The notes beneath the pieces are model-generated. The model saw only the letters and a list, made by a program, of their open reading frames with translations, was not told where the DNA came from and did no database searches. Made by a program: the position numbers and the translations under genes. DNA of 37,849 nucleotides, from the IMG/VR virus record IMGVR_UViG_3300050121_000055, positions 1 to 37,849 of that record; one strand, written 5' to 3'. The DNA is from a virus. Positions 1 to 37,849 of the stretch are shown here, in pieces; the stretch's first letter is position 1; each line of letters starts with the position of its first letter.

Positions 1-223
1 ATGGTTTAGGGTGACAGATGTAAAGGCGCAAAATATCAAGGACATGACCGAGCAGGACGCGGTTGAGGACGGGTTTCAAGATGAATATGTTGAAGAATTG
101 AAACGGCACCATTTTGCAGTTACAAAATTTAAAGATTTCTGGCTCAACCAATATGGCGCAGATCAATCGTGGATGTGGGTTTATTACCTACAGCCGATCA
201 CAAAAGAGGAAGCCGAGACATAA
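1..223 (+). repeat. Left copy of a diverged terminal duplication (copy A)
   Basis: Bases 1-223 match 37120-37342. The first 121 bases are identical; after that there are about half a dozen substitutions, several changing the protein (for example Thr to Ala and Tyr to Arg). Similarity continues more weakly past the stop codon through a hairpin and into the next gene. The identity begins at the very edge of the window, so an assembly explanation must be considered beside a real duplication. Confidence 0.9.
2..223 (+). CDS. ASCH-like phage protein, C-terminal part (5' end outside the window)
   Basis: This open frame enters from the window edge and encodes the last 73 residues of a protein whose full-length relative lies at 36764-37342. 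The frame is set by comparison with that copy, in which the same residues follow a motif reading RLWFRVTDVKAQ. The family is small phage proteins with an ASCH-like (PUA-related beta-barrel) fold, expected to bind RNA or nucleic acid; its role in phages is not settled. The ATG at 11 read by a simple ORF caller is not the true start. Compared with the other copy this one differs at five or so residues clustered near the end (Thr/Ala, Ser/Pro, Tyr-Tyr/Tyr-Arg), so both copies seem to be under selection as protein rather than decaying. Confidence 0.75.
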   Translation, partial: WFRVTDVKAQNIKDMTEQDAVEDGFQDEYVEELKRHHFAVTKFKDFWLNQYGADQSWMWVYYLQPITKEEAET

Positions 224-225
224 AA

Positions 226-249
226 GGGGCACTCATTCAAGAGCGCCCC
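226..249 (+). other. Intercistronic hairpin after the ASCH-like gene (copy A)
   Basis: A 9-bp stem (226-234 with 241-249, one A/C mismatch) closes a six-base loop directly after the stop codon. No run of T follows, so it is more likely a processing or stability element, or a weak terminator. The same element, perfectly paired, follows the other copy at 37346-37369. Confidence 0.6.
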
Positions 250-347
250 CACACAAGGAAAAAAGGGTGAAGTGTGAAAATCATCCATTACCTTGTGTCA
301 ATAGTATGAGGTTAAAATCTAAAAATATTCAAGGAGGCAAAAGGAGA

Positions 348-857
348 ATGATGGACAGATTAACTAAACGGGTAAAGGGCGTAGCATCCTTAGGATGGGA
401 AGGCGGAACATATTTTAAAATGGAAAAACTTACTCCAAATTGCAGTAAACATTATTGCCGGCGTAACGTTAAATGTCTGCATGTCACCGATCGTACATGC
501 CTATATCTCAGGTTGATTGATAGTCTTGCTGCCTATGAGGACACCAACCTAACCCCTGCTGAGATGACCGACCATGAGGAAATGTTCAAGGCTTATCGGC
601 ATATCTGTGGTGGAAAATCACCGGAAGAAATCTCTGAGACGATTAAAGCAAAAGAGGAAAGGCGGCCTTGCGAATTTTGCGAAGGGTACGGGAAAAGATA
701 CGGCCCTGCATTTCGTGTGGAATATTTTAAGCAGACGGCGGCAGATGATGGTATTGACATCGATATTGACGCGCTATTTTGCCCACATTGCGGGCGCAAA
801 CTCATATCTGAGGCCGCCGAGGCCGAGAAAGAGAGGTTAGAGCATGGAGAGATTTGA
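348..857 (+). CDS. Phage protein with C-terminal zinc ribbon, function unknown
   Basis: This encodes 169 residues. The start is ATG 348, ten bases after AAGGAGG (331-337); the second copy of this region keeps the same AGG-to-ATG distance. The middle carries a DTNLTPAE motif common in short Clostridia phage proteins. The C-terminal half has two CxxC knuckles (CEFC and CPHC followed by GRKL), a classic zinc-ribbon arrangement, and ends in a charged EAAEAEKER helix. The N-terminal third holds further cysteines. It overlaps the next gene by 14 bases, so translation is probably coupled. A shorter relative with the same DTNLTPAE and EAAEAEKER segments but without the zinc ribbon lies at 37476-37745, which suggests modular exchange. 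Function is unknown. Confidence 0.75.
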   Translation: MMDRLTKRVKGVASLGWEGGTYFKMEKLTPNCSKHYCRRNVKCLHVTDRTCLYLRLIDSLAAYEDTNLTPAEMTDHEEMFKAYRHICGGKSPEEISETIKAKEERRPCEFCEGYGKRYGPAFRVEYFKQTAADDGIDIDIDALFCPHCGRKLISEAAEAEKERLEHGEI

Positions 858-1548
858 AGAAATCCGCGAGAGGCTAAACAACGCAACATCAGGGCCGTGG
901 GAATATGCGGATTGTGCGTGTGAGATATGGAGCACAGCGCACAAAACCGTGACCGATGATGATGTGGTAATTGGTGGAGTAAACGGGGAAGGAATAGCGA
1001 TCAGCGAGGATAATTATAACTTCGTTTGCCATGCCCCCGACGATATCAAATACCTATTGGAGCAGATCACCGCCTTGCAGGAGGAAAATGAGAAATTCAG
1101 AAGAGGATGCGTGGGTTGCAGAGATCATCGTGAAGATTTATATCAAGAAGCGCACGAAGAATTGATAAAGGAGAACGCCGTCCTTAAATCCGATTTATTG
1201 GATGGCTCAAAAACAGGATATGAGGCTATGAGAAGAGAGATCACCACACTCAAAGATTACAATCACGCCCTTAAAGTTGCCAATGACACAACCTTCGAGA
1301 ATTACAAAAAGCTGGAGCAGGGCAGCGCCACCCTCAAAAAGGCGCTGGAGTTGGCCAAACAAGAACGGGATGCTGCGGTGATCGACTTACGTGATAATGC
1401 TAATAGACCGTGCTACATATGTAAAAGTTGGGAAAACGGACGTTGTACCAGAGAAATTAAAGATTGTGCCGGATTTAACTGGTGGAGCTGGCGCGGCATC
1501 CAGCAAACCCGCTCAGCCATCAACAGCAAGGAGGGGGAGGAAGAATGA
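844..1548 (+). CDS. Ead/Ea22-like phage protein with coiled coil
   Basis: The product is 234 residues. The N-terminus (ERFEEIRERLNNATSGPWE) matches the start of the Ead/Ea22-like family of phage early proteins, whose function is not established. Residues from about 75 to 175 are rich in Glu, Lys and Leu in heptad-like spacing and probably form a coiled coil (LLEQITALQEENEKF and following). The C-terminal 45 residues contain a CxxC plus further cysteines around a WENGRC segment, possibly a zinc site. The gene overlaps its neighbours on both sides (14 bases upstream, ATGA downstream), so it sits inside a tightly coupled early operon. The first codons are nearly the same as those of the NUMOD4 gene at 37732, which takes the equivalent place in the second copy. 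Confidence 0.7.
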   Translation: MERFEEIRERLNNATSGPWEYADCACEIWSTAHKTVTDDDVVIGGVNGEGIAISEDNYNFVCHAPDDIKYLLEQITALQEENEKFRRGCVGCRDHREDLYQEAHEELIKENAVLKSDLLDGSKTGYEAMRREITTLKDYNHALKVANDTTFENYKKLEQGSATLKKALELAKQERDAAVIDLRDNANRPCYICKSWENGRCTREIKDCAGFNWWSWRGIQQTRSAINSKEGEEE

Positions 1549-1805
1549 AAATCGTTAAAACAACCACAAATTCCTATAATGTCTTATTCGTCAATGCAGA
1601 TAAACCCATTTTTGTTTTTGGAGATTTTATAAAAACCCGAGAAAAGCACGGAATGTCAACCGCAAGATTTAAAAAATGCTTTTGCTGTGGCCATAGTTTT
1701 AAGGACGATGAAGATGTTTATTTCGCATCTATAGAGCACGAAGGCAACATGTTCTTTTGCCATGATTGTGCTTTAAAAGCTAAGGAGGCCGACCATGACA
1801 AATAA
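1545..1805 (+). CDS. Small cysteine-rich phage protein, function unknown
   Basis: The product is 86 residues. The start is the ATG at 1545 inside an ATGA overlap with the preceding stop, with GGGGGAGGAAG just upstream as ribosome binding site. Two CxxC pairs (CFCC around residue 45 and CHDC near the end) probably bind one zinc ion, giving a treble-clef or zinc-ribbon shape. No enzymatic motif is visible. It overlaps the next gene by 11 bases, so the operon continues. Function is unknown; small zinc-binding proteins of this kind are frequent in phage early regions. Confidence 0.7.
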   Translation: MKIVKTTTNSYNVLFVNADKPIFVFGDFIKTREKHGMSTARFKKCFCCGHSFKDDEDVYFASIEHEGNMFFCHDCALKAKEADHDK

Positions 1806-2055
1806 ATTCTCGCCGATTGCATGGAAATTAGAGGATTTAGCCAAGGACAAATACAACCAATTTACTGAAAACACAATAGCACAACTCCGCGTCGCCGCCG
1901 AGATAGTCAGAAATCATGATGTTGTGCATGCGGAATGGAATAATGGATATTTTCGAGATATTGTATGTTCAGCTTGTTTACATCCATCCCCGATAGATAA
2001 AAGGACAGATTATTGCCCTAACTGCGGTGCAAAAATGGAGGATTCGAATGTATAA
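1795..2055 (+). CDS. Small zinc-ribbon phage protein, function unknown
   Basis: The product is 86 residues starting at ATG 1795, which follows a good AAGGAGG site in the upstream gene. The C-terminal half reads VVHAEWNNGYFRDIVCSAC and then YCPNCGAKME, a zinc-ribbon layout seen in many Firmicutes phage proteins. The N-terminal half is a short helical segment. It overlaps the following gene by eight bases. No specific role can be assigned. Confidence 0.75.
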   Translation: MTNKFSPIAWKLEDLAKDKYNQFTENTIAQLRVAAEIVRNHDVVHAEWNNGYFRDIVCSACLHPSPIDKRTDYCPNCGAKMEDSNV

Positions 2056-2566
2056 ATTTAACGATTTGGCGGGTAAAAAATTTGGGCGACTTACGGTAAA
2101 AGAACGCGCTGGAAGATCAAACGACAGACATATTTTGTGGCTTTGCGACTGTAAGTGTGGAAATCACGTTATTGTAAATAGCCGAGACTTGATTATTGGA
2201 CATACAAAATCCTGCGGATGCCTGTTTACGGACGCGATGACAAGGCATGGGGGCAGAGGCAAATATGAGACCGAACGTTTATATTTTGTTTGGCGCGGAA
2301 TAAAAAATCGGTGTGAATGTAAAAGTGCTACTGGATATGATTATTACGGCGGTAGAGGAATAAAACTTTGTGAGGAATGGCATGATTACGGTACTTTTAG
2401 AAAATGGGCGTTCTTAAACGGATATAACGAAAAAGCCATTCAATGGGAATGCACGATTGATCGCATTAATCCAGATGAAAATTATGAATCGTCTAATTGC
2501 CGGTGGGTGACAATGAAAGTTCAAGCCAACAATAAAAGAAATTCGCTACATAGAGATTGCGCCTAA
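2048..2566 (+). CDS. AP2/HNH-type putative homing endonuclease
   Basis: The product is 172 residues from ATG 2048. The N-terminal part (GKKFGRLTVKER, WLCDCKCG, TKSCGCL) is the usual DNA-binding lead of phage AP2/HNH proteins. The C-terminal part carries the family pattern: a RLYFVWRGIKNRC segment, YYGGRGIKLCEEW, and TIDRINPDENYESSNCRWVT, ending in an NNKRN motif. Members are free-standing homing endonucleases or their relatives that spread among phages by cutting related genomes. Its place at the end of the early operon next to a strand change fits insertion at a module border. Whether it is still catalytically active cannot be seen. The family call rests on motif memory rather than a profile search. 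Confidence 0.75.
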   Translation: MYKFNDLAGKKFGRLTVKERAGRSNDRHILWLCDCKCGNHVIVNSRDLIIGHTKSCGCLFTDAMTRHGGRGKYETERLYFVWRGIKNRCECKSATGYDYYGGRGIKLCEEWHDYGTFRKWAFLNGYNEKAIQWECTIDRINPDENYESSNCRWVTMKVQANNKRNSLHRDCA

Positions 2567-2966
2567 TGGCGAACGAAAGGATAGTGCTGAAAAGTGAGTA
2601 AATTCGATTTTGATGCTTTTTGGGGTGGATATGGCAATTTTGCCGCGAACTCGCAAAAGTATACAAAAGAACAAGCTGTTGAAATCTTTGAGAGCGAAAC
2701 AGACGAGCGTGTCGGTGATGGTCAGCATGATTATACCATATCAACCGCATGGGTGCGTTGGAGAGCCGGACAAAATGAAGATTGTGAGCCTTGTGTTGGA
2801 TGGTGGCTTGAATATTCTGAACACAAAAGAAGTTGCCCTGTGTGGGAATTCCACAAAAACTCATTGCATGGATGTTACGCCAAAAAGCATTTTTAATGCG
2901 TTGCTGCCACTGTGCTTTAGACAGCACAAGAGTTTTTAAACATTTGCCATTTTGATAATATGCCAT
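2493..2966 (-). pseudogene. Start of a leftward gene, probably truncated and fused to antisense sequence
   Basis: On the minus strand an ATG at 2966 follows a near-perfect AAGGAGG site at good spacing. The first 28 or so residues (MAYYQNGKCLKTLVLSKAQW and on) look like a normal protein, after which the open frame simply runs antisense to the two plus-strand genes with His- and Arg-rich composition typical of a shadow frame. The simplest reading is that it is the third gene of the leftward operon (after 3614-3294 and 3197-3027) and was cut short when the plus-strand module was joined near 2880. A genuine long antisense protein is less likely. Confidence 0.35.
2594..2896 (+). CDS. Phage protein of unknown function, possibly truncated at the C-terminus
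   Basis: The product is 100 residues with a GTG start at 2594; the Shine-Dalgarno match (AAAGGA) is rather far upstream. The body is acidic and aromatic (AWVRWRAGQNEDCEPCVGWW, then CPVWEFHKN), a pattern met in hypothetical Clostridia phage proteins. The last residues (CYAKKHF) run antisense to the start of a leftward gene at 2966, and look unlike the rest. The tail may therefore result from recombination that joined two modules. No function is known. Confidence 0.55.
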   Translation: MSKFDFDAFWGGYGNFAANSQKYTKEQAVEIFESETDERVGDGQHDYTISTAWVRWRAGQNEDCEPCVGWWLEYSEHKRSCPVWEFHKNSLHGCYAKKHF

Positions 2967-3026
2967 GTAAAACGCCTCCTTAAATTTTGGGATGGAATAG
3001 GGCCGATGCTCGACCTGTGGAGCGTG

Positions 3027-3197
3027 CTAAAACTGCCTTGATAATTGTTTTTCGTGTTCTCTATTGGATTTCATAAATTGCTTGTATTCAGGTGTTTGTT
3101 TTAAATTTTGTATAAAAGTAAATTCTTCAATCCATCTGTCTTTTAGTTTACCAGCGCAACGGTTTATTCTTCGCTGTTGCTTTTTTGTAAATTCCAT
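3027..3197 (-). CDS. Small basic protein, function unknown
   Basis: The product is 56 residues if it starts at the ATG whose complement is 3195-3197 (MEFTKKQQRRINR); AGAGGG lies seven to eight bases ahead of it. Upstream in-frame ATG codons at 3218 and 3281 would add up to 28 residues but have no better site. The protein is basic and helical, rich in Lys, Arg and Gln, with one cysteine and no known motif. It is the second gene of the leftward operon starting near 3650. Function is unknown. Confidence 0.5.
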   Translation of the reverse strand: MEFTKKQQRRINRCAGKLKDRWIEEFTFIQNLKQTPEYKQFMKSNREHEKQLSRQF

Positions 3198-3293
3198 TTT
3201 CAATCCCTCTTTCATCGTTTTGTTTGGCGTGGGCCCGAATCGGCTGTTCGGGCTATTAGCCGGTATTTGCTTTGCCGCCACTCTTGCGGAGGC

Positions 3294-3614
3294 TCACTCT
3301 GCGATCAATGCTTGCACGAGACTGTTGATGTGGCATGGGTGCAGGTTAAGGCTTGCGTAATCGCTTCTTTCGGAATGCAAGACCGGTATATATATTTGCC
3401 TCGCCCAGTCAATCGTTGATTTGTAATATCTTCCGTCGTAGTCTGCGTTTTTAACTGTTTCCGATAATATCCATTTGATGGTGTCAACGTCTTGTGCCTC
3501 AATTAACGCTTTGATTGTTTCGGCCGGTTTCCTTTTTTCTGATACATCATCATTCACAGTTGCGATGATTGCTTCTTTTGTGTTTCTAATTTTGCGGTTT
3601 AATTCAGGTGTCAT
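3294..3614 (-). CDS. Phage protein resembling part of DUF3848/DUF3849-type proteins
   Basis: The product is 106 residues, starting at the ATG complement of 3612-3614, with AGAAGG eight bases upstream. The segment around residues 45-75 (DTIKWILSETVKNADYDGRY and YKSTIDWARQI) resembles the conserved core of DUF3848/DUF3849-type proteins found in Firmicutes phages and mobile elements, whose function is unknown. It is the first gene of a leftward operon and its promoter (3655-3683) contains a palindromic operator. Being co-controlled with a ribbon-helix-helix gene suggests a regulated accessory role, but that is inference. Confidence 0.6.
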   Translation of the reverse strand: MTPELNRKIRNTKEAIIATVNDDVSEKRKPAETIKALIEAQDVDTIKWILSETVKNADYDGRYYKSTIDWARQIYIPVLHSERSDYASLNLHPCHINSLVQALIAE

Positions 3615-3654
3615 TTATGTGACCTTCTTTCAATTCGTTTTTCGGTGTGATTTA

Positions 3655-3683
3655 AATATATCACTATAGGCTTGCCTATGCAA
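3655..3683 (-). promoter_or_regulatory. Leftward sigma-A-like promoter
   Basis: Read on the minus strand, a TTGCAT -35 box (complement of 3678-3683) and a TATATT -10 box (complement of 3655-3660) are separated by exactly 17 bases. It lies about 40 bases before the first leftward gene. The spacer contains a perfect palindrome, so binding there would block RNA polymerase. Confidence 0.65.
3666..3679. promoter_or_regulatory. Palindromic operator, site 1
   Basis: The 14-base sequence ATAGGCTTGCCTAT is an inverted repeat (ATAGGC / GCCTAT). It sits inside the spacer of the leftward promoter. The same core occurs again at 3727-3740. Such short, AGGC/GCCT-centred palindromes suit a dimeric ribbon-helix-helix repressor, and one is encoded next to it. 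Confidence 0.65.
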
Positions 3684-3726
3684 TAGACAAATGTCACAAA
3701 CTTTCAAGCCCATATCTGTGCAATGT

Positions 3727-3740
3727 GTAGGCTTGCCTAT
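3727..3740. promoter_or_regulatory. Palindromic operator, site 2
   Basis: This second copy differs from site 1 only in its first base (GTAGGCTTGCCTAT). It overlaps the -35 box of the rightward promoter. A further inverted repeat, ATCACA-CTC-TGTGAT (3742-3756), follows inside the same promoter spacer. Confidence 0.65.
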
Positions 3741-3761
3741 AATCACACTCTGTGATATGAT
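3733..3761 (+). promoter_or_regulatory. Rightward sigma-A-like promoter of the ribbon-helix-helix gene
   Basis: TTGCCT (3733-3738) and TATGAT (3756-3761) are spaced by 17 bases, 18 bases before the GTG start of the next gene, so the leader is very short. The -35 box lies inside operator site 2, which predicts autorepression. Confidence 0.7.
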
Positions 3762-3779
3762 ATTGTAGAGGTGATTTAG

Positions 3780-3977
3780 GTGAGTCCTACAGAGGCAGAA
3801 CGCCGAGCAGTCAAAAAGTATCATGATAAACAGGCTGGAATGACAATAAGGGTGTCTCATAGCCAGCGTGAGCACGTACAGAGAGCCGCACAGGATGCAG
3901 GGCAAAGCATTAAGGCTTTTATATTAGAGGCAATAGACGAGCGCATGGAGAGGCTGAAAGGGGATAAGACAGAATGA
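3780..3977 (+). CDS. Arc-like ribbon-helix-helix DNA-binding protein
   Basis: The product is 65 residues with a GTG start at 3780, eight bases after AGAGG. After a basic N-terminus (AVKKYHDKQAG) comes a strand, MTIRVSHS, then two helices (QREHVQRAAQDAG and SIKAFILEAIDERMERL). This strand-helix-helix order is the MetJ/Arc fold, in which a dimer places the strand in the DNA major groove. Two copies of one palindrome in the divergent promoters beside it are the natural targets, so it is probably an autorepressor that also controls the leftward operon. In phages such genes act as local repressors; no larger effector domain is present. The next gene overlaps it by four bases. Confidence 0.8.
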   Translation: MSPTEAERRAVKKYHDKQAGMTIRVSHSQREHVQRAAQDAGQSIKAFILEAIDERMERLKGDKTE

Positions 3978-4180
3978 GAATGAATTTTAAACGAAGTGCG
4001 TTTAGATACGGGATGAAAAAATATATAATCAAAAACAGGTTTAATAATAAAAGCCGTAATTTACAGGTCACTACTCCAAGAAATAATAGCGAAAATGTGA
4101 GCGCTGGGTGTTTGCTGGTGACGGTTGCCGCAATTATAATATTTATTGTGTTGGTTATGGCTTCTATGCATAACGGATAA
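3974..4180 (+). CDS. Small single-pass membrane protein
   Basis: The product is 68 residues. About 40 basic, hydrophilic N-terminal residues (many Arg, Lys and Asn) are followed by a strongly hydrophobic stretch (CLLVTVAAIIIFIVLVMAS) and a very short tail. By the positive-inside rule the N-terminus should be cytoplasmic. It starts in an ATGA overlap with the ribbon-helix-helix gene, so the two are co-transcribed and likely coupled. A terminator follows. Its function is unknown; a regulator plus a small membrane protein could suggest exclusion or stress function, but nothing shows that directly. Confidence 0.6.
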   Translation: MRMNFKRSAFRYGMKKYIIKNRFNNKSRNLQVTTPRNNSENVSAGCLLVTVAAIIIFIVLVMASMHNG

Positions 4181-4193
4181 TATAAACAATTAG

Positions 4194-4221
4194 GCCGCCC
4201 AGCAATGGGTGGTTTCTTTTT
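4194..4221 (+). terminator. Rho-independent terminator
   Basis: A 7-bp stem (4195-4201 with 4206-4212, one G-T pair) encloses a GCAA tetraloop and is followed by TTTCTTTTT. It closes the ribbon-helix-helix/membrane protein operon. Confidence 0.75.
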
Positions 4222-4297
4222 ATGCCCAAAAGTAAAGACCTCGGAGTAATCCGAATTGCCACAGTGTTGCGCATATCGCAAAATAATAAAATATTTG

Positions 4298-4326
4298 TTG
4301 CATGCAATGCTTACGTACGATACAAT
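4298..4326 (+). promoter_or_regulatory. Sigma-A-like promoter for the winged-helix gene
   Basis: TTGCAT (4298-4303), a 17-base spacer, and TACAAT (4321-4326) lie about 50 bases before the GTG start at 4379. With the terminator before it, this makes the next gene an independent transcription unit. Confidence 0.65.
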
Positions 4327-4378
4327 TAGTATATTGGATAATTTAATAATAAACGGAGAGTTGTATTGAGGTGAGATA

Positions 4379-4792
4379 GTGGACGAGCCAAAGAAATCAT
4401 ATTATGCCATAATACCGGCTGACGTGCGCTATGACAAGACTTTAAAGCCGAATGCTAAATTACTCTATGGAGAGATCACAGCGCTATGTAATGAGCGTGG
4501 CTACTGTTGGGCAAGCAATAAATACTTCTCAGAATTGTATCAAGTTGAAATGCCGACAATAAGCCGCTGGATAAGTCAATTAGCAAATAGAGGATATATA
4601 AAAATCACTGTTGATATTGCAGCCGGAAACACACGTAAAATCAAGATAAACTCAACCAGGGTATTGACAAAAAAGTCAATAGGTCATGACAAAAAAGACA
4701 AACGTAATAATACAGATAATAAACAGACCAAACAAGAACGGATTTTAAACACAACATACGATTTAGAGAGAGCAAAGTATTTAAACGGATAG
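4379..4792 (+). CDS. Winged-helix replication-initiator-like protein
   Basis: The product is 137 residues with a GTG start at 4379 after a GAGGTGA site. Residues 1-85 match the N-terminal winged helix-turn-helix found in phage and mobile-element replication proteins: YYAIIPADVRYDKTLKPNAK, then CWASNKYFSELYQVEMPTIS as the recognition region and LANRGYIKI as the wing. The tail is short, polar and Lys/Asn-rich (NNTDNKQTKQ), with no DnaD-like C-terminal domain. Family members bind the replication origin or act as replisome organisers. A second protein with the same type of domain is encoded at 34423, so this one may be a regulator, a truncated initiator, or part of another replicon. The roughly 600 bases after it carry no gene. 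Confidence 0.65.
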   Translation: MDEPKKSYYAIIPADVRYDKTLKPNAKLLYGEITALCNERGYCWASNKYFSELYQVEMPTISRWISQLANRGYIKITVDIAAGNTRKIKINSTRVLTKKSIGHDKKDKRNNTDNKQTKQERILNTTYDLERAKYLNG

Positions 4793-5076
4793 ATTGAGGA
4801 GTTGAGAGAGTATGGCGGATATAAAGCCGTATAACCAGTTTAGCTCACTCAATCACATTATATCCTATAAGTTTACTACAGTTTAAGGGTATACACTATG
4901 ATTAGTAATGTAATAGGATAACTTATATATGGAGATAAGACAGATTAAGCGAGATAAGAGCAGATGTAATTAGAGGTGTGTATTTGGTATAATGGCGTAG
5001 ATAGGCGATAAAGTGGAGGTTGGGATAAAACATAACGTGCGGTTTTCTTCTTTCTAAAATGATATTCACGTTAGTA

Positions 5077-5105
5077 TTGACAATCATTATCAATAGTGAT
5101 ACTGT
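5077..5105 (+). promoter_or_regulatory. Candidate late promoter upstream of the terminase
   Basis: A consensus TTGACA (5077-5082) is followed after 17 bases by TACTGT (5100-5105), with TG one base before the -10 box (extended -10). It points toward the packaging and head genes and is the strongest rightward promoter in the gap. The leader to the small terminase gene would be about 280 bases. Confidence 0.6.
5078..5092. promoter_or_regulatory. Fur-box-like palindrome overlapping the -35 box
   Basis: TGACAATCATTATCA fits the 7-1-7 Fur-family consensus TGATAATNATTATCA at 13 of 14 fixed positions. It covers the -35 box of the promoter at 5077. A chance match in AT-rich DNA remains possible. Confidence 0.35.
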
Positions 5106-5290
5106 ATAAATATACACGATATACATTAAATATGCAGTATATATGCATTACCAATCAACAAAATAAATAGCAAGTAGTACAAACCGCATAGGTAAGCCAT
5201 AAAGGATAACAATCGTATTAGACCAAACAACGATTTTGTATAGTACGAGCATCGACAATTTCCAATTAGGCAAAAGGCAGAGGAGCCAAA

Positions 5291-5326
5291 GGGGGCGGGG
5301 GGGCATGAGAATTTAGACCCTCCCCC
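5291..5326. other. G-rich inverted repeat before the terminase, possible packaging site
   Basis: GGGGGCGGG (5291-5299) can pair with CCCTCCCCC (5318-5326) with one mismatch; the left arm continues in G to 5303, so a G-quadruplex is also possible. It lies about 65 bases before the small terminase start, where cos or pac sites are often found. No ATP- or terminase-binding pattern proves this. Confidence 0.4.
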
Positions 5327-5389
5327 GTTCCGCCAGCAAGTATATATACACCCGTACCCGATATTTTAACTCTCAAAGGAGTGTTTACA

Positions 5390-5797
5390 ATGGTTACCAA
5401 TAGAACAAAATTCCAATACGATGTTCTCAAAACCAAAATAGCGAAATACCTCGAGACTTCAACCGGTTTAAATACTCCCTCGCATGCAGCTGCTTATATT
5501 GGGGTAACACTCAAAACGCTCTATAACTACCGTACAGATGATAGCCATTACAACAACAACACATTCGGTTCAACAGAGGCTGACTTTAGTTATAAAACTC
5601 TCGTAGAAAACCTATACACTGTTCTTGAAAATAGGATACTTGACTGGATGGCGGCGGAGCCCACTAAAAGGACTGCCGCAGCGGCTTTAATACTTAACAA
5701 ACACTTCGGGTACAGGGTTGACACTAATAACAATGTTAATGTTTCAGGGACAATTAAGATCGAACTGCCGCCAGAACTGAAGAAGTTGGCGAGATGA
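5390..5797 (+). CDS. terS: Terminase small subunit
   Basis: The product is 135 residues from ATG 5390; AAAGGAG lies eight bases upstream. It would recognise the packaging site on phage DNA and recruit the large subunit. The N-terminal part (TGLNTPSHAAAYIGVTLKTL, YNYR) looks like a helix-turn-helix for DNA binding, the middle is helical (LVENLYTVLENRILDWMAA), and a short C-terminal tail (IKIELPPELKKLA) is the type that contacts the large subunit. The stop codon overlaps the terL start by four bases, the usual arrangement. Small subunits are divergent, so the call relies on position, size and the tail motif as much as on sequence. Confidence 0.75.
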   Translation: MVTNRTKFQYDVLKTKIAKYLETSTGLNTPSHAAAYIGVTLKTLYNYRTDDSHYNNNTFGSTEADFSYKTLVENLYTVLENRILDWMAAEPTKRTAAAALILNKHFGYRVDTNNNVNVSGTIKIELPPELKKLAR

Positions 5798-7200
5798 GAC
5801 AGAAAGTAACGAAGAATACGCTTTGGCTCAACTGCAAACCATCTGCGCGCCAAACACTGTTCTTTGAGGCAAGAAGTAGATACATAGCTTACGGTGGGGC
5901 CCGGGGCGGCGGGAAGTCATGGGCGTTGAGGATGAAAGTTATCCTCCTATCGGTAGAATATCCCGGGATAAGAATTTTACTGATACGCCGCACAATACAG
6001 GAGCTTAGAGAAAACCATATTATTCCGTTGCGGGGGATCCTCAACGGTGTCGCCACTTATAACGACGATGAAAAGGCTTTTCTCTTTCCAAATGGCAGCC
6101 GTTTGAAACTTGGATATTGCGACGCAGAGGCAGACGTTCTCCAATATCAGGGGCAGGAATACGACATCATATGTATGGACGAAGGAACACAGTTTACCGA
6201 GTTTCAATTTACATGTTTGAGAGCTTGCTTAAGGGGCGGAATGCCACTTCACCCCAAAAGATTTTATATAACCTGTAACCCCGGGGGGGTTGGGCATGCA
6301 TGGGTCAAGAGATTATTCATAGACCAACAGTACAGGGGCAAAGAAAAGAAAAGAGATTTCAGTTTTATCCCCGCAAAAGTATTCGATAATGACTGGCTGA
6401 TGAAGAATGATCCCGATTACTTAGAATCGCTTGAAACTATTCAGGATGAAAATTTGCGCAGGGCATGGCTTAACGGAGAATGGGACACGTTCTCAGGGCA
6501 ATACTTCACCGAATTTGACAAGAATATTCACGTATGCAAGCCTATTCCCATCCCGAGCGGATGGAACAAATATAACGTAATAGATTACGGCCTTGATGCT
6601 CTCGCCGGTCTTTGGATTGCTATATCCCCCGACAACGTGGCCTATGTCTATCGGGAAGTGTTCAGCGGGAAAGACGCAAGGGACAACAACGGCTTGATAG
6701 TGAGTGAGGCGGCTAATAAAATCAAGTCACTCGAAACCGATGAAATAACCATGAGGATAGCCCCACCCGATCTATGGTCGCGCAAATCAGACTCGGGGGT
6801 AAACTCCATAGAGATTTTTGCAAACCATGGCCTTTATTACATGAAAGCAAGCAATGACAGAGTGCCGGGATGGCTCGCCCTAAAAGAGTGGATGAAAGTG
6901 TTTGACAAAGACGGTAAGGCCACGGCGAGGTTACAGATATTTGAAAATTGTGTCAATCTCATTCGGTGTTTACCCTTGATGCAGTACAGTACAAAGGATG
7001 GCAACGACACGGCAGCAGAGCCGCATGATGTTACGCATTTACCGGATGCCCTTAGATACTGGGCAATTTCAAGGCCGTGCGCGACATACGTTGAGCCTCA
7101 GGAACAGCCGGACATCTATGCAGCATTCGGAGTTGAAGAAAAATCTGAGGGTCTATTCAGCGGTACAGTCACGGAAGAATATCTCACAGGAGGATGGTAA
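5794..7200 (+). CDS. terL: Terminase large subunit (packaging ATPase and nuclease)
   Basis: The product is 468 residues, normal for the family. It is the motor that pumps DNA into the prohead and cuts it. A Walker A motif lies at residues 34-42 (GGARGGGKS) and a Walker B at about 123-130 (YDIICMDE) with Asp129 and Glu130 as catalytic pair; CNPGG near residue 155-160 fits the coupling motif. The C-terminal RNase H-like nuclease contains Asp264 in NVIDYGLDAL and Asp418 in HLPDALRYW, both typical metal-binding acids. It begins inside the end of terS and is followed without a gap by a tiny cysteine-rich gene. Confidence in function is high. Confidence 0.95.
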   Translation: MRQKVTKNTLWLNCKPSARQTLFFEARSRYIAYGGARGGGKSWALRMKVILLSVEYPGIRILLIRRTIQELRENHIIPLRGILNGVATYNDDEKAFLFPNGSRLKLGYCDAEADVLQYQGQEYDIICMDEGTQFTEFQFTCLRACLRGGMPLHPKRFYITCNPGGVGHAWVKRLFIDQQYRGKEKKRDFSFIPAKVFDNDWLMKNDPDYLESLETIQDENLRRAWLNGEWDTFSGQYFTEFDKNIHVCKPIPIPSGWNKYNVIDYGLDALAGLWIAISPDNVAYVYREVFSGKDARDNNGLIVSEAANKIKSLETDEITMRIAPPDLWSRKSDSGVNSIEIFANHGLYYMKASNDRVPGWLALKEWMKVFDKDGKATARLQIFENCVNLIRCLPLMQYSTKDGNDTAAEPHDVTHLPDALRYWAISRPCATYVEPQEQPDIYAAFGVEEKSEGLFSGTVTEEYLTGGW

Positions 7201-7377
7201 ATGAAATGTCCTTATTTTTGTAATTATAAAAAAGTAACCAAAGTCTCATATACTTATGACGTTGAGGGTCACGAAGCTGAAAGTAAGACTACGTTCGGAG
7301 AGGAACAACACAAATCAGTTTGTGAACTTGAAAATTGTGGTGTTTTCCAAAATGGAAAATGCAATTACAAAACGTAA
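7201..7377 (+). CDS. Cysteine-rich mini-protein 1
   Basis: The product is 58 residues, starting right after the terL stop with an AGGAGG site seven bases upstream. It has five cysteines (residues 3, 7, 41, 46 and 53): CPYFC at the start and CELENC near the end, enough for a zinc knuckle. The middle is hydrophilic and Glu/Lys-rich. There is no signal peptide or membrane segment, so it should be cytoplasmic. No family is recognised. The strong ribosome site and clean placement between terL and the next small gene support a real gene despite the size. Confidence 0.6.
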   Translation: MKCPYFCNYKKVTKVSYTYDVEGHEAESKTTFGEEQHKSVCELENCGVFQNGKCNYKT

Positions 7378-7416
7378 TTAACCCCCGACATATTCAAATA
7401 ATAGGTGGTGGGCTAA

Positions 7417-7587
7417 ATGTTTTCACCTTGCGAAATATGCGAACCGGCTGAAAAACCGTTGTGTTTATGTCAAGACGAATGCCATTTAAAGCGCAGGCAT
7501 TGCGATAATGTGGGATGTTTTAATAACATAAAAAACCATTGTAACAACCTAAACATAGAGGTTATGAAATGCAAGTGGTATAAGTAA
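7417..7587 (+). CDS. Cysteine-rich mini-protein 2
   Basis: The product is 56 residues from ATG 7417, with GGTGGTG upstream as a moderate ribosome site. Nine cysteines (residues 5, 8, 16, 18, 22, 29, 34, 42 and 52) and several histidines are spread over the whole chain, enough for two zinc sites. It lacks hydrophobic stretches and is not exported by any visible signal. Similar spacing is not recalled from a named family. It lies between the large terminase and the portal, with another cysteine-rich gene just before it and a Com-like one after the portal. Confidence 0.6.
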   Translation: MFSPCEICEPAEKPLCLCQDECHLKRRHCDNVGCFNNIKNHCNNLNIEVMKCKWYK

Positions 7588-7682
7588 ATCCGCGTGAGGC
7601 ATACCACGCTAATTTAGGCAAGTTTGGCAGAGATCTTTCGCCTTAGAGCAAACTGTCAACCCTTAGGGGTAGAGGAGATTGT

Positions 7683-7955
7683 ATGATTGAAATTCTATTA
7701 GGAATAGTCTGCGGAATGATAGTCTGCACCTTTGGCATGTGGTGCTTTATACACGGTCAGCACAACGCATATCAACTCTACCATAACGAACTGCCCCAAC
7801 AGTTAAGTAACCCCGTGAGGGCAGCCGTAGATGGTGTACAGGCCATGCGGGGGGACACAAAGAAAGACCAGGAAGACCCCAAAGATTTTGCTGAACAATT
7901 AAGTAATCTTATGAATTATAACCCCGAACTTGAAAAATCCGGAGAGGATGAATGA
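7683..7955 (+). CDS. Small membrane-anchored protein in the packaging module
   Basis: The product is 90 residues. The N-terminus is one transmembrane helix (IEILLGIVCGMIVCTFGMWC) followed by a polar cytoplasmic or external tail rich in Gln, Asp and Glu. The ATG at 7683 follows GAGGAGATTGT. It ends in an ATGA overlap with the portal gene, so it is translated together with it. A membrane protein next to the portal is known from several Firmicutes phages but its role is unclear. The 95 bases before it carry no gene. Confidence 0.65.
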   Translation: MIEILLGIVCGMIVCTFGMWCFIHGQHNAYQLYHNELPQQLSNPVRAAVDGVQAMRGDTKKDQEDPKDFAEQLSNLMNYNPELEKSGEDE

Positions 7956-9790
7956 GATTGAAAATAACTGCACCTGATTCAGAAACAATATGGGGACGTT
8001 ATCAAGCCGGTATGAATTATAAATTTGTACTCAATCTCTATTCCACTGTTACGAGGAATGAACGGATTTATGCCGGAGACCAGTGGAAAGGTTCGGATGC
8101 GCCCGATCTGCCTAAACCTGTTATTAATTTCATTAAACGTGCATGTCAGCAGAAAATTTCTGTCTTATTGCAAAATAAAGCTGCTGTTTTGTTCTCTGCC
8201 CCCAATTGGCCGAGCGATACCGTTACGGAAGATGCGGCACAGCAACAGAACGGCGTCAATACTCAATTGGCAGATGCTTTAAAGACCAAACAACCGTTGC
8301 CTGAAAGCATACTTATGTCTGAGGCCGAGGCTCAAAAATTATCGGGTATGTTTGAAGTAGACTGGGAACGTCTTAACATGGATTACGTAGGTCAATGCGG
8401 TCTTTTGGATGCCTGTATATCAGGAGATTTTATTCTGTTTAATTACTGGGATGATAAGGCAAAAACAGGCCAGACAGCAAAAGGGCATGTTGGTGTCGAA
8501 ACCATAGATAACGTGAACTACTATCCAGGTAATCCGAATTCAGCCGTTGTACAGAAACAGCCCTACATAATACTTGCCCGCCGTGAAATGGTGGATGATG
8601 TGAGGGCGGAAGCAAAGGAAAACGGCGCAAAACCCGAAGATTTAGAACAGATTTCACGCGATATGGATTACATGTTTCAGGCAGGGGACAAGGCACATTA
8701 CGAACTGATGGACAATGCGGATGGCAAAGTTATAACTTTGCTCTACCTTTGGAAAAATCGTGATACCGGTAAGGTGTGCGCTAAGAAATGCACAAAAAAT
8801 GTTACGATCCGTGATGCATGGGATACAAAGTTGAAACGTTATCCTGTAGCCATAATGAATTGGGAACTTAGAAAAAACTCATGTCACGGCAGGTCGGAAG
8901 TCGAGGGGCTTATACCTAATCAGGTGTCAATCAACAAAATTATGGCTATTATCATTCTTTATATGTTGTCAAATGGATCTCCGAAAGTCATTTACAGCCG
9001 TTCTGCGGGTATAAGTAAGTGGGATAACTCTATAACAAAACCTATGTCGGTATATGGAGATGTAAACGCGGCAGTCAAATACCTGCAACCTGCGTCGATG
9101 GCGGCGGATGCCTACAGTCTGCCCCAGACTTTAATGAATATGACCATGCAGATGATGGGCAGTAATGACGTGAACGTCGGGCAAGTATCATACAGGAACG
9201 CATACGCCCAACTGCTTGCTAAATTGCAGCAGGAAGCACCCGCGCGAACGGTCAGAAACCGTTACTACAATTTAATCAAGGATTTTGCTTTAAACTGGCT
9301 CGATATGACGCTTGCATACTTCCAGACTTCACGGTGGGTTGAGGTAGTCGACGATAAGGGCAACCGTTTTGTGACAGATTTTGACCCTGCAAAAATCAGG
9401 GACAAGGTATGGAGCGTAAAAATTGATGTCGGAGAGGGTCAGGACTGGACGCAAAATGTTCTTCTTGAACAGCTCGGAAACTCCCTGCAAAGTGGCGCTA
9501 TTGATTTCCTGACATACTTAGACCTAATGCCAAATGATTATTTCCCTAACAAAGATGAAATTATGGAAAAATTCACACAAAGGCAGCAACAGTCGGCACA
9601 AAATCAAGGTCAGAACAAAAAACCGCCCTCGGAGAGCATTAATATCAAAGATGTGCCGCCTACAGCACAAGCGCAGATGCTACAACAGGCAGGAATACAA
9701 GTTCAGCCGCAGGATTTGCAACAAATTCAGCAACCGACACAGCCACAACAGCCACAGCAACCACAAATTCCACAGATGGGAGGTAAATAA
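7952..9790 (+). CDS. Portal protein
   Basis: The product is 612 residues, a typical size for short-tailed phage portals. Twelve copies form the ring through which DNA enters and leaves the head. Supporting features are an N-terminal region with PDLPKPVINFIKRACQQK and an acidic, alternating helical core, the segment EGLIPNQVSINKIMAI that resembles the portal stem/wing, and the position directly after terminase and before the scaffold and capsid genes. The C-terminus (about residues 560-612) is a Gln/Pro-rich low-complexity tail with repeated QPQ units, perhaps flexible inside the head. It overlaps the preceding gene by four bases. Confidence 0.9.
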   Translation: MRLKITAPDSETIWGRYQAGMNYKFVLNLYSTVTRNERIYAGDQWKGSDAPDLPKPVINFIKRACQQKISVLLQNKAAVLFSAPNWPSDTVTEDAAQQQNGVNTQLADALKTKQPLPESILMSEAEAQKLSGMFEVDWERLNMDYVGQCGLLDACISGDFILFNYWDDKAKTGQTAKGHVGVETIDNVNYYPGNPNSAVVQKQPYIILARREMVDDVRAEAKENGAKPEDLEQISRDMDYMFQAGDKAHYELMDNADGKVITLLYLWKNRDTGKVCAKKCTKNVTIRDAWDTKLKRYPVAIMNWELRKNSCHGRSEVEGLIPNQVSINKIMAIIILYMLSNGSPKVIYSRSAGISKWDNSITKPMSVYGDVNAAVKYLQPASMAADAYSLPQTLMNMTMQMMGSNDVNVGQVSYRNAYAQLLAKLQQEAPARTVRNRYYNLIKDFALNWLDMTLAYFQTSRWVEVVDDKGNRFVTDFDPAKIRDKVWSVKIDVGEGQDWTQNVLLEQLGNSLQSGAIDFLTYLDLMPNDYFPNKDEIMEKFTQRQQQSAQNQGQNKKPPSESINIKDVPPTAQAQMLQQAGIQVQPQDLQQIQQPTQPQQPQQPQIPQMGGK

Positions 9791-9791
9791 A

Positions 9792-10013
9792 ATGGCTAAA
9801 TCAGTATCAAAAACATTTAAAGGTAAGCCAATGACACTCGGTTCGGGCGGCAAATTCGCAAAAGGCGTTTCGGGCATGACCGCAAAAGGAATGCCAGCAC
9901 CCGAAGCAGCCGCAATTATGGCAAATGCAGGGCGTGCCAAACTCGGAGCAACTAAATTTAATGCACTTGCCGCAAAAGGCAAAGCAAAAGCGGCAAAGAA
10001 AGGCGGTAAGTGA
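9792..10013 (+). CDS. Small basic Ala/Gly/Lys-rich protein
   Basis: The product is 73 residues from ATG 9792, one base after the portal stop. It is very basic and low in complexity: SGGKFAKGVSGMTAKGM in the first half and AAKGKAKAAKKGGK at the end, resembling histone tails. It may bind DNA or fill space in the virion; no enzyme motif is present. The Com-like gene follows immediately, so they are likely translated together. Similar basic small proteins sit between portal and scaffold in other phages, but the function is not known. Confidence 0.6.
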   Translation: MAKSVSKTFKGKPMTLGSGGKFAKGVSGMTAKGMPAPEAAAIMANAGRAKLGATKFNALAAKGKAKAAKKGGK

Positions 10014-10154
10014 GTGCAGGAAGAGTATAAAGACATAAGATGCAAAGGCACATATAAAGACCGGCCATGCAATCATTTATTCTTTAAAGCAAAACACGCC
10101 GAACTTGAAGTTAAATGTGAAAAATGCGGGACTGTAAACACAATAAAATTTTAG
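10014..10154 (+). CDS. Com-like zinc-finger protein
   Basis: The product is 46 residues. Four cysteines (residues 10, 19, 35 and 38) and the closing motif ELEVKCEKCGTVNTIKF match the Com family. In phage Mu, Com binds mRNA and activates translation of the DNA-modification gene mom. No mom-like gene is next to it here, so its target is unknown; scaffold and capsid follow directly. The GTG start at 10014 touches the preceding TGA and relies on the GGCGG just upstream or on re-initiation. A terminator-like hairpin begins nine bases after its stop. Confidence 0.6.
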   Translation: MQEEYKDIRCKGTYKDRPCNHLFFKAKHAELEVKCEKCGTVNTIKF

Positions 10155-10162
10155 AACCCCAC

Positions 10163-10202
10163 AGAGGGTCATTATCCGTAAGGTTAGTGGCTCTCTTTTT
10201 TA
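10163..10202 (+). terminator. Rho-independent terminator or attenuator before the scaffold gene
   Basis: An 11-bp stem (10163-10173 with 10186-10196, three G-T pairs) closes a 12-base loop and ends in a run of T (10196-10202). Since head genes follow in the same direction with no obvious new promoter, read-through is expected, and it may set the ratio of packaging to head proteins. Confidence 0.6.
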
Positions 10203-10247
10203 TTTCGCTTGGGATAGCGTCAAAAAACCCAATTTGAAAGGATTTTT

Positions 10248-11111
10248 ATGGAAAACGAAAATTTGGACGTAACAGAGGAAGTCGTTCAGCCTCAAACCGA
10301 TGGCGTAGTAAATGAAACTCCTGTAGTCGCCGAGCAGGAAAAAGTCCCTGCACAGTCTGCCGAGGAAAACACAAGGCAAGCCGACATAAGGCGCACCAAT
10401 GAACGTGATAAGGCTATCGCTGAAATGGCTGACCTTTATGGCATACCGAATGTTAAGAGTTACAACGATGTAAGGCAAGCGAAACTATCGAAGTTATCAG
10501 GTGCCACCGCGCCTAAACTCATGTCGGCCGCCCCACAGGCAGACTTAACGCCCGATGAAAAAACGGCATTGCAGACCGAATACAACGCCATATATCAGCA
10601 GTTGTTTGACGATGGGACACCGGAAACCGCCGCTCACCGCCTTGCCAATATTGAGATAAAGGCAAAGGAAAACAGTTTGATAAGCGCTAAGCAAACCTCG
10701 GCCGCACAAATTCAGCAGAAACAGCAGGGACAATTCGATCAGTTGATTCGCGACAACCCCGAATATTACAAGGACGGTAAAATCTCAATACCGGATGAAG
10801 TCCATGATGCACTTGTCAATATCATGGCGGTTAATGAGGGTATGAGCGTCACTGCAGCTCACAAGATTTATGCGTCCGACAAGGCAATCAAAGACAACAG
10901 AAAAGAAATGGACGAATTGAAGTCAACGGTGGCCGCACTCACGGGGAACAAGGCAAATTCAGAGGCTACAACCGGAAGTGTTGTGTCGGGTTCTCCTGCG
11001 GCCGAAAAGGACTTTTACACATCAAAAGAGTGGGATGAACTTCCTCATGACGTGCAAATGAAACTATTCCACAGCGGCGCATTCGATAAGAGTGCCGCAA
11101 AATGGAAATAA
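10248..11111 (+). CDS. Scaffolding-like protein
   Basis: The product is 287 residues, located directly before the major capsid gene, the classic scaffold position. It is acidic and Gln/Ala-rich with predicted long helices; the first 45 residues are disordered and full of Glu, Val and Gln, and the middle (AQIQQKQQGQFDQLIRDNPEY) is strongly helical. The C-terminus (WDELPHDVQMKLFHSGAFDK) is a compact charged segment of the kind that binds coat protein. No protease motif is seen. Scaffolds evolve fast, so the call comes mainly from position and composition. Confidence 0.75.
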   Translation: MENENLDVTEEVVQPQTDGVVNETPVVAEQEKVPAQSAEENTRQADIRRTNERDKAIAEMADLYGIPNVKSYNDVRQAKLSKLSGATAPKLMSAAPQADLTPDEKTALQTEYNAIYQQLFDDGTPETAAHRLANIEIKAKENSLISAKQTSAAQIQQKQQGQFDQLIRDNPEYYKDGKISIPDEVHDALVNIMAVNEGMSVTAAHKIYASDKAIKDNRKEMDELKSTVAALTGNKANSEATTGSVVSGSPAAEKDFYTSKEWDELPHDVQMKLFHSGAFDKSAAKWK

Positions 11112-11128
11112 AAAAGGAGTGTTAAATC

Positions 11129-12001
11129 ATGGCATTTGCAAATTTTAAACCCGAAATATGGTCTGAAAGCGTACTTATGGCACGTGACCGCAAGATTATT
11201 GCGGTTCAGAATTCATGGAGACAATTCGAAGGGGACATAAAAGCAAAAGGTGACCGTGTTCACATTGTAGGTCTGACCGGAGCGACCATCAAAGATGTGC
11301 CTGTCAGCGGTATCATCGACGACCCCGAAGTAATTACCGACGATGGGATGGAGCTTGTCATTGATCAGAGAAAGTATATCAACTTCAAGGTTGACGACAT
11401 CGACAAGTTGCAGTCCAATGTTCAGGTCCGCGGCTCAATAACATCCAAAACCGGAAACTTTTACGCAGTCAGGCAGGACTCGTTTGTTTACAATCTTGCC
11501 GTCGCTCTGGCCGGAGCAGGTGGTTTGTATGTTGATGGATATACTGTCACAACCGACAAGACTAACATTCTTGCGGTGCTGTCGAACGCTATCGCAATGG
11601 TGCAGAGCAACGACGGAGATGGCACATTCATGGAGGTGCATCCGTATGTATTCCAGCTTCTGCAGCAGGCGATTACTGCTATTCAGATGCCTAATGACAG
11701 CCTCATTCAGAACGGCCTCAAGGGCATGCTGTGGGACAACAAAGTATTCATGTCTGCCAACATTCCAGTGACTACCGATGCGGTCGGCTTAACTGCGGCT
11801 GTCCCGGGCGCAACTGGCGCAATCTATCACTGCCTTGTAAGAACTCAGGAGGCAATCGCATTCGCAGAGCAAAAAGCTATCGGGTTTGAATCCTATAGAA
11901 TGGAAAAAGGTTTCTCAGACGGCATCAAGGGGTTTGGCTTGTACGGTGCGAAAATCGTTCGCCCGTCTGAACTTGTTGATGTCAAAATAAAAATTAAGTA
12001 A
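11129..12001 (+). CDS. Major capsid protein
   Basis: The product is 290 residues, starting at ATG 11129 with AAAAAGGAGTG upstream. It should take the HK97 fold and form the icosahedral shell. Typical of the short, scaffold-assembled coat proteins are the opening segment (FANFKPEIWSESVLMARDR) and the C-terminal segment with AIAFAEQKAIGFESYRMEKG and GLYGAKIVRPSEL. No N-terminal delta domain is visible, which agrees with a separate scaffold gene just before it. It is followed at a 14-base distance by a second structural gene. Confidence 0.9.
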   Translation: MAFANFKPEIWSESVLMARDRKIIAVQNSWRQFEGDIKAKGDRVHIVGLTGATIKDVPVSGIIDDPEVITDDGMELVIDQRKYINFKVDDIDKLQSNVQVRGSITSKTGNFYAVRQDSFVYNLAVALAGAGGLYVDGYTVTTDKTNILAVLSNAIAMVQSNDGDGTFMEVHPYVFQLLQQAITAIQMPNDSLIQNGLKGMLWDNKVFMSANIPVTTDAVGLTAAVPGATGAIYHCLVRTQEAIAFAEQKAIGFESYRMEKGFSDGIKGFGLYGAKIVRPSELVDVKIKIK

Positions 12002-12015
12002 GGGAGGAAAATAAT

Positions 12016-12414
12016 ATGGCAGCTACAGTTTTAGTACCTACCGTTCTCACAAAGTCAGATTTGCAGAAAGTTATCGCCATGACGGCGGTTATTACTGCGT
12101 CAAACAACGACACAATCGCACTCGGAGCGTTCCCTGACCAGCGTGTGGGTATCATCATTCAGAATACCGACGCAAGTCATGACGCGACCGTTATTTTCTC
12201 GGCAGGAGACGGCATATTAGCTCTTGAGGGAGCCGTTACCGTTTTAGTTCCCGCAACCAAAACCGTATTCGTTCCGCTTGTAAACCTCGAAACCGCAAGG
12301 ATTTTGAATACCTTTGGCAGTAACGCCAACAAAGGTATGATAATCGTAAACACTACGATAGCAACCGGAGGCGCAATCGGGGACGTGACTTTTGGCATAG
12401 TCGAACAATCATAA
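12016..12414 (+). CDS. Capsid-associated (decoration-like) protein
   Basis: The product is 132 residues, rich in Val, Ile, Thr and Ala, with alternating beta-strand patterns (RVGIIIQNTDASHDATVIFS and KGMIIVNTTIATGG) and almost no charged helices. It starts at ATG 12016 after an AGGGAGGAAAATAAT site. An all-beta protein right behind the coat gene is often a decoration or head fibre protein that sits on the outside of the shell. No immunoglobulin motif is certain. A terminator-like hairpin follows. Confidence 0.6.
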   Translation: MAATVLVPTVLTKSDLQKVIAMTAVITASNNDTIALGAFPDQRVGIIIQNTDASHDATVIFSAGDGILALEGAVTVLVPATKTVFVPLVNLETARILNTFGSNANKGMIIVNTTIATGGAIGDVTFGIVEQS

Positions 12415-12422
12415 TTAGGAAT

Positions 12423-12448
12423 GGGGTGGCAATCGTCGCCCCTTTCTT
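12423..12448 (+). terminator. Rho-independent terminator after the capsid genes
   Basis: An 8-bp stem (12423-12430 with 12435-12442, two G-T pairs) with a four-base loop is followed by TTTCTT. The T run is interrupted, so termination may be partial, letting the downstream tail genes be made at a lower level. Confidence 0.6.
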
Positions 12449-12470
12449 CCAATTAAATGTGAGGTAAAAT

Positions 12471-12791
12471 ATGATATTTAAAACCTACCCTGATTTTTTA
12501 GTAAAAAACGGTCAAAACTTCATTGCCCAATCTGATGAAAACGGTATTTTTGAAGTTACCCCCGACAATATAAATTACACCTACGTGACGCTCATGTACG
12601 CGTCCGCAGACGAACCTAAACCCGCAGAGGGTAATATTGCCCCAGCAGAAGAAAAACCCGTCACAACGCCACCTAAGGAGGCTAAAAAGAATGGTAACAG
12701 TAAACTCAATAGTTCTGGCATCATTAAGCCAGCTTGGACACGTAAACCAACAGGGAATAGTCGAGGAAAACCGAGAAAGAAAGTATCTTAA
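12471..12791 (+). CDS. Small phage head protein, function unknown
   Basis: The product is 106 residues from ATG 12471. The first 55 residues form a small, probably beta-rich domain (FKTYPDFLVKNGQNFIA, GIFEVTPDNINYTYVTLMYA), and the rest is Pro/Glu- then Lys/Arg-rich, disordered. The last 33 codons overlap the next gene in another frame, which is unusual here. The disordered end may be tolerated because only the other frame is under strict selection. Likely a virion accessory, but no family is recognised. Confidence 0.6.
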   Translation: MIFKTYPDFLVKNGQNFIAQSDENGIFEVTPDNINYTYVTLMYASADEPKPAEGNIAPAEEKPVTTPPKEAKKNGNSKLNSSGIIKPAWTRKPTGNSRGKPRKKVS

Positions 12792-13095
12792 TCTCGCGCC
12801 TGCACTTTGTAATGTGTTACAACTCGAATTACTGACATGCGAAAGTTATGATTTTGTCGCTAATGGCATTCCTGCCCCGTTGACTGCTCTTACTGACGAA
12901 TTGACTATAACCGATATGACCGCTCAAAGTGTTTTGCCTTTAGGTTTGGCACGTGAGTTTGCCCGAATAGACGGCGACACTCAATACAACATTTTTGCAG
13001 TGTCTTATGAAAACGCAAAAAACATGATGTCTTTTGACGCGCCCGAGATAGTAGATGTTTACGGTGCGTTGACTGATTACGATTTACAGGGGTGA
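12691..13095 (+). CDS. Head-tail connector-like protein
   Basis: The product is 134 residues. The start is ATG 12691, with AAGGAGG about nine bases upstream inside the previous gene. The sequence is helical (LASLSQLGHVNQQGI, LALCNVLQLELL-like segment, then SVLPLGLAREFARIDGD) and its position after the capsid and before the tail/stabilisation gene fits a head completion or adaptor protein that sits below the portal ring. The 101-base overlap with the preceding gene is large for this genome. The call is from context; sequence similarity is weak. Confidence 0.6.
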   Translation: MVTVNSIVLASLSQLGHVNQQGIVEENRERKYLNLAPALCNVLQLELLTCESYDFVANGIPAPLTALTDELTITDMTAQSVLPLGLAREFARIDGDTQYNIFAVSYENAKNMMSFDAPEIVDVYGALTDYDLQG

Positions 13096-13099
13096 TTAA

Positions 13100-15208
13100 A
13101 TGAAAATTCCCCAGATGCCTGTTCTCCAAGACCAGAGCAAAGTTTATAGCCCAACAAGCGGCGTAAACCTTTCCAAACTGCCGAATGAAATAGACGACGG
13201 TCAAAATGCCCTTATGCTAAATATGTGGTATAGGGACACCATGCTCAGAACACGACCGGGGCTTGTGAAAGAGATAGAACAGACCTATGGGAAGATAATA
13301 GATGTGTACCCTCACAATTCGGACGGTAATGCTCTTTTAAACAAGACTACTCAAAACGGAACAGTTATTTTAGAACAATATGGTTTTTATATTATAACCG
13401 AAACAAATATAGTAGCATATTCAAACGGTGCTTTTGTCCAAATTCCTATAAGTGCAACTCATGGAACATCATGGGCATACACTTATGAAAGTATGAATTT
13501 TTCACATTGTACTATCGCTGATTCTCAAAACACAAATATTTCAATGACGGATGGAGATGGAAATATATATGTTTCTTCGGGGATACATTTTTATATAATT
13601 GGGGCAGTCTTTGCATCTGGAAACAGTCATTTAATTGATATCGGAAATTATATGTTTTCAACCATGACAGGTATTAATTACTATAATATCAACTCATATT
13701 ACTACTGCAAAAAGATATTATTGGATGTTGACTGGTTTAATCATTCGGATATGAATTATATAAAACCCTCAAACTTGGGGTACATCCCAACAATTTATAC
13801 AAATATGAAAGCATCAGGTGCAGGAGATAAACTTGAAGCGAGAAATTATATTAATCCTGCCGTAAGAAATGAATTCGTCACTGATACAACAAGTGAGTTA
13901 TACCATTTGGCTGATCAAGATATTGATAATACAAGAGTTTTGATAGAAATAGACCCCGGTCCAGAAGAAGATCATTATGAATTTGCGGCTAATATAACAA
14001 GTGTTGCCGGAGATCAAATTATAACACTTGATAGGCTTCACGGAACAATTACCTTAACTACCGCACTTGCCGAAACAAGTCAAGTCGTTCCAAATTTAAT
14101 AGTTACATATTCCAAAACAGTTTATACGGAACCAACACCGATTATGAAATGTAATATATCGTCATGGTTTGGTGGTGCATATCAGGGGCAGGTTTCGGGT
14201 GATAGTATATTTGTTGCGGGAAATCCCGACGAACCAAACGCAGTTTACCATTCCGCAGTTGGCGACCCTACATACTGGCCTGACGACAGTGCAGATTATG
14301 TCGGTTCTCCCTCAGATTCCATAACGGCTTTTGGTAAAAACTTCGGGAAGTTATTCATCTTCAAACAAAACAGCGTTTATGAGAAGAGTTTTTACTGGGA
14401 TAGTGTTAGTCAGAAACAGAGTTTTCCGACTTCTGAGGTTCACATCGGTATTGGTTGTGATATGCCAAACAGCGTTCAACTTATCAACAATAATCTTACA
14501 TGGGCAAATTCAAAAGGTGGAGTTTACACGGTCGCCACAACGAACACAAATAACGAACGTGTAATTGTTCCAATATCTCAGAACATAAATCCCGATTTAC
14601 TTAAAAACTCCCTCGCTGATTTACAGGCGGCAGTATCGGTTGATGATGGATTTTATTATTACTTATTCGTAGGCACTAAAGTCTACTTATGGGATTACAA
14701 TTCAACCGCTTTCATAGACTGCTCGGATATTCTAAAGGCTCAAAACCGCCTTGCATGGTATATATGGGCAACTCCCTGCACTCTCACGACGGCATTTCTT
14801 TACGGTGGGAAAGTATGGGGCGCGTCTGCAACGGATAACTTCCTATATGCCTTTGACCCTCTACAGTCGCTTGACGAGGGCGGCGCATGGTTTGACGCTT
14901 ATCTGACCTCAAAAGCCTTTGACAACGGGTTGCCACAGTTTAAAAAACAACCGTATTATTATGTTTTCAATATGGCATGTGCCGGAGTAGTTGGAATTGA
15001 AATTCAACTGATAGACGAAGTTGACACATGTTCAATTTTGGAAACTATAGAGGGCGGCGACAGTGAGGCTATGACGTCCATATCGCTTAGACAGGCAATG
15101 TCATGGGGCAAGACCTATCAAGTCGCTGTACACCGCCTGAATGGCGATACCGGGGCGTGGGCGGTAACATCATACAGTATCAAGTCAAAGATAGGCAAGG
15201 AGGTATAA
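13100..15208 (+). CDS. Packaged-DNA stabilisation / tail hub-like protein (beta-propeller type)
   Basis: The product is 702 residues. It is mainly beta-strand with repeated Trp/Tyr-Asp segments, for example DSIFVAGNPDEPNAVYHSAV, DPTYWPDDSADYVGSPSDSI and GKLFIFKQNSVYEKS. This pattern resembles the P22 gp10 type of plug protein, which closes the portal after packaging and binds tail parts. Its place after the connector and before the ejection proteins fits that role. No tape measure or tail tube protein appears anywhere, supporting a short tail. The residue range around 200-330 is more variable and may be an inserted domain. It starts four bases after the previous stop. Confidence 0.65.
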   Translation: MKIPQMPVLQDQSKVYSPTSGVNLSKLPNEIDDGQNALMLNMWYRDTMLRTRPGLVKEIEQTYGKIIDVYPHNSDGNALLNKTTQNGTVILEQYGFYIITETNIVAYSNGAFVQIPISATHGTSWAYTYESMNFSHCTIADSQNTNISMTDGDGNIYVSSGIHFYIIGAVFASGNSHLIDIGNYMFSTMTGINYYNINSYYYCKKILLDVDWFNHSDMNYIKPSNLGYIPTIYTNMKASGAGDKLEARNYINPAVRNEFVTDTTSELYHLADQDIDNTRVLIEIDPGPEEDHYEFAANITSVAGDQIITLDRLHGTITLTTALAETSQVVPNLIVTYSKTVYTEPTPIMKCNISSWFGGAYQGQVSGDSIFVAGNPDEPNAVYHSAVGDPTYWPDDSADYVGSPSDSITAFGKNFGKLFIFKQNSVYEKSFYWDSVSQKQSFPTSEVHIGIGCDMPNSVQLINNNLTWANSKGGVYTVATTNTNNERVIVPISQNINPDLLKNSLADLQAAVSVDDGFYYYLFVGTKVYLWDYNSTAFIDCSDILKAQNRLAWYIWATPCTLTTAFLYGGKVWGASATDNFLYAFDPLQSLDEGGAWFDAYLTSKAFDNGLPQFKKQPYYYVFNMACAGVVGIEIQLIDEVDTCSILETIEGGDSEAMTSISLRQAMSWGKTYQVAVHRLNGDTGAWAVTSYSIKSKIGKEV

Positions 15209-15213
15209 GATTT

Positions 15214-16125
15214 ATGGCAACTTTAGACGCTTTGATAGCCTCGTACAAGGCAGCGAATCAGCCTACATACAACGCAACGCAACAGGGTTATGCTACGCAG
15301 TTGGCAAACCTTACGGGTTCTTTTAATACTGACGTTGCTCAACAGAAACAGGCTTTAGGCGCTATCCCAGGAACATATCAGCCTGCAAGAGAAAGCGCAT
15401 ATCTCGCAAATCAAAAGGCCAACCTTGCCGCTCCTGCTGTTGCAGCCAATCAGGGTTATGCATCGGGTGCTGGCGCTGATTATGATTTCAGGCAGGCAAA
15501 TAACGCAGACTGGCAGAAGTCAGTCGATACCACAAATCAGGCACAGAACACCGCAGTGCAGACTGCAAATAACGGCATTGCGACTGCACAGAATACTTAC
15601 AATGCGAGTGCCGGAACGCTAAATGCTAATGAGGCTAAAGACCTTGCAGCACTGGATGCGCAGACACAGGCGCAGGCGAATACTCAGTATAACACCGATC
15701 AGGCGTTGGCAGAACAGCAGAGGGAATTCGACCAGCAGCAGGCGGCGGCACAAGCACAGCAGAATTATACCAATAGTCAGCAGGCGAAAGCCGCTGCGCC
15801 TCCGACACTGGCGCAAGTAAATAGCACAATTAAAGGTCAGGGACCTATGGCGGCATTGAATTACCTCGACCAGAGCGGGCTTGGTGGTTATGCCTCACAA
15901 ATCGGATATTCAGGCGTTATGTTTGACGCAGACGGGCAACCTCACGTTCTTAAAACACTTGATGATTACGCAGGTGCTTTAGCTGGTAAATGGGTCACAA
16001 GTGGATATATGTACAATAAATACGGTTCTCATGCGGTAAATTCTTTGAAAGACTATAACAGTGCAGTCGCGCAGGGAATGACAGCAAAACCGATTACTCA
16101 ATCAACTCGCGGAATGGCTCAGTAA
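15214..16125 (+). CDS. Gln/Ala-rich internal virion (ejection-like) protein
   Basis: The product is 303 residues from ATG 15214, with AAGGAGG upstream of it. Residues 20-215 are low complexity and rich in Gln, Ala, Asn and Thr (ALAEQQREFDQQQAAAQAQQ), predicted as long amphipathic helices or coiled coil. The last 80 residues form a compact domain with LNYLDQSGLGGYASQIGYSG. Proteins of this look in podoviruses sit inside the head and leave with the DNA to build a conduit. The neighbour downstream is the large ejection protein. The family is not named; the role is inferred from composition and position. Confidence 0.6.
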   Translation: MATLDALIASYKAANQPTYNATQQGYATQLANLTGSFNTDVAQQKQALGAIPGTYQPARESAYLANQKANLAAPAVAANQGYASGAGADYDFRQANNADWQKSVDTTNQAQNTAVQTANNGIATAQNTYNASAGTLNANEAKDLAALDAQTQAQANTQYNTDQALAEQQREFDQQQAAAQAQQNYTNSQQAKAAAPPTLAQVNSTIKGQGPMAALNYLDQSGLGGYASQIGYSGVMFDADGQPHVLKTLDDYAGALAGKWVTSGYMYNKYGSHAVNSLKDYNSAVAQGMTAKPITQSTRGMAQ

Positions 16126-16137
16126 GGGGGCGTTAAT

Positions 16138-19100
16138 TTGTCAGGTTTTGATAATTGGAAATCCGCTATGGGTGGTTCAACTGCGCCTAAAATTCCAACT
16201 TCTACAGGATTTCAAAATTGGCTTGCATACAAACAAAACGATAATATACCCGTATCTCCTATCAGAACCGCGCAAATATCTAATCAGGCACATGCTGCGA
16301 CTTTTGCGGGAAACAAGGCATTGCTCGCTGAAAAATTGCCCACTCCGGCAAATCTGCCTAACTTCCCCGCGCTTCTGGCCGCTTCACATCCGACTTATAA
16401 GCAAATTATGAGTGCCGCTCCAGTATCACATGACGTTATAGGTAAACCTTCTGCAAACTCATACCCCGTTGATAAAAACGGCATTGTTAAAGTACCTGGT
16501 TATTTTGAAAAACTTAAAATTGACTTCACAGGAACCCAGGTGCAAAAAGATCGACTTAGAAAAATGGAACAGTTACAGATTAAACAGCAAAACGAGCATC
16601 CCACGATGGCACAGTCTGTTGCGGCGGGCGCGGCAAATTCAGTAACGCTCGGCGGATTATCAGCGTATTCAAAAGGAATGTCTAAAAACGAACCCTCTCT
16701 TGTAACTACCAATTTTATAAACAATGAGCAAAAAGCGCATCCAGTAGCTTACGGAGCGGGCACGGTCGCAGGGTATTTAATCCCTGGTTCTGCTGCGGAT
16801 GAATTAGTGAATTTTGCCGCAAGACCCTTACTTGAAAAAGCGGGTACAACCATTGCGGGTAAAATTGCTTCACGTGCCGCTACAGCCGCTATCTCAAACG
16901 CCGCTCTTGTAGGCGTGAGCGATAAACTGCAAGGCGCGTCTAATTCTCAGACCGCTAAAGATGCAGCGATACAGGGGCTTGTAGGCGGTATTCTTGGCGG
17001 CGGTATGAGTGCTATAGGTGAACGTGCGGCTATAAAGACAGCAACAAGGGAATTAGGAGCAAAGGGGCTTGTTACGCCTGCTTCTAAAATCCCATCAAAC
17101 ATTGCAAAAGCCGCAGAAGATAGAGCCGTTGCAAATGCAACTAAGACATTTGGAATAGGCAAAAACCCCGTTTATAGTGCCAATGCACCTATGCACGCAC
17201 CTGTTCAAAAAGTTACGTTGACCGAAACGGATTTAAAAAAACTTTACAGCAATCCTGTTTATGATGAAGCGGCAAAAGAATATAACGACGCCATAGAAAA
17301 AATCCATAATCATTTTCAGGTTAATGAACTCACGCCAGCCGAAGAGGCACAGATAAAACCAGTTTTGGGCATTGATTTACCCGCAATAGTGGATAAATTA
17401 GACGCTGCTGTGGCTCTTAATAAAATGTCCCCCGAAGATAGGTTACATGCGCTTGATACATATGGCGTTATGGACTATTACTATCCTCAAGAGATCGCGA
17501 AGTATCGGGAGTTAAACGCCTCTACGCCATCCGCAGACGGCACTTTTCCCAACACGGGTAATATGACGGCGCAAAGCGAAACGCCCACGAACGCTATAGA
17601 CGGCCTTGGTGCAAAATCATTATCGCCTCAAAGAACACAGGCTTTACTTGCGGATGAAGCAGGAAACGTCAAAAAAACCTATACCGTAAACAATTTCGAG
17701 AAGTCCCCTAATGTTGACGGAAAATCAAACAGTAAAATAGCACAAAGCGTTATCGACCGCACAAGTAGTGAAGAAAATGCAAATAAATATGAAACGAATA
17801 ATTTTGCAAAGGATATTCTTCGCACCGTTCCCAAAATTGAGGATAGGCAAGTGGCTACAGTTTATGCGGAAATGCCAAAAGAAGAAATTGCGGCGGCATT
17901 GCAGGGCAAAGATGCTCAGATTTATGACGGTGAAAACCTTTTAAAGCAGTTAGAATCCGAACCTCAAACCCCCGAAACACAGCAAAAAATATCAGATGTT
18001 CAGTCTTTACTTTCACAGTTGGATAAGAATATCCCCCAAAACATTAAAAACCTTGACCGAGTGCAAAATATTGACGGCGTTATTACAACACCTCACAAAT
18101 TGCTTGTTGCCGCGCAGAATTTAAAGGGCGAAACACAGTTGACGGCTCAAAACGCAACAGATTTCACAGGTCAAATCGGAGCGTTTTCTAAGGAACGCGG
18201 AACACTTGACGGCACTGTTCCTAATTATCTAAAGCACGAATACAACCAGCCAGATATAAACAGCATTGATGCAAAAACACTTGCGGCGAACAAGCAAATG
18301 GCACTACAGAATAAAATGTCGCTTAAAGTCAGCAACGGCACAGGTACGAATGTCAATGCTGAACGTGTTTACAAAAATTACATAACAGCTATGTTACACG
18401 GAGAAAACCCTAAAACCCTTGACCTTGCACGGCTTGTTTCAAAAACAGGTAATGAAATGGCGCACAAAAACGCAGTTGCCGGCATGCTGGACGATTTAGC
18501 AAAAAATGATATTTCAGAAGTTAACAAAAGAGTTTTAGATGGCTACAAAGAAGTGGGGCAGGGAGCGGACGGTCTTAAAATTCAGCTCCCGAAACAACTT
18601 GCAAAAGCCTTAACGCCTGTCTTGGATGAAAATTACGGAAGAGGTTACGGCGGCAAAACATGGACTGATGTTATGAACACGGTTAAAAAAATTAAGCTCG
18701 GTTTTTCAGCTTTCCATTATAAAAACCTTGCCGTTGCCGCGGCGAATGACGGAGATTTTAAACCTATAATTGACGTTGTAAAACATATTCCTGATATGCA
18801 AGAATATTTAAGAAGTGCAGACTCCCGCGCAATTGGACTTGACATGGTAAAACATACTGGAATGCTCTCCGCGGTCGAAAGCAATATGGACACGGGCAGA
18901 GGGCTTCACCCGTCAGAAACAACGGTAGGCCGTCTATTCGACCAAATAGGCAAACTGCCTGTATTCAAACAAGCGGGTCAGATCATGGATGCTAATAACA
19001 AAGTATTATTTGAGGATATGCAGACGGTTTATAAGCAGCAAGGCTATGCGGTAAAGGTGGCAGCATGGGCTGCAGGCCACAAAGGTGCGACAATGGAGCA

Positions 19101-20211
19101 ACTTGATGCCGCTAAAAACAGTATTGCAAGGCATGTAAACGGTGTCTTTGGCGGTTTGAACTGGAAATCTTTAAGAGTGCCTAAACAATTACTCGGTACA
19201 ATGAGGATGCTCATGCTCGCGCCGGACTGGACTTATTCAAATATTGATGTCGCAAAAACGGCGTTCAATGTGTTCAACCATTCGGCAGGGGCAGGGGAAG
19301 CGAGAAAGTTTTGGGTGCGCAACGTCATTCTCGGTTTTGCAACTTTAGAAGGTGCGAATTACGCCTTTACAGGTCATGGGACATGGATGAATCCAAAAGG
19401 GCATGAACTGAATGTTGAAGTTTCTCCAGGTGTTTATGTCTCTACACTTGACGGGCTGATGAAAGATGCGGCTACTCTTACAGGCGATATTACAAAAAGT
19501 GGCTCAGGTGGTATTACTCAGTTTGCGGAAAGCAAATTAAATCCACTTGCATCAACCACTTTAGGACTTGCAGAACAAAGGAACTATTACGGTCAAAGTC
19601 TGATTGACAAAAACGGAAATCCATTAAAAACAACAGCAAACAATTTAAACTTTGCCGCTCAACAGTTATCTCCGGTTCCTTTCGGAGCGACTGGACTTTA
19701 TAACTATGCTAAAGACCCGAACGCGAAAAAATCAGCTTTAGGTGTGGGACTTATCGGAACAGGACTTGGCTCCTATTCAAGCGACGCGAAAGTAAACAAA
19801 GCAGAACCACGGGCCGGAAACTGGATGTATAATCTAACTCCGCAGGGCAAAACAGATGCGGCGGCTACAAATTCAATCAAAGCCTTTAAAACACAGTCAA
19901 CAGCCAACAATGCCGCACTAAAAGCTGCAATTGCAAAAGGTAATAAAAACTCTGGCCAACTTGCACAGAAATATGGGAAAACAACAAAAGAAGTACAAAC
20001 CGAGATTAAAAGTGCTTCAAAACCTACCATCAAAAGCGTTTTTTACGGTGGCCGATATGTCGGAATTTCAGGCGATACAAAGAAATATCCAGCAGTTTTA
20101 TCATCGTATGCAAGTTTAAGTCAGGCGAACCAAAAGACACAGTACAACAAAATGACAATAGGCCAGCGTCAACTTTTAAATCAGCAGATTAAAGACTTGA
20201 TAGGGAAGTGA
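16138..20211 (+). CDS. Large ejection / internal virion protein, 1357 residues
   Basis: It is the largest gene of the window. The start is TTG 16138 with AAGGGGG about seven bases before it. It begins with a variable, low-complexity stretch, then a hydrophobic Gly/Ala-rich region (about residues 160-300, with GAGTVAGYLIPGSAADELV and GLVGGILGGGMSAIG) that could insert in membrane. A long helical, charged middle follows, and the last third contains a conserved segment around YYGQSLIDKNGNPLKTTANN and TGLYNYAKDPNAKKSALGVG typical of large polyvalent and podovirus internal proteins. No lysozyme, transglycosylase or protease motif was recognised. It probably travels into the host with the DNA and helps bridge the envelope. 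Fully in frame without a shift. Confidence 0.7.
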   Translation: MSGFDNWKSAMGGSTAPKIPTSTGFQNWLAYKQNDNIPVSPIRTAQISNQAHAATFAGNKALLAEKLPTPANLPNFPALLAASHPTYKQIMSAAPVSHDVIGKPSANSYPVDKNGIVKVPGYFEKLKIDFTGTQVQKDRLRKMEQLQIKQQNEHPTMAQSVAAGAANSVTLGGLSAYSKGMSKNEPSLVTTNFINNEQKAHPVAYGAGTVAGYLIPGSAADELVNFAARPLLEKAGTTIAGKIASRAATAAISNAALVGVSDKLQGASNSQTAKDAAIQGLVGGILGGGMSAIGERAAIKTATRELGAKGLVTPASKIPSNIAKAAEDRAVANATKTFGIGKNPVYSANAPMHAPVQKVTLTETDLKKLYSNPVYDEAAKEYNDAIEKIHNHFQVNELTPAEEAQIKPVLGIDLPAIVDKLDAAVALNKMSPEDRLHALDTYGVMDYYYPQEIAKYRELNASTPSADGTFPNTGNMTAQSETPTNAIDGLGAKSLSPQRTQALLADEAGNVKKTYTVNNFEKSPNVDGKSNSKIAQSVIDRTSSEENANKYETNNFAKDILRTVPKIEDRQVATVYAEMPKEEIAAALQGKDAQIYDGENLLKQLESEPQTPETQQKISDVQSLLSQLDKNIPQNIKNLDRVQNIDGVITTPHKLLVAAQNLKGETQLTAQNATDFTGQIGAFSKERGTLDGTVPNYLKHEYNQPDINSIDAKTLAANKQMALQNKMSLKVSNGTGTNVNAERVYKNYITAMLHGENPKTLDLARLVSKTGNEMAHKNAVAGMLDDLAKNDISEVNKRVLDGYKEVGQGADGLKIQLPKQLAKALTPVLDENYGRGYGGKTWTDVMNTVKKIKLGFSAFHYKNLAVAAANDGDFKPIIDVVKHIPDMQEYLRSADSRAIGLDMVKHTGMLSAVESNMDTGRGLHPSETTVGRLFDQIGKLPVFKQAGQIMDANNKVLFEDMQTVYKQQGYAVKVAAWAAGHKGATMEQLDAAKNSIARHVNGVFGGLNWKSLRVPKQLLGTMRMLMLAPDWTYSNIDVAKTAFNVFNHSAGAGEARKFWVRNVILGFATLEGANYAFTGHGTWMNPKGHELNVEVSPGVYVSTLDGLMKDAATLTGDITKSGSGGITQFAESKLNPLASTTLGLAEQRNYYGQSLIDKNGNPLKTTANNLNFAAQQLSPVPFGATGLYNYAKDPNAKKSALGVGLIGTGLGSYSSDAKVNKAEPRAGNWMYNLTPQGKTDAAATNSIKAFKTQSTANNAALKAAIAKGNKNSGQLAQKYGKTTKEVQTEIKSASKPTIKSVFYGGRYVGISGDTKKYPAVLSSYASLSQANQKTQYNKMTIGQRQLLNQQIKDLIGK

Positions 20212-20215
20212 TAAC

Positions 20216-21631
20216 ATGCCGGTACTCAGAAAAACAATCAATCTCACGGTCAGTGGGAACACTCTTTTAGCAACCGACAGTGTAACAAGTCTATCCACCT
20301 CAGACGCAGGTGTTCAGGGTGAGGATGAAGCGGTATTGTTTAATGTGACTGTGCCTACAGACTGGCAGGACTTATCTGTCAGGTTAAAGGTCATGTCGCA
20401 GGATGGAGGGTACGACCTTAGTGACTTACCTGTCGCAAATGTCATTACAATGCCTTTACGGCAGGGTTTGACGATGGCATCGGGGCGGTTGACCGTTTCG
20501 CTTATCGGTAGTACCACGGCAGGCGTGAGAAAGTCAGTCGATTGCAAAACTCTCATAGTAGCGGCAAGTGCGCAGGAAATCGACCCAATAAACCACATAT
20601 ATCCTTATCTCGTCCGTCACATAACAGGTTCAGGCGGCGCGTTTGTAACGCAGACCGACAATGAAACTTACAACGTCGATGTCACCGGCACAGGTGGGGA
20701 TATGTTACAGGCGAATTATGCCAAAGGGACGGGGCAGGCAAATGCGAACAAAACAGATCACGCGCTTTATGCGGATAGCGCAGGAGCGGCAACGTCGGCA
20801 ACGGCAGGGTCAACGCTTGAAACCGTGATAGTTGCTAAAATGCCCACGGCGACATATGCCGCAGGGACGGGTCATGCGAACACAAACAAGGCAGACCATG
20901 CTATAGCCTCAGATACAGCAGATGCGGCTTATGCAGGTTCAGCGCTTGCGTCTGGGTGGAATTCGATAACTCAAACATTGGCTTATGCTTCGGCTGATGC
21001 ACCTACATTTACGGCCACGACCTCAGCAGACTTGACGGGTATTATATCAGTCGGTATGAAGATAATGCTCACAAATACAACAGTCAAGTATTTTATTGTG
21101 ACCGCAATTACGTCAAGTACCATAACCCTATACGGCGGTACAGATTATGCCCTCACAAATGTTGCAATCAGCGCAGTTTATTACAGCCCTCACAAATCTC
21201 CGTTTGGTTTTCCGCTTGGCCCTGCAAAATGGACAGTTATATTTACAGATACTTCGTTAAAAACACAAGTGAGCCCAGTTGGTGCTCAATACTATTACAG
21301 TTTTGCATCATTCAATCTTTTAGTTCCAATCGGGCAATGGGATTTAAGTTTTAATGTTAATGTACAGGAGAATCTTTCCGCCGCGGGACCAACAGAGGTA
21401 CACGTCATGCTTTCGACATCTGCATCAAGCCCAAGTGATTCCGATTTAAAGGCATCATTTCAGTTGTATGGCATAAACGTGGGAGGCACTTTAGCAAAAT
21501 CTAAGAAATTATTGTTGGCTGCAAAAACAGTTTATTACTTAGATACTTATATGAGTGCGACAGGTACTAATTTATATTTTCGCGGAGATTACGAAACAAC
21601 CACTTTAAAAGCAGTATGCGCTTATTTATAA
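20216..21631 (+). CDS. Tail fibre / receptor-binding protein
   Basis: The product is 471 residues, starting four bases after the ejection gene. The N-terminal 140 residues look like an attachment domain of beta-strands with a BppU-like flavour. Two repeats follow (YAKGTGQANANKTDHALYA and TYAAGTGHANTNKADHAIA), typical of fibre shafts. A module with YASADAPTFTATTSADLTG and TVKYFIVTAITSSTITLYGG is found in many Gram-positive phage fibres. The last 150 residues (KWTVIFTDTSLKTQVSPVGA to the end) are all-beta and probably form the receptor-binding head, similar in pattern to C1q/TNF-like jelly rolls. It should define host range. The lysis genes follow. Confidence 0.75.
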   Translation: MPVLRKTINLTVSGNTLLATDSVTSLSTSDAGVQGEDEAVLFNVTVPTDWQDLSVRLKVMSQDGGYDLSDLPVANVITMPLRQGLTMASGRLTVSLIGSTTAGVRKSVDCKTLIVAASAQEIDPINHIYPYLVRHITGSGGAFVTQTDNETYNVDVTGTGGDMLQANYAKGTGQANANKTDHALYADSAGAATSATAGSTLETVIVAKMPTATYAAGTGHANTNKADHAIASDTADAAYAGSALASGWNSITQTLAYASADAPTFTATTSADLTGIISVGMKIMLTNTTVKYFIVTAITSSTITLYGGTDYALTNVAISAVYYSPHKSPFGFPLGPAKWTVIFTDTSLKTQVSPVGAQYYYSFASFNLLVPIGQWDLSFNVNVQENLSAAGPTEVHVMLSTSASSPSDSDLKASFQLYGINVGGTLAKSKKLLLAAKTVYYLDTYMSATGTNLYFRGDYETTTLKAVCAYL

Positions 21632-21668
21632 CCACCATCGGACGGCAACTATTAAGGAGGAAAAAATT

Positions 21669-22679
21669 ATGCAAAGCAGAAACACAGCAAATCTGTCTGG
21701 CATAGACATATCGCATTATGATACGGGCATTGTCTATGGCGCAATTGCTGCCGCAGGAAAAAAGGTCGTGTACATGAAAGCGACTGAGGGCAGCACAGGT
21801 TCAACGGCAAAAGACCCAGCATTCGTAATTCATAACCAAAACTGCCGAACTCTTGGTCTTGCGACCGGGGCATACCATCTAATCCACGTTTATCCCACAT
21901 CCACCATAGACGCTCAGGTGGCGAACTTCCTCGAAACTATAAAAGGACAGGCTCTTAACTTGCCAATCATGCTTGACGCAGAGCCGGGAATAATCATAGG
22001 AGTAACACCCGAGATAGTGACCGCTCAATGCCTCGAGTTCGCCGATAAGGTCAAAGCCGCGACAGGCATCGAAATCGTTCTTTATACCAACACCGACACG
22101 ATCACGAATGCATTCACTGACGGCATCAAGCGCCTCCGGTTTGTTATCGCTGACACCCGGTACACGGCAGCCCCGGGCGAAAACGGCAGAGTTAATACAT
22201 GGGTAGGTTTTCAGTATTCATTTAGAGGGCAGATCGGCGGGCAGACTGTCGACCTTGACGAGTTTACTCCGGACATCATCGTCCCTGCATACACATACGG
22301 AGCACCGGCCCCCGTGCCCGCGCCTACGCCCACCCCAAAACCTGCACCGATACAGTTTGACGCCGACGTCTTGGCAGCGCAACGTGAACTCAACGCGGCG
22401 GGGGTGAGGGACGAGAATGGCAACAGGCTCGCCGAGGACGGCAAGGCGGGCGCCCACACGGTAGCAGCACTCGGTAAAAACTTACTTATTTATGATCCGA
22501 ACCACATCAAGGCGTGTGTAAAACTCCTACAAAAGCTGCTCGGGTTCACCAGCACAGACATTGACGGTAGGTTCGGGGACAAAACGCTCGCGGCTGTCAG
22601 AGCATACCAGACCGCGCACCACCTGCAGGTCGACGGCAAAGTCGGGCCGCAAACATGGAGGGCGTTAATTTTAATATAG
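21669..22679 (+). CDS. GH25 endolysin with peptidoglycan-binding domain
   Basis: The product is 336 residues from ATG 21669 behind an AAGGAGG site. The N-terminal domain (about 1-205) is a glycoside hydrolase family 25 muramidase, which cuts the glycan chain of the cell wall. The expected acids are present: Asp13 in SGIDISHYD, Glu40 in YMKATEG, and Asp103/Glu105 in MLDAEPG. A Pro/Ala/Thr linker (around 210-226) leads to a C-terminal PG_binding_1 domain with DGRFGDKTLAAVRAYQ and KVGPQTWRAL, which docks to the wall. There is no signal peptide, so release depends on the holin encoded nearby. Function is clear. Confidence 0.95.
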   Translation: MQSRNTANLSGIDISHYDTGIVYGAIAAAGKKVVYMKATEGSTGSTAKDPAFVIHNQNCRTLGLATGAYHLIHVYPTSTIDAQVANFLETIKGQALNLPIMLDAEPGIIIGVTPEIVTAQCLEFADKVKAATGIEIVLYTNTDTITNAFTDGIKRLRFVIADTRYTAAPGENGRVNTWVGFQYSFRGQIGGQTVDLDEFTPDIIVPAYTYGAPAPVPAPTPTPKPAPIQFDADVLAAQRELNAAGVRDENGNRLAEDGKAGAHTVAALGKNLLIYDPNHIKACVKLLQKLLGFTSTDIDGRFGDKTLAAVRAYQTAHHLQVDGKVGPQTWRALILI

Positions 22680-22696
22680 CAGAGGAGATATGACAG

Positions 22697-23080
22697 ATGG
22701 CTGTAACGCAGGAACAAACACAAGAACAGGTCACAGCGGCAATAGTACAGCAAACCGCCGCAGCCACAGCAAAAGCGGTATTCGACGCTGCACAGGCGGC
22801 AGCAATTATTGTCGAGAGGGAAAAAAGCGCATCGTTGCTCTCAATTATTGAACTTCGGACAGAAGTTAAATTTGTCAAAGAACAACAGGGGAGTTTTGAG
22901 GCGCAGATTACCGTAAAGGTTGATAAACTGGACATGAAAATTGATGACGTTTTCAAGGAAATATCGGCAAAACTCGATGAACTGACAAAGGGACGCCCCC
23001 CCTGGGTGGTATCATGGGCATTAACTGCCCTTGTCAGTTTGTGCGTGGGATTAATAGTTTTTATTTTCACTCGCATGTAA
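22697..23080 (+). CDS. XhlA-like membrane-anchored lysis accessory protein
   Basis: The product is 127 residues. Residues 1-100 are helical and charged with an Ala/Gln-rich start and a coiled-coil-like middle (VKVDKLDMKIDDVFKEISAK), followed by one C-terminal transmembrane helix (VVSWALTALVSLCVGLIVFI). This layout matches haemolysin XhlA-type proteins, which act with holin and endolysin in Bacillus and Clostridia phages. It lies between the endolysin and the holin gene. The start ATG 22697 follows AGAGGAGATATG. Confidence 0.7.
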   Translation: MAVTQEQTQEQVTAAIVQQTAAATAKAVFDAAQAAAIIVEREKSASLLSIIELRTEVKFVKEQQGSFEAQITVKVDKLDMKIDDVFKEISAKLDELTKGRPPWVVSWALTALVSLCVGLIVFIFTRM

Positions 23081-23109
23081 AAAATATTTAATTTAAAGGA
23101 GAAAAAATC

Positions 23110-23445
23110 ATGGATGAAAACACAGTATCAACCCCAGTCGAGGCAGTTCCAGCAACTCCGGTCATAACTCCGGCAGAAGTCCCGGTAACTAATGACGGTA
23201 ATATCACTACCGGCACAATTACGGCCATAGCCACAGCACAGGTAACCGCAAAACAGTCAAGGTGGAAGTCAGCGATCCTTTGGGCAGCAATCATAGCGCA
23301 GGTTATCGCAATCCTCCAGCTCACAGGTGCGTTTAAAGCGATAGGCCTTGACGCAGGGTACGTCGGCAATGTCACGGCAACGGTTTTACAGCTCTTAGTC
23401 ATAATTGGAGTGGTAAACAACCCGAGCGACCCCACAGCAATCTAA
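23110..23445 (+). CDS. Holin
   Basis: The product is 111 residues. The first 50 are Val/Thr/Pro-rich and hydrophilic. Two hydrophobic helices follow: ILWAAIIAQVIAILQLTGAF and, after a short turn, VTATVLQLLVIIGVVNNPSD. The ending NNPSDPT is typical of small phage holins of the phi-LC3 type. It would form holes in the cytoplasmic membrane at a set time and free the endolysin. AAGGAGAAAAAATC precedes the ATG at 23110. It is the last gene before the terminator that ends the late operon. The extra long N-terminal extension is uncommon for this family. Confidence 0.8.
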   Translation: MDENTVSTPVEAVPATPVITPAEVPVTNDGNITTGTITAIATAQVTAKQSRWKSAILWAAIIAQVIAILQLTGAFKAIGLDAGYVGNVTATVLQLLVIIGVVNNPSDPTAI

Positions 23446-23470
23446 TCAAAATGAAACACGCCATACTTAA

Positions 23471-23506
23471 AGCCCCGCTTCCGTTTGGAGGTGGGGCTCT
23501 TTTTTT
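23471..23506 (+). terminator. Strong rho-independent terminator of the late operon
   Basis: An 8-bp GC-rich stem (23471-23478 with 23491-23498, one G-T pair) is followed by a run of T (23500-23506). It ends transcription of the head-tail-lysis genes before the attP region and the oppositely directed integrase gene. Confidence 0.9.
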
Positions 23507-23536
23507 ATCATTTTTCATAAGTTTGAAATAAAAATC

Positions 23537-23815
23537 CGTAGTAACCCCGTAGTAACCGCTCTCTAATTGGTTCAAATCCGCTCTAATTTAAGACAATCAT
23601 ATAAAAATAATAATAGCCTACAAACGGCTTAGATAAGCCACCTGCAAACTATTATTTGCGGTCTGATTGATAAGGGTTCTGTTAAGTTAACTTTGATATT
23701 GTTTCAAAACAGGCATCAAAATAACGGATTAGGTAGGCCGTTTCTTCGGTGCCTGTGTAGTAACCACGTAGTGACCAAATACTTGGTACTTATAAAATTA
23801 CAACCTGTAGTAACC
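23537..23815. other. attP-like region with five integrase arm-type repeats
   Basis: The 10-base motif YGTAGTRACC occurs five times in the same direction: 23537-23546, 23548-23557, 23756-23765, 23767-23776 and 23806-23815. The first two and the next two are each 11 bases apart (one DNA turn), typical of arm-type binding sites for a tyrosine integrase. Beside the first pair, 23569-23586 contains GGTTCAAATCCGCTCT, which looks like the T-loop and 3' end of a tRNA and is a candidate core for crossover. Between lie small inverted repeats (for example AGCC/GGCT at 23614-23629). No complete tRNA folds. The whole piece, between terminator and integrase, is non-coding. Confidence 0.7.
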
Positions 23816-23818
23816 TTT

Positions 23819-24835
23819 TTATGTCATTTTTAAGATTGCCGCCCTTAGAGTGTCAACGTTCTGATGAATATAGGTATTTGCAGTCATCCCGTAATCTTCG
23901 TGTCCGGCTATTGTCTGAATATCCTCCAGACGTGCACCTGCAGCAGCAAGTCTTGTTAAACAGGTGTGCCGTGTGGCATGTGGAGTTAATTTTCTCACTC
24001 CGATTAAGGCCAAAGCCGGATAATAACATTTCAGTCTAAAATGATTGGCAGACATTTCCTTGCCATTCTCATCGCATACTATTGTTTGTCCTCCACGTGC
24101 AAGCCAGCCCATTAGAATCCGTTCTATTTTGGGATGAACGGGAACGACCCTATTCTTTCCCGCCTCGGTCTTTTTGCCGCCCGTAAGGGCGTTATTCTCT
24201 CGGCTGTAACTGAACGGTGTGAGTTCCAAAAATTCACTTACCCTAAACCCAGTATAACACATCATTAATATGACATCCGCATACGGCACGACTGCCTTCT
24301 CGATTTTGGATAACTCCAATTCGGTAAAGCAGTCTTTTTTTATTTTTATGATTTTTGGCAGGACTAAAAAGGAAGCATAATTTTTATTAACAATATCATT
24401 TTCAGAAGCGTAGTCAAATAGTTGAGTCAACAAAGATTTTGTCTTTTGGAGCGTGCTGCTTGACATGTTCGAGTAAAAGTCGATAACCTTTTGCATCTGT
24501 CCGGTGCGAAGTTCCCGAAACTTTATATCATATAATGTCGTGAGTTTTTGCCAACACGCAGAATAATTGTCCTGCGTCTGCTTTGAGATATTTCTATAGG
24601 CTATTATTTTCCATTCTTCGTATAGTTTCTTTAAAGTGATGTTCAGTTTCGTTGTGGGATTGCGTCTATAATCTTCAAGCGCATCCTTGGCCTCTTGTGC
24701 GGTTGCATAGTGGCCGATAATTTGAGCCGGTACATTATCCTTTTCCGGCGTTACAGCACACCACGGGCGGTTATGCAGGTCAGAGCGCTTATATACAGAG
24801 CCTGTTCCATTCTCCCGCTTTATTTGTTTGCGCAT
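23819..24835 (-). CDS. int: Tyrosine integrase
   Basis: The product is 338 residues from the ATG complement of 24833-24835, with AAAGGA ten bases upstream; a GTG nine bases earlier is too close to that site. It recombines attP with the host attachment site. The N-terminal part (about 1-60) is a small arm-binding domain, then a SAM-like core-binding domain (60-160). The catalytic domain carries Arg198 in TGFRVSEF, a Lys in GGKKTEAGKNR, His286 and Arg289 in HATRH, His312 in AGHED and nucleophile Tyr322 in TYIHQ. All are present, so it should be active. Its end lies four bases after the last arm-type repeat, the normal Gram-positive phage order. Confidence 0.95.
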   Translation of the reverse strand: MRKQIKRENGTGSVYKRSDLHNRPWCAVTPEKDNVPAQIIGHYATAQEAKDALEDYRRNPTTKLNITLKKLYEEWKIIAYRNISKQTQDNYSACWQKLTTLYDIKFRELRTGQMQKVIDFYSNMSSSTLQKTKSLLTQLFDYASENDIVNKNYASFLVLPKIIKIKKDCFTELELSKIEKAVVPYADVILMMCYTGFRVSEFLELTPFSYSRENNALTGGKKTEAGKNRVVPVHPKIERILMGWLARGGQTIVCDENGKEMSANHFRLKCYYPALALIGVRKLTPHATRHTCLTRLAAAGARLEDIQTIAGHEDYGMTANTYIHQNVDTLRAAILKMT

Positions 24836-24850
24836 GGTCGTCACATCCTT

Positions 24851-25246
24851 TTATTTAGGCGGTTTAGCCACATCCATTTCATTTACTATGGAAGTCGGCC
24901 CGTATTTCTCAATGGCTCTTTCTCTTGCATCTTTGATATTCATTGCTCTGATGAATGAGGGTTTAGAAAAAAAGTTTCTATCAACAGTATATACCTTAAG
25001 CTTACCGCCTAAATAGTAATCATGTTCTTCAAGATAATCACCATATTTTACATCTAATTCGTCGTTTTTCTCTTGTATTTTTGCTATAGCCCAAGACTTA
25101 AATCCAAGATAGACCAATGCCAATATTGCACAAACCTTTAAAAAAATATCAAAATCAATATTTCTAATCGCAAAACTTAAGGTATTAAGTACAATAAATA
25201 ACGCAATACAGATTGTTGCTTCTATTGCGCTTAAAAATCTCTTCAT
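24851..25246 (-). CDS. Membrane protein of unknown function, between integrase and repressor
   Basis: The product is 131 residues on the minus strand with AAGGGG ahead of its ATG. Two hydrophobic helices (about 5-25 and 35-57) are followed by a charged soluble tail (KIQEKNDELDVKYGDYL and FIRAMNIKDARERAIEKYG). It is next to the integrase gene and would be transcribed with the repressor group from the lysogenic promoter, so it is probably made in the lysogen. Such genes often alter host surface or exclude other phages, but no known exclusion family is recognised. Confidence 0.6.
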   Translation of the reverse strand: MKRFLSAIEATICIALFIVLNTLSFAIRNIDFDIFLKVCAILALVYLGFKSWAIAKIQEKNDELDVKYGDYLEEHDYYLGGKLKVYTVDRNFFSKPSFIRAMNIKDARERAIEKYGPTSIVNEMDVAKPPK

Positions 25247-25279
25247 TTTATCAGCCCCTTCCTTCTATAACATTACCAA

Positions 25280-25564
25280 TCATTCCTGTGTTATTTTATT
25301 TACAGCAAGCATTCCGGAAACAAATCTTAAAATATAGATTGCTATAAGTGCATAACAAAACAAAGAATATAAGTTCATCCACCCAACTTCTTGCACACCT
25401 ATAAAAAACCAATATATTTGCGCTACACCTTGTAGAAGAATAGTTAATATCAACGCTAAAACAGGGTTTGGTGAATTGAGAGCAATAACAAAAGAGTAGG
25501 ATTCAACTATGATAAGACATATCACACCAATAACCGTTAAAAATCCATGCGTTGCTTTTAACAT
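25280..25564 (-). CDS. Three-helix membrane protein, likely lysogenic
   Basis: The product is 94 residues if it starts at the ATG complement of 25562-25564; a GTG twelve bases upstream would add four residues but sits too close to its ribosome site. Three hydrophobic segments are clear: VIGVICLIIVESYSFVIAL, VLALILTILLQGVAQIYWFF and LYSLFCYALIAIYILRF. The chain is nearly all membrane. It lies behind the CI-like gene in the same direction and is likely expressed during lysogeny. A role in superinfection exclusion is possible; nothing in the sequence proves it. Confidence 0.55.
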   Translation of the reverse strand: MLKATHGFLTVIGVICLIIVESYSFVIALNSPNPVLALILTILLQGVAQIYWFFIGVQEVGWMNLYSLFCYALIAIYILRFVSGMLAVNKITQE

Positions 25565-25623
25565 TTTCCCTGACACTTCCTTCTATATATTACCCTTTCG
25601 GGAATACGCAAATAAATCTATAA

Positions 25624-25983
25624 TTATGCCTCCATTTCCCCCGCCGCGGTTGTGTTTTTTATAGTCTTATATCTTGCAAGCATTAATAGCTCTTCTTTAT
25701 CTTCGCTACTGCATTCTTTATAACATTTGATAAGCTCTTTTTCATCGGCTTCGAGATTTTCTTGGGGCTGATTTTTATTGTCGTCAGACCAACCCATTAA
25801 ATAAGCAGGAGTTGTTTTAAGAGCATTAGCAATATTTACGATTGTTTTATGCTTTATATTTTTTATATTTCCGCTTTCGTACCGTTGAACTGTAGCCTCT
25901 CTAACTCCGATTAACTCCGCTAATTCTAACAAAGTAATTCCTAATTGATTTCTTCTTTTTTTGATATTTTCATTTATATTCAT
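25624..25983 (-). CDS. CI-like repressor (XRE family)
   Basis: The product is 119 residues. The start ATG (complement of 25981-25983) follows GAGGTG at good spacing. Residues about 5-60 are a helix-turn-helix of the XRE/HTH_3 type (IKKRRNQLGITLLELAELIG, VREATVQRYESGNIKNI). A short C-terminal tail of helices follows (LIKCYKECSSEDKEELLMLA) and there is no peptidase domain, so induction by RecA-driven self-cleavage is not expected. It should hold the lytic genes off by binding sites in the divergent promoter region next to it, and is probably countered by the antirepressor at 26866. The -10/-35 boxes before it support its own promoter. Confidence 0.85.
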   Translation of the reverse strand: MNINENIKKRRNQLGITLLELAELIGVREATVQRYESGNIKNIKHKTIVNIANALKTTPAYLMGWSDDNKNQPQENLEADEKELIKCYKECSSEDKEELLMLARYKTIKNTTAAGEMEA

Positions 25984-26004
25984 TTTTAACACCTCATAAA
26001 TATT

Positions 26005-26033
26005 ATTTTATCATGTCATAACGTATTATGCAA
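26005..26033 (-). promoter_or_regulatory. Leftward promoter of the CI-like repressor
   Basis: On the minus strand TTGCAT (complement 26028-26033), a 17-base spacer and TAAAAT (complement 26005-26010) form a sigma-A-like promoter. The -35 box overlaps operator copy 1, allowing autoregulation. Confidence 0.7.
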
Positions 26034-26034
26034 G
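26022..26034 (+). promoter_or_regulatory. Switch operator, copy 1
   Basis: CGTATTATGCAAG, one of three similar sites (CGTRWTATGYAAG-like). It overlaps the -35 box of the repressor promoter. Confidence 0.55.
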
Positions 26035-26062
26035 TATCTTTTAAAAATAGTTTAAAAACTTT

Positions 26063-26076
26063 CGTAATATGTCTTG
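26063..26076 (+). promoter_or_regulatory. Switch operator, copy 2
   Basis: CGTAATATGTCTTG resembles copy 1 but is imperfect. It ends in the -35 box of the rightward promoter. Confidence 0.45.
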
Positions 26077-26102
26077 ACATTTAAATATTTATAGCTTAAA
26101 CT
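26074..26102 (+). promoter_or_regulatory. Rightward lytic promoter
   Basis: A consensus TTGACA (26074-26079) and TAAACT (26097-26102) are 17 bases apart. It points to the Cro-like gene 34 bases on and is flanked by operator copies 2 and 3, so repressor binding would shut it. Confidence 0.75.
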
Positions 26103-26103
26103 A

Positions 26104-26120
26104 CTTACATAACACGTAAG
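26104..26120 (-). promoter_or_regulatory. Switch operator, copy 3
   Basis: The minus strand reads CGTGTTATGTAAG, matching copies 1 and 2 in reverse. In full, CTTAC-ATAACAC-GTAAG is an inverted repeat located just after the rightward -10 box. Confidence 0.55.
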
Positions 26121-26135
26121 AAATGAGGTGATAAC

Positions 26136-26393
26136 ATGAAATATAAAGTCAATGCCGAAGAATTAAAAGTTGAGATGATAAGGCATAAAATGAACAATGA
26201 GGAACTCGCAAAGGCTTGCGATGTTCATTTTGCGACAATTTCAAGGCTTCTGAATGGTGGCACTCCTACATATTCTATGATGTGCAAAATTTCAAATGTC
26301 TTAAAATTAGCACCCGAAAGAGCAACAGAAATTTTTTTTGCCCCCGACTTACGCAATACGCAAGAAACAGTCCCGCCTTATCTCTCCGACTAA
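26136..26393 (+). CDS. Cro-like helix-turn-helix regulator
   Basis: The product is 85 residues, the first gene from the rightward lytic promoter. Residues 5-60 form an XRE helix-turn-helix (LKVEMIRHKMNNEELAKACD and FATISRLLNGGTP). The remaining tail is short and Pro-rich. By position it should bind the same operators as the CI-like repressor and favour lytic growth. ATG 26136 follows GAGGTGATAAC. No second domain is present, matching small Cro proteins. Confidence 0.75.
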   Translation: MKYKVNAEELKVEMIRHKMNNEELAKACDVHFATISRLLNGGTPTYSMMCKISNVLKLAPERATEIFFAPDLRNTQETVPPYLSD

Positions 26394-26464
26394 CAAAAAC
26401 CGCCCGCAGCACCCACCAACGCCTAACCATACATAGTAGCAAATTAGGAAAGGAGGTGAAAAAG

Positions 26465-26614
26465 ATGGACGATAAAAGAAAAAAAACTCTTGAAATGGCA
26501 TTTGAAGCATTACAAAAAGAGTTAGAGAAAGCGCCCGTATGCCCCGAAAGAGTGTCAGCTCTCGCAGAAACAATAAAGGCGCTTGCGGGAATTAGACTCC
26601 CTTTACAGTTGTGA
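26465..26614 (+). CDS. Small helical early protein
   Basis: The product is 49 residues from ATG 26465, with an AAGGAGGTG site eight bases upstream that clearly decides the start. It is one long charged helix or coiled coil (KRKKTLEMAFEALQKELEKA and VSALAETIKALAG). No function is known. Its last 23 bases overlap, tail to tail, a gene on the other strand. Confidence 0.6.
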   Translation: MDDKRKKTLEMAFEALQKELEKAPVCPERVSALAETIKALAGIRLPLQL

Positions 26615-26741
26615 GAATTTTTTTATAATCCTCACAAATTGCATCGGCATAATTGTTTAACCCATTTGTATCAATTACGTTTTGCACAATCATTGCTAAA
26701 ACAATTTCCTTTGCAATCTGCTTTTCTTCAATCGAAGCCAT
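26592..26741 (-). CDS. Antisense small early protein beside the antirepressor
   Basis: The product is 49 residues (ATG complement of 26739-26741, six bases after a run of seven G that includes the ribosome site). The sequence (ASIEEKQIAKEIVLAMIVQN) and later NYADAICEDYKKIL resemble small phage proteins of unknown function that open with a KxxIAKEI motif. It is the only leftward gene in this early block and has its own promoter right beside a terminator. The arrangement resembles P22 immI, where a small regulator gene faces away from the antirepressor gene, but no ribbon-helix-helix pattern is visible here. Confidence 0.6.
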   Translation of the reverse strand: MASIEEKQIAKEIVLAMIVQNVIDTNGLNNYADAICEDYKKILTTVKGV

Positions 26742-26764
26742 ATATATCCCCCCCTTTCGCCACA

Positions 26765-26793
26765 ATATTACATCTAATGGGCGAAAAAGACAA
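26765..26793 (-). promoter_or_regulatory. Leftward promoter of the antisense small gene
   Basis: On the minus strand TTGTCT (complement 26788-26793), 17 bases, then TAATAT (complement 26765-26770). It starts directly after the T run of a leftward terminator, so it is insulated from other leftward transcription. Confidence 0.65.
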
Positions 26794-26794
26794 G

Positions 26795-26820
26795 AAAAAA
26801 GCTCCTGTATCAGCAGGAGC
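26795..26820 (-). terminator. Leftward rho-independent terminator
   Basis: A perfect 7-bp stem (26801-26807 with 26814-26820) with a six-base loop is followed on the minus strand by six T (complement of 26795-26800). It lies upstream of the antisense gene promoter; no leftward gene to its right is seen, so it may stop antisense transcripts from the antirepressor region. Confidence 0.75.
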
Positions 26821-26865
26821 AACGAACAAAAATCTATGTGCTAATTAAAGCACAGAAAGAAGCAA

Positions 26866-27645
26866 ATGTCAATGGAAAACAAATTAATTACCGTGTCCGG
26901 CGTAACCGGATATATAGACGAAAACGGCACAGCGCAGTTGAATACTGAGAATTGCGCTCGCGGACTTGGATTTACGCAAGAAAAGAACGGAGTTGAATAT
27001 ATCCGGTGGGAGCGCATAAACGGATATATTTCCGAATTGGGGTTTTCCCCACTGTTGGGGAAAGCGTTTATCCCTGAAAACTTATTATATCGTCTTGTCT
27101 GGAAAGCAGATAGCGAAACTGCAAAATTGTTTCAAGCAAAAGTCGCAGACGAAATTCTTCCCGCAATTCGCAAAACTGGAATATACGCTTTTAAACCAAT
27201 GACACAGGCAGAACTCACCGCCGCGATTGCTCAAAATCAAGTTGAAATAGAGCAAAAGGCAAACGCAGCACTTGAAACCGCAAATAGGACAAGCAGACAG
27301 GTTGTTGCAGCCCTTGATGTTTTTACGAAGCCGACCTCGACCGACTGGCAGGGTGATATGAATAACAGGGTTCGCGGAATGTGCCTCGAAAATGGACTGT
27401 CGTATCTCGTAACGTGGGGTGAACTGTTTCGAGAGGTTGACAAGCGTGGCCGGGTAGACATTAAAGGTAGGCAGTCCCGCAAGCGCAACCGCTTAAAGTT
27501 AGTCGGTGTGAAAGGCACACAGCTTAAATCTGTTTCGGAACTTTCGATCGTTGCTGAAGATCCGAAATTGCAGGCGATTATGGAAGCGATTGTTCGTGAA
27601 CGTGAGGCTAAATACGCAGTAGAGAGATTCTCTGAGGTGTCTTGA
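26866..27645 (+). CDS. Phage antirepressor (BRO-N-like)
   Basis: The product is 259 residues; the start may be ATG 26866 or 26872, and the ribosome site is poor. The N-terminal 110 residues fit a BRO/antirepressor domain: short strands (TVSGVTGYIDENGTAQLNTE), the WERINGYISELGF segment, FIPENLLYRLVWKADSETAK and ADEILPAIRKTGIYA. The second part is helical (KANAALETANRTSRQV) with a C-terminal basic domain (RQSRKRNRLKLVGVKGTQ). Antirepressors bind and disable phage repressors; here the CI-like protein, which lacks a self-cleavage domain, is the natural target. Located early after the Cro-like gene, next to the antisense mini-gene. Confidence 0.75.
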   Translation: MSMENKLITVSGVTGYIDENGTAQLNTENCARGLGFTQEKNGVEYIRWERINGYISELGFSPLLGKAFIPENLLYRLVWKADSETAKLFQAKVADEILPAIRKTGIYAFKPMTQAELTAAIAQNQVEIEQKANAALETANRTSRQVVAALDVFTKPTSTDWQGDMNNRVRGMCLENGLSYLVTWGELFREVDKRGRVDIKGRQSRKRNRLKLVGVKGTQLKSVSELSIVAEDPKLQAIMEAIVREREAKYAVERFSEVS

Positions 27646-27845
27646 TGAATACCCTCATTAATGTAAAGGACGCAGCCGTACGGATGGAGATTGACTTTCA
27701 GACCTTGCAAATGGCTCTAAAGGCAAAGCTGTACCCCTTTGGAGAGGCAATACCTTGCAGGAACAGATATAGGTATGTTATCATCCGCACCCGCTTTGAG
27801 GCCTACATGTCAGCGCAGGATATGTTGCCGGTCAGGATGGTATAG
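27645..27845 (+). CDS. Small helix-turn-helix protein, excisionase-like
   Basis: The product is 66 residues starting at ATG 27645, which shares a base with the previous stop; GAGGTG lies upstream. The N-terminal segment (NVKDAAVRMEIDFQTLQMAL) resembles a winged helix of MerR/excisionase type and the following strand-rich part (NRYRYVIIRTRFEAYMS) the wing. It may act as Xis or an early regulator. Sequence support is modest. Confidence 0.5.
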   Translation: MNTLINVKDAAVRMEIDFQTLQMALKAKLYPFGEAIPCRNRYRYVIIRTRFEAYMSAQDMLPVRMV

Positions 27846-27889
27846 GACAAGCAGTAAAAAAAATCGAACAACTGAAAGGAAGTATAAAC

Positions 27890-28078
27890 ATGCAAGATTT
27901 TAAACGCGGATGGGCTTATGTCGGAGAAAACGGGAAGGTTATAGGCGCTTGCGCCAACTGCGGACTGTTTGGTTCGTGTGACAAATACCCGCATTTTTCA
28001 AATAGGATGTGTTCAGACGGAAAGCGCTTAGAACCCGCCGATATTGAGGAAGACATGGCGAGAGTCGCGGCGAGATAG
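27890..28078 (+). CDS. Small cysteine-containing phage protein
   Basis: The product is 62 residues from ATG 27890 behind AAAGGAAG. The middle contains four cysteines in GACANCGLFGSCDKYP and NRMCSDGKR, possibly one zinc or iron-sulphur site. Helical C-terminus. No family known to me. It begins a run of seven short early genes. Confidence 0.6.
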   Translation: MQDFKRGWAYVGENGKVIGACANCGLFGSCDKYPHFSNRMCSDGKRLEPADIEEDMARVAAR

Positions 28079-28089
28079 GAGAAATAAAA

Positions 28090-28371
28090 ATGCTAACACT
28101 TGAAAAATTAAAAGCAATGCAGCCGCACAGCACTATCAAATCAGGCACAGCATATGTTCAGGATTATTGGGACGCAAGCAAAGAAATGGAAGTAGATTTT
28201 ATTGCTCAAAGGGGTGGCATACATGATTGGGCAATTTACTATATGCCAGAAGGTAAAGGTATTCCGTTTTGTGGCAACATTTTGAACAACGGTGAGAAAA
28301 TGCACAACCGAGAAAGCATAAGAAAATGCGTACCATGCGATGATGAAGCAATGAAAATGTACAGGGATTAG
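28090..28371 (+). CDS. Phage protein of unknown function
   Basis: The product is 93 residues. It looks like a small mixed alpha/beta domain (YVQDYWDASKEMEVDFIAQR, HDWAIYYMPEGKGIPFCG) with three cysteines but no clear metal site. AGGAGAAATAAAA precedes the ATG at 28090. Gene order, ribosome site and protein-like composition support it; function is unknown. Confidence 0.6.
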   Translation: MLTLEKLKAMQPHSTIKSGTAYVQDYWDASKEMEVDFIAQRGGIHDWAIYYMPEGKGIPFCGNILNNGEKMHNRESIRKCVPCDDEAMKMYRD

Positions 28372-28382
28372 GAGGAATAATC

Positions 28383-28544
28383 ATGATTAGAAAATCACTT
28401 GCAGAAATTTTATCAGAGCATGCAGATGAACTCGGCATTAAAGAAATTGAGATACCATTAGAGATTGAGATAAATTGGTATGATGCCATGTCAGAAGTGG
28501 AAAGACAGAAATACGATGCCGAAACAAATTACAGATGTTGGTGA
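28383..28544 (+). CDS. Small acidic phage protein
   Basis: The product is 53 residues with AGGAGG nine bases before ATG 28383. It is acidic and helical (ILSEHADELGIKEIEIPLEI, MSEVERQKYDAETNYRCW). No motif is recognised. The strong ribosome site and tight packing between neighbours support a real gene. Confidence 0.55.
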   Translation: MIRKSLAEILSEHADELGIKEIEIPLEIEINWYDAMSEVERQKYDAETNYRCW

Positions 28545-28554
28545 GGAGGACAAA

Positions 28555-28740
28555 ATGAATACCAAAGAGTTTGAACCTATGGATGTCAAGAAACTGCCAC
28601 ACTTTTACACGGTGAGCGACACAAAGGTTGAGGCGGTAAGGCGCCAGGCATCGGCTTTTTGTGAGGGCGGAACCCAATATTCTTTTGGCTGTTCAAACGG
28701 GATGATGATAGCTCTTGAATTGTTGGGGCTGCCATCATGA
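28555..28740 (+). CDS. Small phage protein of unknown function
   Basis: The product is 61 residues from ATG 28555 after GGAGGAC. It reads FEPMDVKKLPHFYTVSDTKV and later SFGCSNGMMIALELLG. Two cysteines. It overlaps the next gene by four bases (ATGA). No function can be given. Confidence 0.55.
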   Translation: MNTKEFEPMDVKKLPHFYTVSDTKVEAVRRQASAFCEGGTQYSFGCSNGMMIALELLGLPS

Positions 28741-28937
28741 ATGATTTTTTACCGATTGAGCAGTTGCCGGAGGGCATCATGGCCTTGTTGCATACAGGCC
28801 AATTCTTTTACGGCTACATATTGGGAGATAAGATTTATAGATTTACTGACGAGCCCTTTCGCGGTATTGTCAGCCCGTATGAGTTTAGACGGCTGACGAA
28901 ATATGAAGAGAAACATTTGGGTAAATATCATGAATGA
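28737..28937 (+). CDS. Small phage protein of unknown function
   Basis: The product is 66 residues starting in an ATGA overlap. Strand-like segments (GQFFYGYILGDKIYRF) are followed by a charged helix (FRRLTKYEEKHLGKY), perhaps a small SH3-like barrel. It overlaps the next mini-gene by eight bases. Confidence 0.55.
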   Translation: MNDFLPIEQLPEGIMALLHTGQFFYGYILGDKIYRFTDEPFRGIVSPYEFRRLTKYEEKHLGKYHE

Positions 28938-29019
28938 ATTGGGCGTTATCTTATTTGTGATTATCTGCATCATGGTGGTTTTGGTTACCGGAGGGCTTTT
29001 ATCTGGCGAAAAATGGTAA
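28930..29019 (+). CDS. 29-residue membrane mini-protein
   Basis: A very short frame with one hydrophobic helix (LGVILFVIICIMVVLVTGG) and a short charged end. The start overlaps the stop of the preceding gene, so it could be made by re-initiation; no separate ribosome site stands out. A hairpin begins at its very next base. Small membrane peptides are common in phages, but chance cannot be excluded. Confidence 0.4.
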   Translation: MNELGVILFVIICIMVVLVTGGLLSGEKW

Positions 29020-29048
29020 GGCCGTGAAAGTTCTGAACTCTCACGGCC
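29020..29048. other. Long intercistronic hairpin
   Basis: GGCCGTGA (29020-29027) pairs perfectly with TCACGGCC (29041-29048), and AGTT (29029-29032) with AACT (29036-29039), leaving one A/C mismatch and a three-base loop. It follows the mini-gene stop and is not followed by a T run. It may be a processing, pausing or stability element dividing the early operon. Confidence 0.65.
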
Positions 29049-29099
29049 AAGGGAAAATGTCTAAGTAAATTATATCAAAATTAAAGGAGTTGTCAAGGT

Positions 29100-29696
29100 A
29101 TGAAACAAGAAAATGTGAAGATAGGCGATAAGGTTGTGCCATTTCGGAAAACAGACTGCATTTATAGTTACCAAGAATGGCTATGCACACCCGATGGTGA
29201 GGAATTTAAAAAGACCGGTTATACACAAGTAAAATTTATACAATATGATATGACGTTTGCTTTAGGCTTAAGCGGTTATAGTTTCAACGCCTCCGACTTC
29301 GAACCCTACAAAGAGAAAGAGCCTGCCAAAGAGCCTTACACCTCTCGCGCCATCTATCACCTCATAAACTGTGTGATTGATAAGCGGTTACATGATTTTC
29401 GTGATAGTGTGAAAAATGATGTGCTTGCGGAAATGGTAAATAAGACCGCACCACAGGAGGACAAGCCCTTGACGTTTGAGGTGGGGGAAACGGTGAAAGT
29501 TAATTCGGTTGACCCCGTCGGAAAGAAATATACGGGAACAACTCACACTATTTCTGCAATATCCGAGAATCACGTACAACTTTCTGATATTCCTTTTCTG
29601 TCATTTCATGTTTGCGTGCTCGAAAAAGTCCCACAGCCCGTTGCGCTCGAGGTTTTTATTAGCGGCGTGAAGTACGTAAGGGAGGAATTGAAATGA
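29100..29696 (+). CDS. Phage protein with two SH3-like segments, function unknown
   Basis: The product is 198 residues from ATG 29100 behind AAAGGAGTTG. Both ends contain similar strand-rich pieces opening with a GD/GE-x-V pattern: VKIGDKVVPFRKTD at the start, FEVGETVKVNSVDPVGKKYT near residue 120. A helical piece in between (IYHLINCVIDKRLHDFRDSV) separates them. SH3-like barrels often bind protein or nucleic acid. It overlaps the following gene by four bases. No role is known. Confidence 0.55.
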   Translation: MKQENVKIGDKVVPFRKTDCIYSYQEWLCTPDGEEFKKTGYTQVKFIQYDMTFALGLSGYSFNASDFEPYKEKEPAKEPYTSRAIYHLINCVIDKRLHDFRDSVKNDVLAEMVNKTAPQEDKPLTFEVGETVKVNSVDPVGKKYTGTTHTISAISENHVQLSDIPFLSFHVCVLEKVPQPVALEVFISGVKYVREELK

Positions 29697-30034
29697 CTGA
29701 CGCTATAAGGCAAAGGGTTTTGAGGATTATGGAGTTGGCTTTGCTCTTAAATCCGGCAGACACGCAGCGAAATGTAACGGGGCATAAACCGACTGTATTC
29801 GTTGAATTTAGCGGGCATGTTTCTTTAATCAAAGTGCGTGTTTATGAAACAGGTTGGGGAGAAGAAACTTGTCCGTGCGGATGCGGCGGGAGAATAACCC
29901 CAAGCCCTTTAAAACAATTTGAGGTAGTTATCGATAAAGATAACAAATCAATTAACAATGCTGTAAATTCTTGTCTTTCCTATCTCGAAGCCCTCTACGC
30001 TGAATGGAAAGACAAGGCACCTGAAAATGTCTGA
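29693..30034 (+). CDS. Phage protein with a cysteine cluster, function unknown
   Basis: The product is 113 residues starting in an ATGA overlap. In the middle, TCPCGCGGRI carries three closely spaced cysteines. N-terminal helix (IRQRVLRIMELALLL), central beta strands, C-terminal helix (SINNAVNSCLSYLEALYAEW). Overlaps the next gene by eight bases. No function can be inferred. Confidence 0.55.
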   Translation: MTDAIRQRVLRIMELALLLNPADTQRNVTGHKPTVFVEFSGHVSLIKVRVYETGWGEETCPCGCGGRITPSPLKQFEVVIDKDNKSINNAVNSCLSYLEALYAEWKDKAPENV

Positions 30035-30272
30035 TGTTGTGGGCTTTGACCGTGCGCAATCCACCTACGAGAACAAGATGCCGCCCCCTGTACGTTGTTT
30101 ATACGGCTTTTACATAGGTGACAGGGTTTGGGTTAGTAAAAGAAACTCTTCTGATTATGGATTTGAGGGCGAAGTTTTAGGGTTTGACGAGGGAGTAATA
30201 AAAGTTGAGGTTCACGGCGACGACATGAAATGGATTGATTGGTTGCCACCGCAGGATTTAATAAAAATTTAA
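30027..30272 (+). CDS. Small SH3-like phage protein
   Basis: The product is 81 residues. Residues 27-80 form a strand-rich domain with LYGFYIGDRVWVSKRNSSD and GFDEGVIKVEVHGDDMKWID, typical of small KOW/SH3-like barrels. The N-terminus is probably flexible. It precedes the recombination genes. Function unknown. Confidence 0.55.
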   Translation: MSDVVGFDRAQSTYENKMPPPVRCLYGFYIGDRVWVSKRNSSDYGFEGEVLGFDEGVIKVEVHGDDMKWIDWLPPQDLIKI

Positions 30273-30293
30273 TAAAATATTGGAGGGAAATTA

Positions 30294-30782
30294 ATGTCAA
30301 GTTTATACGAATTAACGGGGCAAATATTTGATTTAAAAATCATGTTTGAGGCAGGGGAGATTGACGAGCAGACGCTCTCTGACACAATGGAATCGCTTGA
30401 TGCCGATATTGAGGTTAAGGCAGAGGGATACTGTAAAATCATTGCTTTATGGTCAGGTGATGTTGCCTCCGCAAAAAGTGAAATTGACCGTTTGACCGAA
30501 CATAAAAAAGTTTTAGAAAACAGCGTTAAACGTTTAAAGGACAACCTACAGGCGGCTATGAGTGCACAGGGAAAGCAGAAGATAGCGGCGGGTACATTTA
30601 CCGTATCAATAGCCAAGAACCCCGCAAGCGTCAACGTGCTTTGTGAGGAACTCATTCCGGCAGAATATTTCAAAGCTCCTGATCCTGTACTCGTTAAAAA
30701 GGAATTGCTCGACGCTTTAAAGGCTGGGACAGTTGTGCCGGGGGTGGAGTTAAAACAAGGTGAAAGTTTGAGGATTAAATAA
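30294..30782 (+). CDS. Gp157-family phage protein
   Basis: The product is 162 residues, a normal length. It opens with SSLYELTGQIFDLKIMFEAG and continues with a long helical coiled coil (IDRLTEHKKVLENSVKRLKD), then FTVSIAKNPASVNVL and IPAEYF, the signature order of the siphovirus Gp157 family. The family is associated with resistance or recombination and often sits before annealing or recombinase genes, as here. Exact biochemistry is not established. GGAGGGAAATTA precedes ATG 30294, and the stop overlaps the next start. Confidence 0.85.
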   Translation: MSSLYELTGQIFDLKIMFEAGEIDEQTLSDTMESLDADIEVKAEGYCKIIALWSGDVASAKSEIDRLTEHKKVLENSVKRLKDNLQAAMSAQGKQKIAAGTFTVSIAKNPASVNVLCEELIPAEYFKAPDPVLVKKELLDALKAGTVVPGVELKQGESLRIK

Positions 30783-31522
30783 TGAAATTCAGAGAACTTA
30801 AAGCAGAAGAAATCGATGTACGGCAAGCGCAACTAAGCGACAAGGGTTGCTCTGTGTTGCTTTATAAAGATGCCCGATGCGACATGAATATTCTTGATGA
30901 AACGGTCGGCTCGGAGGGTTGGCAGCGCAAACATTACGATTGTAAGGGTAATCTCTTTTGTTCGGTTGGTATAAAGTGCGGCGAGATATGGGTATGGAAA
31001 GACGACTGCGGCTCTGAAAGCAATGTCGAAAAAGAAAAGGGTGAGGCTTCTGATAGTTTCAAAAGGGCTTGCTTTAATTGGGGAATAGGTCGGGAACTTT
31101 ACACTTCGCCTTTTTTATGGATACCGGTTGCAAAATTAAAATTGGATGTCAAGAATGGCAAAAACGTTACATACGATAAATTCAGCGTTGAAAAGATTGA
31201 ATACTCAAACGGTCAAATTACTGCATTAACGATTATAAACCAACGTTCAGAAACAGTATTTGATACATTCAAAAAGTCTAAACAGGGCAAGCCACCAATT
31301 ACACCGCCCGAAGAAATCCCGCCTGTTTTACAGCCGCGCATAAGCCCTATAAAAGCTAAAGTTATAGATGACCTAGCTTTAAAGCACAACCTGTCAAGCA
31401 CTTTGCAAAACTCCATAGATGCAAGTTATCACGTGAAAACAGTTGGGGAACTTTCCGAGACGCAGGGGGATTTTATTTTAATTTGGTTGAACAAGAAGGT
31501 AAACAATGGAACTACAGTTTGA
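30782..31522 (+). CDS. Rad52-family single-strand annealing protein
   Basis: The product is 246 residues. Residues 1-120 fit the Rad52/22 annealing core: FRELKAEEIDVRQAQLSDKG, VLLYKDARCDMNILDETVG with GWQRKHYDCKGN, and the typical KGEASDSFKRACFNWGIGRE. It would pair complementary single strands in phage recombination. The C-terminal part (after about 150) is a disordered linker and short helical tail, probably for SSB contact. It starts one base into the preceding stop, follows Gp157, and is followed by NinB-like and SSB genes, a standard recombination set. Subfamily not determined. Confidence 0.7.
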   Translation: MKFRELKAEEIDVRQAQLSDKGCSVLLYKDARCDMNILDETVGSEGWQRKHYDCKGNLFCSVGIKCGEIWVWKDDCGSESNVEKEKGEASDSFKRACFNWGIGRELYTSPFLWIPVAKLKLDVKNGKNVTYDKFSVEKIEYSNGQITALTIINQRSETVFDTFKKSKQGKPPITPPEEIPPVLQPRISPIKAKVIDDLALKHNLSSTLQNSIDASYHVKTVGELSETQGDFILIWLNKKVNNGTTV

Positions 31523-32039
31523 TTTTGCGAAGTGGCAACAGGATAGCGAGGGGTTTTGGCTGCTTTTAAAAGCTAAAGCCCCGGCCCTTGCAAAAGAATT
31601 TGTTGCAGGGATGAAGTATAAAAACTATGTTGCCACTCTGAAAGAATATCGAAAGAAACGCAGTTTAGACGCCAATAGTTATTTATGGGTAATGTCTCAA
31701 AAAATAGCTGAGGTTATTGGAAACACCAAAGAATTTGTTTACCGAGACGCCATAAAAAACGTGGGACAGTTTGATTTTTTCCCGCTTCGTAACGATGCAG
31801 TCGAGACATTTTTGCATAGGTGGAACTGCCGAGGTATGGGTTGGTTTGCGGAGGAATTTGAGGATAGCAAACTTGCAGGGTATAAAAAGATTATAGCCTA
31901 TTATGGCTCGTCAGTTTACGACACGCGAGAAATGAGCGTACTGATCGACTACATAGTCAACGAGGCAAAAGACCTTGACATCGAAACTATGCCATTATCC
32001 GAATTGGCGTTATTGAAAAGCAGGTGGGGCAATGAATAA
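31506..32039 (+). CDS. NinB-like recombination protein
   Basis: The product is 177 residues, overlapping the previous gene by 17 bases. The segment KEYRKKRSLDANSYLWVMSQ with the following AEVIGNTKEFVYRDAI fits the NinB/Orf family pattern, in which the protein works with SSB and annealing proteins in phage recombination. The C-terminal half is helical. Neighbours (Rad52-like, HNH, SSB, RusA) agree with a recombination role. It overlaps the HNH gene by eight bases. Confidence 0.65.
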   Translation: MELQFDFAKWQQDSEGFWLLLKAKAPALAKEFVAGMKYKNYVATLKEYRKKRSLDANSYLWVMSQKIAEVIGNTKEFVYRDAIKNVGQFDFFPLRNDAVETFLHRWNCRGMGWFAEEFEDSKLAGYKKIIAYYGSSVYDTREMSVLIDYIVNEAKDLDIETMPLSELALLKSRWGNE

Positions 32040-32280
32040 ATGTTGGGTTTGCGGCTCAACTCAAAACTTAGAATCTCATCATTGTATGGGCGGTTGCCGG
32101 AGGAAAACATCAGAAGAATATGGCCTGAAAATATGGCTATGCCGGTATCATCATCAAATCGTGACAGACGAAAAAGACAAGGAACTGGTAATACAAATAC
32201 ATCGACACGGGCAACGCAAATTTGAGGGAGAGCATCCTGAACTCAACTTTTTATCAGTTTTTGGAAAATCATATTTATAA
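32032..32280 (+). CDS. HNH-like zinc-binding nuclease
   Basis: The product is 82 residues. Cys4/Cys7 (CWVC) and Cys37 with His40/His41 (LCRYHH) make the zinc knuckles of a treble clef, and SHHCMGG (His16, His17) provides candidate catalytic histidines. Similar small phage proteins (NinG/HNH-like) sit in recombination operons. Being close to the annealing and SSB genes it probably processes branched or invading DNA. Activity is inferred. Confidence 0.65.
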   Translation: MNKCWVCGSTQNLESHHCMGGCRRKTSEEYGLKIWLCRYHHQIVTDEKDKELVIQIHRHGQRKFEGEHPELNFLSVFGKSYL

Positions 32281-32292
32281 GGGAGAATTATT

Positions 32293-32718
32293 ATGCTCAA
32301 TGTATGCGCCTTGAACGGTAGGCTCACGGCGGAGCCAGAGTTAAAACACACTCAATCGGATATTTCGGTTTGCTCTTTCACGCTCGCTGTAGACCGTGGA
32401 TATGTCAAAGCAGGAGCAGAACGTCAGGCAGATTTTATCGAAATTGTGGCGTGGCGGCAGACAGCCGAATTTGTTTCAAAGTATTTTCACAAAGGCCAAC
32501 TTGTAGCGGTTACGGGTGCCATTCAGACGCGCTCCTATGAGGACAAGCAGGGTAATAAGCGCAAGGCCACAGAGATAGTAGCGTCACAGGTTGACTTCGC
32601 AGAGCGCAAACAGGACGGTATGAGCGAGATTGCAAAGAATGCGGAGAATATGGGCGTACCAATGACCGAGGCAAATTGTGACGATTTTGTCGAGATTGCA
32701 GGGGACGATCTCCCTTAA
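32293..32718 (+). CDS. ssb: Single-stranded DNA-binding protein
   Basis: The product is 141 residues with a standard OB fold: LNVCALNGRLTAEPELKHT, VCSFTLAVDRGY, ADFIEIVAWRQTAEFVSKYF and GQLVAVTGAIQTRSYEDKQG. The tail is acidic and ends in GDDLP, a slightly shortened form of the usual DDDLPF used to recruit partner proteins; the last Phe is missing. It coats single strands in replication and recombination, here alongside the annealing protein. GGGAGAATTATT precedes ATG 32293. Confidence 0.95.
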   Translation: MLNVCALNGRLTAEPELKHTQSDISVCSFTLAVDRGYVKAGAERQADFIEIVAWRQTAEFVSKYFHKGQLVAVTGAIQTRSYEDKQGNKRKATEIVASQVDFAERKQDGMSEIAKNAENMGVPMTEANCDDFVEIAGDDLP

Positions 32719-32759
32719 TTAAACTTATGGGCGGCTAATCCCGCCCGGAAGGAGAAAAC

Positions 32760-33431
32760 ATGAACAAAACTAAAATAGACTGGTGCTCGGCCTCCTTAAA
32801 TCCGGTTGTAGGTTGCACTTTCAACTGCCCATTTTGTTACGCTCGAAAGCTCAATACTCGCTTCGGATGGATTGAGGATTTTTCAAAGCCGCAGTTTTTC
32901 CCTGACCGCTTGAAATCCCTTTACAGCAAAAAACCGCAGACTATTTTTATGGACAGTATGAGCGATATTGCGGATTGGAAGTCGGAGTGGATTGAGAAAA
33001 CATTTAGAGCGATGAAAGGCAATCCACAGCATACATATTTGTTTCTTACAAAGCGATATTTTCAGTTTATCTATAAAAATCGTGGGGTTGATTTTGAAAA
33101 AATGCTCAGAAATATTGAAAATTTAATGATTGGTGTTTCCACTACGACACAATCGGCAGTTAATAATTTGGGCGTAATGGTGCCAGACTTTCTATCTGTT
33201 GAGCCAATTCTTGAACCGATAGACTTATCCAAAATGTTTGAGCAAACTCTAAAACTGAAATGGCTGATTGTGGGAGCAGAGACTGGAAATCGTAAAGAAA
33301 AGATTATCCCGCAACGCGAATGGATAGAAAAAATAGTTGCAGATTGTGCATTTCGGAAAGTTCCTGTTTTTCTCAAAAGCAGTCTCGCGGATATCTGGGG
33401 CGAGCCACTTATTCAAGAATTTCCGTGGTGA
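32760..33431 (+). CDS. Gp37/Gp68-family (DUF5131) radical SAM-like protein
   Basis: The product is 223 residues from ATG 32760 behind GGAAGGAG. Cys19, Cys23 and Cys26 (GCTFNCPFCYA) form the CX3CX2C cluster of radical SAM enzymes, which use an iron-sulphur centre to cleave SAM. Later motifs, IFMDSMSDIADW, YLFLTKR, GVSTTTQ, LSVEPILEPID and IVGAETG, follow the phage Gp37/Gp68 pattern. Members are frequent in phages; the substrate is unknown. It is a bit shorter than typical relatives. Another radical SAM gene follows 57 bases downstream. Confidence 0.85.
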   Translation: MNKTKIDWCSASLNPVVGCTFNCPFCYARKLNTRFGWIEDFSKPQFFPDRLKSLYSKKPQTIFMDSMSDIADWKSEWIEKTFRAMKGNPQHTYLFLTKRYFQFIYKNRGVDFEKMLRNIENLMIGVSTTTQSAVNNLGVMVPDFLSVEPILEPIDLSKMFEQTLKLKWLIVGAETGNRKEKIIPQREWIEKIVADCAFRKVPVFLKSSLADIWGEPLIQEFPW

Positions 33432-33488
33432 GCGCTACAAACATAAATAATACAATACGTATAAATAGTGGAGGAATGGGGGGATAAA

Positions 33489-34376
33489 TTGAAAGTCGGT
33501 TTATGGAATGACGATCATAATTTTCCAAATCTTGCAACCATGAAATTGTCCGCTTATCACAAGGCAAAAGGAGACAAGGTTGAATTTTTAGACCACCTAA
33601 ATACATACGACCTTGTCTATTGCTCAAAGGTATTTGATTTTACAGCGGATGCCGAAGATGCGGCGCTCATACAAACCAACAAAATCATTCGGGCCGGAAC
33701 AGGATATCACGATTATAAAACCATTCTGCCCCCTGAGATTGAGCACCTTTATCCCGACTATGGATTGTACCCGCAATATCAGCAGGCCTATGGCTATTTA
33801 ACACGGGGATGCCCCCGAAACTGTACGTTCTGTATCGTGAGCCAAAAAGAGGGGCAGGAAAGCATACACGTTGCCGATCTGCATGAGTTTTGGAGAGGCC
33901 AAAAGGAAATTAAGTTACTTGACCCGAATTTATTGGCCTGTAAAGACCACGAGCGGATTTTAAAGCAGTTGGCTGATTGTGGAGCATGGATAGACATTAC
34001 GCAAGGTTTTGACATCCGATTTGTGACGCCTGAAAATATGCCGCTGATCAACGCCCTGAAAATCAGATCAATTCATTTTGCATGGGATAACCCTAATGAC
34101 GATCTGACTGATAAATTCAAATACTTTTCAGAGCACACTATAATGTCAAAGCACCGAAAGCCGAGTGTTTACGTCTTGACCAATTTCGGCAGCACCCATG
34201 AGCAGGATTTGTATAGGATTTATCGGCTGCGTGATTTAGGGTATGACCCCTATGTGATGATATTTAATAAAGCGGATGCACCGCGTCAGACAAGGTTATT
34301 ACAAAGATGGGCAAATAATAAGATCATTTTTAATAGCGCAGAAAAATTTCAAAATTATGACCCGAAAAAGGGGTAA
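33489..34376 (+). CDS. Radical SAM protein, second of the pair
   Basis: The product is 295 residues with a TTG start at 33489, six bases after GGGGGGAT; the first residues (KVGLWNDDHNFPNLATMKLS) match where family members normally begin, better than the GTG at 33468. The iron-sulphur site is Cys108, Cys112 and Cys115 (RGCPRNCTFC). The region before it (HKAKGDKVEFL, DLVYCSKVF) looks like a B12-binding-type Rossmann fold, and after it come EIKLLDPNLLAC and WIDITQGFDIRF. Phage homologues exist, function unknown. A shared pathway with the preceding gene is likely but not shown. Confidence 0.85.
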   Translation: MKVGLWNDDHNFPNLATMKLSAYHKAKGDKVEFLDHLNTYDLVYCSKVFDFTADAEDAALIQTNKIIRAGTGYHDYKTILPPEIEHLYPDYGLYPQYQQAYGYLTRGCPRNCTFCIVSQKEGQESIHVADLHEFWRGQKEIKLLDPNLLACKDHERILKQLADCGAWIDITQGFDIRFVTPENMPLINALKIRSIHFAWDNPNDDLTDKFKYFSEHTIMSKHRKPSVYVLTNFGSTHEQDLYRIYRLRDLGYDPYVMIFNKADAPRQTRLLQRWANNKIIFNSAEKFQNYDPKKG

Positions 34377-34422
34377 AACCATGCTAACAATTTATTTCAA
34401 ACTGAATGGGGGTGATTAAAAT

Positions 34423-35181
34423 TTGCCAAACGAAGGGTACATAAAACTTTACCGGTCAATTATGGACAATAAATTATGGTACACAAGGCCATTCGCAAAA
34501 GGTCAAGCATGGGTTGAATTGCTGATGATGGCGAACCACGAGGACAATGATATTATGTTTGGCAATCAGTCAATTCACATCGAAAGAGGCAGTTTTATAA
34601 CCTCAATTTTAAAGCTTTCTGAGCGCTGGGGATGGTCGAGACACCGCGTAAAAGATTTCATAAACTTTTTAATAAGTTTACAAATGGTTGACTTAAAAAT
34701 GGACAACAAAAAAAGCCTCATAACCATAGTAAACTACACGCTTTATCAAGGCAACGAAAATAAAAAGGACATAGTAAAGGACAACAAAAGGACATCAAAA
34801 GGACAACAAAAGGACACAAACAAGAATGAAAAGAATGAAAAGAATGATAAGAACTTAGATATTAATAAATTAATATCTTGTTTTTCACCTGAATTTCAAA
34901 CTGCTTTTCTTGCTTATTCTGAAATGCGAAAAGTTAAAAAATGTCCTCTTACAGAAAATGCGGCTCAGTTGGTTTTAAAGAAACTTGAAAAGATCGGAGT
35001 AGACGAAAGAGAACAAATTGAAATTTTGAACAATTCGACCATGAACTGTTGGCAGGGAGTTTTTGAAATTAAAAGTGGTGCTCAAGGGAAAAAACCGGCA
35101 CGTTCGGTATCGTTCAATATGCAGGAATACACCGATTTGTCGGTTCAAAGGTTGCTGAATGAGGGGAAAGATGATGGATAA
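34423..35181 (+). CDS. Phage replication initiator (winged-helix replisome organiser)
   Basis: The product is 252 residues with a TTG start at 34423 after GGGGGTGAT. Residues 1-105 are the winged-helix domain: EGYIKLYRSIMDNKLWYTRP, FGNQSIHIERGSFITS, SERWGWSRHRVKDFINFL. A Lys/Asn/Gln/Asp-rich linker follows (about 110-145), then a C-terminal helical domain (FQTAFLAYSEMRKVKKCPLT, MNCWQGVFEIKS). Proteins of this class bind the phage origin and load the host helicase. The linker DNA carries five AAAGGACA iterons, a typical place for the phage origin. There is no separate DnaC-like loader gene nearby. Confidence 0.8.
   Translation: MPNEGYIKLYRSIMDNKLWYTRPFAKGQAWVELLMMANHEDNDIMFGNQSIHIERGSFITSILKLSERWGWSRHRVKDFINFLISLQMVDLKMDNKKSLITIVNYTLYQGNENKKDIVKDNKRTSKGQQKDTNKNEKNEKNDKNLDINKLISCFSPEFQTAFLAYSEMRKVKKCPLTENAAQLVLKKLEKIGVDEREQIEILNNSTMNCWQGVFEIKSGAQGKKPARSVSFNMQEYTDLSVQRLLNEGKDDG
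34764..34816 (+). repeat. Five iterons inside the initiator gene, candidate origin of replication
   Basis: AAAGGACA recurs at 34764, 34776, 34787, 34798 and 34809. The steps are 12, 11, 11 and 11 bases, so all copies lie on one face of the helix. They code for the linker of the initiator protein, where several phages keep their origin. A following AAGAATGAA repeat (34822-34845) is purely purine-rich and easily melted. Confidence 0.65.
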
Positions 35182-35755
35182 CTCAAATAAAATTATTCTG
35201 GACTTGTGCGGAGGCACCGGCTCGTGGAGTAAGCCCTACAAAGAGGCCGGATATGATGTGCGGTTGGTTACACTGCCAGAATATGATGTGAGGCTCTACA
35301 TACCGCCAGACGATGTATACGGCATATTAGCTGCCACGCCTTGCAACGAGTTTAGTATAGCAAAACATTTTCACGGCAAGGGGAATTACACTCACAATTT
35401 TCAAGCAGGGTTAGAGATATGTTCAGCTTGTTGCAGAATCATCTTAACCTGCCAGCCAAAATTTTACGCGATAGAAAACCCTGCGAATGGACTTTTAAGA
35501 CGCTGGATGAAAGAACCTGCTTTCGAGTTTGACCCGTGGCAATATGGACATCCATATCAAAAACATACGGCTTTATGGGGGAAGTTTAATATCCCAGACA
35601 TAACCGTCGCAGATAAGCCTGCTGGAATGGTTAAGTTTTCGATGTTGCACAGCAAAGACATTTACCCAGAGTTTTATGGCGTATACGACAGGCAGACCCG
35701 ACGAGCCATAACCCCCCCAGGATTTGCCCAAGCATTCTTCTTAGCCAATCAATAA
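35174..35755 (+). CDS. Short cytosine-C5 methyltransferase-like protein
   Basis: The product is 193 residues if started at ATG 35174, seven bases after AGGGG (ATG 35171 is the other choice). LDLCGGTGSWSKPYKEAGYD is a SAM-binding motif I, ILAATPCNEFS has the Pro-Cys of motif IV, and YAIENPANGLL resembles the ENV region of motif VI. It is much shorter than normal C5 methyltransferases and shows no target recognition domain, so it may be a partial or differently acting enzyme, perhaps with low specificity. It overlaps the initiator gene by eight bases. Similar phage proteins are often labelled DNA cytosine methyltransferase. About 120 non-coding bases follow. Confidence 0.65.
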   Translation: MDNSNKIILDLCGGTGSWSKPYKEAGYDVRLVTLPEYDVRLYIPPDDVYGILAATPCNEFSIAKHFHGKGNYTHNFQAGLEICSACCRIILTCQPKFYAIENPANGLLRRWMKEPAFEFDPWQYGHPYQKHTALWGKFNIPDITVADKPAGMVKFSMLHSKDIYPEFYGVYDRQTRRAITPPGFAQAFFLANQ

Positions 35756-35875
35756 CCCCGTCAGCCCCACCACAAGCCCCACCACCATCCCAGCAAGATA
35801 AAAGCATGGAACTACACGTTTAGAAAAGGATAAGGCTGTAGCGCCCTACAAGAGCGCAGAGAAAGGGAAGAGATA

Positions 35876-36049
35876 ATGATATTACCTTGCACGACATGTA
35901 AAAGTAAAAAAGTAGATAAACAAGGGCCCAGGGAATTTGTCGGCTGCAACGACAAAGCAAAACACGATAAGAATTTCCACTACGACGATTTTTTTTATCA
36001 TCATTCGTGTGATGCATACGAAAAGGAGGCTTCACACGATGCCGAATGA
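35876..36049 (+). CDS. Small cysteine-rich phage protein
   Basis: The product is 57 residues from ATG 35876, just after GGGAAGAG. It has cysteines in PCTTCKSKK, at GCNDK and in HHSCDAYEK, enough for one zinc site with the His residues. No family is recognised. It overlaps the Lar-like gene by 11 bases, and holds that gene's AAGGAGG site near its end. Confidence 0.55.
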   Translation: MILPCTTCKSKKVDKQGPREFVGCNDKAKHDKNFHYDDFFYHHSCDAYEKEASHDAE

Positions 36050-36332
36050 ATTAAAACCGTGTCCCTTTTGCGGAGGGGAAGCAAAATTGAGCGCAAAAGA
36101 TCACCTATTCGGAGGTTATAACGGAGTTGGGCAGTCACGCAGAGAATATTTGATTAAGGCGATTTGTAATAAATGCAAAGCTCGCGGCCCTGTATTTGCT
36201 ACAGGATGGGTGAACACGACTTATGATTGCTACAAGCAAAAAGAAAGCTCTGTGTCAGAACAGGATAAAGCATTACTTTCTGCGGCAGAGGCCAAAGCAA
36301 TCTCCACATGGAACCGCAGAACGAAGGAGTGA
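36039..36332 (+). CDS. Lar-family restriction alleviation protein
   Basis: The product is 97 residues. The start, ATG 36039, follows AAGGAGG nine to ten bases upstream. Cys8/Cys11 (LKPCPFCGGEA) and Cys43/Cys46 (ICNKCKARGP) form the zinc ribbon, and the closing AEAKAISTWNRRTKE matches the typical Lar ending. Lar proteins from Rac and phages reduce restriction by modulating type I enzymes; many relatives in Firmicutes phages are only known by sequence. The stop lies six bases before the CTG at which the RusA gene seems to begin. Confidence 0.8.
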   Translation: MPNELKPCPFCGGEAKLSAKDHLFGGYNGVGQSRREYLIKAICNKCKARGPVFATGWVNTTYDCYKQKESSVSEQDKALLSAAEAKAISTWNRRTKE

Positions 36333-36338
36333 CGAAAT

Positions 36339-36767
36339 CTGAAAATTAAATTTACAATACCAGGCCCTCCGATGGGAAAGGGCAGGCCGAAGTTTGCAAG
36401 GCGCGGGAATTTTGTAAGTACATATACGCCGGAAAAAACCGCCAACTATGAAACGCTTGTCAAATGGTATTTCCAGCAGGAGGCACAAGGGCAAAAACTT
36501 GACGGAATGCTAAAAGTTGGAATCGACGCTTTTTACCCGATTCCGAAGTCGACATCTAAAAAGCAAGCCGAAAATATGAGGAATGGAATTATACGCCCTG
36601 TAAAGAAACCTGACTTTGATAACGTTGGAAAAATCATATGCGATTCGCTCAATGAGATAGCCTTTAAAGATGATTCGCAGATTGTAGATGGGCGTGTGCA
36701 GAAGTTTTATAGCGATACACCAAGAGTAGAAATTCAGATTGAAGAAATGGAGGATAAGGCGAAATGA
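36339..36767 (+). CDS. rusA: RusA-family Holliday junction resolvase, apparent CTG start
   Basis: The product is 142 residues if it begins at CTG 36339. This codon lies nine bases after AAGGAG and restores the normal N-terminal strand and motif (KIKFTIPGPPMGKGRPKF); the first ATG, at 36372, would remove that strand. Only CGA, AAT, CTG, AAA and ATT lie between the upstream in-frame stop and that strand. The catalytic acids are in RPVKKPDFDNVGKIICDSLN and FKDDSQIVDG. RusA dimers cut four-way junctions in replication and recombination. The next gene overlaps by four bases. Confidence 0.85.
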   Translation: MKIKFTIPGPPMGKGRPKFARRGNFVSTYTPEKTANYETLVKWYFQQEAQGQKLDGMLKVGIDAFYPIPKSTSKKQAENMRNGIIRPVKKPDFDNVGKIICDSLNEIAFKDDSQIVDGRVQKFYSDTPRVEIQIEEMEDKAK

Positions 36768-37342
36768 TTAGAGGCGAATTATTCAGCCAGGACATGGTCA
36801 AGGCGTTTTTAGAAAATCGCAAATTCCGCACAAGCAGACCAATTAAGCATGGTTTCGACGCTGTATATAAGGCAACTTGCGCTCGCGGAAAGTGGAGCGA
36901 GACATACGGAAATCACATCCCAGACAGTGTCATAGAGTGGTATGTAAAAAACATAGCCAAGCCCAAACACCACATCGGAGATGCCATTTACGTGAGGGAA
37001 ACGTGGTCTTTCGAAAACGTTAACTGCAAAGACCAATACGTTTTTAAAGCTGATAAATGGGATAGAAGTGGGCTGAAATGGCACCCCTCCATCCACATGC
37101 CCCGTGAAGCAGCCCGTCTATGGTTTAGGGTGACAGATGTAAAGGCGCAAAATATCAAGGACATGACCGAGCAGGACGCGGTTGAGGACGGGTTTCAAGA
37201 TGAATATGTTGAAGAATTGAAACGGCACCATTTTGCAGTTGCAAAATTTAAAGATTTCTGGCTCAACCAATATGGCGCAGATCAACCGTGGATGTGGGTT
37301 TACCGCCTGCAACCGATCACAAAAGAGGAAGCCGAGACATAA
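36764..37342 (+). CDS. ASCH-like phage protein, full length
   Basis: The product is 192 residues from ATG 36764 in an ATGA overlap. The order MIRGELFSQDMVKAFLENRK, GDAIYVRETWSF, YVFKADKW, LKWHPSIHMPREAARLWFRV and VTDVKAQNIKDMTEQDAVED is the phage ASCH-like pattern, a PUA-related barrel thought to bind RNA or modified nucleic acid. Its last 223 bases recur, slightly changed, at the start of the window. It ends the early operon here and is followed by a conserved hairpin. Function in the phage is unknown. Confidence 0.8.
   Translation: MIRGELFSQDMVKAFLENRKFRTSRPIKHGFDAVYKATCARGKWSETYGNHIPDSVIEWYVKNIAKPKHHIGDAIYVRETWSFENVNCKDQYVFKADKWDRSGLKWHPSIHMPREAARLWFRVTDVKAQNIKDMTEQDAVEDGFQDEYVEELKRHHFAVAKFKDFWLNQYGADQPWMWVYRLQPITKEEAET
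37120..37342 (+). repeat. Right copy of the diverged terminal duplication (copy B)
   Basis: Pairs with bases 1-223. Identical for 121 bases from 37120, then about six substitutions. After the stop both copies have a GGGGCACTC-type hairpin, a GTGTGAAA piece and CATTACCTTGT. Copy B has an extra short CATTC duplication near 37400-37413. Confidence 0.9.
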
Positions 37343-37345
37343 AAA

Positions 37346-37369
37346 GGGGCACTCGATGGTGAGTGCCCC
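37346..37369 (+). other. Intercistronic hairpin after the ASCH-like gene (copy B)
   Basis: A perfect 9-bp stem (37346-37354 with 37361-37369) with a six-base loop directly after the stop. No T run follows. The same hairpin with one mismatch follows copy A. Confidence 0.65.
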
Positions 37370-37475
37370 ACACAAGGGAAAGAGTGAAAGTGTGAAAGTC
37401 ATTCAGTCATTCATTACCTTGTATCAATAGTATAGGGAAAATTTTTAAAAATATGCGTTTGGAGGCAAAGTGAGA

Positions 37476-37745
37476 ATGCTGGAACAGTTAAGTAAAATTG
37501 GATTTTTAGCAGCACATCAAAAATATGAAGATATTGAAATGTATCGGGAGCTTTGCGATTATCAAGACACCAACCTAACCCCTGCCGAAATTGTCGACCT
37601 CGCCCTGGCGAAAGAGGAAGGGCGAATTATCCCAAAGAAGATCATGGACGGAATTAAAGAAAACGAACGTCAAATGATCGAGGCGTTTAAAAAGTGTGAG
37701 GCCGCCGAGGCCGAGAAAGAGAGGGTAGAGAATGGAAAGAATTGA
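37476..37745 (+). CDS. Short phage protein related to the gene at 348-857
   Basis: The product is 89 residues from ATG 37476, ten bases after GGAGG, the same spacing as in the first copy. It shares the DTNLTPAE motif (20 identical bases) and the EAAEAEKER ending with the 169-residue protein at 348, but the N-terminus differs and the zinc-ribbon part is replaced by a plain helix (EEGRIIPKKIMDGIKENERQ). This is a mosaic pair built by recombination in shared blocks. It overlaps the next gene by 14 bases, just like its relative. Function unknown. Confidence 0.65.
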   Translation: MLEQLSKIGFLAAHQKYEDIEMYRELCDYQDTNLTPAEIVDLALAKEEGRIIPKKIMDGIKENERQMIEAFKKCEAAEAEKERVENGKN

Positions 37746-37849
37746 AGAGTGGAGAGACATTAAAGGATTTGAATGGCATTACAAAATAAGTGACATGGGA
37801 CGAGTTTACAGTTGCACCCGCAATCTTATTATCAAGACGCAGAAAAATA
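37732..37849 (+). CDS. NUMOD4-HNH homing endonuclease, N-terminus only (cut by the window end)
   Basis: The frame runs from ATG 37732 to the edge. The 39 visible residues (IEEWRDIKGFEWHYKISDMG then RVYSCTRNLI) match the NUMOD4 module that opens many phage HNH homing endonucleases; the catalytic HNH part lies outside. The first five codons resemble the start of the Ead-like gene at 844, which occupies this spot in copy A, so the two may have exchanged at that point. Confidence 0.7.
   Translation, partial: MERIEEWRDIKGFEWHYKISDMGRVYSCTRNLIIKTQKN

Follow-up and report, generated by a model that had tools for sequence, protein, structure and literature searches.

Diverged ends of a viral contig are most likely one accessory locus of a circular temperate phage, seen twice

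Results

The IMG/VR virus record IMGVR_UViG_3300050121_000055, analysed here over its entire 37,849 bases ("the window"), very probably represents a circular phage of ~37.1 kb, in which the last ~600 bases are a strain-variant second version of the site where the circle was cut. Because the window is the whole record, the imperfect repeat that joins its two extremities lies at true contig ends. Three properties of a closed, circularly permuted phage genome are found together: an identical overlap between the ends, a gene that is restored when the ends are joined, and relatives that run continuously through the junction. A preliminary description of this sequence spoke of a diverged duplication, a term that is apt for the letters themselves; in biological terms, we most likely see one locus twice. 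The features discussed below are collected in Table 1.

Table 1. Features of the window and their coordinates
Feature	Position	Strand	Remarks
Copy 1 of exact terminal overlap (probable branch k-mer in assembly graph)	1..121	+	3' part of phrog_874 gene, whose 5' part is at 36764-37119
Allele A	122..857	+	End of phrog_874 gene, two-hairpin element, 169-aa gene (348-857) with DTNLTPAE and EAAEAEKER
Two-hairpin element, allele A	218..301	-	Second hairpin terminator-like on minus strand
Gene after slot in allele A, 234 aa, phrog_37865	844..1548	+	Homologues at same place in G007 and G003
Terminase large subunit	5794..7200	+	Relatives 94-95% identical
P22-like portal protein	7952..9790	+	~29% identical to portals of Bacillus phages Page and Pony
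Major head protein, phrog_267	11129-12001		
GH25 endolysin	21669-22679		
Tyrosine integrase	23819..24844	-	Between lysis genes and repressor
RusA-type endonuclease gene	36372..36767	+	Just upstream of slot; 95% identical in G003
phrog_874 gene, 192 aa, no assigned function	36764..37342	+	Intact with allele B; equally intact 192-aa allele A via join to 1-223
Exact terminal overlap, copy 2	37120..37240	+	Identical to 1..121
Allele B	37241..37849	+	End of phrog_874 gene, two-hairpin element, 89-aa gene (37476-37745), start of NUMOD4/HNH endonuclease gene
Two-hairpin element, allele B	37337..37427	-	Same element, between phrog_874 gene and small gene

The repeat and the gene it interrupts

When the ends of the window are compared with each other, the first 121 bases recur without a change and the first mismatch falls at 122, an exact repeat that is far beyond chance. 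Over the longer stretch 1-223 against 37120-37342, the preliminary description correctly gave the first 121 bases as identical but counted about six differences after them; there are seven, at 122, 167, 184, 185, 186, 190 and 193. Further exact blocks follow (in copy 1 numbering, 123-166, 194-225, 540-559 with the DTNLTPAE motif and 809-836 with EAAEAEKER), and identity, 87% over 1-368, persists beyond the exact part into the start of the next small gene. Past 223/37342 the copies are mosaic, with an intergenic element, a start region and the two motif blocks common to both, just as had been described earlier for the hairpin, the motifs and the start spacing. Two features had been missed: copy 1 begins inside a gene truncated at base 1 (open frame 2..223), and copy 2 supplies the 3' end of a gene that is complete (36764-37342). 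No second record with the exact 121-base core was found in an exact search of the viral contig collection.

Joining 36764-37119 to 1-223, as a circle of 37,119 bases would do, yields an open gene of 192 aa (allele A). Its product differs from that of allele B at 3 residues, and the remaining changes are synonymous; both look like real coding alleles, so the differences between them are probably not read errors.

Relatives place the two ends side by side

Related contigs show what lies across the junction. G007 (3300050123_000055; 20.2 kb), whose terminase is 94% identical to the window's, carries in uninterrupted order the counterparts of window positions 32.7, 33.4 and 35.8 kb, then 0.2, 0.8, 1.0, 1.5, 1.9, 3.0, 3.2, 3.9 and 4.8-9.4 kb. 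Likewise, G003 (3300050014_000169; 43.3 kb) matches the window at 33.0-36.8 kb and then at 0.8-3.6 kb. Each has a single copy of the accessory slot that follows the phrog_874 gene in the window, located between homologues of the right-end and left-end genes, so the window's ends adjoin and the apparent two copies are most likely one locus. The integrase gene lies mid-contig, which indicates that the contig was opened at an arbitrary place and not at an attachment site. Within the record, the phage genes are bordered by nothing recognisable as a host gene.

In addition to the genes in Table 1, the genome encodes a Cro/C1-type regulator on each strand and Rad52-like and SSB proteins. We also note two neighbouring radical SAM-like genes in the phage recombination module, at 32760-33431 and 33468-34376 (a DUF5131 protein; weak Radical_SAM match), the latter 78% identical in the related contig G002, and a small gene at 36024-36332, upstream of the RusA-type gene, with an above-cut-off match to the restriction-alleviation protein Lar family of Pfam (PF14354).

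Two alleles of an accessory slot

The slot itself shows the kind of mosaic exchange that is usual for accessory loci of phages. The small gene of allele B is shorter than that of allele A, with the same start spacing and tail, and is followed by a NUMOD4/HNH endonuclease gene that starts at 37732 and of which the contig includes the first 39 codons. Yet another small gene occupies the slot of G007; in G003 it holds a fourth version that comes directly after the RusA-type endonuclease gene and lacks the intergenic element. G003 provides the only relative found for the allele-A small gene, and searches for relatives of the allele-B small gene returned none. The allele-B NUMOD4/HNH gene (37732-37849) and the unrelated allele-A gene both begin with MERxEE, which may point to exchange through a short stretch of homology around the start codon.

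A conserved two-hairpin element in the slot

In both alleles, an element of 84-91 nt lies between the phrog_874 gene and the small gene, and a third copy is found in G007 (locus L039, 5559-5641, plus strand). The G007 copy is 92% identical to that of allele A, even though the preceding gene and the following small gene differ. On the minus strand, each of the three sequences folds into a pair of neighbouring stem-loops (z-scores -5.9, -5.4 and -4.0), the second of them a GC-rich hairpin with a U run after it. Terminator-like hits are expected by chance at 0.7-1.0 per 900 bases, about as often as observed, so the weight rests on conservation. Over the three sequences, 51 of 51 paired cells are standard on the minus strand against 48 of 51 on the plus strand; the three plus-strand breaks arise because each substitution gives G-U one way and an A.C mismatch the other. 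In the inner stem, as read by eye and with no tool, a G-C pair in allele A becomes A-U in allele B. We rejected a plus-strand structure, in which the three variable pairs break, and also a plus-strand terminator, as that strand has no U run and terminator hits fall on the minus strand only. The element has no match in Rfam, covariance searches over the fetched loci gave no further convincing copies, and none was found in the genome contig collection.

On the strength of these three sequences, the element is a fair candidate for a putative minus-strand small RNA with an intrinsic terminator. A bolder and rather doubtful suggestion is that the exchanged slot unit carries its own putative small RNA gene, an 84-91 nt minus-strand transcript of two stem-loops, the second an intrinsic terminator, lying antisense to the leader of the next accessory gene. 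If so, it would represent an undescribed family of phage antisense or regulatory RNAs, kept while the flanking genes are replaced.

Discussion

We propose that the diverged ends of the window arise from a branch in an assembly graph. De Bruijn assemblers break contigs where paths multiply, leaving an end overlap of maxK, or of maxK-1 for IDBA_UD (PMC10914622). The phage would be temperate and podovirus-like, with circularly permuted or concatemeric DNA that makes its 37,119-base unit circular in the graph, and its population would hold at least two alleles of the accessory slot after the phrog_874 gene. Where these alleles part, at window position 121/122, the graph would branch. The assembler would leave the branch k-mer along allele A (window base 1 onward), travel round the circle, meet the same k-mer again at 37120-37240, and exit this time along allele B, on a path that ends at 37849. 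The exact 121 bases would then be the graph overlap, and the diverged tail the other strain's allele. Underneath this explanation lie the observed sequence identity, the restored gene, relatives that stay collinear across the join, and sister contigs whose ends bear a similar signature; we infer coexisting strains as the source of the two alleles and a k of 121 in the window's assembly. A toy graph that combines the circle of 37,119 bases with the tail of allele B has one branch node and no join node, and its main unitig starts at window base 1 only at k=121 among the values tried. The exercise is partly circular, since the window itself supplied the circle; its contribution is a predicted k of 121, or of 122 for an overlap of k-1.

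The sister contigs bear the same signature. As in the window, the overlaps in G002, G003 and G004 begin at the terminal base of the contig and stop at the first difference. G002 (39,828 bases) has ends of 222 bases (1-222 and 39607-39828; loci L058 and L059) with a single mismatch at base 127 and hence an exact run of 126. The ~1 kb ends of G003 (1-1025 and 42267-43291; loci L060 and L062) share ~90% identity, and 127 bases at the terminus match without a change. The starts of G004 and G001 show exact runs of 127 and 126 that are common to other contigs; a run of 107 at the start of G006 fits no k. Runs of 126 and 127 are the lengths expected from an assembly at k=127, around which they group. 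The window's overlap of 121 bases departs from the 126 or 127 of the sister contigs, which counts against the proposal; it probably reflects a k other than 127, or trimming. G002 and G003, both classed as linear, are thus probably circles as well (39,606 and 42,266 bases) that were cut open at variant sites.

Other readings of the repeat account for less of this evidence. If two related prophages lay in tandem, with the window reaching from the slot of the first to that of the second, the same gene order would be expected, and sequence alone does not discriminate an attP from a site between tandem prophages. This reading nevertheless requires two prophages with identical slot-proximal 121 bases and no host flank. 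The record shows no host flank, its outer neighbours lying beyond the contig ends. The tandem reading leaves unexplained why exactness starts at contig base 1 and why two other phages of the group share the end signature, and we consider it very unlikely. Slightly less credible still is that the accessory cassette was truly duplicated within a genome larger than 37.8 kb. Phage accessory regions do duplicate, and the hairpin element and related small genes occur in both copies; against this, copy 1 is cut off inside a gene by the contig end, the unit already has packaging, head, lysis, integrase, repressor and recombination genes, and in G007 and G003 the right-end genes lead directly into the left-end genes with one copy of the slot.

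The contig could also be a chimera, with allele B drawn from an unrelated phage that shares 121 bases by chance, a reading that gains from the NUMOD4/HNH gene at the end of allele B, which has no counterpart directly after allele A. The identity between alleles past the exact part and into the small gene makes the donor a close relative instead, at which point a chimera differs only in degree from the best explanation; in its original form, we regard it as the least probable reading of all. Terminal redundancy of the packaged molecule as such can be set aside, since it would be exact and the observed repeat is diverged. Among the possibilities raised in the preliminary description, the best supported is thus a circular phage (about 37.1 kb) whose end is a strain variant, given the gene restored by the join and the collinear relatives. 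The suggestion of an assembler overlap was also right and amounts to the same thing, the exact part being the overlap at a graph branch, whereas an internal cassette duplication does not agree with relatives that have one copy.

The finding is real; its best interpretation is that natural strain variation in an ordinary temperate phage was rendered in this form by the assembly. Because the ends repeat imperfectly, the circularity of what is most likely a complete phage genome would go unrecognised, and circularity tests that demand exact end repeats miss such genomes, as the linear classification of G002 and G003 also illustrates. At the same time, the two alleles offer a momentary view of how cassettes are exchanged at a single locus of a phage.

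Judged by the portal protein, Page and other podophages that infect Bacillus megaterium come nearest among named phages. The portals of Page, Pony and Pascal are ~29% identical to the window's over 88-93% of the protein, and their genomes are of similar size (~40 kb), that of Page being reported as circularly permuted (PMC3990757). These phages differ from the window in having no DNA similarity to its 7.9-21.7 kb region by megablast, a region for which deposited phages in general gave no DNA match; moreover, the window encodes an integrase and repressor-like HTH proteins. The word "integrase" is absent from the Page genome announcement (PMC3990757), so that this gene may or may not be a point of difference. 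Far closer are three IMG/VR records (3300050123_000055, 3300050124_000034 and 3300050190_000092) with terminases 94-95% and portals ~60-63% identical to the window's, the first of which shares the two-hairpin element; they differ in being fragments of 11.7-28.3 kb with other genes in their accessory slots. A portal profile search of genome contigs detected no prophage relative, and hence we name no host.

As for the ends themselves, a literature search on imperfect terminal repeats arising from strain variation gave no closely matching paper; the nearest parallel is with the contig ends described for COBRA (PMC10914622). There the overlap is defined as exactly maxK or maxK-1; the window's, at 121 bases, would fit that definition if its assembly had a matching maxK. 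In both cases a contig end overlaps exactly with a second place in the assembly, matching stops at a branch, and an appended variant path keeps a circular genome from being recognised. The end pattern of the window is best read as an ordinary product of assembling mixed virus populations.
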